Part shown: piece by piece, positions 1 through 64,000 of the stretch
Layout: each line of letters opens with the position of its first letter
Numbering within the stretch: the first letter of the stretch is position 1
Source of the DNA: Phycisphaeraceae bacterium
GTDB lineage: Bacteria; Planctomycetota; Phycisphaerae; Phycisphaerales; Phycisphaeraceae
Assembly: GCA_002716625.1 (NCBI GenBank)
Contig: PBAS01000055.1
Coordinates: 1 to 64,000, forward strand
DNA: 64,000 bases
Reading direction: 5' to 3'
The notes under the pieces: generated by a model
What the model saw: the letters and a program-made list of their open reading frames with translations, nothing else
What the model was told of the DNA's origin: nothing
Databases searched by the model: none
Position numbers and translations under genes: made by a program

Positions 1-676
1 AGGCCCCATCCGCATCCGTGGCAGACAGTGTGCCCACGACCGTGCCTTCAGCCGCATTCTCGTCCACCGTGTCACCGACAATCGCCAGGCCCGCTGGAGC
101 ATTGTCATTGGTATTGTTGATCGTAATGGTAATGGTCTGAAGGGTGAAACTGGTTCCATCATCTACCTTGATTTCCACATCATGGGTTACCACCGCTGCC
201 GTATCAGCATCCAGCTCTGTTTCGTTATTTGCCACCACCAGTTCGTCGGTATCGGCAACTGCAAACAGACCTCCCAGTTCTGTGAATGGGATCCCATCAA
301 TCTGGGTAATCGTAAAAGTCAGTTCATCGCCTTCATCATCGATCGCAGAAAGCACACCAAGAATTTCAAGGTTGGGGGCATCTTCATCTATATCATCCGT
401 GAGCAAGCCATCGAGCAATACATCATGCGGGGCATTGCCAGATAACATGATTCGCTGCTCAAGTGGCTGAAACACGGTTGCAGCCTCTCCATTAGCCACC
501 ATGTGAAATGCTCGTTTAAATGGCTGGCTGATTGTCCCTGCCTGACAACGAACTTGATTCAAGGCCGCTACACCAGCACCAATCCTCTCATTCATTTTCT
601 TACTTATGAAACGGAGATACTTGAGCGTTGGGCCAGAGATCTGGCTGAAAAACTGAACCAAAAGGCGGCGTGTCAT
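1..676 (-). CDS. Large surface protein, LEPR-XLL-type N-terminus with cadherin-like repeats (3' part outside window)
   Basis: The N-terminal 225 residues of a protein that runs off the left edge. The start is fixed by AGGAG six bases before ATG. Residues 72-80 read LEQRIMLSG, a variant of the LEPR-XLL motif that planctomycetes carry near the N-terminus of very large secreted or surface proteins, after about 70 basic residues. The rest is acidic, with a cadherin/VCBS-like pattern: one repeat ends in the NNTNDNAP signature, and the next begins VDENAAEGTVVGTLSATDAD. Such repeats bind calcium at their junctions and are typical of adhesins. Family knowledge suggests cell-surface location; total length and C-terminal anchoring cannot be seen. 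No neighbour is clearly co-transcribed. Confidence 0.8.
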   Translation of the reverse strand, partial: MTRRLLVQFFSQISGPTLKYLRFISKKMNERIGAGVAALNQVRCQAGTISQPFKRAFHMVANGEAATVFQPLEQRIMLSGNAPHDVLLDGLLTDDIDEDAPNLEILGVLSAIDDEGDELTFTITQIDGIPFTELGGLFAVADTDELVVANNETELDADTAAVVTHDVEIKVDDGTSFTLQTITITINNTNDNAPAGLAIVGDTVDENAAEGTVVGTLSATDADGA

Positions 677-1180
677 CGCAGGCTCCTTTTAACAGCTGCA
701 AACAATTGATCGCAACAATTGCGGTTGCCAGCCGAATACTTCTTTGATTTACAATTTAGGCCTGTAAACCCTGATACAAATTCTGACGGAAAATCTGAAA
801 ACAACGAGGATCCCCAGGCATCCGCCAACAGGAAGTCACTCGACCATATAGGTCTATCAAATCGACTTAATCAATCGGACAGTTGGTGCACTGTGCTCCA
901 TATTAGAGCAATTCTCAAAGGTAGAGAATACCCAGTAACCGGCACCGAGTCCAAAGAATCACCCTAACGAGTGGCCACTCGTTTTGTTTTCTTGGATTAT
1001 TGTTTTGATCTCTACGGCGAATCCGCGACCTAGATCATTGGCAAATTGGCCCTACAAAATACTGCCCACCGTAAAAACCAAGTCCATGGAACTTCAACCA
1101 AGACCACAAAAACTCGCCCGGTATAATTATAAACTAATAAATAACAAAAATTTATAATATAAATCTACACAGAAGCCCAT
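677..1180. other. Intergenic region, no gene recognised
   Basis: About 500 bases between two leftward genes. Short open frames here show no family resemblance or ribosome binding site. The right part (about 1120-1165) is very A+T rich. A perfect palindrome near the centre is listed separately. The left part must hold the promoter of the LEPR-XLL gene, but I cannot place it with confidence. Confidence 0.5.
966..983. repeat. Perfect 18-base palindrome
   Basis: AACGAGTGGCCACTCGTT reads the same on both strands and is followed on the plus strand by TTGTTTTC. A stem plus T-rich run resembles a plus-strand terminator, but no plus-strand gene lies upstream. An operator for the leftward LEPR-XLL gene, about 290 bases away, is an alternative. 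Confidence 0.45.
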
Positions 1181-2122
1181 CTATTCTTCCCGCTGGGCAA
1201 GGACCGATGCCAACTGTTCTTGCCAAGATGAAATGCCCCCAATAAGTGACCGGGCTTTTGCCAAGTCCAGTACGCTATACGCGGGGCGCGGTGCGGCAAC
1301 TGGATATTGGTCCGTGCGAACAGGTTCAATCTCGCATTTCGAGCCTAGGTGGCGTCCAATCTGGCAAGCAAACTCATACCATGTGCGGTCGCCCTCACCG
1401 GCCAGATTGACGATTCCTTCAATCCCCAGCTTGACAAGTCCCATGCTGCCCGCAGCGGCTTCCGTTGCACTGGTCACCCGCAAACGCTGATCATTGACCA
1501 CCCGCACGTGATTCTTGGATTGCAGAAGCCGCACCATTGTACGCATGAAGTTCTTTCCCCACGGCGCATAAAGCCCGCTGATCCGAATAATCAAGTGCCT
1601 ACAACCTGAATCTTGAATACATTGATCCCCTTCAGCTTTACTCTTGGCATAAACCCCTTGAGGATCAACTGGATCTTGTTCCTGATAGGGGCGTGTGGCA
1701 TCGCCACGAAACACATAATCCGTACTGTAGTGAACTAACATTACACCAAGTTGACGACAGCGTTGCGCCAAAAACTGGGGCCCATCCGCATTGACCGCAA
1801 AGGCCGATGTTTCGTTCGTTTCGGCGCCATCAACATCCGTCCATGCTGTGCAATTAACCACAAGCCGGTAAGACTTGTGAAGGGCACCATCAACTGCATC
1901 GCGCCGTGCGACATCAAGTTCGCCATGCCCCAATGACACGTGCTCAATCCCATTGCATACCAACAACTCCTCCCATGCCCGCCCCAGCATACCGCCAGAA
2001 CCAAGCAGCAATACCGGCTGCGGAACTTCCGTGAAAGCCAAGGAGGCTTCTACCTTCTTTGCACTGCATCGCTGCTGCGTATTATCCCCAGAGATTCCCG
2101 AGATTGGGGAGACAACGGTCAT
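1181..2122 (-). CDS. rmlD: dTDP-4-dehydrorhamnose reductase-like protein (RmlD family)
   Basis: A 313-residue short-chain dehydrogenase of the RmlD family, which reduces dTDP-4-keto-L-rhamnose with NAD(P)H in the cytoplasm as the last step to dTDP-L-rhamnose. Visible are the Rossmann glycine motif GSGGMLG (41-47), STDYVF (133-138) and the catalytic YxxxK as YAKSK (158-162). The ATG was chosen because it overlaps the stop of the upstream cupin gene (ATGA), implying translational coupling; an ATG six codons earlier lies inside that gene. About 35 residues precede the Rossmann fold, longer than usual. Pairing with an RmlC-like cupin supports a deoxysugar role, though the exact sugar is not certain. 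Confidence 0.8.
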   Translation of the reverse strand: MTVVSPISGISGDNTQQRCSAKKVEASLAFTEVPQPVLLLGSGGMLGRAWEELLVCNGIEHVSLGHGELDVARRDAVDGALHKSYRLVVNCTAWTDVDGAETNETSAFAVNADGPQFLAQRCRQLGVMLVHYSTDYVFRGDATRPYQEQDPVDPQGVYAKSKAEGDQCIQDSGCRHLIIRISGLYAPWGKNFMRTMVRLLQSKNHVRVVNDQRLRVTSATEAAAGSMGLVKLGIEGIVNLAGEGDRTWYEFACQIGRHLGSKCEIEPVRTDQYPVAAPRPAYSVLDLAKARSLIGGISSWQEQLASVLAQREE

Positions 2123-2628
2123 CGGTGTTGTACTTGCCAAGCAAAACCCGCAACCTTGTTAAAGGGCATTCGCTGCTCATCTGGCTGGTCGGGATTGTAC
2201 TGCTGTGTCACGTAATAAAGTAACCCTGCATTCTCGTTTCCAACGGTTGCAGCGCCATGCCAAAGTTCCGGCGGAATTACCATCACCCCAGGCCGCTTTT
2301 CACCCACAACGATCTGCCAGGCAATCTCATCATCCTCACGATACACGCCAATTTTGATATGACCGTGCAGGCACATCCAAAAGTCAGCTTGGTTGAGATG
2401 CCGATGCCAAGCCTTGATCGTTCCGGGGTACTGCAAAGAAAAATTAATCTGCCCGCTCATAGCCATCACACCTTGAAGTTGATTCATGATTGACCATCCA
2501 CGGTCATCCATCATCAGTGATGCTGGTACGAATACGGGCTCGTGCGCTTTAACCGCTAATTCATGAGCGGCCAGCATGTCAGCATCGACTTCGAGTAAAC
2601 GTGGGGCTTGAATCTTAAGCTCAGCCAA
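2119..2628 (-). CDS. RmlC-like cupin, dTDP-4-dehydrorhamnose 3,5-epimerase family
   Basis: A 169-residue cupin. The start is a TTG six bases after a clear AAGGAG; the frame is open for another 74 codons upstream, but that stretch has no ribosome site and no family resemblance. Features recalling RmlC are DRG (42-44), a metal or substrate histidine block KAWHRH (72-77), PPELWHG (119-125) and the C-terminal YNP-PDE-MPF pattern. The canonical LHYQ of RmlC is replaced by WHRH, so the reaction may be a related epimerisation or isomerisation rather than the standard 3,5-epimerase. It is the first gene of a two-gene leftward operon with rmlD (four-base overlap), diverging from the SGNH hydrolase. 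Confidence 0.7.
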   Translation of the reverse strand: MAELKIQAPRLLEVDADMLAAHELAVKAHEPVFVPASLMMDDRGWSIMNQLQGVMAMSGQINFSLQYPGTIKAWHRHLNQADFWMCLHGHIKIGVYREDDEIAWQIVVGEKRPGVMVIPPELWHGAATVGNENAGLLYYVTQQYNPDQPDEQRMPFNKVAGFAWQVQHR

Positions 2629-2885
2629 AATGTGCTCCTTAATTATCTCGTAAACCCACGACCTGTCCTGCACGCAGCCAGGGTTCCGGGTCTCCTCCGC
2701 CCCCAGGAGAGGCCAAGTACCGATTTGACGATCTGGAGCCAACAAGGAAACCTGAATCCAAGGAATGAAAGCTTGGAAACCAACCTTTACAACACCATCT
2801 TCCCAACACGCTGAAGCGCAAACGTTGCTGGTTATACCTATTATAGTCAATCCTTATACCTCTCGCGCAAATTATTTGATTCCAT

Positions 2886-4052
2886 ATGCCCACAATGCAC
2901 CAATACGCGAATCTACGGGCAAAGCTAACCGTGGCGGCCTGCTTTTTCCTTGGCACATTCGCGGTACTTGAGATCGTGGGCAGAATTCTCCTCGCTCCTC
3001 CACCGCCCAATAGCTTCCCAGGTCTAAGCCCAAATGAAATAGCTCATGATGAATTACTTTGGCACCACCAGCCAGGATTCGACGACGGTGGAGAAGACGG
3101 CCCGATTAACAACCTTGGTTTTCGTGGTCCGGAAATATCGCAGACCAAATCACCGGGGCAGTTTCGAATCCTATCGCTTGGTGAATCGAGTAGTTATGGC
3201 ACCGGGGTTGGCTGGCAGGAAACTTATGCCTACGTGCTGGAAAAGAAAATTAATACCCAGGAACACGACGTCCAGGTAATCAACGCAGGAGTTCGTGCCT
3301 GGTCAACTCTACAATCAGCGCGTTTTTTAGAACTGAAAATCGATGAACTGCAGCCAGACCTAGTACTCGTGTACCACGAGGTCAATGATTTTCTGCCCAC
3401 GAGCCACCGGGGAATCAACCTGCATGGCTCGGGAATGAATGATGTTGAAGTCATGGCCCTTTACAAAAGCCGCCGCTGGTTTCGATGGATCATCCAGAAC
3501 TCGCGCTTTGTTGCTGGCATACGTCTAATCATCGCCCGTGCGCGAGCCTCGACAATCGCCCGCATCACTGCAGAATTTCGCAAGCAAGATGTCTTGAGCC
3601 AACCGATCAATACTTACTTCAACATCCACAGAGCCCAAAACAATAAAAAACCGTGGCTCAGTAATCCCAATCCAATCGTACGGTTGCCTACGCCACTGAG
3701 AGAAAAAGCGCTGCAATCACTTATTAACACCGCGCAATCTCGTGGGGTTCAGATCATTTTTCTACATCCGAGTTACCGTATCAGCAGGCCGCACCGCTGC
3801 GTAATGACACGTATTGCACGAGCCCAGAAGATACCCCTACTCGAAATGGACGATGTCATCTACAGTCATGCCGCAAGAACTGGGCGACACAAAGCGGAAT
3901 ACTTTATCTTTGGCGACAAGGTCCACCCCAATCAACTGGGCCACGCCGTCATGGGCAAGGGCATTGCCGACTTCCTACTCAAAAACAACCTTATCCATCC
4001 GCAGCCACCTACTGGAACAAGGGGACCGGCGGCCACCACCTTGCCCGGATAA
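2886..4052 (+). CDS. Membrane-anchored SGNH/GDSL-type hydrolase
   Basis: A 388-residue protein with one N-terminal hydrophobic segment (about 13-35), probably an anchor or uncleaved signal, and an SGNH esterase domain outside the membrane. Block I is LGESSSYGTG with Ser101 as likely nucleophile (GES instead of GDS), a conserved INAG follows about 35 residues later, and the C-terminal Asp/His block is GDKVHPNQLGH. SGNH enzymes in polysaccharide loci usually add or remove O-acetyl groups; that role is inferred here from position between deoxysugar and sulfotransferase genes. It converges on the next gene with only 17 bases between stops. Confidence 0.7.
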   Translation: MPTMHQYANLRAKLTVAACFFLGTFAVLEIVGRILLAPPPPNSFPGLSPNEIAHDELLWHHQPGFDDGGEDGPINNLGFRGPEISQTKSPGQFRILSLGESSSYGTGVGWQETYAYVLEKKINTQEHDVQVINAGVRAWSTLQSARFLELKIDELQPDLVLVYHEVNDFLPTSHRGINLHGSGMNDVEVMALYKSRRWFRWIIQNSRFVAGIRLIIARARASTIARITAEFRKQDVLSQPINTYFNIHRAQNNKKPWLSNPNPIVRLPTPLREKALQSLINTAQSRGVQIIFLHPSYRISRPHRCVMTRIARAQKIPLLEMDDVIYSHAARTGRHKAEYFIFGDKVHPNQLGHAVMGKGIADFLLKNNLIHPQPPTGTRGPAATTLPG

Positions 4053-4069
4053 GCCAACTTCCCGTCCAG

Positions 4070-4969
4070 CTAATGCTTGCACCACGGCGTTACATCCCGG
4101 CCCAAAACCTCGCTAAGTTGCTCTACATTGGGCAGGAAATGCGACTGCAGTTCATGCCGCACCCCCGGATCTAACTTCTTTGAACGTGGAATTGTCTGAC
4201 CGGGCATTTTACCCAAAATGTTGCCAATTCGGTGGCGAAATGCTGGTGGCAGTTGCCGCACGAAAAACGCCAACGGCCGATTCTCCCGTATCATTCGCCT
4301 AAGTCCCAAATTCCGAACTGGTTTGGCCGAATTAAACACCTCGAAATCCGGCTGGTATCCCGGATCAACGCCAAGAAATTCGAGAACCTGACGATAGACT
4401 TCCGGTGTTTTGCCGACCAGATCCTCAAACAACAGAACACACACCTTGTCGCGGCCAAACACATCGAAATAGCGTTGGACCTGGGGCGCAAAGTCAACCA
4501 CCTGGCTATAGAGCAACCCCTGTGGAAAATGGCACGAACTGGGAATTCGCTTTCCCTGTCGGCGTTCATCTTCCACCGCAAGCGCTTCTTGGAAACTTAA
4601 AATATCTTCGTTGGATGTATAGAGAAACTGCCCGTGCAGGGAATAGACCATATCAACTGGATTACGCAGAATAATGATGATCTTTGCTTGTTCATTAAAC
4701 GTGCTTATTTCCGTTGCCGCAGTCTTCGAGTAGAGATACCAGACAGATTTTTCTCCTAAGCAAGTGGCTGCCCCTGCCCCGCTAAACAAAGACAAATATT
4801 TACGTTCATCACGGTTGGTGATGTGCAATGCCAAGTCAAGATCACGGGCGAAGTGATTGGGTTCGCCGCCTGGTGGCATAAAAATCCGTGGGTGCTGCTT
4901 GAGATATTCCTGAAAAGAAGTCGTCCCGGACTTCGCAGCACCAACAATAAAAAAATCTGGTTTTCTCAT
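4070..4969 (-). CDS. PAPS-dependent sulfotransferase
   Basis: A 299-residue sulfotransferase-fold protein. The 5'-phosphosulfate loop is VGAAKSGTTSFQEYL near the N-terminus and the 3'-phosphate site is the IIIILRNPVDMVYS stretch near residue 100, both diagnostic of PAPS-using carbohydrate sulfotransferases. Size fits the single-domain family. It probably transfers sulfate to a sugar hydroxyl, in the cytoplasm since there is no signal peptide or membrane segment. The neighbours (SGNH hydrolase, flippase, glycosyltransferase, second sulfotransferase) point to a sulfated surface glycan; the acceptor is unknown. Confidence 0.85.
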   Translation of the reverse strand: MRKPDFFIVGAAKSGTTSFQEYLKQHPRIFMPPGGEPNHFARDLDLALHITNRDERKYLSLFSGAGAATCLGEKSVWYLYSKTAATEISTFNEQAKIIIILRNPVDMVYSLHGQFLYTSNEDILSFQEALAVEDERRQGKRIPSSCHFPQGLLYSQVVDFAPQVQRYFDVFGRDKVCVLLFEDLVGKTPEVYRQVLEFLGVDPGYQPDFEVFNSAKPVRNLGLRRMIRENRPLAFFVRQLPPAFRHRIGNILGKMPGQTIPRSKKLDPGVRHELQSHFLPNVEQLSEVLGRDVTPWCKH

Positions 4970-5331
4970 GGCTTAAAGCTTCGTCAACAACCCACATGGC
5001 ATACCCAATCCGTGGACACATCTGCCTAGATTGCCAGGTAACCCCACATTATCGGGCCGAGTTACCCCGGTTGCCACTCTTTGATCGGTTGCTTCCGCCT
5101 CAATAACCAGTTTAAAGCGGACTGCAACTAATATTTTGGATCACATAACCTTGGGACTAGGTTTGGCGGGCGATCTTTGCCGATGAATGTGCGATATAAC
5201 TCTTCGTATCGAGCCGTCCCATCAAATGGGACGGCATATTGGCTGGCGCACGCATAAAAACACAATGGCACAACGGCTCGCCTTGATCTCAAAAGCTCGC
5301 ATTACTCAATGATCTGCCACCAGATACAGAA
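4970..5331. other. Divergent promoter region between sulfotransferase and flippase
   Basis: Some 360 bases without a recognisable gene. The region should hold promoters for both flanking genes. The only clear structure is a strong hairpin, listed separately. Confidence 0.5.
5213..5235. repeat. Perfect 10-bp stem hairpin upstream of the flippase gene
   Basis: GCCGTCCCAT, loop CAA, then ATGGGACGGC. It lies about 100 bases before the flippase start. No T-run follows on either strand, so it is not a standard intrinsic terminator. It may be a leader RNA structure or an operator. Confidence 0.5.
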
Positions 5332-6843
5332 TTGACCGAAACCACGATGCACCCTGTAAACGATTCCATAGGACGGTCAACTGCACGCGGATTCGCGTGG
5401 CTCACCCTAGAGGCTGTCGGTGACAAGCTCGTGCAACTTGCCGGACAACTGGTCCTTGCGCAAATGCTGGTCCCTGCGCATTTCGGCCTCTTGGCAAAAG
5501 CGTTAACGGTGACCGCATTCATTAATCTCCTCCAGGAACCCGGCATCCGTATCGTTCTAATTCAACGCGGCAACCAATTCAGGCGGTGGGCGGCACCCGC
5601 ATTCTGGATGTCCATCTCGGCTGGCATAGCAGGTGGAATTCTAACGCTGCTGGCTGCACCCTTGGCCGCGGCAATTTACAAGACGGACGAATTGATTGGC
5701 CTACTTGCTGTCCTGGCTCTAACAGCGCCCCTACGTAACTGCGGCATAGTTCCTGAAGCAAGATTACGCTGTGATCTTCGTTTCGGCCGGATTGCAATTA
5801 TTCGTTTTGTTGCTTTAACTGCCACCATGGCGCTAACTATCGTGTTAGCGTGGCTTGATTATGGTGCATACAGCTTTGTAATTCCAAGGCCCATCATTGC
5901 TGCAGCTGAATCCCTCGCCTATTGGCTGCTTTCTCCGGTTCGTATTAGCTTTCGGCTTCGCCTCAAGAGATGGCGATTCCTTTTCTCTGATACGGGTACG
6001 CTATTTTTGGCGAGCCTCTTTCGGCAATTTACATGGCAGGGCGACTACATCATTCTTGGCATCCTCCACAACGATATTGTGGTGGGCATCTACTACTTTG
6101 CCTTTTCCATGTCGACACAGGCCATGATGTTGCTGACCAACAACCTGTCACGAACACTATTCCCTGCATTGGCCAAAATGCAGACTGATACCAAGCGGGT
6201 TCTACGCAATTTCCTCAGTGCCATACACCTACTGGCCCTCTTGGGTGTACCGGCATGTCTTCTACAAGCCGCACTGGCGAAACCCATCTTTAAGATTTTC
6301 CTAAACAGTGAATACCAGCCAGCCATCCCTGTCTTGCAAATTCTGAGTATTGGAATGGCTTTCCGCTTAACCGGATCTGCCGCCGGTAGCCTGCTGCAAA
6401 GCCAAGGTCGATTCGGCACGATTCTGGTTATGAATATTGCCTATGCAGCTTTTTTTCTTACTGCAGTTACGATTGGCGCAATACGCGGTGGATCCATTTC
6501 GGTAGCATGCGCCGTGGCACTTTTTTATGCTGGCATGGGCCCTGTTCATCTGTACGTTGCCATCCGCACATGTGGCGGGCAACTTGTTGATGTTGCCCAA
6601 ATGCTGATCAAGCCGTGGTCACTTGGCCTGATCGCAGTGGGACTGGCGACGCTCGCAACACGAACCTTGCCCGAAATCACAGGGCGGGATTGGTGGTGCA
6701 TCGCGGTAACCATCCTAGGAAGCATTGCAATCTATTGTCCAGCCATCTGGTTTTGTGCAAAAGATGATTGCCGACATCTATTATCTAGACTCCAGTCTGT
6801 TTTGCCTCAACAAAACCAAGCAGATACAGTCAATGGGGACTGA
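5332..6843 (+). CDS. Polysaccharide flippase, MOP superfamily (Wzx/MviN-like)
   Basis: A 503-residue polytopic membrane protein with about 12-14 hydrophobic helices and the layout of the MOP exporter superfamily (oligosaccharide flippases such as Wzx and WzxC). The N-terminal RGFAWLTLEAVGDKLVQLAG stretch matches the first helix of these flippases. They move undecaprenyl-linked repeat units across the inner membrane. The predicted start is TTG, with an ATG five codons later as the alternative; neither has a strong Shine-Dalgarno. It sits among glycosyltransferase and sulfotransferase genes, so its cargo is probably the glycan made by this locus. Confidence 0.8.
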   Translation: MTETTMHPVNDSIGRSTARGFAWLTLEAVGDKLVQLAGQLVLAQMLVPAHFGLLAKALTVTAFINLLQEPGIRIVLIQRGNQFRRWAAPAFWMSISAGIAGGILTLLAAPLAAAIYKTDELIGLLAVLALTAPLRNCGIVPEARLRCDLRFGRIAIIRFVALTATMALTIVLAWLDYGAYSFVIPRPIIAAAESLAYWLLSPVRISFRLRLKRWRFLFSDTGTLFLASLFRQFTWQGDYIILGILHNDIVVGIYYFAFSMSTQAMMLLTNNLSRTLFPALAKMQTDTKRVLRNFLSAIHLLALLGVPACLLQAALAKPIFKIFLNSEYQPAIPVLQILSIGMAFRLTGSAAGSLLQSQGRFGTILVMNIAYAAFFLTAVTIGAIRGGSISVACAVALFYAGMGPVHLYVAIRTCGGQLVDVAQMLIKPWSLGLIAVGLATLATRTLPEITGRDWWCIAVTILGSIAIYCPAIWFCAKDDCRHLLSRLQSVLPQQNQADTVNGD

Positions 6844-7065
6844 GAACTCAATGAATACTCTGTGGATTTCGTAGTCTTTAAGTCGTATTGATCCTGTGCC
6901 AGCCAATGTTGCGGCGGTCGCCTATTACGAACATGGAAATCCAGATTGTTTTGCCCATGAATATAGTCACAGCATGCTATATTTCCAGAAAGCCGGACAA
7001 ACACGATCGGCTTTTTGCCATACAGGATCCACCAATTTATTCAGCTCCAAATAGGCTGCCTGCTC

Positions 7066-8268
7066 ATGCCCAACACTGATAATGCCAAACGAACGATTGC
7101 ATTCTTCGTTCAAGGGCACGATGTCCAATATGGCATGCACCGCGGAACCATGACGCTTCTTAATGGCCTGCGCAACCTTGGCTGGAAGACAACCATGATT
7201 TGCATGGTTGACGGGCCGGCTGCTGACCAATGCCGCACCCAAGAAATTGACGTGCGATGCCTTGGCGATGAATTGGCACCTGTGTTATCAGGCGGACTTG
7301 TGAGCAAAGCAAGCAAGTATCTTCGGTTGCTCCGCATGGAGAAATCCTTGGCGCCAAGAATCGCTGATATCTTGAATGAAATTGGCGCGGACGGCATCCA
7401 TGTACGTTCACCTATTTTGGTGCGTATTGCCGGTACCGCTGCGTGCCTTGGTGATGCCCCCTGCTTCTGGCATATGCCCAACGAAATTAGTGACCGGTAT
7501 CCATTTCAGCTCAACCAGCGAATTTACCGACGATTATGCCGGCGACGAAATGTGGTGCCGCTTGCCAATAGCCACTTTACAGCTGATTCACTGGGGTACG
7601 GCAGCATTGAGCCCCATATCCTCTACGTCGGAGTCGATGCCGCACGGTTTAATCCACAGAATGTCGAACAAGTATCAAGAGATGATCTTGGCATTCCTCA
7701 GGATGCCGTTGTTTTGGGGATTTTTGCCCGGTTGACCGAATCCAAAGGTGCCGGACGAATCCTCGACGCGATGGCCTCCATGACCAGCACCCACCCACCA
7801 CTGCATTTACTGATCGTGGGCGGGCCTACCGACACACCATTTGCTCGTTCACTGACCCATCGCATGGCAGAAATCCAAGCATCGGACCAACTGCATCTCA
7901 CCGGCTTCGTACTCGATCCACAACGGTACTATGGCTCCATCGATATCGCGGTCAACAGTCGTATTGACCCTGAACCGTTTGGCCAGTCCGTAGTAGAAGC
8001 CATGCTTATGGAAAAGCCGGTGCTGGTCCACGCACTAGGCGGTCCGGCCGAAATCATCACTGATCGAACCACTGGATGGCATGTGACGCAACCGACAGCC
8101 CACGCCTTCTCTCAAGGTATTTCACAAGCACTCAAAGACCGCTCGAAATGGGTTGAGATGGGTAAGCAGGCCCGTGAAGAAGCTCTGGCCAAATACTCAG
8201 CCGTCGCCATGATTCAAGAGTACACTCAGATCGTTGAACAAACCTTGACACCAAAATCCCTCGACTGA
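7066..8268 (+). CDS. Glycosyltransferase family 4 (GT-B fold)
   Basis: A 400-residue glycosyltransferase. The C-terminal donor domain shows GIFARLTESKG and the EX7E motif in PEPFGQSVVEA, then GGPAEII and TGWHV, all typical of retaining GT4 enzymes using nucleotide sugars. The N-terminal half (FFVQGHDVQYGMHRG) is the acceptor domain. The ATG reading MPNTDN was preferred over an upstream TTG because the 17 extra residues are unlike the family. No membrane segment is seen, so it is cytoplasmic or peripheral. Sugar and acceptor cannot be told from sequence. It follows the flippase and is followed 21 bases later by a sulfotransferase. Confidence 0.85.
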   Translation: MPNTDNAKRTIAFFVQGHDVQYGMHRGTMTLLNGLRNLGWKTTMICMVDGPAADQCRTQEIDVRCLGDELAPVLSGGLVSKASKYLRLLRMEKSLAPRIADILNEIGADGIHVRSPILVRIAGTAACLGDAPCFWHMPNEISDRYPFQLNQRIYRRLCRRRNVVPLANSHFTADSLGYGSIEPHILYVGVDAARFNPQNVEQVSRDDLGIPQDAVVLGIFARLTESKGAGRILDAMASMTSTHPPLHLLIVGGPTDTPFARSLTHRMAEIQASDQLHLTGFVLDPQRYYGSIDIAVNSRIDPEPFGQSVVEAMLMEKPVLVHALGGPAEIITDRTTGWHVTQPTAHAFSQGISQALKDRSKWVEMGKQAREEALAKYSAVAMIQEYTQIVEQTLTPKSLD

Positions 8269-8289
8269 AATGCCGCTGGAACAGAACTT

Positions 8290-9171
8290 GTGATGATGCG
8301 ACTACCTGACTTCCTGATCATTGGCGCGCAAAAGGCAGGTACGACCACGCTTTACCGCGACCTGCTGTCAAACCCCAACATCTACATGCCGGACGATAAG
8401 GAACCAGAGAATCTGGGTGATGACCATGTACTCGGTGTTGAAGGGAGAACACAGTACACGAAACTATTTTCTAGAGCACAAAACCAACAGCTGTGCGGTG
8501 AGGCTTCAACCGGTTACACCAAACGACCGGATATCGAAGGTGTAGCCAAACGCGCTCGGACGCTACTAGGACCTGATCTGAAAATCATCTATCTCGTAAG
8601 GCAACCAGTAGCACGGACCATTAGCCATCACAACCACTTGGCAAACAACGGTGGGGCACCGCACGATATCAACTTGGCCATCCAAGAGTTGCCTTGCCTG
8701 ATTAACTACAGTCGCTATGCGATGCAGGCCGCTCCCTGGGTAGATGCCTTTGGGCATCATGCAATACGATTCATTCAATTCGAGGATTACATAGCCAACC
8801 GAAAGCAAACTATTGCTCGCCTAGGCGCCTTCCTAGGTACCAAACTTCACCCTGAGCTCATTGACGAGGACAAGAACTACAACCCCAGCAGCGGCAAACC
8901 CCTTATACACGGCAGCAAATGGAAAGCGATCCAACAGAGTCGTATTTATCTCAAAATGGTGCGTCCATGGCTGCCGCTCGATACACGACGGTGGCTGAGC
9001 GGAAAGCTACTACCCAAAGCCCCAACCGCGTTGACGCCACCGACAAAAACAACCGTGCAATACATTGTGGACCAGGTGCACGAGGACACTTTGCAACTCG
9101 CCAAGTTAACTGGCTCACCCAAGCAGTGGTGGGATCTGAATGAAGTACTTGAAAAGTACAAAAAACAATAA
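8290..9171 (+). CDS. PAPS-dependent sulfotransferase (second copy)
   Basis: A 293-residue sulfotransferase with the 5'-phosphosulfate loop IIGAQKAGTTTLYRDLL near the N-terminus and a 3'-phosphate site around KIIYLVRQPVARTISHH. It is related to, but clearly distinct from, the enzyme at 4070-4969, which suggests two different acceptor positions or sugars. The start is GTG with two ATG codons directly after it; any of the three could be used. It lies 21 bases after the GT4 gene and is probably in the same operon as the flippase and GT4. Confidence 0.83.
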   Translation: MMMRLPDFLIIGAQKAGTTTLYRDLLSNPNIYMPDDKEPENLGDDHVLGVEGRTQYTKLFSRAQNQQLCGEASTGYTKRPDIEGVAKRARTLLGPDLKIIYLVRQPVARTISHHNHLANNGGAPHDINLAIQELPCLINYSRYAMQAAPWVDAFGHHAIRFIQFEDYIANRKQTIARLGAFLGTKLHPELIDEDKNYNPSSGKPLIHGSKWKAIQQSRIYLKMVRPWLPLDTRRWLSGKLLPKAPTALTPPTKTTVQYIVDQVHEDTLQLAKLTGSPKQWWDLNEVLEKYKKQ

Positions 9172-9282
9172 CTGTCCTGAATGAAAAAATCTCGCGAGTT
9201 TGCCCCGATAGAACCTACAAACTAAGGTTGGGTTGGCCAATTCAAATCGATCTCCGAAACACGAACCGCGGGCAAGGATAAT

Positions 9283-9298
9283 CCTCCGGTACCGGAGG
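9283..9298 (+). promoter_or_regulatory. Palindrome/hairpin that contains the Shine-Dalgarno of the kinase gene
   Basis: CCTCCGGTACCGGAGG is a perfect palindrome. In RNA it can fold as CCTCCG-GTAC-CGGAGG with a four-base loop. Its 3' arm holds GGAGG, the ribosome binding site five bases before the ATG at 9304, so the 5' arm acts as a built-in anti-Shine-Dalgarno. Occlusion of translation is inferred. Confidence 0.55.
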
Positions 9299-9303
9299 TG
9301 ATT

Positions 9304-10305
9304 ATGTCGGAGCCAACTAAAGAATCACCGGCTGATCCTGAAAATGGTATCGGCTCACGTTTGACGGATACTTCCAGAGAGCGTGGGTCAACTAGCAATT
9401 CTCCATTTGGAGCGGGGCTCGAATCTACCTTGCGCAAAATGTGTAATGGCAAGCTTTCAGCCATCCATTGGTTTCGTACAGACTGGCAGCATGGTGGCGC
9501 ATTAACAGGATATGCCACTTACCACGATGATCAATGTGAAAAACAGGTTGTTGTCAAGCTACCCGTCCCACCGATTGAACTCACCTGGCTGGTACGCCTG
9601 CAAGGCACACAGGAGGTTGTCCCCAAAGTTTTTGCCCAAGGCGAGGTGCTCAATGGCTATGATATGGCATGGCTTGTAATGGAACGCTTGGAATACGGGC
9701 CATTGGGATCCGCTTGGGGGGGCGCACAATTCAATCTGCTTGCTGAAGCAGCAGCCCGATTCTATGCCGCAGCCAAAAAGTTCCCAGCTGAACCGGCAGC
9801 TAGGCAAACGGACTGGAACCAAATGCTCGACCGGTCACGGCACAGCCTGAAATCTCTCCATACTCAAAACAAGCAGCGCTGGAACAAGGCACTTCGCCAA
9901 ACACGGCATAAAATTTCGAAATGGATTGAGTTGTGGAACACCCGCGACACTCATCACTGGTGCCATGGCGACCTTCATTTGGGCAATGCGATGACCCGCC
10001 AGCAGCCACCACATGGACCAGCTCTCCTGATCGACTTCGCCTTGGCGCATCCCGGTCACTGGGTTGAAGATGCGATATATTTTGAACATCTTTATTGGTC
10101 GACACCCGGTCGCGGCCGCAAGCTGTGCAAACTGATCGCTCATGCTCGCAAAGAGTTTGGACTGACAGCTGACCCCAATTGGTCGCAACTAGCCCAAGCC
10201 CTGCGGGCTTTGTCTGCGATGACTACACCGATCCGGGCTAATATTGAAGGAACTTCACGCCAACTAAATGCCGCCCTGCAAGTACTTGAAGCTGAACTAG
10301 GTTAA
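9304..10305 (+). CDS. Aminoglycoside-phosphotransferase-fold kinase
   Basis: A 333-residue protein with the APH/choline-kinase catalytic signature: the loop CHGDLHLGN holds the catalytic Asp and Asn, and LIDFALAHPG holds the metal-binding Asp. The N-lobe shows VVVKLPVP (ATP-binding Lys) and a hinge near WLVMERLEYGPLG. ATG was chosen over a GTG two codons earlier because GGAGG lies five bases upstream of it. Given the glycan setting it may phosphorylate a sugar or lipid head group; drug resistance is unlikely but not excluded. Its ribosome site lies within a palindrome. It follows the sulfotransferase after about 130 bases. Confidence 0.75.
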   Translation: MSEPTKESPADPENGIGSRLTDTSRERGSTSNSPFGAGLESTLRKMCNGKLSAIHWFRTDWQHGGALTGYATYHDDQCEKQVVVKLPVPPIELTWLVRLQGTQEVVPKVFAQGEVLNGYDMAWLVMERLEYGPLGSAWGGAQFNLLAEAAARFYAAAKKFPAEPAARQTDWNQMLDRSRHSLKSLHTQNKQRWNKALRQTRHKISKWIELWNTRDTHHWCHGDLHLGNAMTRQQPPHGPALLIDFALAHPGHWVEDAIYFEHLYWSTPGRGRKLCKLIAHARKEFGLTADPNWSQLAQALRALSAMTTPIRANIEGTSRQLNAALQVLEAELG

Positions 10306-10416
10306 CCACCAAACATGGCGAATACGATGTGCCGCCAACCACGCCGATATGAAGGGATAAAAGAACCTAAATCACATCCACTGAACATAAGCTCCTCGAT
10401 ATTGAATGCATCGTGA

Positions 10417-10445
10417 TTGTCCGCGCACGCCACCCACTCTAGAAT
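10417..10445 (+). promoter_or_regulatory. Sigma-70-like promoter for the DEAD-box helicase
   Basis: TTGTCC and TAGAAT are separated by exactly 17 bases, about 60 bases before the helicase ATG. This is one of the best promoter matches in the window. Confidence 0.5.
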
Positions 10446-10505
10446 AGCCCCTAACCCTCCATGCGACTCGAGGGATATCAATACACATTTATTTGAAAAG
10501 TCACG

Positions 10506-11861
10506 ATGAGCGATATTTTTGACACCACCATCAAGTTTGACGATTTACAGCTGCGGGACAGCGTGCTACGTGGCATCCAGAACGCTGGATTTGAAAATCC
10601 GACACATATCCAGGCACAACTCCTGCCTGTTGCCCTCGAAGGCCATGACCTGATCGGCCAGGCCAAAACAGGAACGGGCAAAACAGCTGCATTTGGTCTA
10701 CCGATCCTGCAAAATGCTGATCAGGGCAAACCGATGCAGGCATTGATTCTTGTCCCCACCCGAGAGCTGGCTGTTCAGGTTTCATCTGAACTGGAAACCT
10801 TGGGGAAATTCACGCCGATCCGAACCACCTGCATTATTGGTGGTGAATCCATGAACCAGCAGATCAAATCGATTCAGCGTGGTGGACAAATTCTTGTGGG
10901 CACCCCTGGCCGGGTCATGGACCTGCAAGGCCGCCGACAAATCCACTTCTCTGATATTCGCTGGGTGGTACTGGATGAAGTTGATCGCATGCTCGACATC
11001 GGCTTTCGCGACGATATTCGCAAGATCCTGAAACTCATCCGACATGATCATCAAACCATCTTTGTGTCCGCAACGATCAGTCCGGAGGTCGAAAGTTTAG
11101 CGCGATCATTCATGAAAGCGGATGCCCAGAAAATCAGTACAGCAAGCGGCGCCCTGACCGTATCACTTGTCGACCAGAATTACCTGCCCGTGGAACCCTG
11201 GGATAAGCGCAACCTGCTTTTGCACCTTCTTCGGCACGAGGAACCGGAAACAACGATTGTCTTCTGCCGCACCAAAGCAACTGTTCATCGCGTAACAACC
11301 TATCTTCAGGATAACGGGGTTCGTGCACGACAGATCCATGGCGACATGCCGCAGAATAAACGCAATCGAGTCATGCAATCAATGCGTGATGGCTCAGTTG
11401 ACATGTTGATCGCATCAGATCTGGCCGCCCGTGGACTCGATATCGCCCATATTTCACATGTAATCAACTATGATCTGCCGGATGACATCGAGTTGTATGT
11501 CCACCGAATCGGGCGTACCGCCCGCGTCGGCCGCCGTGGCGTAGCTTGGTCGTTTGTCACACCGGATCAGGGGCAACTACTAACTGAAATCGAGAAGCTG
11601 ACCGGGGTACTCATCGAAAAGCTTGAATACCCCGACTTTAAGCCCGGACCGGTTCCCAGTGATGTCCGCGAGCAACGGGACGCCGAAGTAAAACGCCGAA
11701 ATGACCCAACCGCAGGCCTTTCCGCCCGCGCCACGCCCACCATCGTCAATAATCTGGACAAGAAACAGTTAGACCTGATGTTCCCCGATGGTACGGTGCC
11801 CAAAGGGCCTCCCAAAAGAACACTTGGATCACGCTTTAAATCTGGCCGTGGTCGCAGATGA
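10506..11861 (+). CDS. DEAD-box ATP-dependent RNA helicase
   Basis: A 451-residue helicase with all core motifs: Q motif around NPTHIQAQ, Walker A TGTGKT (55-60), PTREL, GTPGR, Walker B as DEVD (157-160) in place of DEAD, SAT (188-190), and in domain 2 IVFCRTK, DLAARGLDI and HRIGRTARVG. The C-terminal 75 residues are basic and end in an SGRGRR tail, typical for RNA contact. It should unwind RNA duplexes in ribosome assembly or mRNA decay (RhlE/RhlB-like). It has its own promoter and is followed 45 bases later by atpG, possibly co-transcribed. Confidence 0.92.
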   Translation: MSDIFDTTIKFDDLQLRDSVLRGIQNAGFENPTHIQAQLLPVALEGHDLIGQAKTGTGKTAAFGLPILQNADQGKPMQALILVPTRELAVQVSSELETLGKFTPIRTTCIIGGESMNQQIKSIQRGGQILVGTPGRVMDLQGRRQIHFSDIRWVVLDEVDRMLDIGFRDDIRKILKLIRHDHQTIFVSATISPEVESLARSFMKADAQKISTASGALTVSLVDQNYLPVEPWDKRNLLLHLLRHEEPETTIVFCRTKATVHRVTTYLQDNGVRARQIHGDMPQNKRNRVMQSMRDGSVDMLIASDLAARGLDIAHISHVINYDLPDDIELYVHRIGRTARVGRRGVAWSFVTPDQGQLLTEIEKLTGVLIEKLEYPDFKPGPVPSDVREQRDAEVKRRNDPTAGLSARATPTIVNNLDKKQLDLMFPDGTVPKGPPKRTLGSRFKSGRGRR

Positions 11862-11906
11862 GACCGCAATTGCCGTCACGGACGATCTCGCTAAGATACC
11901 GCGATC

Positions 11907-12809
11907 ATGGCTAAAGCTCGAGAAATCAAAGGGCGTCTCAAGGCGGTCGGCAATATCGAACGCATCACCAAAACGATGCAGATGATCGCCACTGCCCGCT
12001 TTCAAGCAACCCTCCTCGCCGCCACACAGTCCCAGACCTATACTCGGAAAATTGCCGAGTTAGTGAGTGATCTGACTGCAGCATCAGCCAATGACAGTCA
12101 AACCAATCTGACCCACCCGCTGCTTCTCCGCCCCTCGGGTACAAGCAAGGAACTCCTGCTCGTGCTCACATCCAACCGTGGATTATGCGGCGGCTACAAC
12201 GCATCGGTCCTGCGCACAGCAAGTGCATTTCTCCGCAAGCAGTCCAAGGGCGGTGTCGATATAGAGGTTGTTGGCAAAAAGGGAAGCGCTTATTTTAAAT
12301 TTGCACGTACCGAAGTCAGTAAAACCCACACTCAATTTGGTGACAAACCCGACTACCCTCAAGTTGAGCAACTCGCAGAACAATACATAGAACAGTTTGT
12401 CGCGGGTAAATACGATTCCGTGTCAGTTGCATACATGACGTTTCAATCCGTCGGCAGACAAACCCCTAATGTTCTTACGCTACTGCCACTTAGCCAAGAC
12501 TCCTCGCAAGGAGCCGATGCAAAAGAATCACTCGAAGGCCAGGCTTCTTCAACAGAGTACGAGTACTCACCATCCCCCACGGAACTGCTTAAAGAACTAC
12601 TACCCATCACCGTTAAAACAAGCTTGTTCCAGTGCTTCAATGAGGCCGTCGTCAGTGAGCATATCGCCCGCATGGTGGCAATGAAAAATGCTACCGATGC
12701 TGCAGGAAAGATGAACAAGGAACTCACCCGAAAATTCAACCGCGCACGGCAAGCAGCCATCACCACAGAGCTATCAGAAATCATCAGCGGCGCAGCAGCA
12801 CTTCAGTAG
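11907..12809 (+). CDS. atpG: ATP synthase F1 subunit gamma
   Basis: A 300-residue gamma subunit, the central rotor shaft of F1. The N-terminal coil (GRLKAVGNIERITKTMQMIA) and the C-terminal coil (AAGKMNKELTRKFNRARQAAIT) that form the shaft are both conserved, and TSNRGLCGGYN marks the Rossmann-like centre. A low-complexity acidic insert (SQDSSQGADAKES, about residues 198-225) slightly lengthens it. It is displaced: normally gamma follows alpha, but here it follows a helicase gene and is separated from the other atp genes by a reverse-strand arsC. Sequence gives no reason to think it inactive. Confidence 0.95.
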   Translation: MAKAREIKGRLKAVGNIERITKTMQMIATARFQATLLAATQSQTYTRKIAELVSDLTAASANDSQTNLTHPLLLRPSGTSKELLLVLTSNRGLCGGYNASVLRTASAFLRKQSKGGVDIEVVGKKGSAYFKFARTEVSKTHTQFGDKPDYPQVEQLAEQYIEQFVAGKYDSVSVAYMTFQSVGRQTPNVLTLLPLSQDSSQGADAKESLEGQASSTEYEYSPSPTELLKELLPITVKTSLFQCFNEAVVSEHIARMVAMKNATDAAGKMNKELTRKFNRARQAAITTELSEIISGAAALQ

Positions 12810-12815
12810 AGTTGC

Positions 12816-13187
12816 TTAAAGGATTTCCAACACGGCTTCAGGGGGCCGACCAATTCGAGCCTTGGCGCCCTTGACGACAATCGGCCGCTCAATAAGGATT
12901 GGGTACTGGGCCATCGCCATGATGGTCGCCTTCGTATCGCTCCGCCTTTGCGCCAAACCAAGTTCCTTGTACAGTGCCTCATTCTTACGCACCAGATCAA
13001 TCGCAGAGATCCCTAATTTCTTGATGAGGTCCCGCAAGACCTGCTCGTTGAGGGGCTGCTTGAGATATTCAATGACGGTGGGATTTGCCCCGTGATCAAC
13101 AAGCAGCTTGAGGGCCTGTCGACTCTTCGAGCAACGCGGGTTGTGATAGATGGTGACAGTAGATTTCTGAGTCATGGCAAAGGGCAT
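12816..13187 (-). CDS. arsC: ArsC-family arsenate reductase-like protein
   Basis: A 123-residue thioredoxin-fold protein of the glutaredoxin-dependent ArsC/Spx superfamily. The catalytic Cys19 lies in YHNPRCSKSR, and the RPIVVKGAKARIGRPPE stretch near the C-terminus matches the ArsC anion-binding region. It would reduce arsenate to arsenite with glutathione or glutaredoxin; without an ars operon nearby the true substrate is uncertain. An ATG four codons downstream is an alternative start. It converges with atpG (six bases between stops) and interrupts the ATP synthase genes. Confidence 0.85.
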   Translation of the reverse strand: MPFAMTQKSTVTIYHNPRCSKSRQALKLLVDHGANPTVIEYLKQPLNEQVLRDLIKKLGISAIDLVRKNEALYKELGLAQRRSDTKATIMAMAQYPILIERPIVVKGAKARIGRPPEAVLEIL

Positions 13188-13255
13188 TAGAAGACTTGGA
13201 ATTTACAAGCAGTCATGGCAAATATCGTAATATAACATTCCCATTCTATGTTTTT

Positions 13256-13284
13256 TTGACATGATTTTGTAGGGTCGCTACCCT
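13256..13284 (+). promoter_or_regulatory. Candidate promoter of the atp operon, with overlapping small inverted repeat
   Basis: TTGACA and TACCCT lie 17 bases apart, about 75 bases before atpZ. The -10 side overlaps the inverted repeat AGGGT-CGCT-ACCCT (13271-13284), which could be a regulator site. The -35 is perfect and the -10 weak. Confidence 0.45.
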
Positions 13285-13357
13285 CTGGCCCCACGGTGGA
13301 TTTAGCGGTGATTAAGGCTAATTTGGGCAAATACGCTAGACGTCAGGCCATAGAGAC

Positions 13358-13741
13358 ATGAAGCCGCAAACGCCCCCGGAGCCCCGGAAAGCCTCGGAAA
13401 CACCGGAGCCTTCAGAACCACGGGGTCCCGTAGAGACACCACCCGTGCCATTAAAGGCAAAGGGCCCCGTTGATTCGAACCAGCACTGGCCCGAGCAAGA
13501 CCGACGGACCGCAGAGCTACACGAGCAGTACATCAGGACCGGAAAGGTCCACCCAATGGCACTAGCGAGTGCCGGAATTGAACTGGCTGGCATTGTCCTG
13601 GTGATGGCACTGGGAGGTTGGTGGCTGGATGACCGCTGGAATACCAAGCCAGCCATGATGATCATTGGACTGGCCGTCGGTGCCACTGGCGGCATCTACA
13701 GCATCTGGAGGCGGGCAAAAAAGTTTTTCGGTAGCAAGTAA
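13358..13741 (+). CDS. atpZ: AtpZ/AtpI-type assembly protein (ATPase_gene1 family)
   Basis: A 127-residue protein: a proline- and glutamate-rich cytoplasmic head of about 65 residues, then two membrane helices separated by the conserved WWLDDRWNTKP loop, ending in a basic tail. This matches the small PF09527 proteins that open many ATP synthase operons and are thought to help c-ring assembly or Mg2+ supply. It is the first gene of the atp operon, 18 bases before the next one. The proline-rich head is longer than usual. Confidence 0.8.
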   Translation: MKPQTPPEPRKASETPEPSEPRGPVETPPVPLKAKGPVDSNQHWPEQDRRTAELHEQYIRTGKVHPMALASAGIELAGIVLVMALGGWWLDDRWNTKPAMMIIGLAVGATGGIYSIWRRAKKFFGSK

Positions 13742-13758
13742 AATAATAGGTAAGGACC

Positions 13759-14259
13759 TTGAATCGTAACAACCCCACTTTTCCCTACTGGTCATCGTGC
13801 TTGATCCTCAGTATCGCGACCCTACTGCTGTTTGGCATCACATGGTGGGCCGTAACGCTCATGTTTGGTGATTCACAAAACATTCATCATGCAATCCAAA
13901 GAGCAGGTATCGTGGTATGGAGTTCATCGATACTCGGCCTATTACCTGTCGTGGCTGGATGCCGACTTGGCGTGATGGGAACTGCTTATGGCTACTTCAT
14001 TGGTGCCGGAATCCGGGTATTGATCTGTATCTTGGCAACGGCCATGGCGGTGCGATCAGACTGGCCAATTGGACCATGGCTAACCACGCTTATGGGCCTC
14101 TACCTGCCGCTGCTTATGCTAGAAGTAGGACTGGTGGGACGATATCTTTGGAAACTCAATGATTCACGGGAAAATCCGTCAGCAAGCTCCGATATGCCCA
14201 ACGATTACACCACCACCGTTGATGCCAGCCATAACCCTCCAAGTGAGGTACTCGCATGA
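13759..14259 (+). CDS. ATP synthase subunit I-like membrane protein
   Basis: A 166-residue protein with four predicted membrane helices and a hydrophilic tail. Its place between atpZ and atpB and its size match AtpI/AtpR-type proteins, which assist F0 assembly; sequence similarity is weak, so the assignment rests mainly on context. The start is TTG, preceded by AAGGA. Its stop overlaps the atpB start (ATGA), implying coupling. Confidence 0.65.
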   Translation: MNRNNPTFPYWSSCLILSIATLLLFGITWWAVTLMFGDSQNIHHAIQRAGIVVWSSSILGLLPVVAGCRLGVMGTAYGYFIGAGIRVLICILATAMAVRSDWPIGPWLTTLMGLYLPLLMLEVGLVGRYLWKLNDSRENPSASSDMPNDYTTTVDASHNPPSEVLA

Positions 14260-15143
14260 TTGAAGCACCCCTCATGATTGCAGCATCCAATCCTGTCAGC
14301 CATGTGACCGACAAGCCAATCTATGGCAGTTGGATCATAAGCAATGTGACAGTCATGCTAATCCTCAGTGGTATCGTGACAATGCTCTTGGTCATCCCTG
14401 CCGCCAAGCGCATTGCCACAGGAAAAACTGGCACGCTGGAGGACCTGCGAACACGCGGCACCTTGGCAAACTTCGTTGAAGCCATCTGCCTTTACTTGCG
14501 TGACGAGGTGTTTCGACCCATTCTCCACGATCAAACTGACCGGTACATCTCGGTTTTATGGACATTCTTTTTTTTCATCTTGGTTAACAATCTCCTCGGC
14601 CTGATACCGTTTCTGGATATCACGGCAGTCATGGGCGTCAATCCTGTAGATGGCCAACCTGTTGGTATCGGCGGAACGGCGACACAATCAATCTGGGTTA
14701 CTGGAACGCTCGCTGCTATTGCGTTCTTGTGGTTTAACGGCACTGCCATCCTTAAAGATCCAATTGGTTTTATCAAACACCTGACCGCCGGTGCACCGGT
14801 GTATATGTGGCCAATCATGATTCCGGTTGAGATCATCGGAACCTTCGTTAAACCGGTGGCCTTGGCATTACGACTATTCGCCAACATGACAGGTGGACAT
14901 ATTATTGTTGCAACCCTGTTGGGCTTTGTGGTTACGTTGTCGACGGGGCTTGGCGGTATTGCAGGCCATGGCTTTGCAATCCTGCCTTTGGTGGGTACCG
15001 TCGCCATCTATTTCCTCGAGGTTCTAGTTGCCTTCATACAAGCGTATATTTTCACGTTCCTCACCGGGCTATTTCTCAGCCAGTTGGTCGTGCATGCACA
15101 TGAGGAACATGCAGAAAACAACGAGGGCGTAACAGCACACTGA
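14256..15143 (+). CDS. atpB: ATP synthase F0 subunit a
   Basis: A 295-residue integral membrane subunit forming the proton half-channels of F0. The essential arginine lies in PVALALRLFANMTGGH and the C-terminal helix VLVAFIQAYIFTFLTGLFL is strongly conserved. The start overlaps the previous stop by four bases. The C-terminus is histidine- and glutamate-rich. It works with subunits c and b encoded next. Confidence 0.95.
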   Translation: MIEAPLMIAASNPVSHVTDKPIYGSWIISNVTVMLILSGIVTMLLVIPAAKRIATGKTGTLEDLRTRGTLANFVEAICLYLRDEVFRPILHDQTDRYISVLWTFFFFILVNNLLGLIPFLDITAVMGVNPVDGQPVGIGGTATQSIWVTGTLAAIAFLWFNGTAILKDPIGFIKHLTAGAPVYMWPIMIPVEIIGTFVKPVALALRLFANMTGGHIIVATLLGFVVTLSTGLGGIAGHGFAILPLVGTVAIYFLEVLVAFIQAYIFTFLTGLFLSQLVVHAHEEHAENNEGVTAH

Positions 15144-15230
15144 ATCAAAAAATGAAAGTGAGAACCCGGCTCTGATAAAGAAGTCGAACCTAAATTAATA
15201 TAAATACAATCAATGCCCCCTGCCGGTGAA

Positions 15231-15282
15231 GTGAGGTCACTGGCAGTCCCACGAAGGGTGGGGGTTAACGATGTGACCTCAC
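15231..15282 (+). promoter_or_regulatory. Nested RNA hairpin in the atpB-atpE intercistronic region
   Basis: GTGAGGTCAC (15231-15240) is exactly complementary to GTGACCTCAC (15273-15282). Inside the loop, CCCAC (15248-15252) pairs with GTGGG (15258-15262). The structure ends 26 bases before the atpE start and leaves its GGAG free. Intercistronic structures here often raise c-subunit translation or stabilise mRNA; that role is inferred. Confidence 0.6.
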
Positions 15283-15308
15283 CACATCAGATGACTGGAG
15301 TGCAGGTT

Positions 15309-15659
15309 ATGAGATTCAGCTTGATATTGAGTACGGTTGCGTTGCTGCTGTGTGTCACAGCGCCTGTAGACGCTGCTAGTGATGGAAATTCTGCAGCCGA
15401 TAGGGCCCAAGCCGGCAATGCATGGATATTTCCTACTGGGAATACGGCCGCATGGCTCGGTGCCGCCATTGGGGCAGGACTTGTCGTCATTGGAGCCGCG
15501 CGAGGCATTGGTAATATTGGTGGTTCAGCCACCGAAGCAATTGCACGCCAACCGGAAGCCGGTGGTCAGATATTCACAGCCATGCTTCTTTCTGCAGCTC
15601 TGATTGAAGGCGTTGCGTTGTTTGGCGTGGTGGTGACCCTGCTTATAGCGCTGAAATAA
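15309..15659 (+). CDS. atpE: ATP synthase F0 subunit c, with signal peptide
   Basis: A 116-residue c subunit. ATG was chosen because GGAG lies eight bases upstream and the protein then begins with a signal-like sequence (MRFSLILSTVALLLC, probable cleavage after VDAA). The hairpin follows: glycine-rich helix 1 (AAIGAGLVVIGAARGIG), polar loop ARQPEA (79-84), and helix 2 with ion-binding Glu100 in ALIEGVALFG. The Q and ES/ET pattern of Na+-binding c subunits is absent, so H+ coupling is likely. An N-terminal signal on subunit c is unusual outside a few lineages. Confidence 0.93.
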   Translation: MRFSLILSTVALLLCVTAPVDAASDGNSAADRAQAGNAWIFPTGNTAAWLGAAIGAGLVVIGAARGIGNIGGSATEAIARQPEAGGQIFTAMLLSAALIEGVALFGVVVTLLIALK

Positions 15660-15769
15660 CAGCACCAAGCTTCTCGCAACAGAACGGGCAAGCAGATCCG
15701 CGAGCCTTGGCTTTGAATCGACTCGCGACACCATCTGCTTCTTTGCGTATGCTTAACAAAGGTCTGTTT

Positions 15770-16345
15770 ATGAAGATGTCTACCCTGTATTGCGCCCCGA
15801 GTATCTTACTGACGGTCGCAACACCTGTATTTGCAGCAGGCACCGCAGATCCGTTTGCAGGCCGAATTTATCAGGCGGTCGCCGCTGCAATCGTGTTTAT
15901 TGTCGTGCTGGTCGTCCTCAAAAAAGCTGCTTGGGGGAAAATCCTTGAAGGCCTTCAGGATCGTGAAAACAAGATCCGCAAAGACCTCGTGGACGCCCAA
16001 ACTGCGGCCAAAGAAGCTAACGCAACGCTCAAGCAATACCAGGCCAAGCTCGATAAGGCACAGTCCGAGGCTCGTTCCATTATTGAACAGAGCCGCACGG
16101 AAGCCCAAAAGCTAGCCACACAGATGAAGCAAAAGGCGCAGGATGAGGCAACTCATCTTCGCCAGCGTGCGGAATCGGAAATTATCGCGGCCAAAGAACA
16201 GGCTGTGGCCCAGATTTATGCCGAAACCGCCACCTTGGCGACTAATATCGCCGGACGGATATTAAAACGCGAGATTACCGAGACCGACCAGCGACAACTT
16301 GTTGACGATGCGCTGGGAGAGCTGGGAAAAAGGCCGAAAAATTGA
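15770..16345 (+). CDS. atpF: ATP synthase F0 subunit b
   Basis: A 191-residue peripheral stalk subunit. The chosen ATG follows AAAGG by seven bases; an in-frame extension of 21 codons upstream lacks support. An N-terminal signal-like stretch ending VFAAG precedes the membrane helix (AVAAAIVFIVVLVVLKKAAW) and a long charged coiled coil (ENKIRKDLVDAQTAAKEA onward) that dimerises and binds delta. As with subunit c, the extra N-terminal hydrophobic segment looks like a cleavable signal. Confidence 0.9.
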   Translation: MKMSTLYCAPSILLTVATPVFAAGTADPFAGRIYQAVAAAIVFIVVLVVLKKAAWGKILEGLQDRENKIRKDLVDAQTAAKEANATLKQYQAKLDKAQSEARSIIEQSRTEAQKLATQMKQKAQDEATHLRQRAESEIIAAKEQAVAQIYAETATLATNIAGRILKREITETDQRQLVDDALGELGKRPKN

Positions 16346-16372
16346 ACGAGCGAATAACGGAAATGACGAACT

Positions 16373-16969
16373 GTGCCTGACACAAAATCAGATATAACCA
16401 GTGTTCTTGAGAACACTTATGCCAGATCCCTCCTGGAGATGGTGGACGAGCAGCTTTCAGGTGCAATCGATGAGATCGCCGCGGAGTTGCAGCAGCTTCT
16501 GGATTTAACACAAAGCGAACCTGAACTCATGCAACTCATTTCAACCCGCACCATGTCGGCCTCTGATCGCGCTGGCGTGATTACAAGAGTCTTTAAGGGG
16601 CGAATCACAGATCTGGTCTATCATTTCCTGTTGACAGTCAATGAAAAGAACCGCCTTGACCAGCTTCAGGGGATCATCCGGGCTTTCGTGGCAATGGCGC
16701 AAGACCGCAAGGGAATGATAGAGGCGGATGCCTACGTCGCCACAATGTTAAACGACGAAGGCGTTCAGCAGATCTCGTCCGGTGTGGGCAACGTCATTGG
16801 CAAACAGGTGCTGTTGCGGCAACATGTCGATCCGGCACTAATTGGTGGCTTAAAGCTACGAATCGGAGATCAACTTATTGACGGATCCGTCGCGACGCAG
16901 CTGAAAATCATGCGCCAGCGAATGATTAATACTGGGCGAGATAAAGCCAGAACATTCACAACGGGATAG
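16373..16969 (+). CDS. atpH: ATP synthase F1 subunit delta
   Basis: A 198-residue delta (OSCP) subunit linking the b stalk to the top of F1. The N-terminal helical domain begins VLENTYARSLLEMV, and the C-terminal GGLKLRIGDQLIDGSVATQLKIM is the family signature. The start is GTG. It lies 27 bases after atpF and 65 before atpA. Confidence 0.92.
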   Translation: MPDTKSDITSVLENTYARSLLEMVDEQLSGAIDEIAAELQQLLDLTQSEPELMQLISTRTMSASDRAGVITRVFKGRITDLVYHFLLTVNEKNRLDQLQGIIRAFVAMAQDRKGMIEADAYVATMLNDEGVQQISSGVGNVIGKQVLLRQHVDPALIGGLKLRIGDQLIDGSVATQLKIMRQRMINTGRDKARTFTTG

Positions 16970-17034
16970 AACATCGCAACAAAGCATCATGCCGGCACCA
17001 GCAGGCGTAACGAAGCGGTTAACTTCGGAGCTAA

Positions 17035-18597
17035 ATGGGAATGAAGATTAATACAGACGAGATCACCAGTGTGATCAAACAAGAGGTTCAGCGGCACGCC
17101 ACGGAACTAGAGGTGTCACAGGTTGGGCAAGTCATCCAAGTGGGTGACGGAATTGCTCGTATCTATGGTCTCTCGCAAGCCATGGCCAGTGAGATGCTTG
17201 AATTTGATATCGGCGACGGCCAGACCGTCTCGGGGCAGGTGATGAATCTCGAGCAGGACACCGTTGGCGCCGTTGTTTTTGGTGATTACCTGAAGATCAA
17301 AGAAGGCGCCTCCGTACGGTCCACCGGGCAATTACTCAGCGTACCCGTGGGCGAAGCGATGCTTGGTCGTGTTGTCAATGCGCTGGGAGAACCAATTGAC
17401 GGCAAAGGTCCTATCCAAGCGGACGAACAGCGGAAAGTTGACATCATCGCACCTGGTATTGCAGACCGACAGCCAGTCACACAGCCTCTGCAAACCGGGA
17501 TTAAGGCAATCGATTCGATGATTCCCATCGGTCGCGGACAACGCGAGTTGATTATTGGTGATCGCAAGACGGGCAAGACGGCCGTCGCCATTGATGCCAT
17601 CATTAACCAGAAATACACCCACCAAACTGATGAACCGGTCTACTGTATTTACGTAGCCGTAGGGCAGAAAGAATCAACCGTGTCTGGTGTAGTTGAATCG
17701 CTACGCGAACAAGGCGCAATGGATTACACAATTGTGGTCAGTGCCGGTGCATCTGAGCCAGCCCCCATGCAGTACATCGCACCCTACTCCGGCTGTACCA
17801 TGGGCGAGTATTTCATGTGGAAGGGCAAGCATGTCCTTTGTGTCTATGATGACCTGTCCAAGCAAGCTGCCTCTTACCGCCAACTTTCACTACTACTTCG
17901 ACGCCCACCTGGAAGAGAGGCGTACCCAGGTGACGTCTTCTATCTACACTCACGACTGCTCGAACGCGCTACAAAACTAAACAATGATCTCGGCGGTGGC
18001 TCACTCACCGCATTGCCTGTGATCGAAACGCAAGAGGGTGACGTGTCAGCCTATATTCCCACAAATGTCATCTCGATCACTGATGGTCAGATATACCTTG
18101 AATCTGACTTGTTCTATTCCGGTGTTCGACCCGCAATTAATGTTGGCATCAGCGTTTCACGCGTTGGTGGCAATGCCCAGATCAAATCAATGAAACAAAT
18201 TGCCGGAAGCCTTCGGCTTGATTTGGCTGCTTACCGTGAACTGGAAGCGTTTGCTCAACTCGGCACCGATCTGGACAAAGCCACGCAGCAACAGCTCGAC
18301 CGTGGCGCCCGAATGGTCGAGCTTCTCAAACAACCGCAGTATGTACCGATGGACGTGATAGATCAGGTACTCCAAATCTTCGCTGGCTCTAAGGGCCTGC
18401 TCGATGACATTGCACTATCCGACGTGCCCCAGTTTGCCAGTGAAATGATTCAGTACTTCCAAGGTGCAGGCGCCAATGTCCGTGAAGAACTTGAATCGAG
18501 CAAAGGACTCAGCGACGAGCTGGAAGCCAAACTGGTAACAACCATGGAAAACTTCAAGAAAACGACGTCATTTGCCGCGATAAATTCTGATGATTAA
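17035..18597 (+). CDS. atpA: ATP synthase F1 subunit alpha
   Basis: A 520-residue alpha subunit with Walker A GDRKTGKT (175-182), the conserved GRGQREL and the signature [14 protein letters not shown]. It is full length. Start ATG follows CGGAG by four bases. It carries the non-catalytic nucleotide sites and the delta-binding N-terminus. It is the last atp gene of this cluster: gamma is at 11907 and beta/epsilon are not in the window, so the F1 genes are split between loci. Confidence 0.97.
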
Positions 18598-18653
18598 TTC
18601 CCAAAATCACCCAACTCTTCCTTGTATCAGCATGCCGCAATATCGAGCTGATG

Positions 18654-18681
18654 TTGTCAAAAAATGCTTAGCACCTAAACT
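18654..18681 (+). promoter_or_regulatory. Candidate promoter of the citrate synthase gene
   Basis: TTGTCA and TAAACT are separated by 16 bases, 35 bases before the citrate synthase ATG. Confidence 0.45.
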
Positions 18682-18716
18682 AGGTGGAAATACACTGAAA
18701 TGAATTGACATTAATT

Positions 18717-20009
18717 ATGAGTACAACAAGCAATACAGCCAAACTCAATCTCATCGATCAAAACATCAATTTGCCAGTTGTAATCGGAACCGAGGGCGAA
18801 CAGGCGGTCGACATTTCGAAACTCCGGTCGGATAGCGGATTCATCACACTTGATGATGGCTATGGGAACACCGGCTCCTGCCAATCGAATATCTGCTTTA
18901 TTGACGGTGAAAAAGGGATTCTCCGGTACCGAGGCATCCCAATCGATCAGCTTGCCCAGTACAGCAGCTTCATCGAAACGGCGATGCTTTTAATCAATGG
19001 TCAGTTGCCCAATTCGCAACAACTCAACGATTTTCACAATTTGCTGATTCAACACCAGATGTTGCACGAAGGGTTGCACAACCACTTTTCCGGATTCCCC
19101 ACCAATGCACACCCCATGGCAATTCTGTCGGCAATGATCAATGCATGCAGTTGCTATCACCCGGACATCATGGATATGGAGGATGAGGCGACCTTCGAAA
19201 GCGCTGCAGCCCGGCTGTTGTCGAAGATTCGCACGATCGCTGCTGCGGCATACGCAATGTCAATCGGCAAACCAACTGTTTACCCAAAACCCAACTTGAA
19301 TTACTGCGAAAACTTCCTGCACATGATGTTCTCGATGCCCCACCAAGATTTTGATCCCCCCGAGGAACTTGTGCAGGCTCTGAATCTCATTTTTATCTTA
19401 CATGCTGAGCACGAGCAGAACTGCTCAACTAGCACGGTCCGCATGGTCGCATCAAGTGGTGCGAATCTATTCGCGAGTTGCTCTGCGGGCGTGTGTGCCC
19501 TTTGGGGTTGGCGCCATGGCGGAGCAAATGTTGCCGTCTTGAACATGCTTCAGGACATCAACGACAACAAGACCCCTTACCGGGACTACATGGAATGCGT
19601 GAAGAAAAAAGAAGTTAAGCTCATGGGATTTGGGCACCGGGTCTATAAGAATTTTGATCCACGTGCTACAATTTTAAAAGAGTCCTGCGACAAAGTGCTG
19701 GCCTTGCTTGGCGTCAAGGATCCCCTGCTTGACCTAGCACGGGGGCTCGAAGAGGTCGCCCTTTCGGACAGCTACTTCAAGGACCGCAAGCTTTATCCCA
19801 ATGTAGACTTTTATTCCGGTATCCTACTGCGGGCCATGGGCATCCCAATCGACATGTTCACCGTGATGTTTGCCATGGGCCGCATGCCTGGCTGGATTGC
19901 ACACTGGAAAGAGGTTCGTGATAATCCCAACATCCGCATAAACCGCCCTCGTCAAATCTATACGGGTCCCACGAATCGTGATTTTGTTCCAATCGAGGAA
20001 CGCCCATAA
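18717..20009 (+). CDS. gltA: Citrate synthase, type II
   Basis: A 430-residue citrate synthase condensing acetyl-CoA and oxaloacetate for the TCA cycle. Catalytic histidines lie in WRHGGANVAVL and FGHRVYKNFDPRA; the catalytic Asp is in NVDFYSGI. The extended N-terminal domain with DGYGNTGSCQSNICFIDGEKG and GILRYRGIPIDQLA is typical of hexameric, NADH-sensitive type II enzymes. ATG was preferred over an in-frame TTG four codons earlier. It is monocistronic. A second citrate synthase-like gene (prpC) lies at 49487. Confidence 0.95.
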   Translation: MSTTSNTAKLNLIDQNINLPVVIGTEGEQAVDISKLRSDSGFITLDDGYGNTGSCQSNICFIDGEKGILRYRGIPIDQLAQYSSFIETAMLLINGQLPNSQQLNDFHNLLIQHQMLHEGLHNHFSGFPTNAHPMAILSAMINACSCYHPDIMDMEDEATFESAAARLLSKIRTIAAAAYAMSIGKPTVYPKPNLNYCENFLHMMFSMPHQDFDPPEELVQALNLIFILHAEHEQNCSTSTVRMVASSGANLFASCSAGVCALWGWRHGGANVAVLNMLQDINDNKTPYRDYMECVKKKEVKLMGFGHRVYKNFDPRATILKESCDKVLALLGVKDPLLDLARGLEEVALSDSYFKDRKLYPNVDFYSGILLRAMGIPIDMFTVMFAMGRMPGWIAHWKEVRDNPNIRINRPRQIYTGPTNRDFVPIEERP

Positions 20010-20264
20010 GATTCTATGTTTCTTCCGGCCAAATAGTATTTTCTCCACATCTCACAAGCCCATATTAACCGAAGAGTTTCGCCGCCTCCGTGCCGCTTCG
20101 CTTTCCTCGCAATCACCCTGGAATAACAAATCAGTTCACGACTGAGCTTAAATGTTAATTGACTTGGCCCAAATCGGCGGACATGATACAAACCATACGA
20201 TCAGACCGGCATGGATGCATATCGGCCAAAAAGCTCTTGTGCGGTTTTCCTGCCGCAATAGCCC

Positions 20265-21458
20265 CTAATTCCGCTCCACCCGACATACCCTCCGTTTCCC
20301 AACTTTTAGAATCTGCTGGGCAGATACATCGACCTGTGCCGTTGGATCTGTCAATTTGCAATTGTCAAACACAACTGCACCCTGCTGCACCAAACGGCGG
20401 GCTTCAGAGTTACTCGACGCGAAACCCACTTTGGTAATCAATGTCAATATTCCGATTGGTGATGTATCGACAACCTTAACCTCAATGTCGCTGGGTAACT
20501 TGTTCTCACTAAACTGCCGGCGAAATTCCTTGCTTGCCATACCTGCTGCATTCTCGCCATGGTACTGTTCAACAATCGCATGCCCCAGCGTATCCTTGGC
20601 ATCCCGCGGATGAGTTCGATCACTATCCACTAGTTCGCTGATGCGATGAAGCGGAAAATCCGTAAGTAATCGGTAGTATTCCGCCATGAGACTATCCGGA
20701 ATACTCATGATTTTGCCAAACATATCATTTGGCTCATCAGTCACCCCTATGTAATTGCCAATTGACTTACTCATTTTTTCCTGGCCATCAAGCCCCACGA
20801 GCATGGGCATGATGAAGACAACCTGTTTTTCCAAACCGTATTTGGGCATCAAATCACGCGCCATCAGGCAATTGAATGTTTGATCAGAACCACCAAACTC
20901 CACATCCGCCTTAACCACTACCGAATCGTAAGCCTGCATCAGGGGATACATAAACTCACTGACCATGATCTCACGATCTTCCGCCATCCGCTTTTTGAAG
21001 TTGTCACGGTGCAGCATCTGCTGGACAGTCACCTGTCCGGTCAAGCCAAGCACCTGTGCGAAATTCATCTCGTTGAGCCAATGGGAGTTATAGTGAACCT
21101 CAAGTTTGGCCTTGTCAGGGTCGAGGATCTGGGTGGCCTGATCAAAATAGGTTTTGGCATTGGCCTTGATCTGGCCTTCATCCAAAATGGGGCGGGTGGT
21201 ATCCCGCCCAGACGGATCCCCAATCCGAGCCGTGTAGTCACCGATGATCAATACCACCAGATGGCCCAGATCCTGAAATTGCCTCAGTTTACGCATCGGT
21301 ACCGTATGCCCCAGATGAATGTCTGGGGCAGTCGGATCCATCCCGAACTTGATCCGTAGTTGTCTTCCCGATGCCAGTTTTTTGGCCAACTCACCGCGGA
21401 CATATACCGATTCGACACCGTCTAGCAACACTTCGATGATCTGGTCATTTTGACTCAT
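20265..21458 (-). CDS. tyrS: Tyrosyl-tRNA synthetase
   Basis: A 397-residue class I synthetase charging tRNA-Tyr. HLGH (48-51) is the HIGH motif, EKMSKSIGN carries KMSKS, and the C-terminal S4-like domain (about 330-397, SNSEARRLVQQGAVVFDN) binds the tRNA variable arm. Length and order match the TyrRS form with a HIGH-histidine spaced from FGMDPTAPD. No attenuator-like T-box is visible upstream; only about 55 bases separate it from the DUF481 gene. Confidence 0.95.
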   Translation of the reverse strand: MSQNDQIIEVLLDGVESVYVRGELAKKLASGRQLRIKFGMDPTAPDIHLGHTVPMRKLRQFQDLGHLVVLIIGDYTARIGDPSGRDTTRPILDEGQIKANAKTYFDQATQILDPDKAKLEVHYNSHWLNEMNFAQVLGLTGQVTVQQMLHRDNFKKRMAEDREIMVSEFMYPLMQAYDSVVVKADVEFGGSDQTFNCLMARDLMPKYGLEKQVVFIMPMLVGLDGQEKMSKSIGNYIGVTDEPNDMFGKIMSIPDSLMAEYYRLLTDFPLHRISELVDSDRTHPRDAKDTLGHAIVEQYHGENAAGMASKEFRRQFSENKLPSDIEVKVVDTSPIGILTLITKVGFASSNSEARRLVQQGAVVFDNCKLTDPTAQVDVSAQQILKVGKRRVCRVERN

Positions 21459-21513
21459 GAGACCACATCATAAGGCACTGGTGTGCCAACGGAAATGAAA
21501 TGGCACGCCCCGG

Positions 21514-22494
21514 TTAAAAATCTACCACAAGGGTGCCGTAGAATTTAACATCGTTGTGTTTCTTGATGCCATCAGTGAATGATTCGTGCTCATGTTCAAG
21601 CCCAATCTTGAACTTCATGCCTTCCTGATGATCAAGTTTAATCTGCCAATCAACCTTGGCAATGGTGCGGAATCTTTCCAAATCACTTAAATCCGGAAAG
21701 AAAACAACCTCACCCGTCACGGTCTGGCGATCAGTCACATTCCATCGCAGCAGCCCTGCGCTTACCAACCCCTCAGGGCGTAGATCATCCGCGCCACCAA
21801 ACTCCTTGGTCACGCCGCCACCGGTCCGGGCAATTAATTCCACATCCGGACTCATAATCATTTCGTAACCAAAACCTGCAAATCCACTGACACGATGATC
21901 CCATGCTTTAAATTCGTCGAAGTCGTATACACCTTGAACAAAACTAAACCATGGCGAATCGGGCATGAGCCAGTCTATGGTCGTTTCGGCATTGAATTGA
22001 TTTCGTGTCGTTTCGCCCTCACTAGTGGCGTAGTTGTAAGTTGATTTGAATCTGGCGCGATGATGCTTGTCTGCACGATCTGCTTCCAAGCCAATCCGAA
22101 TATTGGAAGTCTGTGAATTGCCGTCCGATCCAGAAAGCCCCATCAATATCCGAATATCCCAATTCTCAAACATTTCCATATCAAACAGCCCTGGAAGTGC
22201 CCCTGAACCGTGGCCAGGCACTTGCCGCACCCCAGTATCAGGTTTCTTAGCCAGCTTTCCTGTAGCTTCAGATCCTCCCTCCGATTGAGCTGCCTGTACA
22301 ACGGAAACTGAAGCGACATCTCCAGAGGCGATATTGAGCAGCCCAAGTACTGAATGGTTTAATATCACATGCTCCTTGGATTGCTCGACGATCGTACCGC
22401 GAAGGGTCTCACCAGTCGTCAGTTGGATCTGGTCTGCAGTCGCCGAGACAACTGCCATACAGCAGACAGCGACACCTAATATCCAGAACTTCAC
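21514..22494 (-). CDS. DUF481 outer-membrane beta-barrel protein
   Basis: A 326-residue secreted protein. The GTG start was chosen because GGGAGG lies eight bases before it; the protein then begins with a signal peptide (KFWILGVAVCCMAVVSATA). Residues up to about 60 form a small domain (TGETLRGTIVEQSKEHVILNH) often seen in planctomycete proteins, followed by an acidic linker and a DUF481 barrel of alternating beta strands ending in the outer-membrane-type terminal motif YGTLVVDF with final Phe. Function of the family is unknown; it is presumed to sit in the outer membrane. Confidence 0.8.
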   Translation of the reverse strand: MKFWILGVAVCCMAVVSATADQIQLTTGETLRGTIVEQSKEHVILNHSVLGLLNIASGDVASVSVVQAAQSEGGSEATGKLAKKPDTGVRQVPGHGSGALPGLFDMEMFENWDIRILMGLSGSDGNSQTSNIRIGLEADRADKHHRARFKSTYNYATSEGETTRNQFNAETTIDWLMPDSPWFSFVQGVYDFDEFKAWDHRVSGFAGFGYEMIMSPDVELIARTGGGVTKEFGGADDLRPEGLVSAGLLRWNVTDRQTVTGEVVFFPDLSDLERFRTIAKVDWQIKLDHQEGMKFKIGLEHEHESFTDGIKKHNDVKFYGTLVVDF

Positions 22495-22590
22495 AGCAGA
22501 AACCTCCCTCATGCATTACAAGAGCCAACTATAACTATCGGCCTACTGCCCTCATTGCCTTCGCCAAATCAACATAAAGACCCTAAAAAC

Positions 22591-24501
22591 CTAAACGGAT
22601 ACGGCTGGTGACGGCATGGTAAGCCAGCGGGTACTGACCTGATCAACCGGCGTGTGTGGATATGCGTGCCGGATTGCTGCAGCCATAAGCCCCATAAACA
22701 TGGGCGCAGGGTGAGTGGGGCGACTTGTTAGTTCTGGATGGAATTGAGCCCCGATAAAATAGGGGTGTTGGGCAACTGGCAACTCCAGGATCTGCATAAT
22801 GGGGTGTTTAGGATGACGGCCTGAAAAAACCATCCCCTGCTTCTCTAATTGCTCCAAGAAGTTCGGATCTACTTCATAGCGGTGCCTAAAACGCCGTCGC
22901 ACGCTGAACGAAGCCCCCGGATTATCACCACCTCCTACCCGATCCTTTGCGCTTGGACCTTCGTCACCAAAAAGGAATGCCGCCAGTGTCCCTGGACTTA
23001 CCAGAACATCCTTACCCCCCAAGCGCATGTTTCCGCCGAGCCCCTCGATCTTTTTCTGATCGGGCAGAATATCAATCACCGCCTGAGCGGCTTGAGGAGA
23101 AAACTCCGTACTGGCAGCCCCATCAATCCCACACACATGACGGGCAAATTCCACTACCGCCATCTGAAAACCCAGGCAGATCCCCAGGAATGGGACCTTG
23201 TGCTGTCGGCAATACTCAACACATGCAATCTTGCCCTCGGTGCCCCGTACACCGAATCCACCAGGCACAATCACCGCATTGAGATCCTCTAATTGGGATA
23301 CAACCGCATCTGCTCCTAGCTGCGTTGTATCAATCCAATGGGTATCAAGATCGACCGCAAGATGGGTCGCGGCATGTTCGAGCGCTTTTTCAATGGAAGC
23401 ATATGCATCACGCAAAGCTGTGTACTTGCCAGTAATACCAAGCCGAACCTGATATTGGCGTGTGTTGGTTAATTTGGTGAGAAAACTCGTCCATTCGGAT
23501 CTTGCTCGATCTTCATGCACCTGATCAACCCGATCATGGATACCCAACACGCCAAGCACCTGGCGGTCCAGCGAAGCTTCGCGCATGGCCTCGGAAATCG
23601 TATAAATGGATTTGCGATCGTGCATAGAAAACACACGATTAACTGGCACATTGGCGAACATGGCAATCTTTTGCCGTGCAGATTCCGCCACAGGATTACG
23701 AGCCCGGCAGGCCACCAAGTGAGGATGAATCCCAGCTTCCATCAGTTTCCGAAGACCAAGTTGTGCCGCCTTGGACTTCTGTTCACCCAGTGCCCGTGGT
23801 TCGATGATATACGTTAGAGCCACAAAGCACACACTGTGTTCACCTTCTTCATAGGCAAGTTCGCGCAGTGCCTCAATAAAAAAACCGTTTTCATAATCTC
23901 CCGCCGTACCGCCAACTTCGACAAAGACTACATCAGCTTCCTGCTTCATCGCTAGCCGACGTAACAGATATTTCACCTCGCCAGTAACATGCGGGATCAT
24001 TTGTACATCGCGACCTAGATACTCACCATGACGCTCCTTGTCGAGCACACAACGGTAGAGTTGCCCCGAGGTCACGAAGTTGTCACGGGTGAGATCCTGA
24101 TCAAGCATCCGCTCATAGGTCCCCAGATCCATGTCTGTTTCCATACCATCGTCTAGGACATAAACCTCGCCATGACGGTAGGGATTGAGCGTCCCTGCAT
24201 CGATATTGAGATATCCCTCCATCTTAATCGGTGCAATACGAAGCCCTTTGTCTTTAAGGAGTTTCGCGAGCGAACTAGCAAAAATGCCCTTGCCCAATCC
24301 ACTCATCACCGTACCAAATACCGCGACGTACTTGTGATGGCCACGTACATATCCATCTGGCATCGACTGAACGAATTCGGATTCTTGGGTTTCTTGACCG
24401 ACTTGTGAAAGCCGATCCTGCATGTCATTGGCAGAAAAGCCAAGGTCACTTGATTCACCGGAATGATACACATTTTCTGATGGTGGAATTGATGTGGGCA
24501 T
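22591..24501 (-). CDS. pyrG: CTP synthase, divergent type
   Basis: A 636-residue enzyme making CTP from UTP, ATP and glutamine. The amidoligase domain keeps SGLGKG (P-loop), HGEVYVLDDGMETDMDLG and GGTAGDYEN with the Mg2+-binding acids, and both lysines of GEQKSK. The glutaminase domain has Cys in GICLGFQ and the His/Glu pair in QFHPELTSRP. It departs from the standard family at KMEGY (normally KLDPY), GGTAGDYEN (GGTVGDIES) and SKAAQ (TKPTQ), and has about 55 extra N-terminal residues and a glycine-rich insert in the glutaminase domain. A later ATG (MPDGYVRG) could be the real start. Confidence 0.9.
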   Translation of the reverse strand: MPTSIPPSENVYHSGESSDLGFSANDMQDRLSQVGQETQESEFVQSMPDGYVRGHHKYVAVFGTVMSGLGKGIFASSLAKLLKDKGLRIAPIKMEGYLNIDAGTLNPYRHGEVYVLDDGMETDMDLGTYERMLDQDLTRDNFVTSGQLYRCVLDKERHGEYLGRDVQMIPHVTGEVKYLLRRLAMKQEADVVFVEVGGTAGDYENGFFIEALRELAYEEGEHSVCFVALTYIIEPRALGEQKSKAAQLGLRKLMEAGIHPHLVACRARNPVAESARQKIAMFANVPVNRVFSMHDRKSIYTISEAMREASLDRQVLGVLGIHDRVDQVHEDRARSEWTSFLTKLTNTRQYQVRLGITGKYTALRDAYASIEKALEHAATHLAVDLDTHWIDTTQLGADAVVSQLEDLNAVIVPGGFGVRGTEGKIACVEYCRQHKVPFLGICLGFQMAVVEFARHVCGIDGAASTEFSPQAAQAVIDILPDQKKIEGLGGNMRLGGKDVLVSPGTLAAFLFGDEGPSAKDRVGGGDNPGASFSVRRRFRHRYEVDPNFLEQLEKQGMVFSGRHPKHPIMQILELPVAQHPYFIGAQFHPELTSRPTHPAPMFMGLMAAAIRHAYPHTPVDQVSTRWLTMPSPAVSV

Positions 24502-24520
24502 GGCATACCGTAACGCGGCC

Positions 24521-24552
24521 CGGCCAAGTGATCAAGTTGCCCCGCTTGGCCG
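24521..24552. repeat. Inverted repeat in the pyrG/clc divergent promoter region
   Basis: CGGCCAAG (24521-24528) and CTTGGCCG (24545-24552) are exact inverted repeats with a 16-base spacer, a spacing typical of a dimeric regulator site. It lies 20 bases upstream of the pyrG start. Confidence 0.35.
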
Positions 24553-24609
24553 TGATGCGGCCCGTTGGCCTGTGGTGACAAACACAAGCGCGGTATGCTT
24601 TAGTAGATC

Positions 24610-26484
24610 ATGAATCTCAGACGCAGACTAGTCCGGCATATTCGAGTTCCTATTGCGGAGAGAAGCCTCATGCTGGCACCGCTAGTCGGTATCGTGGCCG
24701 GACTTTGCGCGGTGGCCTTCCACATCCTCTGCATGGTCGTATCGCATCTGTGCCTGACCACCTTGGCAGGCTATGACCAAGGCGGAGAAGGCAACTTGAT
24801 CTCATGGTTCTCCGACACTCACGGGAACCTGATTCCATGGCTTCTAATATCTGTACCGACCATTGGTGGACTGATCAGTGGAAGCCTAGTGTATTGGTTC
24901 GCCCCAGAAGCCGAAGGCCATGGCACCGACGCGGCGATTGATGCATACCACAACAAACGTGGGATCATTCGGGCACGCGTTCCTATCATCAAAATGATCT
25001 CTGCCGCAGTAACGCTTGGTACGGGTGGCTCTGGGGGGCGTGAAGGCCCTATCGCGCAAATTAGCGCTGGATTCGGGTCATTGTTGGCCACCAAACTTCG
25101 CCTTTCTGATACCGACCGCCGCATCCTGCTGGCTGCGGGGCTGGGTGCGGGCGTGGGAGCAATCTTTCACGCCCCACTGGCCGGAGCCATCTTCGCCATT
25201 GAGGTCTTATACCGGGATCCGGAATTTGAAGCCGAGGCTCTCATTCCCGCATTCATCGCAACTGCCGTTTCTTACTGTGTTTTTAGTATTGCAATGCTGT
25301 TTATTTTTGACACCCATGCATTTCACCCACTGTTTAACATTGCAGACGGATTGGATTTCGACAATCCGATGCTGCTGTTCCCGTTAACTGCATTAGCGGT
25401 CATGATGGCGGTGATGTCATTCGTCTATGTGAAATGCCTTGATACAGTGAGTCATTCATTCCGCCGACTGAATATCCCAAATACGATTAAACCAGCCATC
25501 GGGGCATTTACAACTGGTCTTGTCGCGGTCGCGCTCTACTATGCATTTTCCAGTCCAAATGGAAATGTGAATGCACATGATGTGCTCAGTGTGCTTTCTT
25601 TCGGTTACGGCTTTCTCCAGAAGGTGCTCGACCCTGGTAACGCCCAGTTGGTCATCTCCGTACTGCTTGTCGTCGGACTAGGTAAAATATTGACCACTTC
25701 ACTGACCATCGGCTCTGGTGGATCCGGCGGGGTATTCGGTCCCAGCATGGTCATCGGTGGTGCGCTAGGCGCTGTGATCGGCCTTATTTTCGCAAAACTG
25801 GGCATCATTGAACAGCGTGAGGTGGTTATTTTTGCCATCCTAGGCATGGCTAGTTTCTTTGCTGCAGCCGCAAATACACCAGTAAGCACACTTATCATGG
25901 TTTCAGAGATGACCGCGAGCTACGAACTGTTGCTCCCATCGATGTGGGTCTGTGCTCTATCCTATCTGGTAAGCCGGCGATGGACCCTTTACGCCCAACA
26001 GACAATCAACCGGCTGGCATCACCAGCCCACCGCGGCGACTTTATTGTTGATGTTCTGGAAGACTTATCCGTTCGCCAAGCCATGCCACAAATCAGACGC
26101 ATATTCACTTCCGTCAATCTTGATATGCCACTGAAAGAAATGACTCATCTCGTGACCGATACACAACAAGGATGTTTTCCCATCGTCGACACGCATGGCA
26201 AATATCGCGGGATGTTCAGCCTTAATGACATCCGCCGTGTGCTCTATGATGCCGACCTTGCTGAATTGGCAGTCGCAGAGGATCTAATCGCAACAGTTGA
26301 CCCATTAACATTATCAACAGATCTTTCTAGTGCTATAAGCCAATTCGCCGAAAGCCGGTTCGGAGAGCTACCCGTGGTCGAAGATAACAACATTGACCAT
26401 GTTATTGGTATGTTGCGCCGCCAAGATGTAATTGCAGCCTATAGTTCACAGCTATTGGCCAAACAACAAACAACCAGCGATTGA
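24610..26484 (+). CDS. ClC-family chloride channel/antiporter with CBS domains
   Basis: A 624-residue protein. The membrane part (about 1-450) has the ClC selectivity motifs GSGGREGP (gating Glu145) and GSGGSGGVFGP. The cytoplasmic tail holds two CBS domains (about 480-620), which bind adenine nucleotides and gate activity. ClC proteins move chloride, often in exchange for protons, for acid response or osmotic balance. It is the first gene of a plus-strand run with rnpA (13-base gap), yidD and brkB, taking the place rpmH usually has. Confidence 0.93.
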   Translation: MNLRRRLVRHIRVPIAERSLMLAPLVGIVAGLCAVAFHILCMVVSHLCLTTLAGYDQGGEGNLISWFSDTHGNLIPWLLISVPTIGGLISGSLVYWFAPEAEGHGTDAAIDAYHNKRGIIRARVPIIKMISAAVTLGTGGSGGREGPIAQISAGFGSLLATKLRLSDTDRRILLAAGLGAGVGAIFHAPLAGAIFAIEVLYRDPEFEAEALIPAFIATAVSYCVFSIAMLFIFDTHAFHPLFNIADGLDFDNPMLLFPLTALAVMMAVMSFVYVKCLDTVSHSFRRLNIPNTIKPAIGAFTTGLVAVALYYAFSSPNGNVNAHDVLSVLSFGYGFLQKVLDPGNAQLVISVLLVVGLGKILTTSLTIGSGGSGGVFGPSMVIGGALGAVIGLIFAKLGIIEQREVVIFAILGMASFFAAAANTPVSTLIMVSEMTASYELLLPSMWVCALSYLVSRRWTLYAQQTINRLASPAHRGDFIVDVLEDLSVRQAMPQIRRIFTSVNLDMPLKEMTHLVTDTQQGCFPIVDTHGKYRGMFSLNDIRRVLYDADLAELAVAEDLIATVDPLTLSTDLSSAISQFAESRFGELPVVEDNNIDHVIGMLRRQDVIAAYSSQLLAKQQTTSD

Positions 26485-26497
26485 TCGGATTACGTTT

Positions 26498-26875
26498 ATG
26501 CCCCCACTAATACGACAATATCGATTGCGCCGAAGCCATCGGTTAAGCGGTAAACGTGAATTCGAGGCGGTTTATGCTGAAAAATTGCGCCAGCCACTGG
26601 GCCCGATCTGCCTCTGCGCCAAACCCAATGACCTAGGCCATCCACGCCTGGGCTTGAGTGTTTCTCGCCGTGTTGGTGGTGCGGTCAAACGCAACCGTAT
26701 CAAGCGACTTCTACGCGAAGCCTTTCGAATCGGCCAGCATGACTGGCCGGGAGCCTATGATGTCGTTATTGTCGTCTATCCACATAAAACTGCCATGCTG
26801 AGTGAATACCAACATATGTTGATCACTGGAATCCAGCGGTTGGATCGGCACATAAAACTGCGTGAGTCGAAATAG
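26498..26875 (+). CDS. rnpA: Ribonuclease P protein component
   Basis: A 125-residue basic protein that helps RNase P RNA process tRNA 5' ends. The family signature is VGGAVKRNRIKRLLREAFR with the RNR core, and GLSVSRRVG precedes it. ATG reading MPPLIRQ was chosen; the open frame extends 22 codons further into the ClC gene without support. It is followed 15 bases later by yidD, the usual partner, but no rpmH precedes it. Confidence 0.92.
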   Translation: MPPLIRQYRLRRSHRLSGKREFEAVYAEKLRQPLGPICLCAKPNDLGHPRLGLSVSRRVGGAVKRNRIKRLLREAFRIGQHDWPGAYDVVIVVYPHKTAMLSEYQHMLITGIQRLDRHIKLRESK

Positions 26876-26890
26876 GAATTAAAAGATTCC

Positions 26891-27178
26891 ATGACATCCC
26901 ACACCCCTTTTGATCATTCCAACTTAATACACCGGGCAACATCAACGCGACAACGCCCACTGGTAATGGCAACGTCCTGCTTTCTTATTTTCTTAGTCCT
27001 GATCTATCGCGCAACGCTCGGGCAACTCATAGGTGGGCACTGCCGCTATTTCCCCACGTGCAGCCAATACATGATTGAAGCCATCAAAAAACATGGGCCA
27101 CTGGGAGGTACCTGGCGGGGACTCCGACGCGTGGCCCGGTGCCATCCTCTGGGTGGAGCCGGTTATGATCCGGCGTAA
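26891..27178 (+). CDS. yidD: Membrane protein insertion efficiency factor YidD
   Basis: A 95-residue protein. The conserved core is [19 protein letters not shown], followed by [18 protein letters not shown], both hallmarks of YidD. An N-terminal hydrophobic segment (about 23-40) associates it with the membrane, where it aids YidC-dependent insertion. yidC itself is not next to it here; a BrkB-type gene follows. Confidence 0.93.
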
Positions 27179-27216
27179 GACGCAGTAGCCATCTAATTCT
27201 TGCCGACAATGACTTT

Positions 27217-28563
27217 ATGACCAGTTTTCGCCAACTGATTGATGCAGCGAGACGGCTCCTTTCGACGCCGATTCAGGAATTGAGCCGCGTCCAACTTTCG
27301 CTACGTTATTCCATCGATTTGGTGCGTCACTGCACCCGTCAGCTTTATCAAGACCGCGCCTCACAGATGGCTGCGGCACTAACCTACCATACTCTCTTCA
27401 GCCTTCTACCTACCATTGTCTTGATTTTGGTTGCCCTAGAAGCCTATCAGGGGCTAGATGAACACCGTGTCATGTTCCGTGACTGGGTTGTTGAAAAGAT
27501 GCTGCCCCCCACATCATATGACAGTACCGCCAACCTTCATGAGGACCGTAACCAACTGGCCAAGACCCTCCAGGAGTACATGGACACCTTGGAAAAGGTC
27601 GATTTTCGGAAAATTGGAGCAGTTGGCCTACTTGTTTTCCTTTATGGCGCCACAACACTGCTCACGACAACCGAACGTAGTTTTAACCTTATCTTCGGTA
27701 TCACTCGTGTGCGACCTATCTACTTGCGCCTGCCGATGTATTACACCGTCATCACACTGGGCCCATTCGCCCTGACCGCTGGGCAACTCCTCCAGCAACG
27801 CTTGATTGATCTTCTGGCCCAAGGCACCACAACCTCATGGCTGATTAGCATCTTGGCACTCATGTTACCGCTCATCACAACATGGTCGGTTTTTCTTGTG
27901 ATCTACATACTGCTCCCCAATACCCGTGTCCGTTGGCGTGCAGCAGCAGTTGGAAGTTTTGTGGCAGCAATCCTATTGGTTGTCAGCCATGAACTGCTTT
28001 CAGCGTTCGCCACGCGTGGAGCCATCACCTCGATCTATGGCTCACTTGCTCTTTTACCGCTGTTCTTGATGTGGTTGTGGTTGATGTGGCTAATTATCCT
28101 TTTCGGCCTCGAGTTGACGTATACCCTCCAGTCACTAAAAGGCAAAATATCCATGGAAGAACAAGCCAACCGGGAAGCAATGGTGGTCGGAGACCCGCTG
28201 TGGCTGGTACCACTGATGGCAAAGATTGGCCAGTCATTTGCCAGCAGCCAACCGATCAGCGGGCAGGATCTCGCTGACCACTTAAAACTGCCCGTAAGGT
28301 CCGTATTGCTACTTGGTGAACAACTCGAACAACAAGGATTTATCCATCAAGTTAAACTGGCTCGCACGGATCAATCCGGTTATGCACTAGCTAAACCACC
28401 TGATCAGATTAAGATTTCCCAACTACGGGCCCTTGGGCACAACCTGACGATTGGAAAAAACTGGCAGGCCATATCCGGCTGGAAAACCCTCCAGCACCTG
28501 ATGAATATCCAGCAATCAGCAGCAGATATTACACTGGAAAAGCTATTGCAAGAAGAACCATAA
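27217..28563 (+). CDS. YihY/BrkB (UPF0761) family membrane protein
   Basis: A 448-residue protein with about six membrane helices in the N-terminal 300 residues, including RASQMAAALTYHTLFSLLPT, the family signature once misassigned to RNase BN. The C-terminal 150 residues are soluble and read like a winged-helix domain (QDLADHLKLPVRSVLLLGEQLEQQ). Function of the family is unsettled; transport or envelope roles are proposed. It is last in the clc-rnpA-yidD run and converges with proB. Confidence 0.85.
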   Translation: MTSFRQLIDAARRLLSTPIQELSRVQLSLRYSIDLVRHCTRQLYQDRASQMAAALTYHTLFSLLPTIVLILVALEAYQGLDEHRVMFRDWVVEKMLPPTSYDSTANLHEDRNQLAKTLQEYMDTLEKVDFRKIGAVGLLVFLYGATTLLTTTERSFNLIFGITRVRPIYLRLPMYYTVITLGPFALTAGQLLQQRLIDLLAQGTTTSWLISILALMLPLITTWSVFLVIYILLPNTRVRWRAAAVGSFVAAILLVVSHELLSAFATRGAITSIYGSLALLPLFLMWLWLMWLIILFGLELTYTLQSLKGKISMEEQANREAMVVGDPLWLVPLMAKIGQSFASSQPISGQDLADHLKLPVRSVLLLGEQLEQQGFIHQVKLARTDQSGYALAKPPDQIKISQLRALGHNLTIGKNWQAISGWKTLQHLMNIQQSAADITLEKLLQEEP

Positions 28564-28582
28564 ACCGCAGGAATATCTGCCT

Positions 28583-29716
28583 CTACTTCTCTACACAGGA
28601 CAACACCAAATTGTCGCGATGAATTACTTCATCATAAGCTTTGCGTCCGAGTATTTTTTCAAATTGGTTCGATCGTTTGCCCGAAATCAGCCGCAGTTCA
28701 TCTGATGAGTAATTAGTCAAGCCGCGAGCCAGATCATGACCGTTTTCATTACGAATTAGCAGTAGGTCTCCACGTTCAAATTGCCCTGTCGTAGCCAAGA
28801 GGCCGGTCGCGAGCAAGCTCTTTCCACTATTCTGCAGTGCATTAGCCGCACCATGATCAATCGTGACCGTACCTGCCGGTCTTTTAGTCATGCCAATCCA
28901 TCTCTGGCGGCTATCAAGCCTGCGCTTTGCAGGAAGAAAAACCGTGCCGATCTGTTCGCCTGCAAATATCCGTGCCAATACATTCTTTTGACGACCGTTG
29001 GCGATGACTGCAATCTCACCTGCCTCAGCAACGAGCCGCGCCGCTTCAACCTTGGATGCCATCCCACCTGAGCCCATTTCAGTCTTGTCATCCCGAACCA
29101 GACTGATCGCTGACTGAATATTATCGACCAAGTCAATCGGCTTGTTCTGCTCATCAAGAAGACCATCCTTGGTAAATAGAAGTATCAGCGCATCACTACG
29201 CAGCGCGTTGGCCATCATGGCTGCAAGCTGATCGTTATCACCGAACCGTAGCTCGTCAACAGACACGGTATCATTCTCATTAATTACAGGAATACAGCCA
29301 AGACGGTGAAGGTGCGTCACGCAGTTACGAATATTCAGAAACCGCACGCGATCATCAAAATCCGTACGGGTCAACAAGAGCTGCGCAACCTTCAATCCGA
29401 GCTTATCAAATGCCTCATGCAGATACGTCATCAGTCGCCGCTGCCCAACAGCCGCCACTGCTTGCAGGTCAGAAACATCCCGCGGTCGCTTGGCTAATCC
29501 CAACTCAGCACAACCAGCACCAATTGCTCCACTCATAACCAACGTCACTTCAAAACCATTGTTATGAAGACCTAATACCTGGCGTGCAACAGATCGTAGA
29601 AATGGAAGATCCAGTTCACCCTGCGAAGAATCTGGAAGAGTCAACAGAAATGTGCCCAGTTTGATCACCACTCGGCGTGCTTGGCACAAAACATCTTGTC
29701 GTAGTTGGATTGACAT
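28583..29716 (-). CDS. proB: Glutamate 5-kinase
   Basis: A 377-residue amino-acid kinase making gamma-glutamyl phosphate, the first step to proline. N-terminal VVIKLGTFLL and VMSGAIGAG are the nucleotide-binding motifs, VINENDTVS binds glutamate, and GSGGMASKVEAARL is the conserved glycine loop. A C-terminal PUA domain (about 285-377) is present as in the long form. It starts 12 bases after waaA, forming a two-gene operon. proA is not nearby. Confidence 0.94.
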   Translation of the reverse strand: MSIQLRQDVLCQARRVVIKLGTFLLTLPDSSQGELDLPFLRSVARQVLGLHNNGFEVTLVMSGAIGAGCAELGLAKRPRDVSDLQAVAAVGQRRLMTYLHEAFDKLGLKVAQLLLTRTDFDDRVRFLNIRNCVTHLHRLGCIPVINENDTVSVDELRFGDNDQLAAMMANALRSDALILLFTKDGLLDEQNKPIDLVDNIQSAISLVRDDKTEMGSGGMASKVEAARLVAEAGEIAVIANGRQKNVLARIFAGEQIGTVFLPAKRRLDSRQRWIGMTKRPAGTVTIDHGAANALQNSGKSLLATGLLATTGQFERGDLLLIRNENGHDLARGLTNYSSDELRLISGKRSNQFEKILGRKAYDEVIHRDNLVLSCVEK

Positions 29717-29728
29717 GATTACCGCTCG

Positions 29729-31009
29729 TTATACACCAATCATTTCCAATACCAAATGGGCGTAACGGTCCGTTGCGCCTTGCCGCTCACGAATAACCTG
29801 CCTGCCCTTATCTGCCAAATCACTGGCCTGTTGGCGGTTGGCTAACAGCAAGTTAATGTGCTCTGCTGCTTGGTCGGCGGTCTGGGCCAAAACTAAACCA
29901 TCACCTGCTACGAGAGCTGCCACAACATCAGAAAAATTCTGATGATCCGGTCCAATAATGACTGGACAACCCAGCCCTACTGGCTCAATCGGGTCCGAAC
30001 CACCCCAACCATTGAAACTACGGCCAACCACAACTACATCAGCCAGTGCATATGCTTTTCGTAACTCACCCATCGTATCAATTAAAAATATTCGGCCATC
30101 GTCGGAAATCCCCCGCAGGGCACCGGACGACCGGGATCGCCTGGCGACATCTGGCCCTAGGATCCGGGCCACTTCATCAAAACGTTCCGGCTTACGAGGC
30201 ACAAAAACAAGCTGAACCTTAGGATCTAATTTTCTCCCTAACGCCTCTAACAACAACTTTTCTTCTGAATCCCCCGTCGAACCAAGTACCACAACAGGCC
30301 TTGTCCGGTTAATGCCCATCGCCGTCGCCAGTTCATCAACACCAGCAACCTCATCGACGATCTCAGCCGTGTCCCATTTCATTGTATCGTAGACGCAAAC
30401 GGCAGCCCTTGGTGTGCCCAGTTCAGAAAAACGCCTTGCATCGGCTTCGGTCTGTGCCGCCACCTTGGCCAGTCGTGAGTACATGCCACGCGCGATGGAA
30501 CCACTGCGTCGATACCAACTAAAGCTATGCTCGGTAAGCCGGGCATTGAGAATGCATACTGGAATTGATCGTCGAACACAACTTCGGATAAAGTTAGGCC
30601 ATACTTCGTTCTCAACCAAGGCGACGCCATCCGGCCGCACCTCATCAAGAAAACGCTCTACGCAACAAGACCAATCAAAGGGATAACGTACCACCGAGCA
30701 GTCCATATCGTATAGCTGATGCGCGCGAAGTATTCCGGTATCTGTGGTCACGCTAACCACAATACGCAGGCCATCTACCTTCTGCCTCAGTTTTTCAACT
30801 AGCAGGCGGATGGAATTGACTTCGCCAACACTAACCGCATGTATCAGTAATGTCCGCTGATGACCATGGTCGTCATGCGCCCTCTGGCAATAGCCAAATC
30901 GGCCCAGCCAATCTGTACGCCACTTACCCGTCCGCAGCAAGCGATATAGCCATAACGGGCTGCCCAGAATGGCAACCGCCGTGTATAAGAAATCCATGGG
31001 GCCGATCAT
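29729..31009 (-). CDS. waaA: 3-deoxy-D-manno-octulosonic acid transferase
   Basis: A 426-residue GT-B enzyme that adds KDO to lipid A at the inner membrane. It has an N-terminal hydrophobic anchor, HAVSVGEVNS, the family-wide LVENEVWPNFIR, and the donor-site motifs GSTGDSEEKLLLEA and GRSFNGWGGSDPIEP. Its presence implies an outer membrane with KDO-type lipopolysaccharide. It is first in an operon with proB and divergent from metG. Confidence 0.93.
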   Translation of the reverse strand: MIGPMDFLYTAVAILGSPLWLYRLLRTGKWRTDWLGRFGYCQRAHDDHGHQRTLLIHAVSVGEVNSIRLLVEKLRQKVDGLRIVVSVTTDTGILRAHQLYDMDCSVVRYPFDWSCCVERFLDEVRPDGVALVENEVWPNFIRSCVRRSIPVCILNARLTEHSFSWYRRSGSIARGMYSRLAKVAAQTEADARRFSELGTPRAAVCVYDTMKWDTAEIVDEVAGVDELATAMGINRTRPVVVLGSTGDSEEKLLLEALGRKLDPKVQLVFVPRKPERFDEVARILGPDVARRSRSSGALRGISDDGRIFLIDTMGELRKAYALADVVVVGRSFNGWGGSDPIEPVGLGCPVIIGPDHQNFSDVVAALVAGDGLVLAQTADQAAEHINLLLANRQQASDLADKGRQVIRERQGATDRYAHLVLEMIGV

Positions 31010-31090
31010 GTCCGCATTTTACGGCCCAAAGGACGTGTCGCCCAGAAGGGCCACGAAGCATCCGGCCATTTCGTTTACAATATCACAGCC

Positions 31091-32650
31091 ATGACACCGA
31101 AAAAAAAGTTCTACATCACAACGCCTATTTACTATGTGAACGCTCGGCCCCACATTGGTCATGTTTATACGACCACGCTGGCCGATATTATCGCTCGATA
31201 TCACCGCCAAAGGGGTGCCGATGTATTCTTCCTGACCGGCACGGATGAACACGGCAAGAAAGTTGCCGATGCGGCACATGACAGGGGCCTGACGCCCCAA
31301 CAGTTTGTAGACCAGATTGCTGGGGAATTTGAGTCAACATTTGAAAGATTTCAGTTCACTCACAATGATTTTATTCGAACCACACAACCGCGCCATGAAA
31401 GTCGCGTGCAACAATACGTGAAACAACTGATCGACCGTGATGATATTTACCTTGGTGAATATGAAGGTTGGTATGACCAGGGGCAGGAAGAGTACATCAC
31501 GGAAACAAATGCTCGCGACCAAAATTACAAATCAGCTGTCAGCGGCCAGCCTCTTGCCAAGGTACAGGAAAATAACTATTTCTTTCGCCTGAGTAAGTAT
31601 CAGGACCAATTGGCTGAGTACATCCAAGAAAACCCAAAATTCATTCAACCCGAAGCTCGACGTAATGAGGTACTGGCAAGAATCAATGCGGGATTAAACG
31701 ATGTAGCCATCAGTCGCACAACTGAAGCATGGGGTGTGCCCATGCCTACCGATGAATCTCATTCAATCTACGTCTGGATCGATGCGCTATTCAACTACAT
31801 CACGACGATCGATGCCGATGACTGCAACCACTACTGGCCGGCAGATGTTCACCTGATCGGCAAAGAGATCCTCTGGTTCCACGCGGTCATCTGGCCTGCC
31901 ATACTCCTTGCCTTAGATCGTCCTATTTACAAGCAATTATATGCCCATAGTTTCTGGATCCATGAAGGCCAAAAGATGTCCAAGACACTTGGCAACTTCA
32001 TTGATCTATCCAAACTCGATGATTACGTGAACGAATTTGGACTCGATTCGCTACGATACTACCTGGCCACCCAAGGACCGATTGGCACCTCTGACGCCGA
32101 TTTTGCGCATGAAAAGTTTGCCAGCGTCTACAACGCAGATTTGGCAAATACTATTGGCAATTGCACCAATCGCGTATGCAACATGACCAACCGCTATTTC
32201 GGGGGCATACTTCCAGAACATGGAGCTCATGTAAAAGAAAGTGAAACCTACAATCAGACTGCCAAAGAATGTGTTGCCCAATACGTAGACGCAATGAGTC
32301 AATTTCAGCTAGATGCCGCTGCAGCCTCCGCCCTGCAACTCGTGCGCGCTATCGATGGATATATAGACAAAACGCAGCCATTTAAACTGGCCAAGCAAGC
32401 AGAAAACATGCCCATGGTCGGCACGATCCTTTACAACTGCGCTGAAGCACTTCGTATTGCCTCACTGCTTCTTTGGCCATTTCTTCCAATCAAAATCGAA
32501 CAGCTTTGGAAGCAGCTTGGCTGCCAGGAGTATGTTGATGCGGTAGAAAACCAAGGACTCGGTGACTTTGAAAACTGGACGCAATGGGGACAGTTGCAAC
32601 CAGGAACACCAATCCTCCAGGCTGATCCGCTATTTCCTCGAAAAAAATAA
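31091..32650 (+). CDS. metG: Methionyl-tRNA synthetase, zinc-less short form
   Basis: A 519-residue class I synthetase. HIGH (21-24), GTDEHG and KMSKTLGN are present, and an anticodon-binding helical bundle follows (about 370-500). The connective peptide YEGWYDQGQEEYIT to ENNYFFRL has no cysteines where most enzymes have a CxxC zinc knuckle, and there is no C-terminal EMAP-like domain. It provides Met-tRNA for both initiation and elongation. Confidence 0.94.
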   Translation: MTPKKKFYITTPIYYVNARPHIGHVYTTTLADIIARYHRQRGADVFFLTGTDEHGKKVADAAHDRGLTPQQFVDQIAGEFESTFERFQFTHNDFIRTTQPRHESRVQQYVKQLIDRDDIYLGEYEGWYDQGQEEYITETNARDQNYKSAVSGQPLAKVQENNYFFRLSKYQDQLAEYIQENPKFIQPEARRNEVLARINAGLNDVAISRTTEAWGVPMPTDESHSIYVWIDALFNYITTIDADDCNHYWPADVHLIGKEILWFHAVIWPAILLALDRPIYKQLYAHSFWIHEGQKMSKTLGNFIDLSKLDDYVNEFGLDSLRYYLATQGPIGTSDADFAHEKFASVYNADLANTIGNCTNRVCNMTNRYFGGILPEHGAHVKESETYNQTAKECVAQYVDAMSQFQLDAAAASALQLVRAIDGYIDKTQPFKLAKQAENMPMVGTILYNCAEALRIASLLLWPFLPIKIEQLWKQLGCQEYVDAVENQGLGDFENWTQWGQLQPGTPILQADPLFPRKK

Positions 32651-32681
32651 GCTGCTCTGGAGTTGAACTGCGGAACACACC

Positions 32682-34124
32682 ATGGCCCATGCGACTCCAA
32701 ATATTATTTGGATCATGTGCGATCAGATGCGTTTTGACTGCGCGGGATTTTTCGGACATCCCACCGTTCAGACACCCCACATCGACCGCCTTGCCAGGGA
32801 CGGGGTCGTCTTCAACAACGCCTATTGCGCATCACCTGTCTGCTCACCGGCACGTGCAAGCTGGCTGACTGGGCTTTATCCGCATGCACATGGTCAACTG
32901 CGTAATTACAGTTCACCTCATCGCGAAAAAGTCGGGGCCAGGCTAAATAGTGGTAGCATCACGATAGGTGATATTTTAAAAAATGCTGGCTACCGATGTG
33001 GCATTGCCGGCCCTTGGCATATGGGAGACGATCATCTACCCCAGCATGGCTTCACGGATTTTTGGAGAACTTACCGATATCAAGGCAGATATGGTGACCG
33101 GTTCTTTGAATATCTGGATAAACAGGGTGTCTCTAACAATTACATCATGAAGCAGCTGCCGACGACTATCCACCAGGATGTTCCGCATATGCACCATGGC
33201 GCATACAATGATCCACGCGAACAACGTACGACTTGGACAATTGATCGTGGCCTTGAATTTCTTGAACAGTGCGATGAACAGCCATGGTTTTTATTTCTAA
33301 GCGTTAAAGATCCACACCCGGTCATTGTTGTTCCACCTGAACTACTAGAACTCTATCCTACTGACCAAATAGAGATGCCTAAAACCTGGCGCGATCCACT
33401 AGAGGGTAAACCGCTATCCCAACTTACAAAAACGTGTCGCCTTCCGAAAAATATCGATGATGATGCATTTCGCCGATCGGTAGCCCACTACTTTGCACTG
33501 ATTACGCACATCGACATCCAAGTTGGAAAAGTGATTGATAAACTCAAACAAATGTCAGCCCTGGACAATACGATTATTATCTTCATGAGCGACCATGGTG
33601 AGATGCTTGGTGCCCATGGCGCAGTAGGCAAAGTGCTAATGTACGAAGAGTCTGTTCGGGTGCCATGTATCATTACACATCCGGCGACGTTGCCCGCAGG
33701 CTTTCGCGTCGATACGCCGCTGGCAGGTGTCGACTTGATGCCAACCTTGGCTGAACTCGCCGGGCTTTGCATCGAACATGAAATTGATGGGCGAAGTGTT
33801 GCGACGGCAATACAAGACAGCTGCCAGCCCAAACCACAACCTATATTTTCCGAGATATGCACATGGGATGCCCTCAAGTTCAAATCCGATACCCCCGACG
33901 ACCTCGCTGCCACGGTGATGGTACGAAATGGCGACCACAAGTTTGTTTGGAATCAATCTGAACTGGATGAACTTTACAACCTGATGAAGGATCCGGCCGA
34001 AATTGACAACCTGATCCATGAACCATCACAAAGTGATCGAATAGGTGAAATGAAGGTGTTTATCAACCAAATGGTCCAAAACACCGGCCCCGGCATGTAT
34101 GACTGGTGTACACCAGGCCCCTAA
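32682..34124 (+). CDS. Type I sulfatase (formylglycine-dependent)
   Basis: A 480-residue sulfatase. Cys54 in PVCSPARASWLTG fits the CxPxR motif turned into formylglycine by FGE. Metal ligands are seen at IMCDQMRFD and in MSDHGEMLG. No signal peptide is visible (MAHATPNIIWIMCDQ), which is usual for cytoplasmic sulfatases of this lineage. It probably removes sulfate from algal or other sulfated glycans or small esters; the exact substrate is unknown. It begins 31 bases after metG, but a functional link is unlikely. Confidence 0.9.
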   Translation: MAHATPNIIWIMCDQMRFDCAGFFGHPTVQTPHIDRLARDGVVFNNAYCASPVCSPARASWLTGLYPHAHGQLRNYSSPHREKVGARLNSGSITIGDILKNAGYRCGIAGPWHMGDDHLPQHGFTDFWRTYRYQGRYGDRFFEYLDKQGVSNNYIMKQLPTTIHQDVPHMHHGAYNDPREQRTTWTIDRGLEFLEQCDEQPWFLFLSVKDPHPVIVVPPELLELYPTDQIEMPKTWRDPLEGKPLSQLTKTCRLPKNIDDDAFRRSVAHYFALITHIDIQVGKVIDKLKQMSALDNTIIIFMSDHGEMLGAHGAVGKVLMYEESVRVPCIITHPATLPAGFRVDTPLAGVDLMPTLAELAGLCIEHEIDGRSVATAIQDSCQPKPQPIFSEICTWDALKFKSDTPDDLAATVMVRNGDHKFVWNQSELDELYNLMKDPAEIDNLIHEPSQSDRIGEMKVFINQMVQNTGPGMYDWCTPGP

Positions 34125-34208
34125 TAAATCAATTTCCAGAAACTACGCTCGGGACATCACACCGGCCTGTTGCTTGATCAGATATCCAGTCCACAAGGGT
34201 CAAGGAAT

Positions 34209-35282
34209 TCAACCATATTGATCCCGCAATTGCCTGGCTGCTTCAACCTCATGTTGGAGCTTTGCATAGACCTCATCAATACTTACATCTGCAGCAGATC
34301 CTGGAGCAAAACCACAGTCAGGATTCAATGTGACCCGACTAGGGTCAAGATATTCCAACGCCGGTTGCACCCGTTTGACAATCTGCCGTGGCGTGTCAAT
34401 CTGGCCGGGCGTGCAGCTCACACAACCTAGACCAATCTCAAAATCCTCACGAATCTTCTTGAAGACTGCCATATCGCCTGCGCCGGGAGCCGTAAACTCC
34501 ATCGTGAGATGATGTACCCTGAGACGATTAAGTTGATTGATGATCGGCCCGTACCCACCTTCATGTTGCAATTCACCTCGCACGCGCGCGCCGGCCCGTC
34601 GGCATAAATGGACCGCAAAATTCACTCCCTTAAGCCCATCAACAACCTGATTAACCATATCTACGGCAAAATCTGATGCTGATTCAGCATCATCATATTT
34701 CTCACGTACCTGAGGATCGACGAACAGGCACAAATGTGGATCGTCGATTTGAACTACAGCAACACCTTCCTCAATAAGCAGTTCTACTTCCTGGCGCAAA
34801 ATTGGCACACAATCGCGAACGAAATCCTCACGGCTGGGATAGGCGTTGGCCGAACGGACTGGGTCCCACATTCGCTCTCCCAAAAGAGCTGGCGAGGGCA
34901 ATGTCGCTTTAACCTGACGATCTGTAATAGATTTAAGAAATCGGACCTCTTGAGCAATCGTCCCCGGTTGCTTGGACGACATTTTGTCAACGATAATCGT
35001 CCATGGTCGCCCATCACCAGCTTGGCTGAGCTCAAATCCATGAGCCAGTTGAGCAATCACGCCGATATAGGACTTGCGCCACCATTCACCATCTGTAACC
35101 ACATCAAGCCCAGCATTCTCTTGGAGTGCAACAACGAATCGTACCGCTGATTCCATACGCCGACGGTATGTGTCAGCATCTAATGGTGAATCATCTGAAA
35201 TTAAATCCTGGACAAACTTTGGTCGCGGCATGGAACCGACGACACTTGTCGGGAATAGATGCCTTTTTCCCTGATACGCCAT
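34209..35282 (-). CDS. MetE-like/UROD-fold methyltransferase
   Basis: A 357-residue protein resembling the C-terminal half of cobalamin-independent methionine synthase. Zinc-site residues are visible in order: HLC, a Glu in LTMEFTAPG, and Cys in NPDCGF. It starts with TSVVGSMPRP, the usual opening of this stand-alone group. It lacks the N-terminal MetE duplicate, so methyl donor and acceptor are unclear; methylated thiols or corrinoid-linked donors are options. It is monocistronic. Confidence 0.8.
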   Translation of the reverse strand: MAYQGKRHLFPTSVVGSMPRPKFVQDLISDDSPLDADTYRRRMESAVRFVVALQENAGLDVVTDGEWWRKSYIGVIAQLAHGFELSQAGDGRPWTIIVDKMSSKQPGTIAQEVRFLKSITDRQVKATLPSPALLGERMWDPVRSANAYPSREDFVRDCVPILRQEVELLIEEGVAVVQIDDPHLCLFVDPQVREKYDDAESASDFAVDMVNQVVDGLKGVNFAVHLCRRAGARVRGELQHEGGYGPIINQLNRLRVHHLTMEFTAPGAGDMAVFKKIREDFEIGLGCVSCTPGQIDTPRQIVKRVQPALEYLDPSRVTLNPDCGFAPGSAADVSIDEVYAKLQHEVEAARQLRDQYG

Positions 35283-35341
35283 ACACTGATCTCCTTAATA
35301 GATAACCATTTAACTTAACCGCCCGTAACAAACAATGCACG

Positions 35342-37792
35342 TCAAGGCTGCTTTTTCTCGACCGTGTCTAATTGCTCTAGCAGTTGCAAGAAGGACTTGT
35401 CTTGTGGGTACATTTCAACAAGCTTTCGCGCATATACCATTGCCTTCTTGTTATTATTACGGTCTCGACTGATGGTGGTCATCAGCAACAGTAGGTCGCG
35501 ATTATAAGGCAGTTGGTGATGAGCCTCTTCAAGCACTTGCATCGCCTCCTCGAACCGACCGGTGCTGTTAAGCGCCAGTGCGTAAACATAATTTAGGCGT
35601 GGTGAATCCGGTGCCAATAATGCCGCCTGCCTTAGTGAGGCCACTGCATCTGAAACACGTTGCTGGCGAATCAATGCCAAACCAAAGGCATAATGAGCCG
35701 AAGCTGCATCCGGAATTTTTGCAATGGCCTGTCGCAAAATATCCTCGCACTCCTTTTCTCGCATCTGATCCCGATACAAGTCAGCTAGGTTGACATATGG
35801 TTGTACCGCGTGGGGTTCGATCCTGATCGCGTTTCGATAAGCTTCTTCTGCCTCCTCGATACGGCTCCGATCACGATATAGATTTCCCAGATTCAGATGT
35901 CCGGCCGCGCGATCTGCATTGGAGTTTTGAACACCAATAAACTCCTCAATCCCTTGGTGCAACTCAAATGCCTCGTCTTTACTCATGGCTTGCGGCGGAA
36001 CTGCCGCCAAGACCCGTGTCGCTTCGACACGTACCGCCTTAATTTCATCACCGAGCAACGCCCCTCCGATGGGCAGGCGTTCCAACGGCACAAATGTTTC
36101 CAGCGTACTTAATGCATGCAGCCGTACAAGGGGATCCGGGTCGCCAATACCCGCAGCAATCACGTCGGCCGACGGAGCGGGGGTTGTTTGGGCTAAAAGC
36201 GAAAAGGCTGTTGCGCGGGCAATGGCGGGAGCAGTAGCGTCACCAATTAGGCGATTGAGCTTCTTTTCTGCTCCGGGCATACCTTCCCGTCCAAAAGCAA
36301 TCGCCTCGCCGTAGTGCTCTGGATGTTGATGATCTGGTGGGTACCATCCATCTACGGCGTTAGCTGCCCATTGTGCATCCTTGTCTACATGGCAATTGTT
36401 ACAAGCGTTGGGCCAACCGAATTTAACCGACAGGTCTGGTCGCGGAATTCGAATACTGTGATCCCGCCGTGGATCTACAATCATGTAATGGCGTTCAGGC
36501 ATATGACAGGCCACGCAACTTGCGCCCGTGGATCCTTCCGAATGAAAGTGATGGCTGGGATCATCAAATTGATCGGATAAATGACATGTTGCACAAAGTG
36601 CATTACCTGTCGCATACACATCAAGACGATGAGGATCATGGCAATCCGTACAACGGACACCTGCATGATGCATCTTGCTCTGCACGAAAGACCCGTAAAC
36701 GTATGCTTCACCAAAAATTTGCCCATCGGCATGATAAACTGGGTCAACCAAGACCGAAGGTTGGTGTTGATCTAAAAGCCTACGACCATGGCGGTAATCA
36801 TCGTCAACCACGTGACGACGAGAATGACAACGACTGCAGGTCTCCAATTGGATGTCGGAAACAAGCGGCCGGCTGCGACGGTACTTTTTCGTGTCCGCAT
36901 CAAGAACCCAGCGGCCAGCCACCGGTTCTTTAAGCTGAAATACCAAGCCAATCTTCTCCGCATCCAAGTTGCCTGTAGAACCTGATCGATAAACATCATG
37001 GGCCTCTTCTCGGCTCTTATCATCCTGGCGAAGGGAATTCGGCCCCGTTGATGTAAGTCCTCGTTCTGCCCATAACACATGCGTAGAACCCGGACCATGA
37101 CATGCTTCACACGAAACATCTATATCTGACCATGTTGTGTGGTAGGTATTGGTTATCTGATCGTAATTCTTTTGTAGGTTTGTTGAATGGCATTCAGCAC
37201 ACATGAAGTTCCAATTTTGGTTGTGGCCGGTCCAATGCAATTCATCATCATGGGTTATTCGTTCCTCTGGATAAAGATGGAACCATCGCTGCCCACCCTG
37301 CTGTCTTGTCCTTGCATCCCAGCAAATACTTAACGCCTGGTATCTTCCACCAGGAAACTCGATTAGATACTGCTGGAGCGGATACACACCAAAACAGTAC
37401 GCAATTTCATAGTCATGAAGTTCTCCATCGGCTCCCTCAGTATTGACAAAATATCTTCCCCCCCGCTTAAAAAAAGTTGAAGTTACACCAAAGTAGTTGA
37501 ACTTTGCCTGATCGAAATCACCCAGAACTGTATGTTCCGTCGCCTCCTGCATTGCCAAGTCATGATGGGACCCCTCCCAATGATCGTGCTCTTCTTGATG
37601 ACAACTCGCGCATTTCACGCCGCCTACATAGGTAGAGGCCCCGATCCCATCCCCATCTACAACTTTCAACCCTCGGCCTACTGAGGTCTCCGCCACTCCC
37701 ATCCCGAGAGCAGGCTTATCACCTGCACCAATCGCAGCGAATATAAGGACATATACGTTCAGAAGGACTGCGACGAATAAAATTATCTTCAC
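35342..37792 (-). CDS. Octahaem cytochrome c with HEAT-like and TPR repeats
   Basis: An 816-residue secreted protein. After a signal peptide (about 1-22), eight CxxCH haem sites occur at residues 61, 198, 228, 319, 381, 400, 426 and 464. Then come HEAT-like repeats (about 490-610) and TPRs (about 630-790). The haem pattern resembles the cytochrome c554-like CxxCH-TPR proteins common in planctomycetes. A periplasmic electron-transfer role is likely, with the TPRs docking partners. No terminal reductase or quinol oxidase gene is adjacent, so donor and acceptor cannot be named. Confidence 0.88.
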   Translation of the reverse strand: MKIILFVAVLLNVYVLIFAAIGAGDKPALGMGVAETSVGRGLKVVDGDGIGASTYVGGVKCASCHQEEHDHWEGSHHDLAMQEATEHTVLGDFDQAKFNYFGVTSTFFKRGGRYFVNTEGADGELHDYEIAYCFGVYPLQQYLIEFPGGRYQALSICWDARTRQQGGQRWFHLYPEERITHDDELHWTGHNQNWNFMCAECHSTNLQKNYDQITNTYHTTWSDIDVSCEACHGPGSTHVLWAERGLTSTGPNSLRQDDKSREEAHDVYRSGSTGNLDAEKIGLVFQLKEPVAGRWVLDADTKKYRRSRPLVSDIQLETCSRCHSRRHVVDDDYRHGRRLLDQHQPSVLVDPVYHADGQIFGEAYVYGSFVQSKMHHAGVRCTDCHDPHRLDVYATGNALCATCHLSDQFDDPSHHFHSEGSTGASCVACHMPERHYMIVDPRRDHSIRIPRPDLSVKFGWPNACNNCHVDKDAQWAANAVDGWYPPDHQHPEHYGEAIAFGREGMPGAEKKLNRLIGDATAPAIARATAFSLLAQTTPAPSADVIAAGIGDPDPLVRLHALSTLETFVPLERLPIGGALLGDEIKAVRVEATRVLAAVPPQAMSKDEAFELHQGIEEFIGVQNSNADRAAGHLNLGNLYRDRSRIEEAEEAYRNAIRIEPHAVQPYVNLADLYRDQMREKECEDILRQAIAKIPDAASAHYAFGLALIRQQRVSDAVASLRQAALLAPDSPRLNYVYALALNSTGRFEEAMQVLEEAHHQLPYNRDLLLLMTTISRDRNNNKKAMVYARKLVEMYPQDKSFLQLLEQLDTVEKKQP

Positions 37793-38172
37793 GCGAACTG
37801 TGCTCCAATATTGGACCTAATACCTTAAACGCAGTTAAAACAATCCAAATAACTGCTTGTCATGCTACCAACCGATCGCTAGACATCGGGTCTTAACGAC
37901 CGCAATGCCTTTGATAGCCGCGTAAAGGCATCACAATACAGTTGTTCTGGCCTCAGCAAATTTACAGGGATATAATACACCATAGAAAACCAAAAATGAT
38001 CAATGTTTTATGGGGAAAATTTTTTCGTAACCTGGTAACACCACACGCAAACGCAATTTAGTGCATTAGTGGCATTTTGTGCGCGATGTCAGGTAAACGG
38101 ATATCACGATCTAAGGTGGGGTGAAAAGGTGAGGTTACGATCAATCGAACTGAGCTATCGGGGAAAGATGCT
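37793..38172. other. Divergent intergenic region with a TATAAT box
   Basis: About 380 bases without a gene, between the cytochrome and the giant sulfatase. A perfect TATAAT lies at 37971-37976 on the plus strand, but no good -35 stands 16-18 bases before it. Nothing else is recognised. Confidence 0.4.
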
Positions 38173-41100
38173 GTGGTGGACAGTGCAACAGCGGGAAGTC
38201 TGATGCGACCAGCAATTAACTCCTGCCAACAAGAACCGTCCAGATTCCTCAAGGCCAAAAACGACCATGTGTATCTCAGATATACACCCCTTTTCATTGC
38301 TGTTTGTTTACTCTTAACATTTGGTGTCACCATTGGACTTGCCAACGATGCACCAAATATTGTGCTCATTATTGCTGACGATCAATCATGGAACTCGACA
38401 TCGGTCGCCATGGACCCCGACATTTCTCATTCCGGAAGTGATTTCCACCAAACACCAAATATCCAATCACTTGCCAACGAAGGCATGCGTTTCAGTAAAG
38501 CTTATGTATCCCCATTGTGTCGACCGTCACAAATGGCGTTACAAACAGGCAAGAGTCCGGCCCAGCTGCAAATTACCGACAATGGTCAAGATACACAATT
38601 TTCTCTGATGGCACCCCGACCTGCAGATACCCCACGCCATGAAGTATCCATTGGCCAACGAATCCTGGAAACCAATCCAAATTATCGAACAGGTCATTTT
38701 GGAAAGTATGCCGCCAGTTCTGCGGGATGGGGACATGTTGATAAAACGATCGTGGATCGACGGTATAGTGAAATCCCAGACGTGCAAGACCCAAAGACCA
38801 TGTTCACCTTTGCTGCAAGCGCAAACGAATTCATTGAAACAAGTGTCAATGAAAACAGGCCCTTCTACATTCAGTTTACGCACAATGGGGTTAAGTCACC
38901 GATAAGCACACTACCTGAAACATTTCACAAATACGAAGGGTTGACCAAAGGCATCCGTCACCAAAGCTCCTCGTATGCCGCCATGACCGAAGATCTAGAC
39001 ACCGCGGTGGGCATGGCACTTGACAAGTTACAACAGTTGAATATTGCGGATAACACCTATGTGATCTACACCTCGGATAATGGAGGTGCCGGTGGACCAA
39101 ATATACCTGATGAAGCATGGAATTATCCACTTTCTGGGAAAAAAGGAAGCCTGCAAGAAGGGGGGATTCGGGTGCCCCTGATCATCAAAGGACCTGGCAT
39201 CCAACCCAATACCGTCAGTGATGTCCCCACTATCGTGATGGATCTATTTCCAACAATTAGCGAACTGGCCGGCACCACCTACCCACTACATGAGGGCATA
39301 GAAGGAACCAGCCTGGTCCCAGTTTTAATGAATGGTGGACAACTTCCACCGCAAACCCAGACACTACAGCGCCAATACGCAGAAAATGGAGAGCTGTTCT
39401 TTCATAGCACCGAGGGCATATTCCCCCATTCCGCCATTATCGATGGAGATTACAAGTTGGTGAAGAAATATGGCATGACAATCGGCACATTACTTACAAG
39501 TACCGATCCGAATGCTACTGCCCACTGGACACCCAAGTTGAAGATGGGTGGTGATTATGAAATCTACACATGGCTTGGCGCAAAAGATGGTTCAGGTGAA
39601 CTCGATCTAGATTCCCAAGCAAATTACACCATCGAGCATGCCGACGGACAATCACTTGTGACGATTGATCAAAATGTCGCCTCGGGACAATGGAAGCTTC
39701 TGGGAACGTTTGATTTAAATCCCCATGAAGCGCATGGTGTCACGCTTGCAGTTTCTAACGCCACGCCTAACGGCTCTATTGCTGACGCGGTTCGATTTGT
39801 ACCTGTCCGTGGCCGAGCAATGCCCATTACCATTGAACGACAGGATGCTGAATTCAGCCGAACAGGTGAGTGGCGCGTCGCCATGGGTCTCGATACATAC
39901 AGCAATCTCGGCCGGCGCTATACTTTACGCCTGCTTGACCTTTCGAATGACCTGTCTGAAACCACGGATCTTGCCGCACAATTCCCTGAACTGGCCGCAG
40001 AACTGGAAGAGAAACTGAACAAATGGCAACGAGCCGCTGACGCATCACTCATGTACGACATAGCTGGAAAAACCCAGTTGGTATGGGATGGCGAATTCCC
40101 GGGACAGCAGGGTGACGTGGAACTAGCCATCCTAGAGGCCAGCATGGGCACAACACGGCCGCAAAGTGATTTTAATTCTGATGGAATAGTTGATGAACTG
40201 GATCGAAAACTCAAACTTACTGATGTTTCTGCTACATGGCGATCCACGGTTGATGTTGAATACAAAAATCGGGAAACATGGTATCAGTTGGATAATAGCA
40301 AGGACATAAATCGCCAACCCCAACATGTCATGGTCCATCCTCATCAACCATTTTTGCCAACAAAAGCATTCCGATTTGATGGTGATGACGGCATGGAACG
40401 CGTGCATTTTTCCGTACCCTACAGTGATCACTCGGCAACATTTGAGTTCTGGCTTCGCCTGGATTCGCTTGACCAGGAGCACATGCTCTTTGAAACGGGG
40501 CATACCGCCCAGGGCCTATCAGTCACAATTGGCGATGCTGACAGTGACGGCGAATTCGATGATGTTCATTTTCGGGCAAAGGCGCCGGGGTCGAGTGTTA
40601 TTACGGCCACCTCAGAACTTGACCGCTTCACTGATCCAACACGTGACTTTATCCAGGTTGTTGCGGTTATCAGCAATGATTTAAATGACCGGTATGCAGA
40701 AATATATATCAATGGATCTTTATTTGACCGCACTGAAGGTCTTGCAAACATAAACTGGGACCACACAAACAAAGCAGGCCTGGGTCTTGCTGGCGGCTCC
40801 AAGGTGGGCGGCGATAGTGGCATCGGCAAACTACCCTTTACTGAAAGCGGCTTTCATGGTGATCTTGCCTTCATGCGTTATTACAACGAGGCTATCAACG
40901 CCCATGAAGTACTCAACAATTACAACCTGATGCTCGCCCATGTAGGCACAGGAATCGTATCTACCTCCGGTGATGTCACCTTGCCCACCGAAAGACCCGG
41001 TGATGTCCGCCCCGGGGCCCATACTGGCGATCAAGTCATTTCGGTACTCCAGGAACGCACTGATCAGTTGAATAATGCATTACCAGTCGATCTACTACCC

Positions 41101-41793
41101 TCTAGCAACCAGACGTACGGAAAAGGCGGGCTGACTACCGGATTTGATGGTGTTCTGGACGCGGGCATTTTATTGACCAGCTACCTGTTGCATTTTGATC
41201 CACAATCTGACCCCAATACCACACAGACCACACTTGGTTCGATTACCTTTGATCGCGCGATCCGCGGCATTCTTTTCACAGATGAATCCCTGCAAATAAC
41301 TGATCCATTGCTTGGTACCATTGGTCAATATCCCATTGCTAATCGTAATGCAGATCTGGAGAATGATACGCTGGCCCTGTCCGATGATCTTCGCACACTC
41401 ACGTTGACACTGAATGCCACCGCACAGGAAATCATTGAACTGCGTGTCCTCACCTCTGCCGCCCCCGGTGATGCCAACTCGGATGGCTTGGTCGACATCA
41501 TGGATCTAGCCATCCTTGGCGCAAATATAAATGCGGACATGGCCATCCTTGGTGAAAATATAAATACTGATGATCGCTTATGGATACACGGTGACTTTAA
41601 TTTTGATGGTGCAGTTGATGTCGAAGACCTGGCGATCCTAGGGACTCACTGGACTAACCTGAATGAAATTCCTCTGGCAGGTGCTACGGCCGCTTCAGGA
41701 TCAGACAACCTGGTTCCGGAGCCAAGTTCATGCGCTATCATGATCGCGCTTTTGTTTTCTGTAATCCGTCCAACCCCACATCGGCACAGTTAG
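38173..41793 (+). CDS. Giant sulfatase with LamG-like, dockerin-like and PEP-CTERM modules
   Basis: A 1206-residue exported protein. A signal segment lies near residues 38-56 (numbering from GTG; ATG at 38203 is an alternative start). The sulfatase domain (about 58-620) keeps metal ligands in IADDQSW and YTSDNGGAGG, but the formylglycine motif reads C116-R-P-S-Q120 instead of CxPxR. A domain with the pattern of golvesin/xyn-like insertions lies around 470-570. A LamG-like jelly roll spans about 740-910. Dockerin-like Ca2+ loops occur at NSDGIVDELD and as a pair at GDANSDGLVD and GDFNFDGAVD. A PEP-CTERM sorting tail (VPEPSS, hydrophobic segment, RPTPHR) ends the protein. Confidence 0.88.
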   Translation: MVDSATAGSLMRPAINSCQQEPSRFLKAKNDHVYLRYTPLFIAVCLLLTFGVTIGLANDAPNIVLIIADDQSWNSTSVAMDPDISHSGSDFHQTPNIQSLANEGMRFSKAYVSPLCRPSQMALQTGKSPAQLQITDNGQDTQFSLMAPRPADTPRHEVSIGQRILETNPNYRTGHFGKYAASSAGWGHVDKTIVDRRYSEIPDVQDPKTMFTFAASANEFIETSVNENRPFYIQFTHNGVKSPISTLPETFHKYEGLTKGIRHQSSSYAAMTEDLDTAVGMALDKLQQLNIADNTYVIYTSDNGGAGGPNIPDEAWNYPLSGKKGSLQEGGIRVPLIIKGPGIQPNTVSDVPTIVMDLFPTISELAGTTYPLHEGIEGTSLVPVLMNGGQLPPQTQTLQRQYAENGELFFHSTEGIFPHSAIIDGDYKLVKKYGMTIGTLLTSTDPNATAHWTPKLKMGGDYEIYTWLGAKDGSGELDLDSQANYTIEHADGQSLVTIDQNVASGQWKLLGTFDLNPHEAHGVTLAVSNATPNGSIADAVRFVPVRGRAMPITIERQDAEFSRTGEWRVAMGLDTYSNLGRRYTLRLLDLSNDLSETTDLAAQFPELAAELEEKLNKWQRAADASLMYDIAGKTQLVWDGEFPGQQGDVELAILEASMGTTRPQSDFNSDGIVDELDRKLKLTDVSATWRSTVDVEYKNRETWYQLDNSKDINRQPQHVMVHPHQPFLPTKAFRFDGDDGMERVHFSVPYSDHSATFEFWLRLDSLDQEHMLFETGHTAQGLSVTIGDADSDGEFDDVHFRAKAPGSSVITATSELDRFTDPTRDFIQVVAVISNDLNDRYAEIYINGSLFDRTEGLANINWDHTNKAGLGLAGGSKVGGDSGIGKLPFTESGFHGDLAFMRYYNEAINAHEVLNNYNLMLAHVGTGIVSTSGDVTLPTERPGDVRPGAHTGDQVISVLQERTDQLNNALPVDLLPSSNQTYGKGGLTTGFDGVLDAGILLTSYLLHFDPQSDPNTTQTTLGSITFDRAIRGILFTDESLQITDPLLGTIGQYPIANRNADLENDTLALSDDLRTLTLTLNATAQEIIELRVLTSAAPGDANSDGLVDIMDLAILGANINADMAILGENINTDDRLWIHGDFNFDGAVDVEDLAILGTHWTNLNEIPLAGATAASGSDNLVPEPSSCAIMIALLFSVIRPTPHRHS
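41509..41574 (+). repeat. 33-base tandem duplication in the dockerin-like region
   Basis: Two adjacent 33-base units code for AILGANINADM and AILGENINTDD. The units share most bases, including CCATCCTTGG and AAATATAAAT. This adds 11 residues inside the first dockerin-like repeat and looks recent. Confidence 0.7.
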
Positions 41794-41813
41794 CGGCAAC
41801 CCACTTCAAAATA

Positions 41814-43346
41814 TTAGTCTGCCTGCAGTTTTCGACGAAGAATCTTACCCGTAGAGTTACGAGGTAATTGATCAATATGCCTTATCTCTCGGGGGACTTT
41901 ATACCCAGCTAACTGCTGGCGACACCATGCACGCAGTTGGGTGTCATCAACATGCGACCCTTCCTTTACCTCGACATACGCCAAAGGTACTTCCCCGCGA
42001 ATGGGGTCTGGCTTACCAATGATTGCTGAATCTTTAACCAACTCATGCTTGTTGAGCACCTCCTCAATCTCCCGCGGAAACACATTTTCTCCACTAATAA
42101 TCAGCATCTCTTTCTTGCGGCCTGTGATATACAGGTAACCATCATCATCGACATGCCCAATATCACCTGAACGGAAATACCGCGGCGCCAAATTCTCCCC
42201 ATTACGGTTATTCGACCGCAAATCAACAAATACTTGCGCTGTTTGTCTGGGCAAATGGTAATAGCCCGCCATTACATTCTTCCCCGCAATCAGGATTTCC
42301 CCATCTTGGTTAGCATCCAAAAGCTTATCATGATCATCCACAATGCGGATATCAACACCGGGCAATGCTGGACCGACTGAATTTATGCGATTCTGTGCCG
42401 GTGTACACCAATTGGTAATCGGCGCGGTCTCGGTCAGACCATAGCCTTCATACACACGAAGTCCATATTGATCGAGTAATGCCTCAAATGTGGCATTCGG
42501 TAAGGGCTCACCACCGGAAATAGCCAAACGGATCGATACAAAGTCCCCCAACTCGATGTCTTTCACGCTTAACAACGCACTGAACATCGATGGAATCGCC
42601 ATAAATACATCCGGTTGGTAACGTTTTATCAACCTCACAATCTGCTTCGGGACAAAACGAGCAGTATAGACCACGCACGAACCAACACGTAGTGGCAACA
42701 ACGTTAATCCCGTTAATCCAAAGCTGTGAAATTGCGGCAGGACCCCCAAAAATATGTCGGCCTGAGTTAATTGTGCATGCTCAATGGCCGCGTCTACATT
42801 TGCTTCAAAATTCTCGTGGCTGAGCATCACGCCCTTGGGACGGGCCGATGTTCCGGATGTATAAAGAATCACAGCCAGATCGTCGCCTGAATAGATTGGG
42901 GGCCAACGCAATGGTGGTAGACCCGTCACGTCAATCTGATCCAGAAAGATGCGATGAATGTCATCCGGGATAGGGCCCTGCCCCCCACTGCCTGCAGTTC
43001 CCCATTGCTGGCCCATATAATCTAACATGGGTCCTACTGTTATAATGGTGTCGATATCACTGTCGGCAATCACATACCCAAGTTCATCGGGCTTGAGCAT
43101 ATAGTTAAGTGGAACCACAACGCGTCTAGCAAGCCAGGCACCAAGCAATGCTATGGGAAATGCTCCACTGGTTGGCAACAAGATGCCAATATGTTTGCGA
43201 TCTGTTGTCGCATCAATCTGATCGGCAACAAACATAGCGCCACCGATCACTTGGCCGTAGGTATATTCCCGCTGGTCATCAATCACCGCAGTCTGATGCA
43301 TCCGGCGTAATGACTGGCGGAGGATTGAGAAAAGGATGCTCATCAA
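41814..43346 (-). CDS. AMP-dependent acyl-CoA synthetase (ANL superfamily)
   Basis: A 510-residue adenylating enzyme. The P-loop is ILYTSGTSARPKGVMLSH, the adenine motif YEGYGLTETAP, and the hinge and C-terminal motifs are YFRSGDIGHVDDDGYLYITGRKKEMLI and the catalytic lysine region PRNSTGKILRR. It should activate a fatty or related acid to its CoA ester in two steps. Chain length cannot be told. It is monocistronic and divergent from the SPOR lipoprotein gene. Confidence 0.9.
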   Translation of the reverse strand: MMSILFSILRQSLRRMHQTAVIDDQREYTYGQVIGGAMFVADQIDATTDRKHIGILLPTSGAFPIALLGAWLARRVVVPLNYMLKPDELGYVIADSDIDTIITVGPMLDYMGQQWGTAGSGGQGPIPDDIHRIFLDQIDVTGLPPLRWPPIYSGDDLAVILYTSGTSARPKGVMLSHENFEANVDAAIEHAQLTQADIFLGVLPQFHSFGLTGLTLLPLRVGSCVVYTARFVPKQIVRLIKRYQPDVFMAIPSMFSALLSVKDIELGDFVSIRLAISGGEPLPNATFEALLDQYGLRVYEGYGLTETAPITNWCTPAQNRINSVGPALPGVDIRIVDDHDKLLDANQDGEILIAGKNVMAGYYHLPRQTAQVFVDLRSNNRNGENLAPRYFRSGDIGHVDDDGYLYITGRKKEMLIISGENVFPREIEEVLNKHELVKDSAIIGKPDPIRGEVPLAYVEVKEGSHVDDTQLRAWCRQQLAGYKVPREIRHIDQLPRNSTGKILRRKLQAD

Positions 43347-43373
43347 TTTTATCGCGTTAAACTAGTACACCTA

Positions 43374-44204
43374 ATGATACTAAACTTGACCACGAATATC
43401 CCAAAACCATACCAACCGACAAAGCGATTTCGGAACCTTGTCACCAATCACGTTCTATGGGTTCTCCTGTGCTTGTTTGCCGGTTGTGCAACACACGTTC
43501 CAGTGCCTGATGCTTATCAGGCACTGGATGCCGGACAACATGCGATGGCATACCGGATTGCCAAGCAGGTGTACCATGCGCCTAATTCCAGCATCGGTAG
43601 CGCAGACCGTCACCTGGCCGCCTATGCAGCGGGGTTAGCCGCCTACCGTCTTAAACAATACACAACAGCACAACGATATCTTGAGTCAGCAACCGGGAGT
43701 AGCAACCGGCATCTTTCCGGTGATGCCTATGCCACAATCGGGCTAATACATCACCGGCTTGGGCGACTTCACAGGGCAAGCAATGCGTTCATTGCTGCCA
43801 GCAAACGACTATCCGGAGAAAACCGAGCTAAATCCTATTACTTCGCCGCGGTCGTAGAAAACAAACTCGGCTCAACGGCAAAAGCAATGACCTACCTCAC
43901 ACTCTCTAAGAGCCTAACCCGTGACCATGCCCTTAAACAACGGATCAACCTTGAACAAAACCAGACCGGATTCACGGTCCAAGCTGGCGCGTTCCGTTCG
44001 CAATCACGTGCCCACGATCAGGTGAAACACGTTAACCAGCGGGCGGGCACCCAAGGAATCGGCAGAGCACGACTTGTACAGGCTGATCGTGGCCCATTAA
44101 CACTATGGCTCGTTCAGATCGGTCACTTCTCCACTTTTGCAACAGCAGAGCGTGCAAGAAAATTGCTCCACCTTCCTGATACAAGAGTCGTGCCAAGATT
44201 CTAG
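43374..44204 (+). CDS. TPR lipoprotein with C-terminal SPOR domain
   Basis: A 276-residue protein. A lipobox LFAGC (Cys38) follows a hydrophobic segment. TPR-like helices (about 50-200) precede a SPOR domain (about 205-276, FTVQAGAFRSQSRAHDQV and WLVQIGHFSTFATAER). SPOR domains bind denuded peptidoglycan at division sites, so envelope or septal localisation is likely. An extra 25 residues before the signal segment suggest the true start could be later. Confidence 0.82.
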   Translation: MILNLTTNIPKPYQPTKRFRNLVTNHVLWVLLCLFAGCATHVPVPDAYQALDAGQHAMAYRIAKQVYHAPNSSIGSADRHLAAYAAGLAAYRLKQYTTAQRYLESATGSSNRHLSGDAYATIGLIHHRLGRLHRASNAFIAASKRLSGENRAKSYYFAAVVENKLGSTAKAMTYLTLSKSLTRDHALKQRINLEQNQTGFTVQAGAFRSQSRAHDQVKHVNQRAGTQGIGRARLVQADRGPLTLWLVQIGHFSTFATAERARKLLHLPDTRVVPRF

Positions 44205-44301
44205 AAACATCTGTTTGTGGAACACGATTTCCTAATAAAACCCAGATTCTTCATGATTGGATCCAAGCTTGAGTTTCAATTCTTAACCATCTTCAGCAAT
44301 A

Positions 44302-44317
44302 TGCCTTCCGGAAGGCA
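44302..44317. repeat. Perfect palindrome between convergent genes
   Basis: TGCCTTCCGGAAGGCA can fold as a six-base stem with CCGG loop. It lies between two convergent genes, where a bidirectional terminator would be expected, but no T-run follows. Confidence 0.35.
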
Positions 44318-44341
44318 AGGAATACATGCGGATTTTCCACC

Positions 44342-45559
44342 TCACCACCGCATTACAGAACCATCCTGCCTGCGCATATCGCCTAACTGCCTGGGTACAG
44401 CATTTGTCACCGGATACTTTTTCGCTAATTCCTCATTAACTTCAATCCCCCACCCCGGCGCCTCATTCGCCCACAAGTATCCATCCTTTTCCTGTGGAGC
44501 ACCCCCAAAAATTTCGAGCGCAGCTTCATCATATCCAGGCCATTCCTGGATACCGAAATTCGGACATGTTAAATCCAATGCAAGATTCGCTGCGTGACCA
44601 ATCGGCGATACATCCCGAGGCCCATGCCATGCCGTCTTGATCCCAAATGCTTCGCATACCGTGGCGATTTTCCGCGCCACGCTTAATCCGCCGGCCAATG
44701 AAATATGAACCCGGATAAAATCAATGAGGCGGTTTGATATTAGTGGCATCCACTCGTGTGGACTGTGAAACTTTTCACCTATGGCAATGGGTGTTGAGCA
44801 CTGGTTACGGAGAATATCAAAGTAACCCAGATCCTCCGCCGCCAATGGATCCTCAATGAAATAGAGGTCATAGGGCTCGAGCTGTTTACATAGAACCACC
44901 GCCTCGGCAGGTGATACACACTCATGGATGTCATGCAGAAGATTCACCTTGTCACCGCAGTGGTTTCTCACCGTATCTATCATTGAAATTGTTTCTCGCA
45001 TATAAATGCGCGGCTCGAACAGCATAGTGCTATCTGCGGTGGCACTTGTTTTTTCAGGTTGACCTGTACCACGCATGTGAACTCGCACATTCCGATATCC
45101 TTGCCTCATAAAGTCAAGCGCAGATTCAGCAACCGCCTCCGGTGTTCGGCCCGCCGCATGACGGTAGACATCTGCGGCATTTCGACATTTCCCCCCCAGC
45201 AACTGATATACCGGCATTCCCGCCCGCCGTCCCTTGATATCCCACAACGCCTGGTCCATACCGCTGAGAGCATTGTTGAGAACTGGACCACTTCGATACA
45301 CACTGCTCAGATATGCTGCCTGCCAGATATCCTCAATGCAATCAGGATCTTTCCCCATGAGAAATGGCCGCAGATATTCCTCAACAATCGTCTGGACTGC
45401 CAGCAGCCTCGTTGTCATTGAAGCGCAACCGTAACCATATAAGCCCGGCTGATCGGTTTCGATCTTCACAACCCCCAAATTGTCATGTTGAATAGCTATA
45501 CCAATGAACTTGACATCGGTAATCTTTGCCGGTTTTAGTCCCATGAGACAACCACTCAT
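44342..45559 (-). CDS. Enolase-superfamily dehydratase, ManD/RspA-like
   Basis: A 405-residue mandelate-racemase-type TIM barrel. LLHDIHECVSP, YFIEDPLAAED and IAIGEKFHSPHEW give the metal ligands, and TAWHGPRDVSP holds the catalytic histidine region. The family includes D-mannonate and D-gluconate dehydratases. It probably dehydrates an acid sugar from algal glycans. The gene starts 11 bases after the sdhA stop on the same strand, so the two may be co-transcribed by chance. Confidence 0.88.
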   Translation of the reverse strand: MSGCLMGLKPAKITDVKFIGIAIQHDNLGVVKIETDQPGLYGYGCASMTTRLLAVQTIVEEYLRPFLMGKDPDCIEDIWQAAYLSSVYRSGPVLNNALSGMDQALWDIKGRRAGMPVYQLLGGKCRNAADVYRHAAGRTPEAVAESALDFMRQGYRNVRVHMRGTGQPEKTSATADSTMLFEPRIYMRETISMIDTVRNHCGDKVNLLHDIHECVSPAEAVVLCKQLEPYDLYFIEDPLAAEDLGYFDILRNQCSTPIAIGEKFHSPHEWMPLISNRLIDFIRVHISLAGGLSVARKIATVCEAFGIKTAWHGPRDVSPIGHAANLALDLTCPNFGIQEWPGYDEAALEIFGGAPQEKDGYLWANEAPGWGIEVNEELAKKYPVTNAVPRQLGDMRRQDGSVMRW

Positions 45560-45570
45560 ATGATGAGCGC

Positions 45571-47370
45571 CTACTGTGCAGAATTTTCTTTACTGAGTCC
45601 CGAGTCGGCACCATAGGTGCGTTTTGCTGGTGGCCACTTCGTGATTGTCACGGGTTTGTAATCGATGCGCGGCTTGGCATCGTCGCCATCGTGATAAGTC
45701 ATCGAATGATTCAAGAACTTTTCGTCATCACGGCCAGTGTAGTCAAGACGTTGATGAGAACCGCGCGACTCGGTTCTCGCTAATGCTGAATGGGCAATTG
45801 CCTGCGCAACATCAATCATGTAATCCAGCTCGATGGCTGCTGTAAGTTCCGTATTAAAACTAAGCGTATGATCATCCAGTGACAACTTCTTGAACCGTTC
45901 CCGCAACTCTGCAAGCTTGTTACAGGTCGCGGTCAAGGACTTTTCATCCCTGTAAATGCCCGCACCACCCTCCATTGCTTCATGCATTTCATTTCGAATT
46001 GTTACGATCCGCTCGGTTCCACCTGTTTTATTGATGTAATCGCGGCTAATTCTTTTTTGTTCATCATCAGCCTGCTTCTCAAGGGTGTTGACATTGACTT
46101 CAGGGTTGTCGGTGGCATAACGAGCCGCCCCATGGCCAGCACGGGCGCCAAAAACCAACAGCTCTGTCAAAGAGTTGGACCCAAGGCGATTGGCACCATT
46201 AAGTGATACACAGGCACATTCACCCGCTGCAAACAATCCGCTAATTGATGTGGCGCCTTCGATGTCTGTATCAATCCCCCCCATCACATAATGCACGACC
46301 GGCCGGACCGGAATGGGCTCGTGAACAGGATCCACACCGGCATAATTTGTTGAAAGCTCGCGGACAAACGGAATCTTCTTATCGATCTTCTTTTTTCCCA
46401 AATGCCGCAAATCCAAATAGACCACATGCCCATATTTAGTCTCGATCGTGTTCCCCTTCTCCATCTCATGGATAAAACATTGGCTTAACTTGTCACGCGG
46501 TCCCAATTCCATAGTTCGCTTTTGTGGATGGCTTGGATCGTTCACGTCAAGTGGATTACCCAGGTCATAATCCTTTAAATATCGATCGCCGTGCTTGTTC
46601 ACCAAGATCCCACCTTCGCCTCGTGATGCTTCTGTAATCAGGATGCCGGTCCCGGGTAGGCCTGTTGGATGGTATTGGATAAACTCCATGTCCTTGAGTG
46701 CCACGCCAGCACGGTAGGCCATCGACATACCATCCCCATTCTTGATTGCGCCATTGGTGGTAAATGGGAATACACGACCCGCCCCACCGGTACAGATGAT
46801 GACCGATTTTCCCAAGACTGCATGCATCTGGCCCGTGCGAAGTTCTATTGCTGCCGTACCACAACACCGGCCTTCGTCGATTAGAAGTTTTGTGGCAAAG
46901 TGTTCGTCATAACGTGTGATATTCTTGTATTTCAAGGTGGTCTGAAACAATGAATGGAGCATATGGAACCCGGTTTTGTCCGCAGCAAACCAGGTGCGCT
47001 CAATCTTCATCCCGCCAAAAGGACGCACCGCGACGGATCCATCGGGATCACGACTCCAAGGGCAGCCCCAATGCTCCAGTTGGAGCATCTCGCGTGGCGC
47101 TTCATTGACAAACAGTTCAACTGCATCCTGGTCGGCAAGCCAATCTGAGCCACTAATTGTGTCATAGATATGATCCTCAAGACTATCATTTGGCTTAATC
47201 ACCGCAGCAGCACCGCCTTCAGCTGCCACTGTGTGGCTACGCATGGGATAGACCTTGGAGACCATGGCCACAGAAAATTGGGGATTGTGCTCAGCAATTG
47301 CAATAGCAGCACGTAAACCTGCACCACCGCCACCAACAATAACCACATCATGGATAACCGAATTAGACAA
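45571..47370 (-). CDS. sdhA: Succinate dehydrogenase/fumarate reductase flavoprotein subunit
   Basis: A 599-residue flavoprotein. [15 protein letters not shown] binds [12 protein letters not shown] is the FAD-linking histidine motif, and [21 protein letters not shown] with [10 protein letters not shown] completes the active site. It oxidises succinate to fumarate at the membrane. TTG was chosen because GAGGT lies about seven bases upstream; a GTG six codons earlier is the alternative. sdhB and sdhC are not beside it: upstream lies about 500 bases of apparently non-coding DNA. Confidence 0.93.
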
Positions 47371-47892
47371 GGAAATACCTCTTTTCACTTTGCTTGATTA
47401 CTATGGATCAGTACGCATGCGCCATGATGACGGTTTGCCCAATCCGATTCCAACCGAATACATTCCTCTAGGCTTATATTGCTACTGTGGGACATTCTGG
47501 CGACCATACCCTTCCCCCGAAAATCATCGAAACCCTTCGTCCAAGCCGCATTGTGACTCATCCGAAGACGGAACCGAATGCTGCCGTTCCCTAGTGATAT
47601 TTATCCATTTGGGTCATATTTGTAAAAAACCGTACCTCATCCATTTTTCAATTACCCGCATGGCCTCATTGCCTGCCTACCATCACATCAGCCACATGGT
47701 CATACCGCGGCAGTCCCAAAGCTTACCGACTTTCCACTTTGGCCAAAAGCGAGCAACCCATGAACCGCCCTTCATGCAGACGCCACTACCGAGGCCACCG
47801 AAGTTCCCGCCGGCCAACATCTCCGGTTTCAGGGCATACTGGAGATCCGCATCACCACGAGAGTTAGGGCTTGTGGCATAACGGTCACTCTA
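47371..47892. other. Intergenic region upstream of sdhA, no gene recognised
   Basis: About 520 bases between two leftward genes. A plus-strand frame spans most of it but overlaps the sdhA start and has no family resemblance. A short minus-strand open stretch near 47690-47889 lacks a start codon close to its beginning. sdhB/sdhC are not here. Confidence 0.5.
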
Positions 47893-48321
47893 CTATGGCG
47901 ACTTCTCGGCCAGTTCTGCCTCCTGGGCAGGAACAATATACTTGTCGAAATACCAGGCACTTGCACGATCCAGGATAAAAAACAACCCCACCCCCAAGAC
48001 CGCAATCAAGGTACTCAATAGAATCAAATTCATACGTTTACGTTTAGGATCGAGCGAGCACTGATCCTGCTTGCGCTTGTAGATCACCAGCCCAACGAGA
48101 CCGATCATCACTGCCATGCTGCGGAGGATCCATTTACCCACCCCCCCCGACCCCTCGTAGAAGAAGTCTGCAAATGAGATCGCCCAGACTCCCCCGGCAA
48201 GCCCGAGCATGAACAGCACGGCGGGGGCCACGCAGCAGACAATTCCCGCCAGACCTGCTGCGGCGGCAACCTTTGTCGCAAATTTCCAAATGCTTGGCTG
48301 CCCAGGCTCAGCTTGATCCAT
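47893..48321 (-). CDS. Small membrane protein with CC motif (MerT-like appearance)
   Basis: A 142-residue protein with three to four hydrophobic helices. Helix 1 contains GIVCCVAPAVLFMLGLAGG, a vicinal cysteine pair followed by Pro in a glycine-rich helix, as in MerT-type metal transporters. The loop after helix 2 is basic (YKRKQDQ, DPKRKRM). ATG reading MDQAEPGQ was preferred to a far upstream start, since the preceding 103 codons show no protein character and fall in the divergent promoter region. No mer regulator or MerP is nearby, so the role is open. Confidence 0.6.
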   Translation of the reverse strand: MDQAEPGQPSIWKFATKVAAAAGLAGIVCCVAPAVLFMLGLAGGVWAISFADFFYEGSGGVGKWILRSMAVMIGLVGLVIYKRKQDQCSLDPKRKRMNLILLSTLIAVLGVGLFFILDRASAWYFDKYIVPAQEAELAEKSP

Positions 48322-48411
48322 AGCACTTATTTTGTCCAACTGTTTAATGGTCACAATACTGTCATTATAGCGATAACGATGTTTCCCCCGTTGAATATAG
48401 GGACCCCCGAG

Positions 48412-48423
48412 TATACGCGTATA
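48412..48423. repeat. 12-base perfect palindrome in the prp divergent region
   Basis: TATACGCGTATA lies about 150 bases before the prp leader, between the divergent promoters. It is a possible operator half-site pair; no matching second copy was seen. Confidence 0.3.
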
Positions 48424-48561
48424 ACAGTGCCTGTCTGGATCTAAACAATTTTTTCGCTTCACCAGCAAATCTATTTGGGCCATTTCTTGCTCGCGTAACG
48501 ACTCAAAATCACCGATATAATCGACTGATAGCTCATTAAAATAAACAATAGAGGTGATATC

Positions 48562-48600
48562 TTGAAAACCATACCCGTTAAGGATAATCAGGCAATTTGA
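48562..48600 (+). CDS. 12-codon upstream ORF coupled to prpB
   Basis: TTG with GAGG seven bases upstream opens a 12-codon frame (KTIPVKDNQAI after the start) whose TGA overlaps the prpB start as TTGA. prpB has its own stop codon 12 bases upstream in frame and a poorly spaced Shine-Dalgarno, so re-initiation from this short frame is a plausible way to translate it. No attenuator-type codon run is seen. Confidence 0.4.
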   Translation: MKTIPVKDNQAI

Positions 48601-49490
48601 ACAGCCCAGTTGGAAATACAGCCGGGGCATGTTTACGCGATGCAGTTAAATCTGAACACCCGCTACAGGTTGTGGGTGTGATCAATGCCTACTGTGCACG
48701 ACTTGCCGAACGAGTAGGTTTCAAGGCGCTCTATCTATCAGGCGCTGGAGTCGCAAACGCATCATGTGGTATTCCGGATCTGGGAACTACAACCCTTGAT
48801 GACGTGTTAACGGATGTCCGGCGGATTACCTCCGCAACCAAGCTGCCCGTTCTTGTTGATGCAGATACCGGCTGGGAAGATAGCGTAGGGATTCATGAGA
48901 CCACTCGATGCCTGATCGATGCTGGTGCTGCTGGATTCCATCTTGAAGATCAGGTCCCGGCCAAACGCTGTGGGCATCGCCCTGGTAAAGTGTTGGTGTC
49001 AATTGATGACATGGTTGACCGGTTGGCCGGTGCCGTCGCCAGCCGAAAAGACAACCCGTTCGTGATCATGGCGCGAACTGATGCCGTGCAGGTTGAAGGC
49101 CTAGATGAGGCAATAGGCCGCGCAGATCGTTACGTTCACGCTGGCGCTGATATGATCTTTGCTGAAGCGTTGACCGACCTGAAGGACATGGAGTGCTTTG
49201 CCAAAGCAATTAATGCACCGGTGCTTGCAAATTTGACCGAATTTGGAAGGACACCGATGTTCTCATTAGATGAGATGCGGGCTACGGGTATTCGCTTGGT
49301 ACTCTATCCACTCTCCGCGTTTCGCGCCATGAGCGCAGCAGCTCAAAACACCTACCACACAATCCGAAAATCCGGCACACAATCCAGCCTCTTGAATACA
49401 ATGCAAACTCGTGAGGAACTATATGATGTACTGGATTACTATGAGCATGAACTTCAAATCAATCACGCCCTAACCGAAAAAAAGCAATGA
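48597..49490 (+). CDS. prpB: 2-methylisocitrate lyase
   Basis: A 297-residue PEP mutase/isocitrate lyase-type barrel that splits 2-methylisocitrate into pyruvate and succinate. The catalytic signature is KRCGH (123-127, Cys125), and metal ligands lie in VDADTGWED (87-95). The start is TTG; an in-frame TAA 12 bases upstream rules out a longer form. Its stop overlaps the prpC start by four bases. It is the first structural gene of the propionate operon. Confidence 0.94.
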   Translation: MNSPVGNTAGACLRDAVKSEHPLQVVGVINAYCARLAERVGFKALYLSGAGVANASCGIPDLGTTTLDDVLTDVRRITSATKLPVLVDADTGWEDSVGIHETTRCLIDAGAAGFHLEDQVPAKRCGHRPGKVLVSIDDMVDRLAGAVASRKDNPFVIMARTDAVQVEGLDEAIGRADRYVHAGADMIFAEALTDLKDMECFAKAINAPVLANLTEFGRTPMFSLDEMRATGIRLVLYPLSAFRAMSAAAQNTYHTIRKSGTQSSLLNTMQTREELYDVLDYYEHELQINHALTEKKQ

Positions 49491-50629
49491 CAGATAAACC
49501 TAAAGACACGAAAACCGGGGGGCTGGCTGGTGTTGTTGCCGGCAAAACATCCATCGCTACTGTCGGCAAAGAAGGTGCTGGCTTAACCTATTTTGGCTAT
49601 GACATTGAAGATTTAGCAGGGAACGCCTCCTTTGAGGAAGTAGCCTATCTTTTACTTTATGATGAGATGCCCTCACAGAAAGAATTAGATGATTTTAGAA
49701 CCCGCTTAATCAATAGTCGAGATATACCCAAACCACTAGCAGACACGTTGGAGAACATTCCAGCAACTGCGCATCCGATGGATGTACTGCGTACCGGTTG
49801 TTCCATGCTGGGCTGCATTGAGCCAGAAAATAATTTCAATAACCAACATACTATTGCAGAACGTCTTCTAGCTGTATTTCCTTCAATACTCCTCTATTGG
49901 CATCACTTTTCAGAAAATAATCGCCGTATCGAAACACGATCCGATGCCCCATCAATCGCAGGGCATTTTTTAAATCTGCTCCACGGCCAACCTCCTAATA
50001 AAATGTTCGAGCAAGCAATGGATGTGTCGCTGACACTTTATGCCGAACATGAATTCAATGCATCAACCTTCGCCGCCCGCGTCTCAACGGCAACACTATC
50101 CGATTTCTACTCTGGAATCACCGCAGCGATTGGCACCCTGCGTGGCCCATTGCACGGTGGCGCCAATGAAGCGGCCATGGCCCTTATTGACCGCTTTAAA
50201 ACACCTGATGAAGCCGAGGATGGCACACTCAAGGCGCTGGCTAATAAAGAACTCATCATGGGATTTGGCCATCGTGTGTACCGTGATAATGATCCACGAT
50301 CGAACATCATCAAATCATGGGCGCAACAGTTGGCTGCCAAAACCGGGGATACGCGACTTTACCCTGTCTCCCAGCGCATTGAGAAGGTAATGTGGGATGA
50401 GAAGAAGCTGTTTCCGAACCTTGATTTCTATAGCGCCTCGGCTTACCACTTCATGGGAATTCCAGTTCCCATGTTTACCCCCATCTTCGTATGTTCGCGC
50501 ATCGCCGGCTGGGCTGCCCATATGATCGAGCAGCGTGCTGACAATAAGCTTATTCGGCCCGTGGCAGATTATGTTGGGCCCAAACCCAGATCCGTTGTGC
50601 CGATCGACCAACGACCGTCGAGCAGGTAG
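49487..50629 (+). CDS. prpC: 2-methylcitrate synthase
   Basis: A 380-residue citrate synthase-family enzyme condensing propionyl-CoA with oxaloacetate. Catalytic histidines lie in [12 protein letters not shown] and [13 protein letters not shown] and the Asp in NLDFYSAS. The short form without the type II N-terminal domain, and its place between prpB and prpD, argue for the methylcitrate role rather than the TCA cycle, which the gene at 18717 covers. It overlaps prpB by four bases. Confidence 0.93.
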
Positions 50630-50636
50630 TTGCCGC

Positions 50637-52058
50637 TTGGATCAAAAGCCCCAAACCCCCGATAAACTTCTCACTGATATCGCTGATTACGTTGCCGATC
50701 ATCAGGTCGACAGTGAGTTAGCTTACAACACAGCCCGCTGGTGCCTGATGGACAGTATCGGCTGCGGCTTGCTGGCGCTACGGTTCCCCGCCTGCACAAA
50801 GCTCATGGGACCCCTGACTCCACATCCCACGACACCCCCTGGCGGAGTTCCGGTTCCTGGGACCAACTATCGTTTGGATCCTGTCAAGGCCGCATTCGAT
50901 ATTGGGTGTATGATTCGCTGGCTGGATTATAACGATACATGGCTTGCCGCTGAGTGGGGGCATCCATCCGACAATCTTGGTGCCCTATTGGCTTGTTCTG
51001 ATTACCGCTGTCGTTATGAAGATACACCGCTTGTCGTGCGTGATGTCCTTACCGCCATGATCAAGGCCTATGAAATTCAAGGTGTTCTTGCCCTGGAGAA
51101 TGCATTTAATCAGGTAGGGCTTGATCATGTCCTGCTTGTACGTGTGGCCAGCACCGCAGTTGCCACGCAGCTACTGGGCGGTAGCCATCAACAGACCGTC
51201 CATGCGGTGTCCAACGCATGGCTGGATGGCGGGGCTCTACGCGCCTATCGCCATAAGCCCAACACCGGCCGGCGCAAAAGCTGGGCTGCCGGCGATGCAA
51301 CAAGTCGCGCAGTCCGTCTTGCGTTTATGGCACGGGGTGGGGAAATGGGATATCCAACAGCGCTAAGTGCCAAGACATGGGGCTTCTGTGATGCGTTATT
51401 GGGTGGCAATCAACTGAGTGTGAGCCAACCATTTAGCACCTACGTGATGGAAAACATCCTTTTCAAAGTATCATTTCCTGCCGAGTTTCATGCCCAAACC
51501 GCTGTGGAAGCTGCCTTGAAACTACACCCAACCATTCGCGACCGCTTGGGTGGGATCCAAAAAATAAAAATCGAGACGCAGTCCGCAGCTGTTCGCATCA
51601 TTGATAAAACTGGAGCACTACATAACCCTGCTGATCGTGATCATTGCCTTCAATACATGATTGCCATTGGACTGCTGCACGGCACCCTCACAGCCAACCA
51701 TTACGAAGAGGAAACCGCCGCCGACCCACGCATCGATCGTCTTCGCCAGAAAATGGAGGTGGTAGAGAACCCGGCCTACTCAAGGGACTACCTTGATCCT
51801 GACAAAAGATCCATTGCAAATAGCATCCAGATATTCTTTGATGATGGGACTGTCTCGGATTTGGTTTCGGTGGAATACCCAATCGGACACCAGCGACGCC
51901 GTGATGAATGTATTCCACTACTCAAAATGAAGTTTAAATCAAACCTAAATCCAAGTGGAAAAGATTCTCAAAATAAAATGCTGTGTTCTCTTTTCGAAGA
52001 TCCACAACGGTTGGATGAAATGCCTGTCACCAACTTCATGAATCTACTACAAGCATAG
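50637..52058 (+). CDS. prpD: 2-methylcitrate dehydratase
   Basis: A 473-residue MmgE/PrpD-family protein. It converts 2-methylcitrate to 2-methyl-cis-aconitate. Recognisable family stretches are [27 protein letters not shown] and [17 protein letters not shown] was chosen because it lies eight bases after the prpC stop with AGGTAG upstream; an open frame reaches into prpC but is not expected to be used. An aconitase-type AcnD is not next to it, fitting the PrpD-only route with a general aconitase. Confidence 0.9.
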
Positions 52059-52175
52059 ACCGAAGAAGCGATGATCGTGCCAATCCAAAAGAACATATAC
52101 GAGTACGCCTGATCAGACACTTGAATGCCAAATCATTCATCACCTTCACTGGATTCAAGACAGAACAGACCACAG

Positions 52176-52433
52176 CTATTGTTCAAATGCTGCTTCCAAC
52201 TCCTGCCGTAATGCCTCGGCAACCTCCTTTGCTGAACCTTCACGCTGCACCTTCTTCCCCCACTTCCAACCCTCAAGATATTCGTCTGAACCGGCAAGCC
52301 CTCGTTTCATTGCCTCTTCATCAATCTTTTCCTGGAAGCGAGGTGACAACTCAAACTGCACACGTCCTTCATCGTCCTTTACACGAATCTGTGCGGGTAT
52401 TTCGTGCCATGAAAGTATCTGGTATTCAGCCAT
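52176..52433 (-). CDS. Small PF13769-type (virulence factor family) protein
   Basis: An 85-residue cytosolic protein. It starts MAEYQILSWHEIPAQI, then shows FELSPRFQEKIDEEAMKRGL and DEYLEGWKWG, the full pattern of the small family named virulence factor in Pfam. The function is not established; it often lies near one-carbon or propionate genes. ATG was chosen since the 29 upstream codons lack family resemblance. Confidence 0.75.
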   Translation of the reverse strand: MAEYQILSWHEIPAQIRVKDDEGRVQFELSPRFQEKIDEEAMKRGLAGSDEYLEGWKWGKKVQREGSAKEVAEALRQELEAAFEQ

Positions 52434-52581
52434 TAGGTCGGTATCCCGTGAATTTAGGTGATTACAAGAGGCTCTATCATACAACATATGCGCACAACGG
52501 CACCGCGCCACCCATGGCAAGATTGGATAATCGCCAGTCTAACTGCTTCATGAACCATGAATAGGCTATAAGTCGGGGGAA

Positions 52582-54042
52582 TTACCCAGCTAGATGTGAA
52601 AGTAGATTATCAAGAGGAACTGTTGCAAACGTAGTTGCCGAGTCGCTGACTGCATAAGGGATAACCACTTGGCCGTTATGGATCAACGCTCCACAGGAGT
52701 ACACCACATTGGGCACATAGCCATCACGTTCACCTTCCGTAGGCACCAACATTGGTTCACGTAGCTGGCCGATAATCTTTGACGGGTCATTCAAGTCAAG
52801 GAGAGATGCCCCAATACAGTACTGTCGCATCGGCCCAACGCCATGCGTGAGCAAGAGCCATCCAGCTTCTGTTTCCAATGGAGATCCGCAATTACCAATT
52901 TGAACGAACTCCCAAGGGAATCTAGGTGTTTGAAGAATCCGAGCCTCATTCCAGAATCGGATGTTGTCCGACCTCATGAGATAGAGATTCTCGCCATCAA
53001 TACGAGAAATATTCATAAACCAACCGTCAATACGCCGCGGGAACAAGGCCATGCCTTTGTTTTGGGCATACCGCCCATTCATCGTATGAACCTTCACGGA
53101 CTGAAAATCTTCCGTCTCAATAATCTGCGGCAGAATGCAATGGCCGTTATATGCAGTGTAGGTACCAAAATATAAGACCGATCCATCATCTTCAATAAAC
53201 CGGACGAGCCTCACATCCTCAATACCATGCGATTCATTTTCAGATGACGGGAAAATAACTAATTCAGATGGATCTGCATCCGGCGGCACCTTTAGATGAT
53301 AGTTTGACCGTGCCAACCAGATCATATTGTCTGACGTTTCCTGCAACGCCTGCGGCACTTCAAGCTCATTACGCAGACCATCGATCACATCATTAAGTCC
53401 AGACATAGGAAATTGAGGGTCCAGTCGATCTAGAATAGATTGAGCCAGTTGGTTATATGCCCCCATTTCGTCCAGTTTCAGCCTGAATGTCTTATTGTCG
53501 TAAAGACGATCCTCAACTACACGTACGCGACGCGCAAAACGACTTGGTGGGTCAAAACGTAAAACACCCTTCCGATCGAGAATACCGGTACGAAAAACAA
53601 TCGAGGAAATATGCCCTTCACCGGTTGCACGCAGACTCATTAAAAAACGCATTGCACCATCTGGCACAGCGCCCTGATTTGGTGCTTGAACAATTGAAGG
53701 ATTGAATAGTGCGGCCGCTTCGATAGCATACTCCATCGTGAAGTACGCGCCGATCAACAACTGTCTTTGTAGGTCGATATAACCATTAAGTGGTAAATGA
53801 TTACCCAAGCGTACGTAATGCTCGCTTAGCACAGATTCAATATCATGATGACGAGAACTAAAATTGCGCAACACCTGATCCAGTAGATCGTCGACTTCAA
53901 CATCTGACAACTCCATTACGCGTTGCACAATGGACTTAGCGCGATGCTCATCACCCGGGAAAAAAAAACGAGTCATCACCCGACTATCATCAGCAGCAAA
54001 CCGCTGGGGAACACGGCAAACTTCAAGGGCTGCTTCATGCAT
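52582..54042 (-). CDS. GH130-family glycoside phosphorylase/hydrolase
   Basis: A 486-residue five-bladed propeller enzyme of the GH130 mannoside family. Typical stretches are GIEDVRLVRF, GTYTAYNG, NKGMALFPRRIDG and GNCGSPLETEAGWLLLTHGVG, with YVPNVVYSCGA near the end. The long N-terminal region of about 180 residues (RVMTRFFFPGDEHRA onward) marks the extended subgroup. It probably phosphorolyses beta-mannosides taken up from outside. The start is uncertain: ATG chosen after TTG with no clear ribosome site. It is monocistronic. Confidence 0.85.
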   Translation of the reverse strand: MHEAALEVCRVPQRFAADDSRVMTRFFFPGDEHRAKSIVQRVMELSDVEVDDLLDQVLRNFSSRHHDIESVLSEHYVRLGNHLPLNGYIDLQRQLLIGAYFTMEYAIEAAALFNPSIVQAPNQGAVPDGAMRFLMSLRATGEGHISSIVFRTGILDRKGVLRFDPPSRFARRVRVVEDRLYDNKTFRLKLDEMGAYNQLAQSILDRLDPQFPMSGLNDVIDGLRNELEVPQALQETSDNMIWLARSNYHLKVPPDADPSELVIFPSSENESHGIEDVRLVRFIEDDGSVLYFGTYTAYNGHCILPQIIETEDFQSVKVHTMNGRYAQNKGMALFPRRIDGWFMNISRIDGENLYLMRSDNIRFWNEARILQTPRFPWEFVQIGNCGSPLETEAGWLLLTHGVGPMRQYCIGASLLDLNDPSKIIGQLREPMLVPTEGERDGYVPNVVYSCGALIHNGQVVIPYAVSDSATTFATVPLDNLLSHLAG

Positions 54043-54524
54043 CAAAATACATCCATATAAATGTAAACGACAAACAGCAATTATATACCTGAAATCAAGC
54101 GCAAAGTTCATTCGCCCGCAAAGTATCTACAGAAAATGAACATTAAAATGGTGCAATGGAATCAACATCGTCCGTATAAGATAGCAACGGTTCATTATCG
54201 GTCTTAATAATGTGAATTACGATCCTCTGGAAATGCGTTTTGATTTCATCATGACAGCAATGAGTATTTCATCTACAACCTTGGATGAACTGCTGAGCTG
54301 ATTGGCGTTATTGATTTCTTTGCGATATCACATTTCGATGACCCGCATTCAAACGCCTTTACCTGCCTCCGGATATTTATTATTCATAAGGCTTATACCA
54401 ATGTGCCTGAAGCGTATATCGTAAATCTGGATTGAGAAAATCCAAAGGCTTGTATAAGAACGGGGTGACGTTGAGTTACAGCAATCTCGATCTATTACAT
54501 CACCTGCCGTTTGTGGGGCAGATT
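54043..54524. other. Intergenic region, no gene recognised
   Basis: About 480 bases between two leftward genes. The right side follows the SecA-like stop and must end that operon, but no hairpin with T-run is visible; the left side should carry the GH130 promoter. Confidence 0.45.
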
Positions 54525-56558
54525 TCAATGTTCAGCGCCGGCGAAACCAAGGAATTCATCAAGCCAGTCATCTGCTTTTAACACTGCTTTTCTTTGTCGA
54601 AATGTAATACGACTTGCCCGATTCTGGGCTTGATCAGACAAGCGTCGCGGCTGACTATCCTCCAAGGGCCCCTCGCCCTTGGCTTTGTGCAACACACGCA
54701 GCCGCCGCCAACGGGAGGTGTAACGCTGGACAAGTTCGTCTTCTAATGAGGAATAGGCCACCGCGCCACCCGGATCACCCTGCCGAGCTGCACGACCAAA
54801 TAACTGACGATCGATCCGGCCTGACTCATGACGCTCTGTAGCCAACACCTGCAACCCACCCTTAGCGGCCACACCTTCCCCAAGCTTAATGTCAGTACCC
54901 CGGCCAGCCATATTTGTCGCCACAGTAATGCGGCCAACCTGACCAGCACCCGCAATAATGTCCGCTTCCTCGGCATGACGAACCGCGTTGAGTACCTGAT
55001 GGTCTAGACGTTCTTTGTGAAGCAGCCCACTAAGTAATTCACTGGCTCCAACCGAACGTGTGCCAACCAGGATTGGGCGCCCGGTATCATGAGTTTGTTT
55101 AATTCTACTTACGATTGCCCGCCATTTATGGTCAGCGGTAGCGTACACGCGATCAGGTTCCTGCTGACGAATACATGGTCGATGGGTTTGAATCACCACA
55201 ACCGGCAAACGATAGACCTGCCACAGCTCATGTTGGGCCTCTATGGCTGTCCCCGTCATACCGGAGAGGCGGCGGTACAACCGAAAGAATCGCTGAAAAC
55301 TGATGCGTGCCAGGGTATCCTTGGGAGGCGTAACTTCGAGATGTTCTTTTGCCTCAACCGCCTGGTGCAAACCATCACGCCACGTTCGATCAGGCATAAG
55401 ACGGCCGGTAAATTCGTCCACAATGACAATCTTTCCCTCTTGAATTACGTATTGTTTATCGATTTCGTACAGGTCGCGCGCAGTCAGTGCTTGGTTAACC
55501 AACTCCTCACGCCTCCGTGCGCCTGCCCATAAACCCGACATCTTCTGCGTTAATTCCGCCAAATGCTGCCGCCCAACATTTGTAAACTTGATCTCCCTAA
55601 ATCTCCGGTTGATTTCATAATCACGTGATACTTCCATCTCTTTTGCAAGGCCCGCGGCCTGTTCATAAGCTTCAATCTGTTCATCATTACCGCCACCGCC
55701 GGAGATAATGAGCGGTGTTACTGCTTCATCAATAAGAACCGAATCCGCTTCATCAATAATCGCATATTCCAAGCCCCGCATTACCAATCGCTCGGTGCCT
55801 CCACTGACACCGTCAACCAGCCGCCCAAGAAGCACATTCGGCAAACTTGCCTTTTGACCAAGGACTAGGCGGTCACGTAACAGGTCCGCCGTCACTTCCT
55901 TATTTGTGGTATAGGTGATATCAGCATCATAGCCACGGCGACGATCATCAGACTGCATCTGGCTAGTAACCGATGCCACCCGAAGACCACAAAACTGATA
56001 AATTGGACTCATCCATTCAGCGTCACGGGCAGCCAAGTAATCATTGATGGTAATGATATGACATCCTCGACCACGCCAACCAGCGATTGTCGCCGGCATG
56101 GTTGCCGACAAGGTCTTGCCCTCACCGGTTACCATCTCGGCAATGCACCCTGATTCGATGGCCATCGCGGCAGCAACCTGAACCGGGTGCGGCGTCATGC
56201 CCATCTGGCGCTTTGCCACTTCACGAACGATTGCAAATGCCCGAATCAAATCATCATCTGTCTGCCGGCCGAGCCTGAATAAATCCCGCATATCAGCACA
56301 CTGACCACGAAGGCGATCATCACTTAGATCCTTGTAATTATCTGCTAGCGCCACCACCTGCTCAGCCCGCTGCATAAAGCGACGACGACGTGGCGCGAAT
56401 GGCACCCCCATGCTCACCGCGGCATTCCAAGCCGCATCCAAGCCTTTGGGAAGTTTGGTTGCACGCGGTCGATATGCAAGATTGCGCCAGATTGCACTGG
56501 GAATCCCAGGTGATGCGGTAACCATTGCCGCTTCATTTGCTTGCGAACTTTTTTTCAT
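54525..56558 (-). CDS. SecA-like motor lacking the C-terminal translocation domains
   Basis: A 677-residue SecA-family ATPase, against about 900 in housekeeping SecA. NBD1 has Walker A TGEGKT (144-149), HIITINDYLAARDAEWM and Walker B DEAD (269-272); a preprotein cross-linking region follows, then NBD2 with GMTGTAIEAQHE, TNMAGRGTDIKLGEG and FGRAARQGDPG. After SSLEDELVQRY it ends within about 75 residues, so the wing, two-helix finger and zinc tail are missing. ATG was chosen seven bases after the preceding stop. It is the last gene of an operon with the M50-HlyD and GAF-HlyD genes and probably powers or gates that system. Confidence 0.85.
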   Translation of the reverse strand: MKKSSQANEAAMVTASPGIPSAIWRNLAYRPRATKLPKGLDAAWNAAVSMGVPFAPRRRRFMQRAEQVVALADNYKDLSDDRLRGQCADMRDLFRLGRQTDDDLIRAFAIVREVAKRQMGMTPHPVQVAAAMAIESGCIAEMVTGEGKTLSATMPATIAGWRGRGCHIITINDYLAARDAEWMSPIYQFCGLRVASVTSQMQSDDRRRGYDADITYTTNKEVTADLLRDRLVLGQKASLPNVLLGRLVDGVSGGTERLVMRGLEYAIIDEADSVLIDEAVTPLIISGGGGNDEQIEAYEQAAGLAKEMEVSRDYEINRRFREIKFTNVGRQHLAELTQKMSGLWAGARRREELVNQALTARDLYEIDKQYVIQEGKIVIVDEFTGRLMPDRTWRDGLHQAVEAKEHLEVTPPKDTLARISFQRFFRLYRRLSGMTGTAIEAQHELWQVYRLPVVVIQTHRPCIRQQEPDRVYATADHKWRAIVSRIKQTHDTGRPILVGTRSVGASELLSGLLHKERLDHQVLNAVRHAEEADIIAGAGQVGRITVATNMAGRGTDIKLGEGVAAKGGLQVLATERHESGRIDRQLFGRAARQGDPGGAVAYSSLEDELVQRYTSRWRRLRVLHKAKGEGPLEDSQPRRLSDQAQNRASRITFRQRKAVLKADDWLDEFLGFAGAEH

Positions 56559-56565
56559 GACTTCA

Positions 56566-58770
56566 CTACATGAAGAACCGCCGCTGCACCAGCTGACGAA
56601 TCTGGTGCCACCACTGTGCTGCAAGTGGTCGGCTGGGCAACTTGAACCGTACCATCACACGTTGGCCGCTAAATAGAGGTGGAACCCTGCCTTCATCGTC
56701 TTCCAGCCGATCGATATGAACTTCAAAGAACTGTTCAGCGGTACGGGTTCCCTCTGGGTCGTCCATAGCCGTCTGTACGGTTCCCCCGACAGCATATCCA
56801 AGCGCCTGTGATGGCAAGCGCTCTTGCCCAGCTGGATTAACCGCCCGGATCTTGCCATAGAACATTAAGTCCGGCCGGCCTTTCACACGGATTTCAACCA
56901 CAGAATCTTCCCCAACCTCCGTCTTAATACGTGGCCCCAGTTCTTGATCTGCCACAGCGCGGATGAATAAACTATCCAAATCCGCAACGAGACCGGCTTT
57001 GTCCACCTGGTCACCACGCCGTAAGAACGCGCCCTGCATGTACTCTATGTTTGGTGCAATCCACTGCCCGACGATAGGTGCACGAAGATTCAACGTGGCG
57101 ATCCGTTCTTCAATATCTTTTAAATCATACTTTTGATATTGAATCGCATTGTTTAAAACCTGGACAATTGCAGTATCTTCATTAGCCAGTGCTTCTCGCT
57201 GCTGTACTTCAAACCAGGCAAGCTCCGCCACCTTCTGGTCTCGCTCTGCCTCGAGGGCAGGGTTGGTCGCCACTACGAGGGCGTGATCACCTGGTTCAAC
57301 ATGCGTGTCCGAAGCAAGTGTTGACTGAATAAATCCATCCTCTCTCATAAAGACAATGGCCATTTGTCGAGGCTCAACCACCGCTTCAGCGCGATCATGC
57401 TCATCAACGGGAATCAGGCCAATGCCAACAAAAAAAACAACAAATGCACCCCCTGTTAATCCAACAGCTCGAGAGCGGCTGCGCATCAAATCTGGGCTAG
57501 TTGCCAGATAGTTCATCCATTTACCTAATGGCATGATCACCCAGGCGAACAGAGCGCTAATAGCAAGCAACGCGCCAACAAAGAACAGCTTGTCCGCAAC
57601 GAACAGTAATATCCTCACACTGATAAATACACGGTATATGGAGGATGCCAATCCATAACTTACGAGCCAATACCGCTCACCTTCTGTATGTGCCGGCGTC
57701 CGTGCCCGCTCGACTTTATAGGCATACCGCTTGACCAAATAATAGATATATTCCTTGCTCCGCTGGGCAAGATTGGGAATTTCCAATGCATCGGAGAGCA
57801 TATAGTACGCATCGAATCGCAACAGTGGGTTACCGTTGAACACCAAGGTTGAAACACTTGCAATGAGCATCATATTGTGTGCCATTGCGTGAATTGCCGT
57901 ACCCTCGGAGGTCCGCGACCAGACCACAGCAGCAATAGCTGCAACCGCCAGCTCGATATATATCCCTGCCGCCGCAATGGTGATCCGCTGCCACTTACTG
58001 CGTAGCGCCCAACTGCTTGATGCGTCTACATAAGGCACTGGCATGAACACAAGAAACATAATGCCCATCGTGTGAACTTCGCCGCCGGACTGCGTGTCAC
58101 GCCCAAATTTCTTGCATGCAAATCCATGCCCAAACTCATGAAACACTTTGATAAAAGCAAACGACAAATAAAGGAAAATTAAATTATCAGGATCAAGAAC
58201 CTGGCCGGCTTGCCGTGTCAGATTGGCCGCTTGACCCGACAGCGACCAAAATCCAATACCAATTAATATAATCCACGCGACAAAACCAATCTTGGTGAAG
58301 GCAAGCCCAAAAACCCTGACCCATCGATCCAAAAACACGTCAGGATCAATCAGTGGTACGCGTATAAACAATAGATTCTTGAAATAGCCACCCACCTCGC
58401 GGCGAACACGCTTCTTGTAGCGATCAAACATCCCCGCTGCATCAGCAGGCAATTCAGCTGCAAGTAGATTCGATGTATACAACTGGCCTAATAGTTGAAC
58501 AACTTCAACCTGGGTCGGCGCATCATCACCCAAATCACGATTGCATATCTCCCACGCGTCTTGCACCATTCGCTGGCCATCCAAGAGGCCCACAAAGTGA
58601 TACGCTGCGTCATTGAGGCGAAAGAACTGGTTGTTGGACGGATCACGAAGAACGTGCCACATCTGGCCACGGTAATGCTGGCGATATGTCTGAACCGTTG
58701 AACGCAACCGCGGGCGCATTGCCGTGACGCGATACCACGATTCACTAAACGTTGGTCGGTCAACGGTCAT
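56566..58770 (-). CDS. PqqD-like / M50 metalloprotease / HlyD fusion membrane protein
   Basis: A 734-residue protein. Residues about 30-110 resemble PqqD-type peptide-binding domains (HVLRDPSNNQFFRLNDAAY). The centre (about 155-450) is a polytopic site-2-protease domain with HEFGH (211-215) and the distal NPLLRFDAYY motif whose Asp320 completes the zinc site. The C-terminal part (about 470-734) is HlyD-like, with a coiled coil (EAERDQKVAELAWFEVQQRE) and barrel halves ending FSGQRVMVRF. This architecture places a protease next to a membrane-fusion adaptor. ATG follows GAGGGATGAT. It lies between the GAF-HlyD and SecA-like genes, with 41- and 7-base gaps. Confidence 0.85.
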   Translation of the reverse strand: MTVDRPTFSESWYRVTAMRPRLRSTVQTYRQHYRGQMWHVLRDPSNNQFFRLNDAAYHFVGLLDGQRMVQDAWEICNRDLGDDAPTQVEVVQLLGQLYTSNLLAAELPADAAGMFDRYKKRVRREVGGYFKNLLFIRVPLIDPDVFLDRWVRVFGLAFTKIGFVAWIILIGIGFWSLSGQAANLTRQAGQVLDPDNLIFLYLSFAFIKVFHEFGHGFACKKFGRDTQSGGEVHTMGIMFLVFMPVPYVDASSSWALRSKWQRITIAAAGIYIELAVAAIAAVVWSRTSEGTAIHAMAHNMMLIASVSTLVFNGNPLLRFDAYYMLSDALEIPNLAQRSKEYIYYLVKRYAYKVERARTPAHTEGERYWLVSYGLASSIYRVFISVRILLFVADKLFFVGALLAISALFAWVIMPLGKWMNYLATSPDLMRSRSRAVGLTGGAFVVFFVGIGLIPVDEHDRAEAVVEPRQMAIVFMREDGFIQSTLASDTHVEPGDHALVVATNPALEAERDQKVAELAWFEVQQREALANEDTAIVQVLNNAIQYQKYDLKDIEERIATLNLRAPIVGQWIAPNIEYMQGAFLRRGDQVDKAGLVADLDSLFIRAVADQELGPRIKTEVGEDSVVEIRVKGRPDLMFYGKIRAVNPAGQERLPSQALGYAVGGTVQTAMDDPEGTRTAEQFFEVHIDRLEDDEGRVPPLFSGQRVMVRFKLPSRPLAAQWWHQIRQLVQRRFFM

Positions 58771-58811
58771 CTATCATCCCTCGCCATCAAAGGGGGTAGC
58801 CCCTTTTACGG

Positions 58812-60710
58812 CTACCACCAAAGTTTCATGCGTACCCAGTTGACCATATCCCGTGTCCATAACCAAAGGTACCGGGCACGTCCCACCTCAATCCGGGCCA
58901 CGCCTTCAAGTCCCTGGGTGAGATTAATCTGGTCCACTGCTTCTGCCCACTGGTTATTGTTTTGATCAAACTTAACGCGGACGTTAAAAACATTCCGTTG
59001 ATTGATGACCTGCGCCACCGGGGTGATCCGCTCCACAATCACCGGTAAATACAGACCAGGCTGGGCAACTGGAGCTAATTGGCCTTTCTGTCCGAGCTTA
59101 AGATCGGTGATACGATCCTCCGGCATCGCCACTTCCGCGCGAAAAGTATCCAGGGGCGCGATCTCAAACAAAATCCGACCTGTGTCAACAGGCGCCCCTA
59201 ATTCCTTCTTGAGATCGCCCTTGATCAAAATCCCACTGATTGGCGCATAGATCTCAGCCTGTCCAAGTTGAAACTCCTTGAGCCTGATCTGAGCATCAAT
59301 CCCTTCCACCTCGGCCTCAGCCATGAGAACCTGTGCCTGCTGCCCTGGGAGTGACAGGTTCACATCCTTTTCCTTAAGTGCACGCCTCCGCTCCTGCTGC
59401 AATGCCATCAATTCACTGAGCAACTGCCGGGTATCAAGTGCCGCCAGAAGCGACTTTCCCTGCACCACTTCGTCACCAACTTCAACCTCAACCCGTGCCA
59501 GGTGACCCGGATACGGCGCAGGAACCAGTTGCCGCGTAATCGCCTCAACTACAAAAGAGCCCTCAGCATGGTCATTGCCCTTGGCAAATGTAAAAAACAC
59601 AGCTGCAATGAATACCCCCGCCGCAATCACTTTTATCCATGTATGTTCGGGGCCCGTCAGCTTGGCCAGGCCATCGCGGGTCATACCAGCTGCCTTTGCG
59701 CCTATCCATTTATCATGCTCATAAAGGTCAGATAATCGGGCAGTACACAACTCGCAAATAAGGCGCAACACCTCCATATCTTCAGAGGTAAATGGCCGAT
59801 CTATATTTCGCTCAACCGTAAGGACCGCAATGGTCTTTTGCTTGAGCCGCAATGGCAAGCTGCAAATCGCCGTGGGACCATGTCGGCTTGCGAGAGTTCC
59901 CGTAGCCCGAGTGACAAAAGCTGCTTCCGCCGGCGGTGGATGCATGATTTCCAGATCTTGGTCAAAACATTCCTCCATTGCCGACTCGATATCCAACACA
60001 AGTTTCATCTTGCGCGTAAATCTTTCTGTATGACTCAAGGCAACAGCACGAACATAGCGTCCCTTGAGAAAACCCAAGCTTACCCGTTCCGCCTGCCAGA
60101 CACTGGCAATCTCATTACATAACGCCATGGCAGCAGCCCTAAAGCGATCGTTTTCATTGACAGCTGCAAGCAGTTCAAGTCCTTGGCGCAAACGCTTGAG
60201 GTCACCATGGCGATGCTGGAGCGTCAACCGCATCTCATAAAGGCCCAGAAGACTGATCGTCAACTCCAAACGCTGGCGACTTTCAGCGAGCAAGGATGAC
60301 TTGGTTGAATGAATTGCATATGCCGCCACACCACGGACTTTGCCTGATGCGCGGATTGGGATCATAACCAAATGCTGCTGGGGCGACTGGTCATAGTAGC
60401 CTTCGGGCGCTTGAAGTGCGGTAACGACTGTATCCGTGGCCTCCGCCACGCGTGGGGCCAGTTCCACTGACTGCGCTAGCCAGACGGGAGCTGTTTCGTT
60501 TTCCTGTGGCGCCGGGAACACCGCCAGCACCTCAGGGGGCCCTTTTGGAATTGGACGCAAGATGGCACCGCCAGCCGCCGAAGCAATGTGACATTGCACC
60601 GCCAGCAAACGTAACAGAAACTCCTCCGGCGGCCCCTCGAAGGTCGTCAAATGATCCACCAAGTCATTTAATGTCGGCTGGTCTACTTGCGTGGTGTCTT
60701 GCTGGCTCAT
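58812..60710 (-). CDS. GAF-HlyD membrane-fusion protein
   Basis: A 632-residue protein. Two GAF-like sensory regions (about 30-165 and 185-330) face the cytoplasm, one membrane helix spans about 359-376, and a HlyD/biotinyl-lipoyl adaptor follows in the periplasm (about 385-600: AGVFIAAVFF, EVEVGDEVVQGKSLLAALD, IYAPISGILIKGD). Such adaptors bridge inner and outer membranes in type I-like export. GAF domains would let a cytosolic signal control assembly. It is the first gene of the three-gene operon and has a candidate promoter just upstream. Confidence 0.85.
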   Translation of the reverse strand: MSQQDTTQVDQPTLNDLVDHLTTFEGPPEEFLLRLLAVQCHIASAAGGAILRPIPKGPPEVLAVFPAPQENETAPVWLAQSVELAPRVAEATDTVVTALQAPEGYYDQSPQQHLVMIPIRASGKVRGVAAYAIHSTKSSLLAESRQRLELTISLLGLYEMRLTLQHRHGDLKRLRQGLELLAAVNENDRFRAAAMALCNEIASVWQAERVSLGFLKGRYVRAVALSHTERFTRKMKLVLDIESAMEECFDQDLEIMHPPPAEAAFVTRATGTLASRHGPTAICSLPLRLKQKTIAVLTVERNIDRPFTSEDMEVLRLICELCTARLSDLYEHDKWIGAKAAGMTRDGLAKLTGPEHTWIKVIAAGVFIAAVFFTFAKGNDHAEGSFVVEAITRQLVPAPYPGHLARVEVEVGDEVVQGKSLLAALDTRQLLSELMALQQERRRALKEKDVNLSLPGQQAQVLMAEAEVEGIDAQIRLKEFQLGQAEIYAPISGILIKGDLKKELGAPVDTGRILFEIAPLDTFRAEVAMPEDRITDLKLGQKGQLAPVAQPGLYLPVIVERITPVAQVINQRNVFNVRVKFDQNNNQWAEAVDQINLTQGLEGVARIEVGRARYLWLWTRDMVNWVRMKLWW

Positions 60711-61434
60711 AGAAATAATTTACTCAAGTCTTGCTGAATAATAAATTTACCTGCCTGTCAATGTTACGGGCAACTAGCCCCTATTGCACTTATTGGAATG
60801 GCGATGGAGTCAAGGTATGACGAAATTTCAAGCCTAAAACATACCAATCCGAATACCTATGAGGGCGCCAATCCATTCCGGAAAACCATCGTGCTACATT
60901 GTATCAATCTTGGGCGGCAGGTCGGTGGGGCCTGCCATCCAAGGTTGCAATTAAACGAGGTGAATATAGGACCCAGGGTCTGCGCAGGCATCTGGACTAT
61001 TTATTACTCAATCCACAGCGAGCCATAGAAAGCAAGTGGATTACCCTAGCAATTGCAAAAGCAGCATCTGATCCTGTAGATACAGGAGCCCTTAACCCTC
61101 CAAGGCCACCTGTGGATCGGAAAATATCCCCTAGATAAAGGAATCATGACACAAAACTGGCCACGCACATAGCAGGTGGAAATCCAGTACCACCCGTATA
61201 TTGGGGTTGAATTATGATCCACGGACGAAAAACATTGGAATGTCCAAACGATTTACCCAAAATAAAAAAGCATCGGCAAAATACCAGGGCAATCATCCCC
61301 ACCTAAGCATCAAGAGATGCTAATGGATTCTTGTATTATCAATGCCTGCTGATCATGAGAATGGTGGCTGACTTTAGCTCCCAAAGGTAGGATGATAGCC
61401 CGTTCGATTACCGCGTCTGGGAACCGGCCACATC
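60711..61434. other. Long divergent intergenic region with two small hairpins
   Basis: About 720 bases between the export operon and the amidohydrolase. Open frames of up to 79 codons show no family resemblance. Two inverted repeats are visible: CCTGTA-GA-TACAGG (61073-61086) and AGCATC-AAGA-GATGCT (61306-61321). Neither has a T-run. No RNA family was recognised. Confidence 0.5.
60735..60761 (-). promoter_or_regulatory. Candidate promoter of the GAF-HlyD operon
   Basis: On the minus strand TTGACA (60761-60756) is followed after 15 bases by TATTCA (60740-60735), 24 bases before the start codon. The spacing is a little short. Confidence 0.35.
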
Positions 61435-62352
61435 ATGATTGTCGACGTGCATGCACATGCCTGGACATCACCGGAGCAATTAGGTCCGGCTGCCTACCAC
61501 AAAATCCAGAATCTAACGCCCTCCCCCGAGCAGCATTTGGATGCAGGTCCTTCAGCGCGCCATCCTGCCATGGCAAATGTTGATTGGGTCATTCTGCATG
61601 GATTGGCGGCTGAGCAGGCCGGGGCCAAGGTCCGGACAGAAGATGTGGCGATGGCAATCGATGCCGCCCCGGAAAAAACTATGGGTTTTGCAGGCATCGA
61701 TCCGATCGCCGCGGGCCCTAGGGCCAACGAGTTGATCGATCATGCGAAAATACTTGGAATGGTTGGCATTACCATCTGCCCAGCAGCAGCATCCATGCAC
61801 CCTTGTCACACCCGCGCGATGGCCTTATATGAAAGGTGTGAACACGAAAAGCTCCCGGTTTTTGTGCTTGGCAGCAGCCTGTTTGGTAACGCCGCAACAA
61901 TGCCGTTCGCCCAGCCCGAACAATTTGATCAGATTGCTCGTGACTTTCCTAATTTGCACCTGGTCATGGGTGAAGTGGGCCGGCCATGGATTGAGCCGGT
62001 CCTCACGCTCATCAGCAATCATCCCCACATGTACGCCAGCATCGACGGGTTGATTGGCCAGCCATGGATGCTTTATCAATCCTTGTTACTGGCAGATCAA
62101 TATAGGGCAACCGAAAAACTGCTGTTTGCCAGCGGCTTCCCATTTTGCACTCCCAAAATGGCACTCGTCAACCTCTATTCAGTTAATCAATATGCCGTTA
62201 ACACACACCTGCCGCATATCTCACGGCGGAAAATACGAAATATAGTTGAACGCAATGCCTTGGCTTGCCTTGGCTTGGAATCCCACCCTGTAAACCACCC
62301 GCCGGAAACCTCACGCGTAAAACTGTTATCAAGAGAGGGCGCTATCACGTGA
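61435..62352 (+). CDS. Amidohydrolase-2 family metal-dependent hydrolase
   Basis: A 305-residue TIM barrel. It opens with IVDVHAHAW, giving the HxH metal ligands, and later shows NLHLVMGEVGRPWIEP and HMYASIDGLIGQPW, typical of amidohydrolase-2 decarboxylases and hydrolases. The substrate is unknown. The stop overlaps the GTG of the next gene (GTGA), so a cytosolic hydrolase is coupled to a lipoprotein. Confidence 0.82.
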   Translation: MIVDVHAHAWTSPEQLGPAAYHKIQNLTPSPEQHLDAGPSARHPAMANVDWVILHGLAAEQAGAKVRTEDVAMAIDAAPEKTMGFAGIDPIAAGPRANELIDHAKILGMVGITICPAAASMHPCHTRAMALYERCEHEKLPVFVLGSSLFGNAATMPFAQPEQFDQIARDFPNLHLVMGEVGRPWIEPVLTLISNHPHMYASIDGLIGQPWMLYQSLLLADQYRATEKLLFASGFPFCTPKMALVNLYSVNQYAVNTHLPHISRRKIRNIVERNALACLGLESHPVNHPPETSRVKLLSREGAIT

Positions 62353-62933
62353 ATCGGACTATTGTTTCCATCATGATGATCCCCACTTTACTTGTAGGCT
62401 GCAATGCGGGAAGTAAAATCACGATCCTTGGCGTTTCCAGCCCCAACATCACAATTAAAAGCGGTTTCGAATCTGGACTCTACCGTTTCAGTGACATGAA
62501 TAACATCACTGTTATGCTTTACGATGGAAAACTAACCAAGCCAGACCAAGCGCTCGTTATCCATACCCAGTGGATCCCTGCAAATGCAAGTACACCGATT
62601 ACCTCTAAAGCAACAAATGCCACGTTCCGTTACATCAATTTTTTTGGGGGGGGTAATGACAAGAAAAATGTTGCCGTGTATCGCGGCGCCGGCTATCTAT
62701 ATCCCAATAGCACGCCTGGCCAGGATCGCCTGAATGCAAGCGTATGGCAGGCCAGCCTAAGAATAACGGATTCCAGCAAAGGGCTCGAAGAGCACTTTGA
62801 CCAAGCTCAACTTCATGGAAATTTTACTGCCGAATATGACCCAGGCGCAATGAACCAGGCAATGAGCCAGTTGAGAAGACGTGTTGGCCAAATGCTTGGT
62901 GGTCCACCGTATGTTCGAACTGATAACCAGTAG
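62349..62933 (+). CDS. Lipoprotein of unknown function
   Basis: A 194-residue protein. GTG start was chosen because it overlaps the previous stop by four bases and gives a lipoprotein signal with lipobox LLVGC (Cys19). The mature part is beta-rich, with FRYINFFGGGNDKKNVAVYRG and repeated aromatic strands, and no family was recognised. It is probably anchored in the outer membrane or periplasmic face. Confidence 0.7.
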   Translation: MNRTIVSIMMIPTLLVGCNAGSKITILGVSSPNITIKSGFESGLYRFSDMNNITVMLYDGKLTKPDQALVIHTQWIPANASTPITSKATNATFRYINFFGGGNDKKNVAVYRGAGYLYPNSTPGQDRLNASVWQASLRITDSSKGLEEHFDQAQLHGNFTAEYDPGAMNQAMSQLRRRVGQMLGGPPYVRTDNQ

Positions 62934-63013
62934 TTTTAAGAAGAGAATGACGCAAGCGGCTTCATGAAATATCAAACATCGATAAAAAGATGGCAACATC
63001 AAGAGGTAACGGT

Positions 63014-64000
63014 ATGAAGTTAATGATCAGGAATTCGGGACATTATCTCAATCGCACGGTGATGTTTACTGCAATGAGCATGATGCTGGTATTCAGCTCC
63101 CTGTCGCTGGCCCAGCCTGCAGTCGCCGACGAATCATCAAACATGCCAACAGAGCAGGTGGGCATTCCTGCTGAGGATAATCAACCGCGGGAGGGATCCG
63201 CAGAAGCTCTGAATCACTGGCTTGATGATAAATTAAGCCGTATCAACGGAGTTTTGGCACAAGTGCTGTTCTGGGATGTCACGTTCGGTCAACTTAAAAG
63301 TCTGGTACCCGATGCACAAGGTCAACCTGTGCTTCAGGGTCCTGAAATCCCATTCGTGATCGCATTCCTTGTGTTTGGCGCCGTGTTCTTTACTTTCTGG
63401 CATGGATTGATCAATATCCGGGCATTTAAGCATGCCATAGACGTCGTCCGCGGCAAGTTCGACCGACCTGAGGATGTCGGCGAAATCACGCACTTTCGTG
63501 CTTTAACCAGCGCTCTTTCAGCAACGGTAGGACTGGGCAATATCGCTGGTGTCGCCATTGCGGTTCGAATGGGTGGTCCCGGCGCCGTCTTTTGGATGAT
63601 GATACTTGCTGTTTTTGGCATGACTGCCAAGTTCCACGAGTGCACCTTGGCACAAATGTTTCGACGGCGCAATGCCGATGGGTCCATCTCCGGTGGCCCC
63701 ATGTTCTATCTCCATGAAGGACTGCGCCAGGTTCATCCCCTTCTCGGTGGCCTTGGAAAATTTCTTGCCATCCTTTTTGCTGTTATGTGTATCGGGGGCG
63801 CCCTTGGCGGCGGGAACATGTTCCAAGCCAATCAATCCTTTGAGGCTTTTGCCAGTGCATTTAAGATCTCCGGGGAAAGCCGTGCACTGGTATCTCAGGG
63901 GTTTGGCATCATCATGGCCGGACTTGTTGCAGCCGTTATTATTGGTGGGATTAAACGTATCGGAGCAGCCACAAGCCGCATTGTCCCAAGCATGTGTGGC
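63014..64000 (+). CDS. Sodium:alanine symporter, AGCS family (3' part outside window)
   Basis: The first 329 residues of a transporter open to the right edge. GAGG lies seven bases before ATG. A signal-like N-terminus (VMFTAMSMMLVFSS) and an acidic linker (about 30-75) precede the transport core, whose signature is TALSATVGLGNIAGVAIAV and GGPGAVFWM, followed by GMTAKFHE. The family imports alanine or glycine with Na+. A cleavable signal plus an extra-cytoplasmic linker is a lineage-specific extension. Confidence 0.88.
   Translation, partial: MKLMIRNSGHYLNRTVMFTAMSMMLVFSSLSLAQPAVADESSNMPTEQVGIPAEDNQPREGSAEALNHWLDDKLSRINGVLAQVLFWDVTFGQLKSLVPDAQGQPVLQGPEIPFVIAFLVFGAVFFTFWHGLINIRAFKHAIDVVRGKFDRPEDVGEITHFRALTSALSATVGLGNIAGVAIAVRMGGPGAVFWMMILAVFGMTAKFHECTLAQMFRRRNADGSISGGPMFYLHEGLRQVHPLLGGLGKFLAILFAVMCIGGALGGGNMFQANQSFEAFASAFKISGESRALVSQGFGIIMAGLVAAVIIGGIKRIGAATSRIVPSMCG

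Follow-up and report, generated by a model that had tools for sequence, protein, structure and literature searches.

Operon Organization and Gene Order

An operon that joins a HlyD adaptor, an intramembrane protease and a SecA-like ATPase raises the question of what these proteins handle together, and by which route. The operon lies in a 64,000-nucleotide stretch of a Phycisphaeraceae genome (the window), where the ORF list placed three leftward genes encoding HlyD-GAF, PqqD-M50-HlyD and truncated SecA proteins. They are separated by 41 bases and by 7 bases (the latter counted to the ATG of the SecA-like gene), as a sequence-only reading of this DNA had proposed. Gene 1 (58812–60710, minus strand) encodes a GAF-HlyD membrane-fusion adaptor of 632 aa, assigned by Pfam and by its conserved first place in the triad. 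Gene 2 (56566–58770, minus strand) encodes a 734-aa protein comprising a PqqD-like domain, an M50 intramembrane protease and a HlyD adaptor. Gene 3 (54525–56558, minus strand) encodes a SecA-like ATPase of 677 aa from the ATG, which Pfam and alignment indicated to be devoid of the wing and the two-helix finger. Scans for sigma-70 promoters and terminators gave matches at no more than chance level.

The complete triad was found in order at 22 of 34 loci that had been picked by the SecA-like gene alone, and two further loci were interrupted by contig ends. This recurrence of gene order far exceeds chance. The order recurs in Planctomycetota, Kiritimatiellae, Gammaproteobacteria and Alphaproteobacteria, joined in some by TolC, and the earlier proposal of a dedicated system was upheld, with conserved synteny. 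The ORFs read on both sides of the window operon included no gene for an ABC exporter, an RND pump or TolC, again in agreement with that proposal. TolC was found in clusters of relatives, which supplied the TolC partner that had been suggested, and in many relatives a third, small HlyD was present. There was no ABC transporter in the triad or in the neighbouring genes read, whether in the window or in typical clusters of relatives. An ABC ATPase near locus L145 was a two-domain ABC_tran/ABC_tran_CTD protein, and it was not counted as an exporter because no membrane part was seen.

A secondary SecA_DEAD/HlyD/M50/GAF locus has already been published, with its role described as 'completely unknown' and its substrate unnamed (Kamneva, Poudel and Ward 2015, PMC4452313). 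The window holds a SecA_DEAD protein without wing-scaffold, apart from the housekeeping SecA, with M50/HlyD and GAF/HlyD neighbours. The operon belongs to that locus, which hence is not new: the gene set, the domain make-up and the loss of the wing-scaffold are alike, and the published locus also occurs in several phyla, with an OEP gene in some cases; META1p2402-2399 of Methylobacterium extorquens AM1 is one of its instances (PMC4452313). The present analysis adds the LExR cargo and a putative leader-binding domain, that is, the probable cargo of the published SecA/M50/HlyD locus.

Domain Composition of the Three Proteins

Gene 1 contains one clear GAF domain (residues 195–324; 59739–60128, minus strand; PF01590, 32.9 bits against a cut-off of 22.4), together with the HlyD family domains HlyD_3 (PF13437) and HlyD_D23 (PF16576).

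Gene 2 scored above the Pfam cut-off for Peptidase_M50 (PF02163, 33.4 against 27.2 bits). Its membrane helices carry an active site of the HExxH plus NPxxxxD type found in M50 site-2 proteases. The zinc-binding motif HEFGH (residues 211–215; 58126–58140, minus strand) and the second catalytic motif NPLLRFD (residues 314–320; 57811–57831, minus strand) contain H211, E212, H215, N314, P315 and D320, all invariant across 16 sequences. The catalytic residues are thus intact, as had been supposed for this predicted protease. The N-terminal domain (about residues 28–103; 58462–58689, minus strand) is PqqD/RRE-like according to the PqqD profile, PDB profiles and a structure model. The window protein scored 19.9 bits for PqqD, below the family cut-off of 23.4, and 14 of 16 family members matched at E 0.01 (best 1.9e-6), which favours the putative leader-binding domain that had been suggested. 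The modelled topology consists of three strands followed by three helices, and the best PDB profile matches were the RRE proteins PqqD, TbiB1 and TfuB1 (E 0.015–0.024). The domain therefore resembles leader-binding RRE domains in sequence and model, and from this we infer binding itself. The HlyD/MexA-like adaptor part (about residues 454–715; 56626–57411, minus strand) was recognized by Foldseek, in which its model matched AcrA, MexA and MacA with E values from 3e-12 to 1e-8. Pfam did not call this second HlyD in the window protein but did so in as many as 9 of 16 relatives.

The gene 3 ORF opens at a TTG (56624) overlapping the M50 gene, and the in-frame ATG at 56558 gives the 677-aa protein. 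It scored 339 bits for SecA_DEAD and 197 bits for P-loop_SecA. Its Walker A motif TGEGKT (56112–56129, minus strand) was invariant from T166 to T171 in 22 sequences, and the SecA preprotein cross-linking domain was kept (55353–55679, minus strand; PF01043, SecA_PP_bind, 99.4 bits). The match to Bacillus subtilis SecA ends at residue 603, which indicates that the wing domain is absent as well as the finger whose loss had been noted before. A separate fragment of housekeeping SecA was found in this genome (G000:C5:20193-21176, where G000 is this genome), and relatives also hold a separate SecA of ~1,200–1,570 aa, so that the SecA-type motor is indeed distinct from the general one. With a mean pLDDT of 56, the structure model of the SecA-like protein was of low confidence, and it was left out of the fold search. 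On two plasmids the protein was annotated as 'prepilin peptidase'; we discounted this label as a misnaming, since tblastn aligned the SecA-like protein over 94–100% of the query. Matches to it in phage collections were also rejected, as they lie on unannotated records and resemble ordinary bacterial SecA.

The LExR Leader and Candidate Cargo

A candidate cargo gene lies at the other end of the window (2–676, minus strand), truncated at the contig edge. It was recognized by its ORF, by the motif and by NF012209 (LEPR-XLL), and it carries the N-terminal leader FQPLEQRIMLSGNAP. The leader matched NF012209 at 475–434 with 18.6 bits, for which the cut-off is 17 bits. Across this genome, 16 matches to NF012209 were found at E ≤0.5, most of them above the cut-off, the match in the window included. 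In this window, no cargo gene adjoins the operon itself. The leader analysis covered cargo N-termini; PF07595 (Planc_extracel) was rejected as the sole leader model, being fitted too tightly to one lineage.

The leader-bearing proteins linked to the operon are large and adhesin-like, ranging from several hundred to over 12,000 residues. The proposal of a substrate peptide that is cleaved and released was not supported. The expectation of a cargo sharing a leader held, since LExR-leader proteins co-occur with the machinery and often adjoin it. The linked cargo carries the same leader as LEPR-XLL (NF012209) and Planc_extracel (PF07595), which the literature presents as an export signal or as a domain; PMC8567305 attributes the Planctomycete 'export signal' to Studholme (2004). 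Such proteins are expressed and in part restricted to the SDS-soluble fraction, and they account for eight of the ten longest proteins of Tuwongella (PMC8567305). No export machinery for LEPR-XLL or Planc_extracel was named in the literature found.

Association of Machinery and Leader Across Genomes

Among 369 gammaproteobacterial genomes, the M50 protein was present in 22 of 24 leader-positive and in 8 of 345 leader-negative ones (Fisher p = 1e-26, a value inflated by relatedness among the genomes). The M50 scores in this class were bimodal, either at least 450 bits or at most 364, except for one split gene at 448. When every M50 match was counted, the contrast was still strong (22/24 vs. 29/345). 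The truncated SecA was found in 16 of the 24 leader-positive genomes vs. none of the eight leader-negative ones with M50. On alphaproteobacterial plasmids, whose loci were picked by M50 homology alone, the leader stood on the giant first gene at all six loci with a readable giant N-terminus. Leader genes adjoin the operon at the operon level in three phyla. Permuted-motif controls were run on the leader motif, and their outcome counts for the association. The leader subtype followed the M50 clade, a pattern reached in 0 of 500 shuffles, a significance that relatedness likewise inflates. The association between the machinery and leader proteins is well supported.

The SecA-like gene was undetected in 8 of the 24 leader-positive gammaproteobacteria, and leader-M50 systems without a SecA-like gene nearby were found at Thalassospira and DGA-type gammaproteobacterial loci. 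This indicated that the motor role is not universal. Two genomes (G027 and G041) contained the operon with few or no leader matches, perhaps from divergence of the leader.

Proposed Mechanism and Alternatives

The products of the operon probably form the core, in the inner membrane and the periplasm, of a tripartite exporter of the TolC type whose cargo is large surface proteins with the LExR leader. Here, the M50 protein would bind the leader through its PqqD-like (RRE) domain, and the SecA-like ATPase, which lacks the parts that work with SecY, would thread the chain in unfolded form to the membrane domain of M50. The protease site there may serve as a gate, as a leader cutter or as both. 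A TolC protein would form the exit path together with the HlyD parts encoded by genes 1 and 2 and, in many relatives, the third small HlyD, and the GAF domain may tune the activity of the exporter. What was observed is the conserved order of the genes, catalytic and ATPase motifs that are intact, the identity of the domains, leader-bearing proteins that co-occur with the operon and adjoin it, and subtype tracking; from these we infer that the leader is bound directly and cleaved, and likewise the use of energy, the control and the transport itself.

Another explanation gives the operon a part in the processing or anchoring of LExR proteins, by leader removal and surface retention, and has Sec or a type I exporter of the ABC kind carry them across the membrane. 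The M50 fold is related to RiPP maturation proteases, the SecA-like ATPase is missing from some leader-M50 systems, and one giant LEPR-XLL protein has been reported to carry RTX domains at its C-terminus (PMC10868602), all of which would suit this explanation. However, the presence of HlyD and TolC genes in the same clusters speaks for passage through the envelope, and it is hard to see what the kept SecA motor with its preprotein-binding domain would do in anchoring. We consider it unlikely.

A RiPP-type pathway would have a small precursor bound by PqqD, matured by M50 and exported by the HlyD proteins; it lies close to the model of the sequence-only reading. RRE-guided RiPP maturation (daptide and YydH/LiaK M50 proteases, lasso-peptide B1 proteins) shares with this locus the RRE-like N-domain, the M50 fold and an N-terminal leader, and gene 2 is similar to the daptide and YydH/LiaK proteases. 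However, the score of gene 2 against the daptide intramembrane protease model NF041824 was 166.8 bits, far under its cut-off of 300. In addition, the recurrent operon neighbours are giant leader proteins instead of small precursors, and the domains, here fused to HlyD, are paired with a SecA-like ATPase. This pathway is thus quite improbable.

An accessory Sec (SecA2-like) pathway via SecYEG appears highly improbable. Gene 3 is a second SecA-type ATPase that strongly resembles the SecA and SecA2 models and keeps the preprotein cross-linking domain. However, it fell below every NCBIfam SecA and SecA2 cut-off (531.9/930, 570.5/1085, 485.2/725 and 448.3/1100 for the SecA2 models), the wing and two-helix finger are lost, its partners are M50, HlyD and TolC proteins, and no second SecY was seen. 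The least probable view, that cargo and machine are fellow travellers co-transferred without joint action in large-genome surface-dwelling bacteria, would fit the patchy distribution, shared phyla and horizontal transfer (PMC4452313), but it is disfavoured by the operon-level adjacency, the permuted-motif controls and the subtype tracking.

The exporter proposed here resembles type I secretion (HlyB-HlyD-TolC) in its HlyD adaptors, in the TolC-family partners of relatives and in its large, repetitive, adhesin-like cargo. It differs in that the clusters contain no ABC transporter, the leader is N-terminal, and a SecA-like ATPase and M50 are present instead. With somewhat less confidence than the exporter itself, we favour a distinct class of secretion, in which the N-terminal leader would be read by an RRE domain that forms one protein with an intramembrane protease, and a stripped-down SecA would take the place of the ABC or RND pump of the TolC conduit, exporting the LEPR-XLL/Planctomycete-signal surface proteome of several phyla.

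According to published reports, the longest surface proteins of Planctomycetes bear an unusual N-terminal motif as a mark, and the exporter reading predicts that this is an RRE-guided secretion leader. A machine without known cargo is joined to a tag without known machine, and both become testable. If true, proteins as long as about 13,000 residues would be routed to the cell surface free of an ABC exporter.

The three-gene operon and its parts

Three genes on the minus strand were recovered where the sequence-only reading had placed them: an HlyD-GAF gene (60710–58812), a PqqD-M50-HlyD gene (58770–56566) and a SecA-like gene (56558–54525; start ATG, with an in-frame TTG upstream at 56624), with intergenic gaps of 41 and 7 bases. 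The GAF, HlyD, M50 and SecA assignments of that reading agreed with Pfam and NCBIfam. The operon is genuine and belongs to a published locus, first described by Kamneva, Poudel and Ward (2015; PMC4452313). They found secondary SecA_DEAD proteins that lack the wing-scaffold domain next to GAF-HlyD and M50/HlyD proteins, with an OEP protein at some loci. A link to secretion was proposed, in which the SecA-like protein was suggested as the energy source and the M50 protein as the pore, and the role was called "completely unknown" (PMC4452313).

The SecA-like protein aligned with residues 16 to 603 of Bacillus subtilis SecA, where the match ended. The wing and the two-helix finger of SecA are situated past residue 603. 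The Walker A, DEAD and MAGRGTD motifs were all intact, and the preprotein cross-linking domain was retained. A housekeeping SecA fragment was found in the same genome (G000:C5:20193-21176), and relatives carried a separate housekeeping SecA, mostly about 1,200–1,570 aa. Thus, this protein is not the sole, general SecA, the possibility that the earlier reading had named against itself.

The zinc and aspartate motifs of the M50 protein were invariant in 16 sequences, and its N-domain matched PqqD in 14 of 16 members. Against the PDB, the profile of this domain gave weak best matches (E 0.015–0.024) to PqqD and to TbiB1 and TfuB1, which are leader-binding B1 proteins. The predicted structure comprised an N-domain of three strands and three helices and a C-terminal MexA/AcrA-like adaptor.

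Two other genes of the window were observed. A 1,206-aa sulfatase-like protein (38173–41793, plus strand) ended in VPEPSS, a hydrophobic stretch and a basic tail, resembling a PEP-CTERM sorting signal. A multihaem-cytochrome-like protein (35342–37792, minus strand) had several CxxCH motifs followed by TPR-like repeats.

Conservation of gene order

In the same family and order, 34 loci were picked with the SecA-like gene as the only criterion. Of these, 22 held the full triad in the order HlyD-GAF, M50, SecA-like; two more were interrupted by contig ends, and the SecA-like gene was solitary in ten. The order was kept in a Kiritimatiellae locus (L045), where an outer-membrane efflux protein and an additional HlyD preceded the triad, and was also present in gamma- and alphaproteobacteria. 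The recurring synteny that the sequence-only reading had proposed as a check was observed.

Association with leader-bearing proteins

In Tuwongella, 52 proteins bear an N-terminal LExR leader motif, described as a planctomycete export signal by Studholme (2004, as cited in PMC8567305). All but two of the ten longest proteins have it; of the 52, 20 were detected, and eight of these were confined to the SDS-soluble fraction (PMC8567305). A related element is named LEPR-XLL in NCBIfam (NF012209). A literature search, with most subscription journals outside its reach, returned no paper connecting this motif with the SecA/M50/HlyD locus. Leader-bearing genes lay near the operon or a solitary SecA-like gene (L040, L055, L054, L068), and the hypothesis that they encode cargo was therefore tested.

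Truncated SecA (frames under about 800 aa) occurred in 30 of 156 Planctomycetota genomes. NF012209 matched 14 of these 30 and 5 of the other 126 (Fisher 3e-8); such p-values are guides, not probabilities, because the genomes are related and the assemblies incomplete. Adding PF07595 gave 21/30 against 12/126. Of the two strongest exceptions, genomes G067 and G048, the former does carry the operon, and its SecA there is divergent (L200). Thirteen leader ORFs were found in 9 of 54 SecA-like loci, and none in a comparison set of 20 loci taken arbitrarily from related genomes. NF012209 matched the genome of the window at 16 places (E 0.5 or better), the majority above the curated cut-off, in frames of up to 6,174 aa; one lies in the window at 475–434. 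Here and in many Planctomycetota, the candidate cargo genes were scattered and the machine stood apart from them. A second class of truncated SecA was solitary, with no adjacent HlyD or M50 gene (L060, L061, L062, L066, L068, L070, L078-L081); a leader-bearing gene adjoined it in L068 and L081.

In the Gammaproteobacteria, 24 of 369 genomes were leader-positive (NF012209, E 1e-4; about 0.04 false positives expected). The M50 protein (450 bits or more) was present in 22 of these 24 and in 8 of the remaining 345 (Fisher 1e-26, a guide only given relatedness), and truncated SecA in 16/24 against 0/8 leader-negative controls. Twenty leader loci were retrieved, and in eight of them the M50 and HlyD genes were no more than a gene or two away from the leader gene (L102, L105, L111, L113, L114, L117, L118, L121). 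Genome G545 had the SecA-like, HlyD and leader genes in one row; G298 and G431 provided further neighbours, judged by coordinates. The motif occurred in 8 of 279 ORFs from 40 loci picked by M50, all eight large, and those scanned for domains were built from cadherin, Ig-like or DUF4347 domains (controls: permuted motifs 0–1, mid-protein windows 0). M50-HlyD-TolC clusters without a SecA-like gene adjoined giant proteins whose leader was a variant form, either LExRxxFDGAA or VVLDAA (L124, L125/L160, L145, L148, L151, L157).

Alphaproteobacterial plasmids were selected by tblastn with M50 as the sole query. The first gene was annotated LEPR-XLL in Pontibrevibacter (~10,600 aa), Pseudosulfitobacter (~12,900 aa) and Thalassospira (~4,000 aa), and a giant first gene also began with the leader in Methylosinus, Mesorhizobium and Pseudohalocynthiibacter. 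The typical order was giant, DUF3467, HlyD, PqqD-M50, SecA-like, HlyD, TolC; Thalassospira had no SecA-like gene at the usual place. The small DUF3467 protein, between the giant and HlyD genes, was seen in L183 (11717–12037), L184 (11836–12117), L185, L187 and L188. Over all the clusters, a SapC-family protein belonged to two (L105, 1457–2215; L186, 16233–17054).

There were two leader types, SAD and DGA/DAA. The DGA type formed a single fully supported clade of the M50 tree, with one change of type against a shuffled mean of 5.7 (0/500 shuffles).

Proposed export system

The sequence-only reading had proposed a system that binds and cleaves a peptide and moves or releases it. That model was not borne out, and the proposed export of large leader-tagged proteins replaces it. 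Taken together, the parts probably form a tripartite exporter whose inner-membrane end is unusual. The RRE domain of the M50 protein would recognize the leader, its membrane part would act as gate and/or leader peptidase, and the SecA-like ATPase would substitute for an ABC transporter or an RND pump; the HlyD domains would span the periplasm, with TolC outside. Control by the GAF domain is a guess from domain identity. The association of the leader with the M50 protein, which carries high confidence, is the best supported step. The SecA-like protein is plausibly the motor, though not universally, because some leader-M50 systems are without it. That the system binds, cleaves and transports leader proteins is what we infer. 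The tie to the LExR leader proteins makes the purpose of this locus testable.
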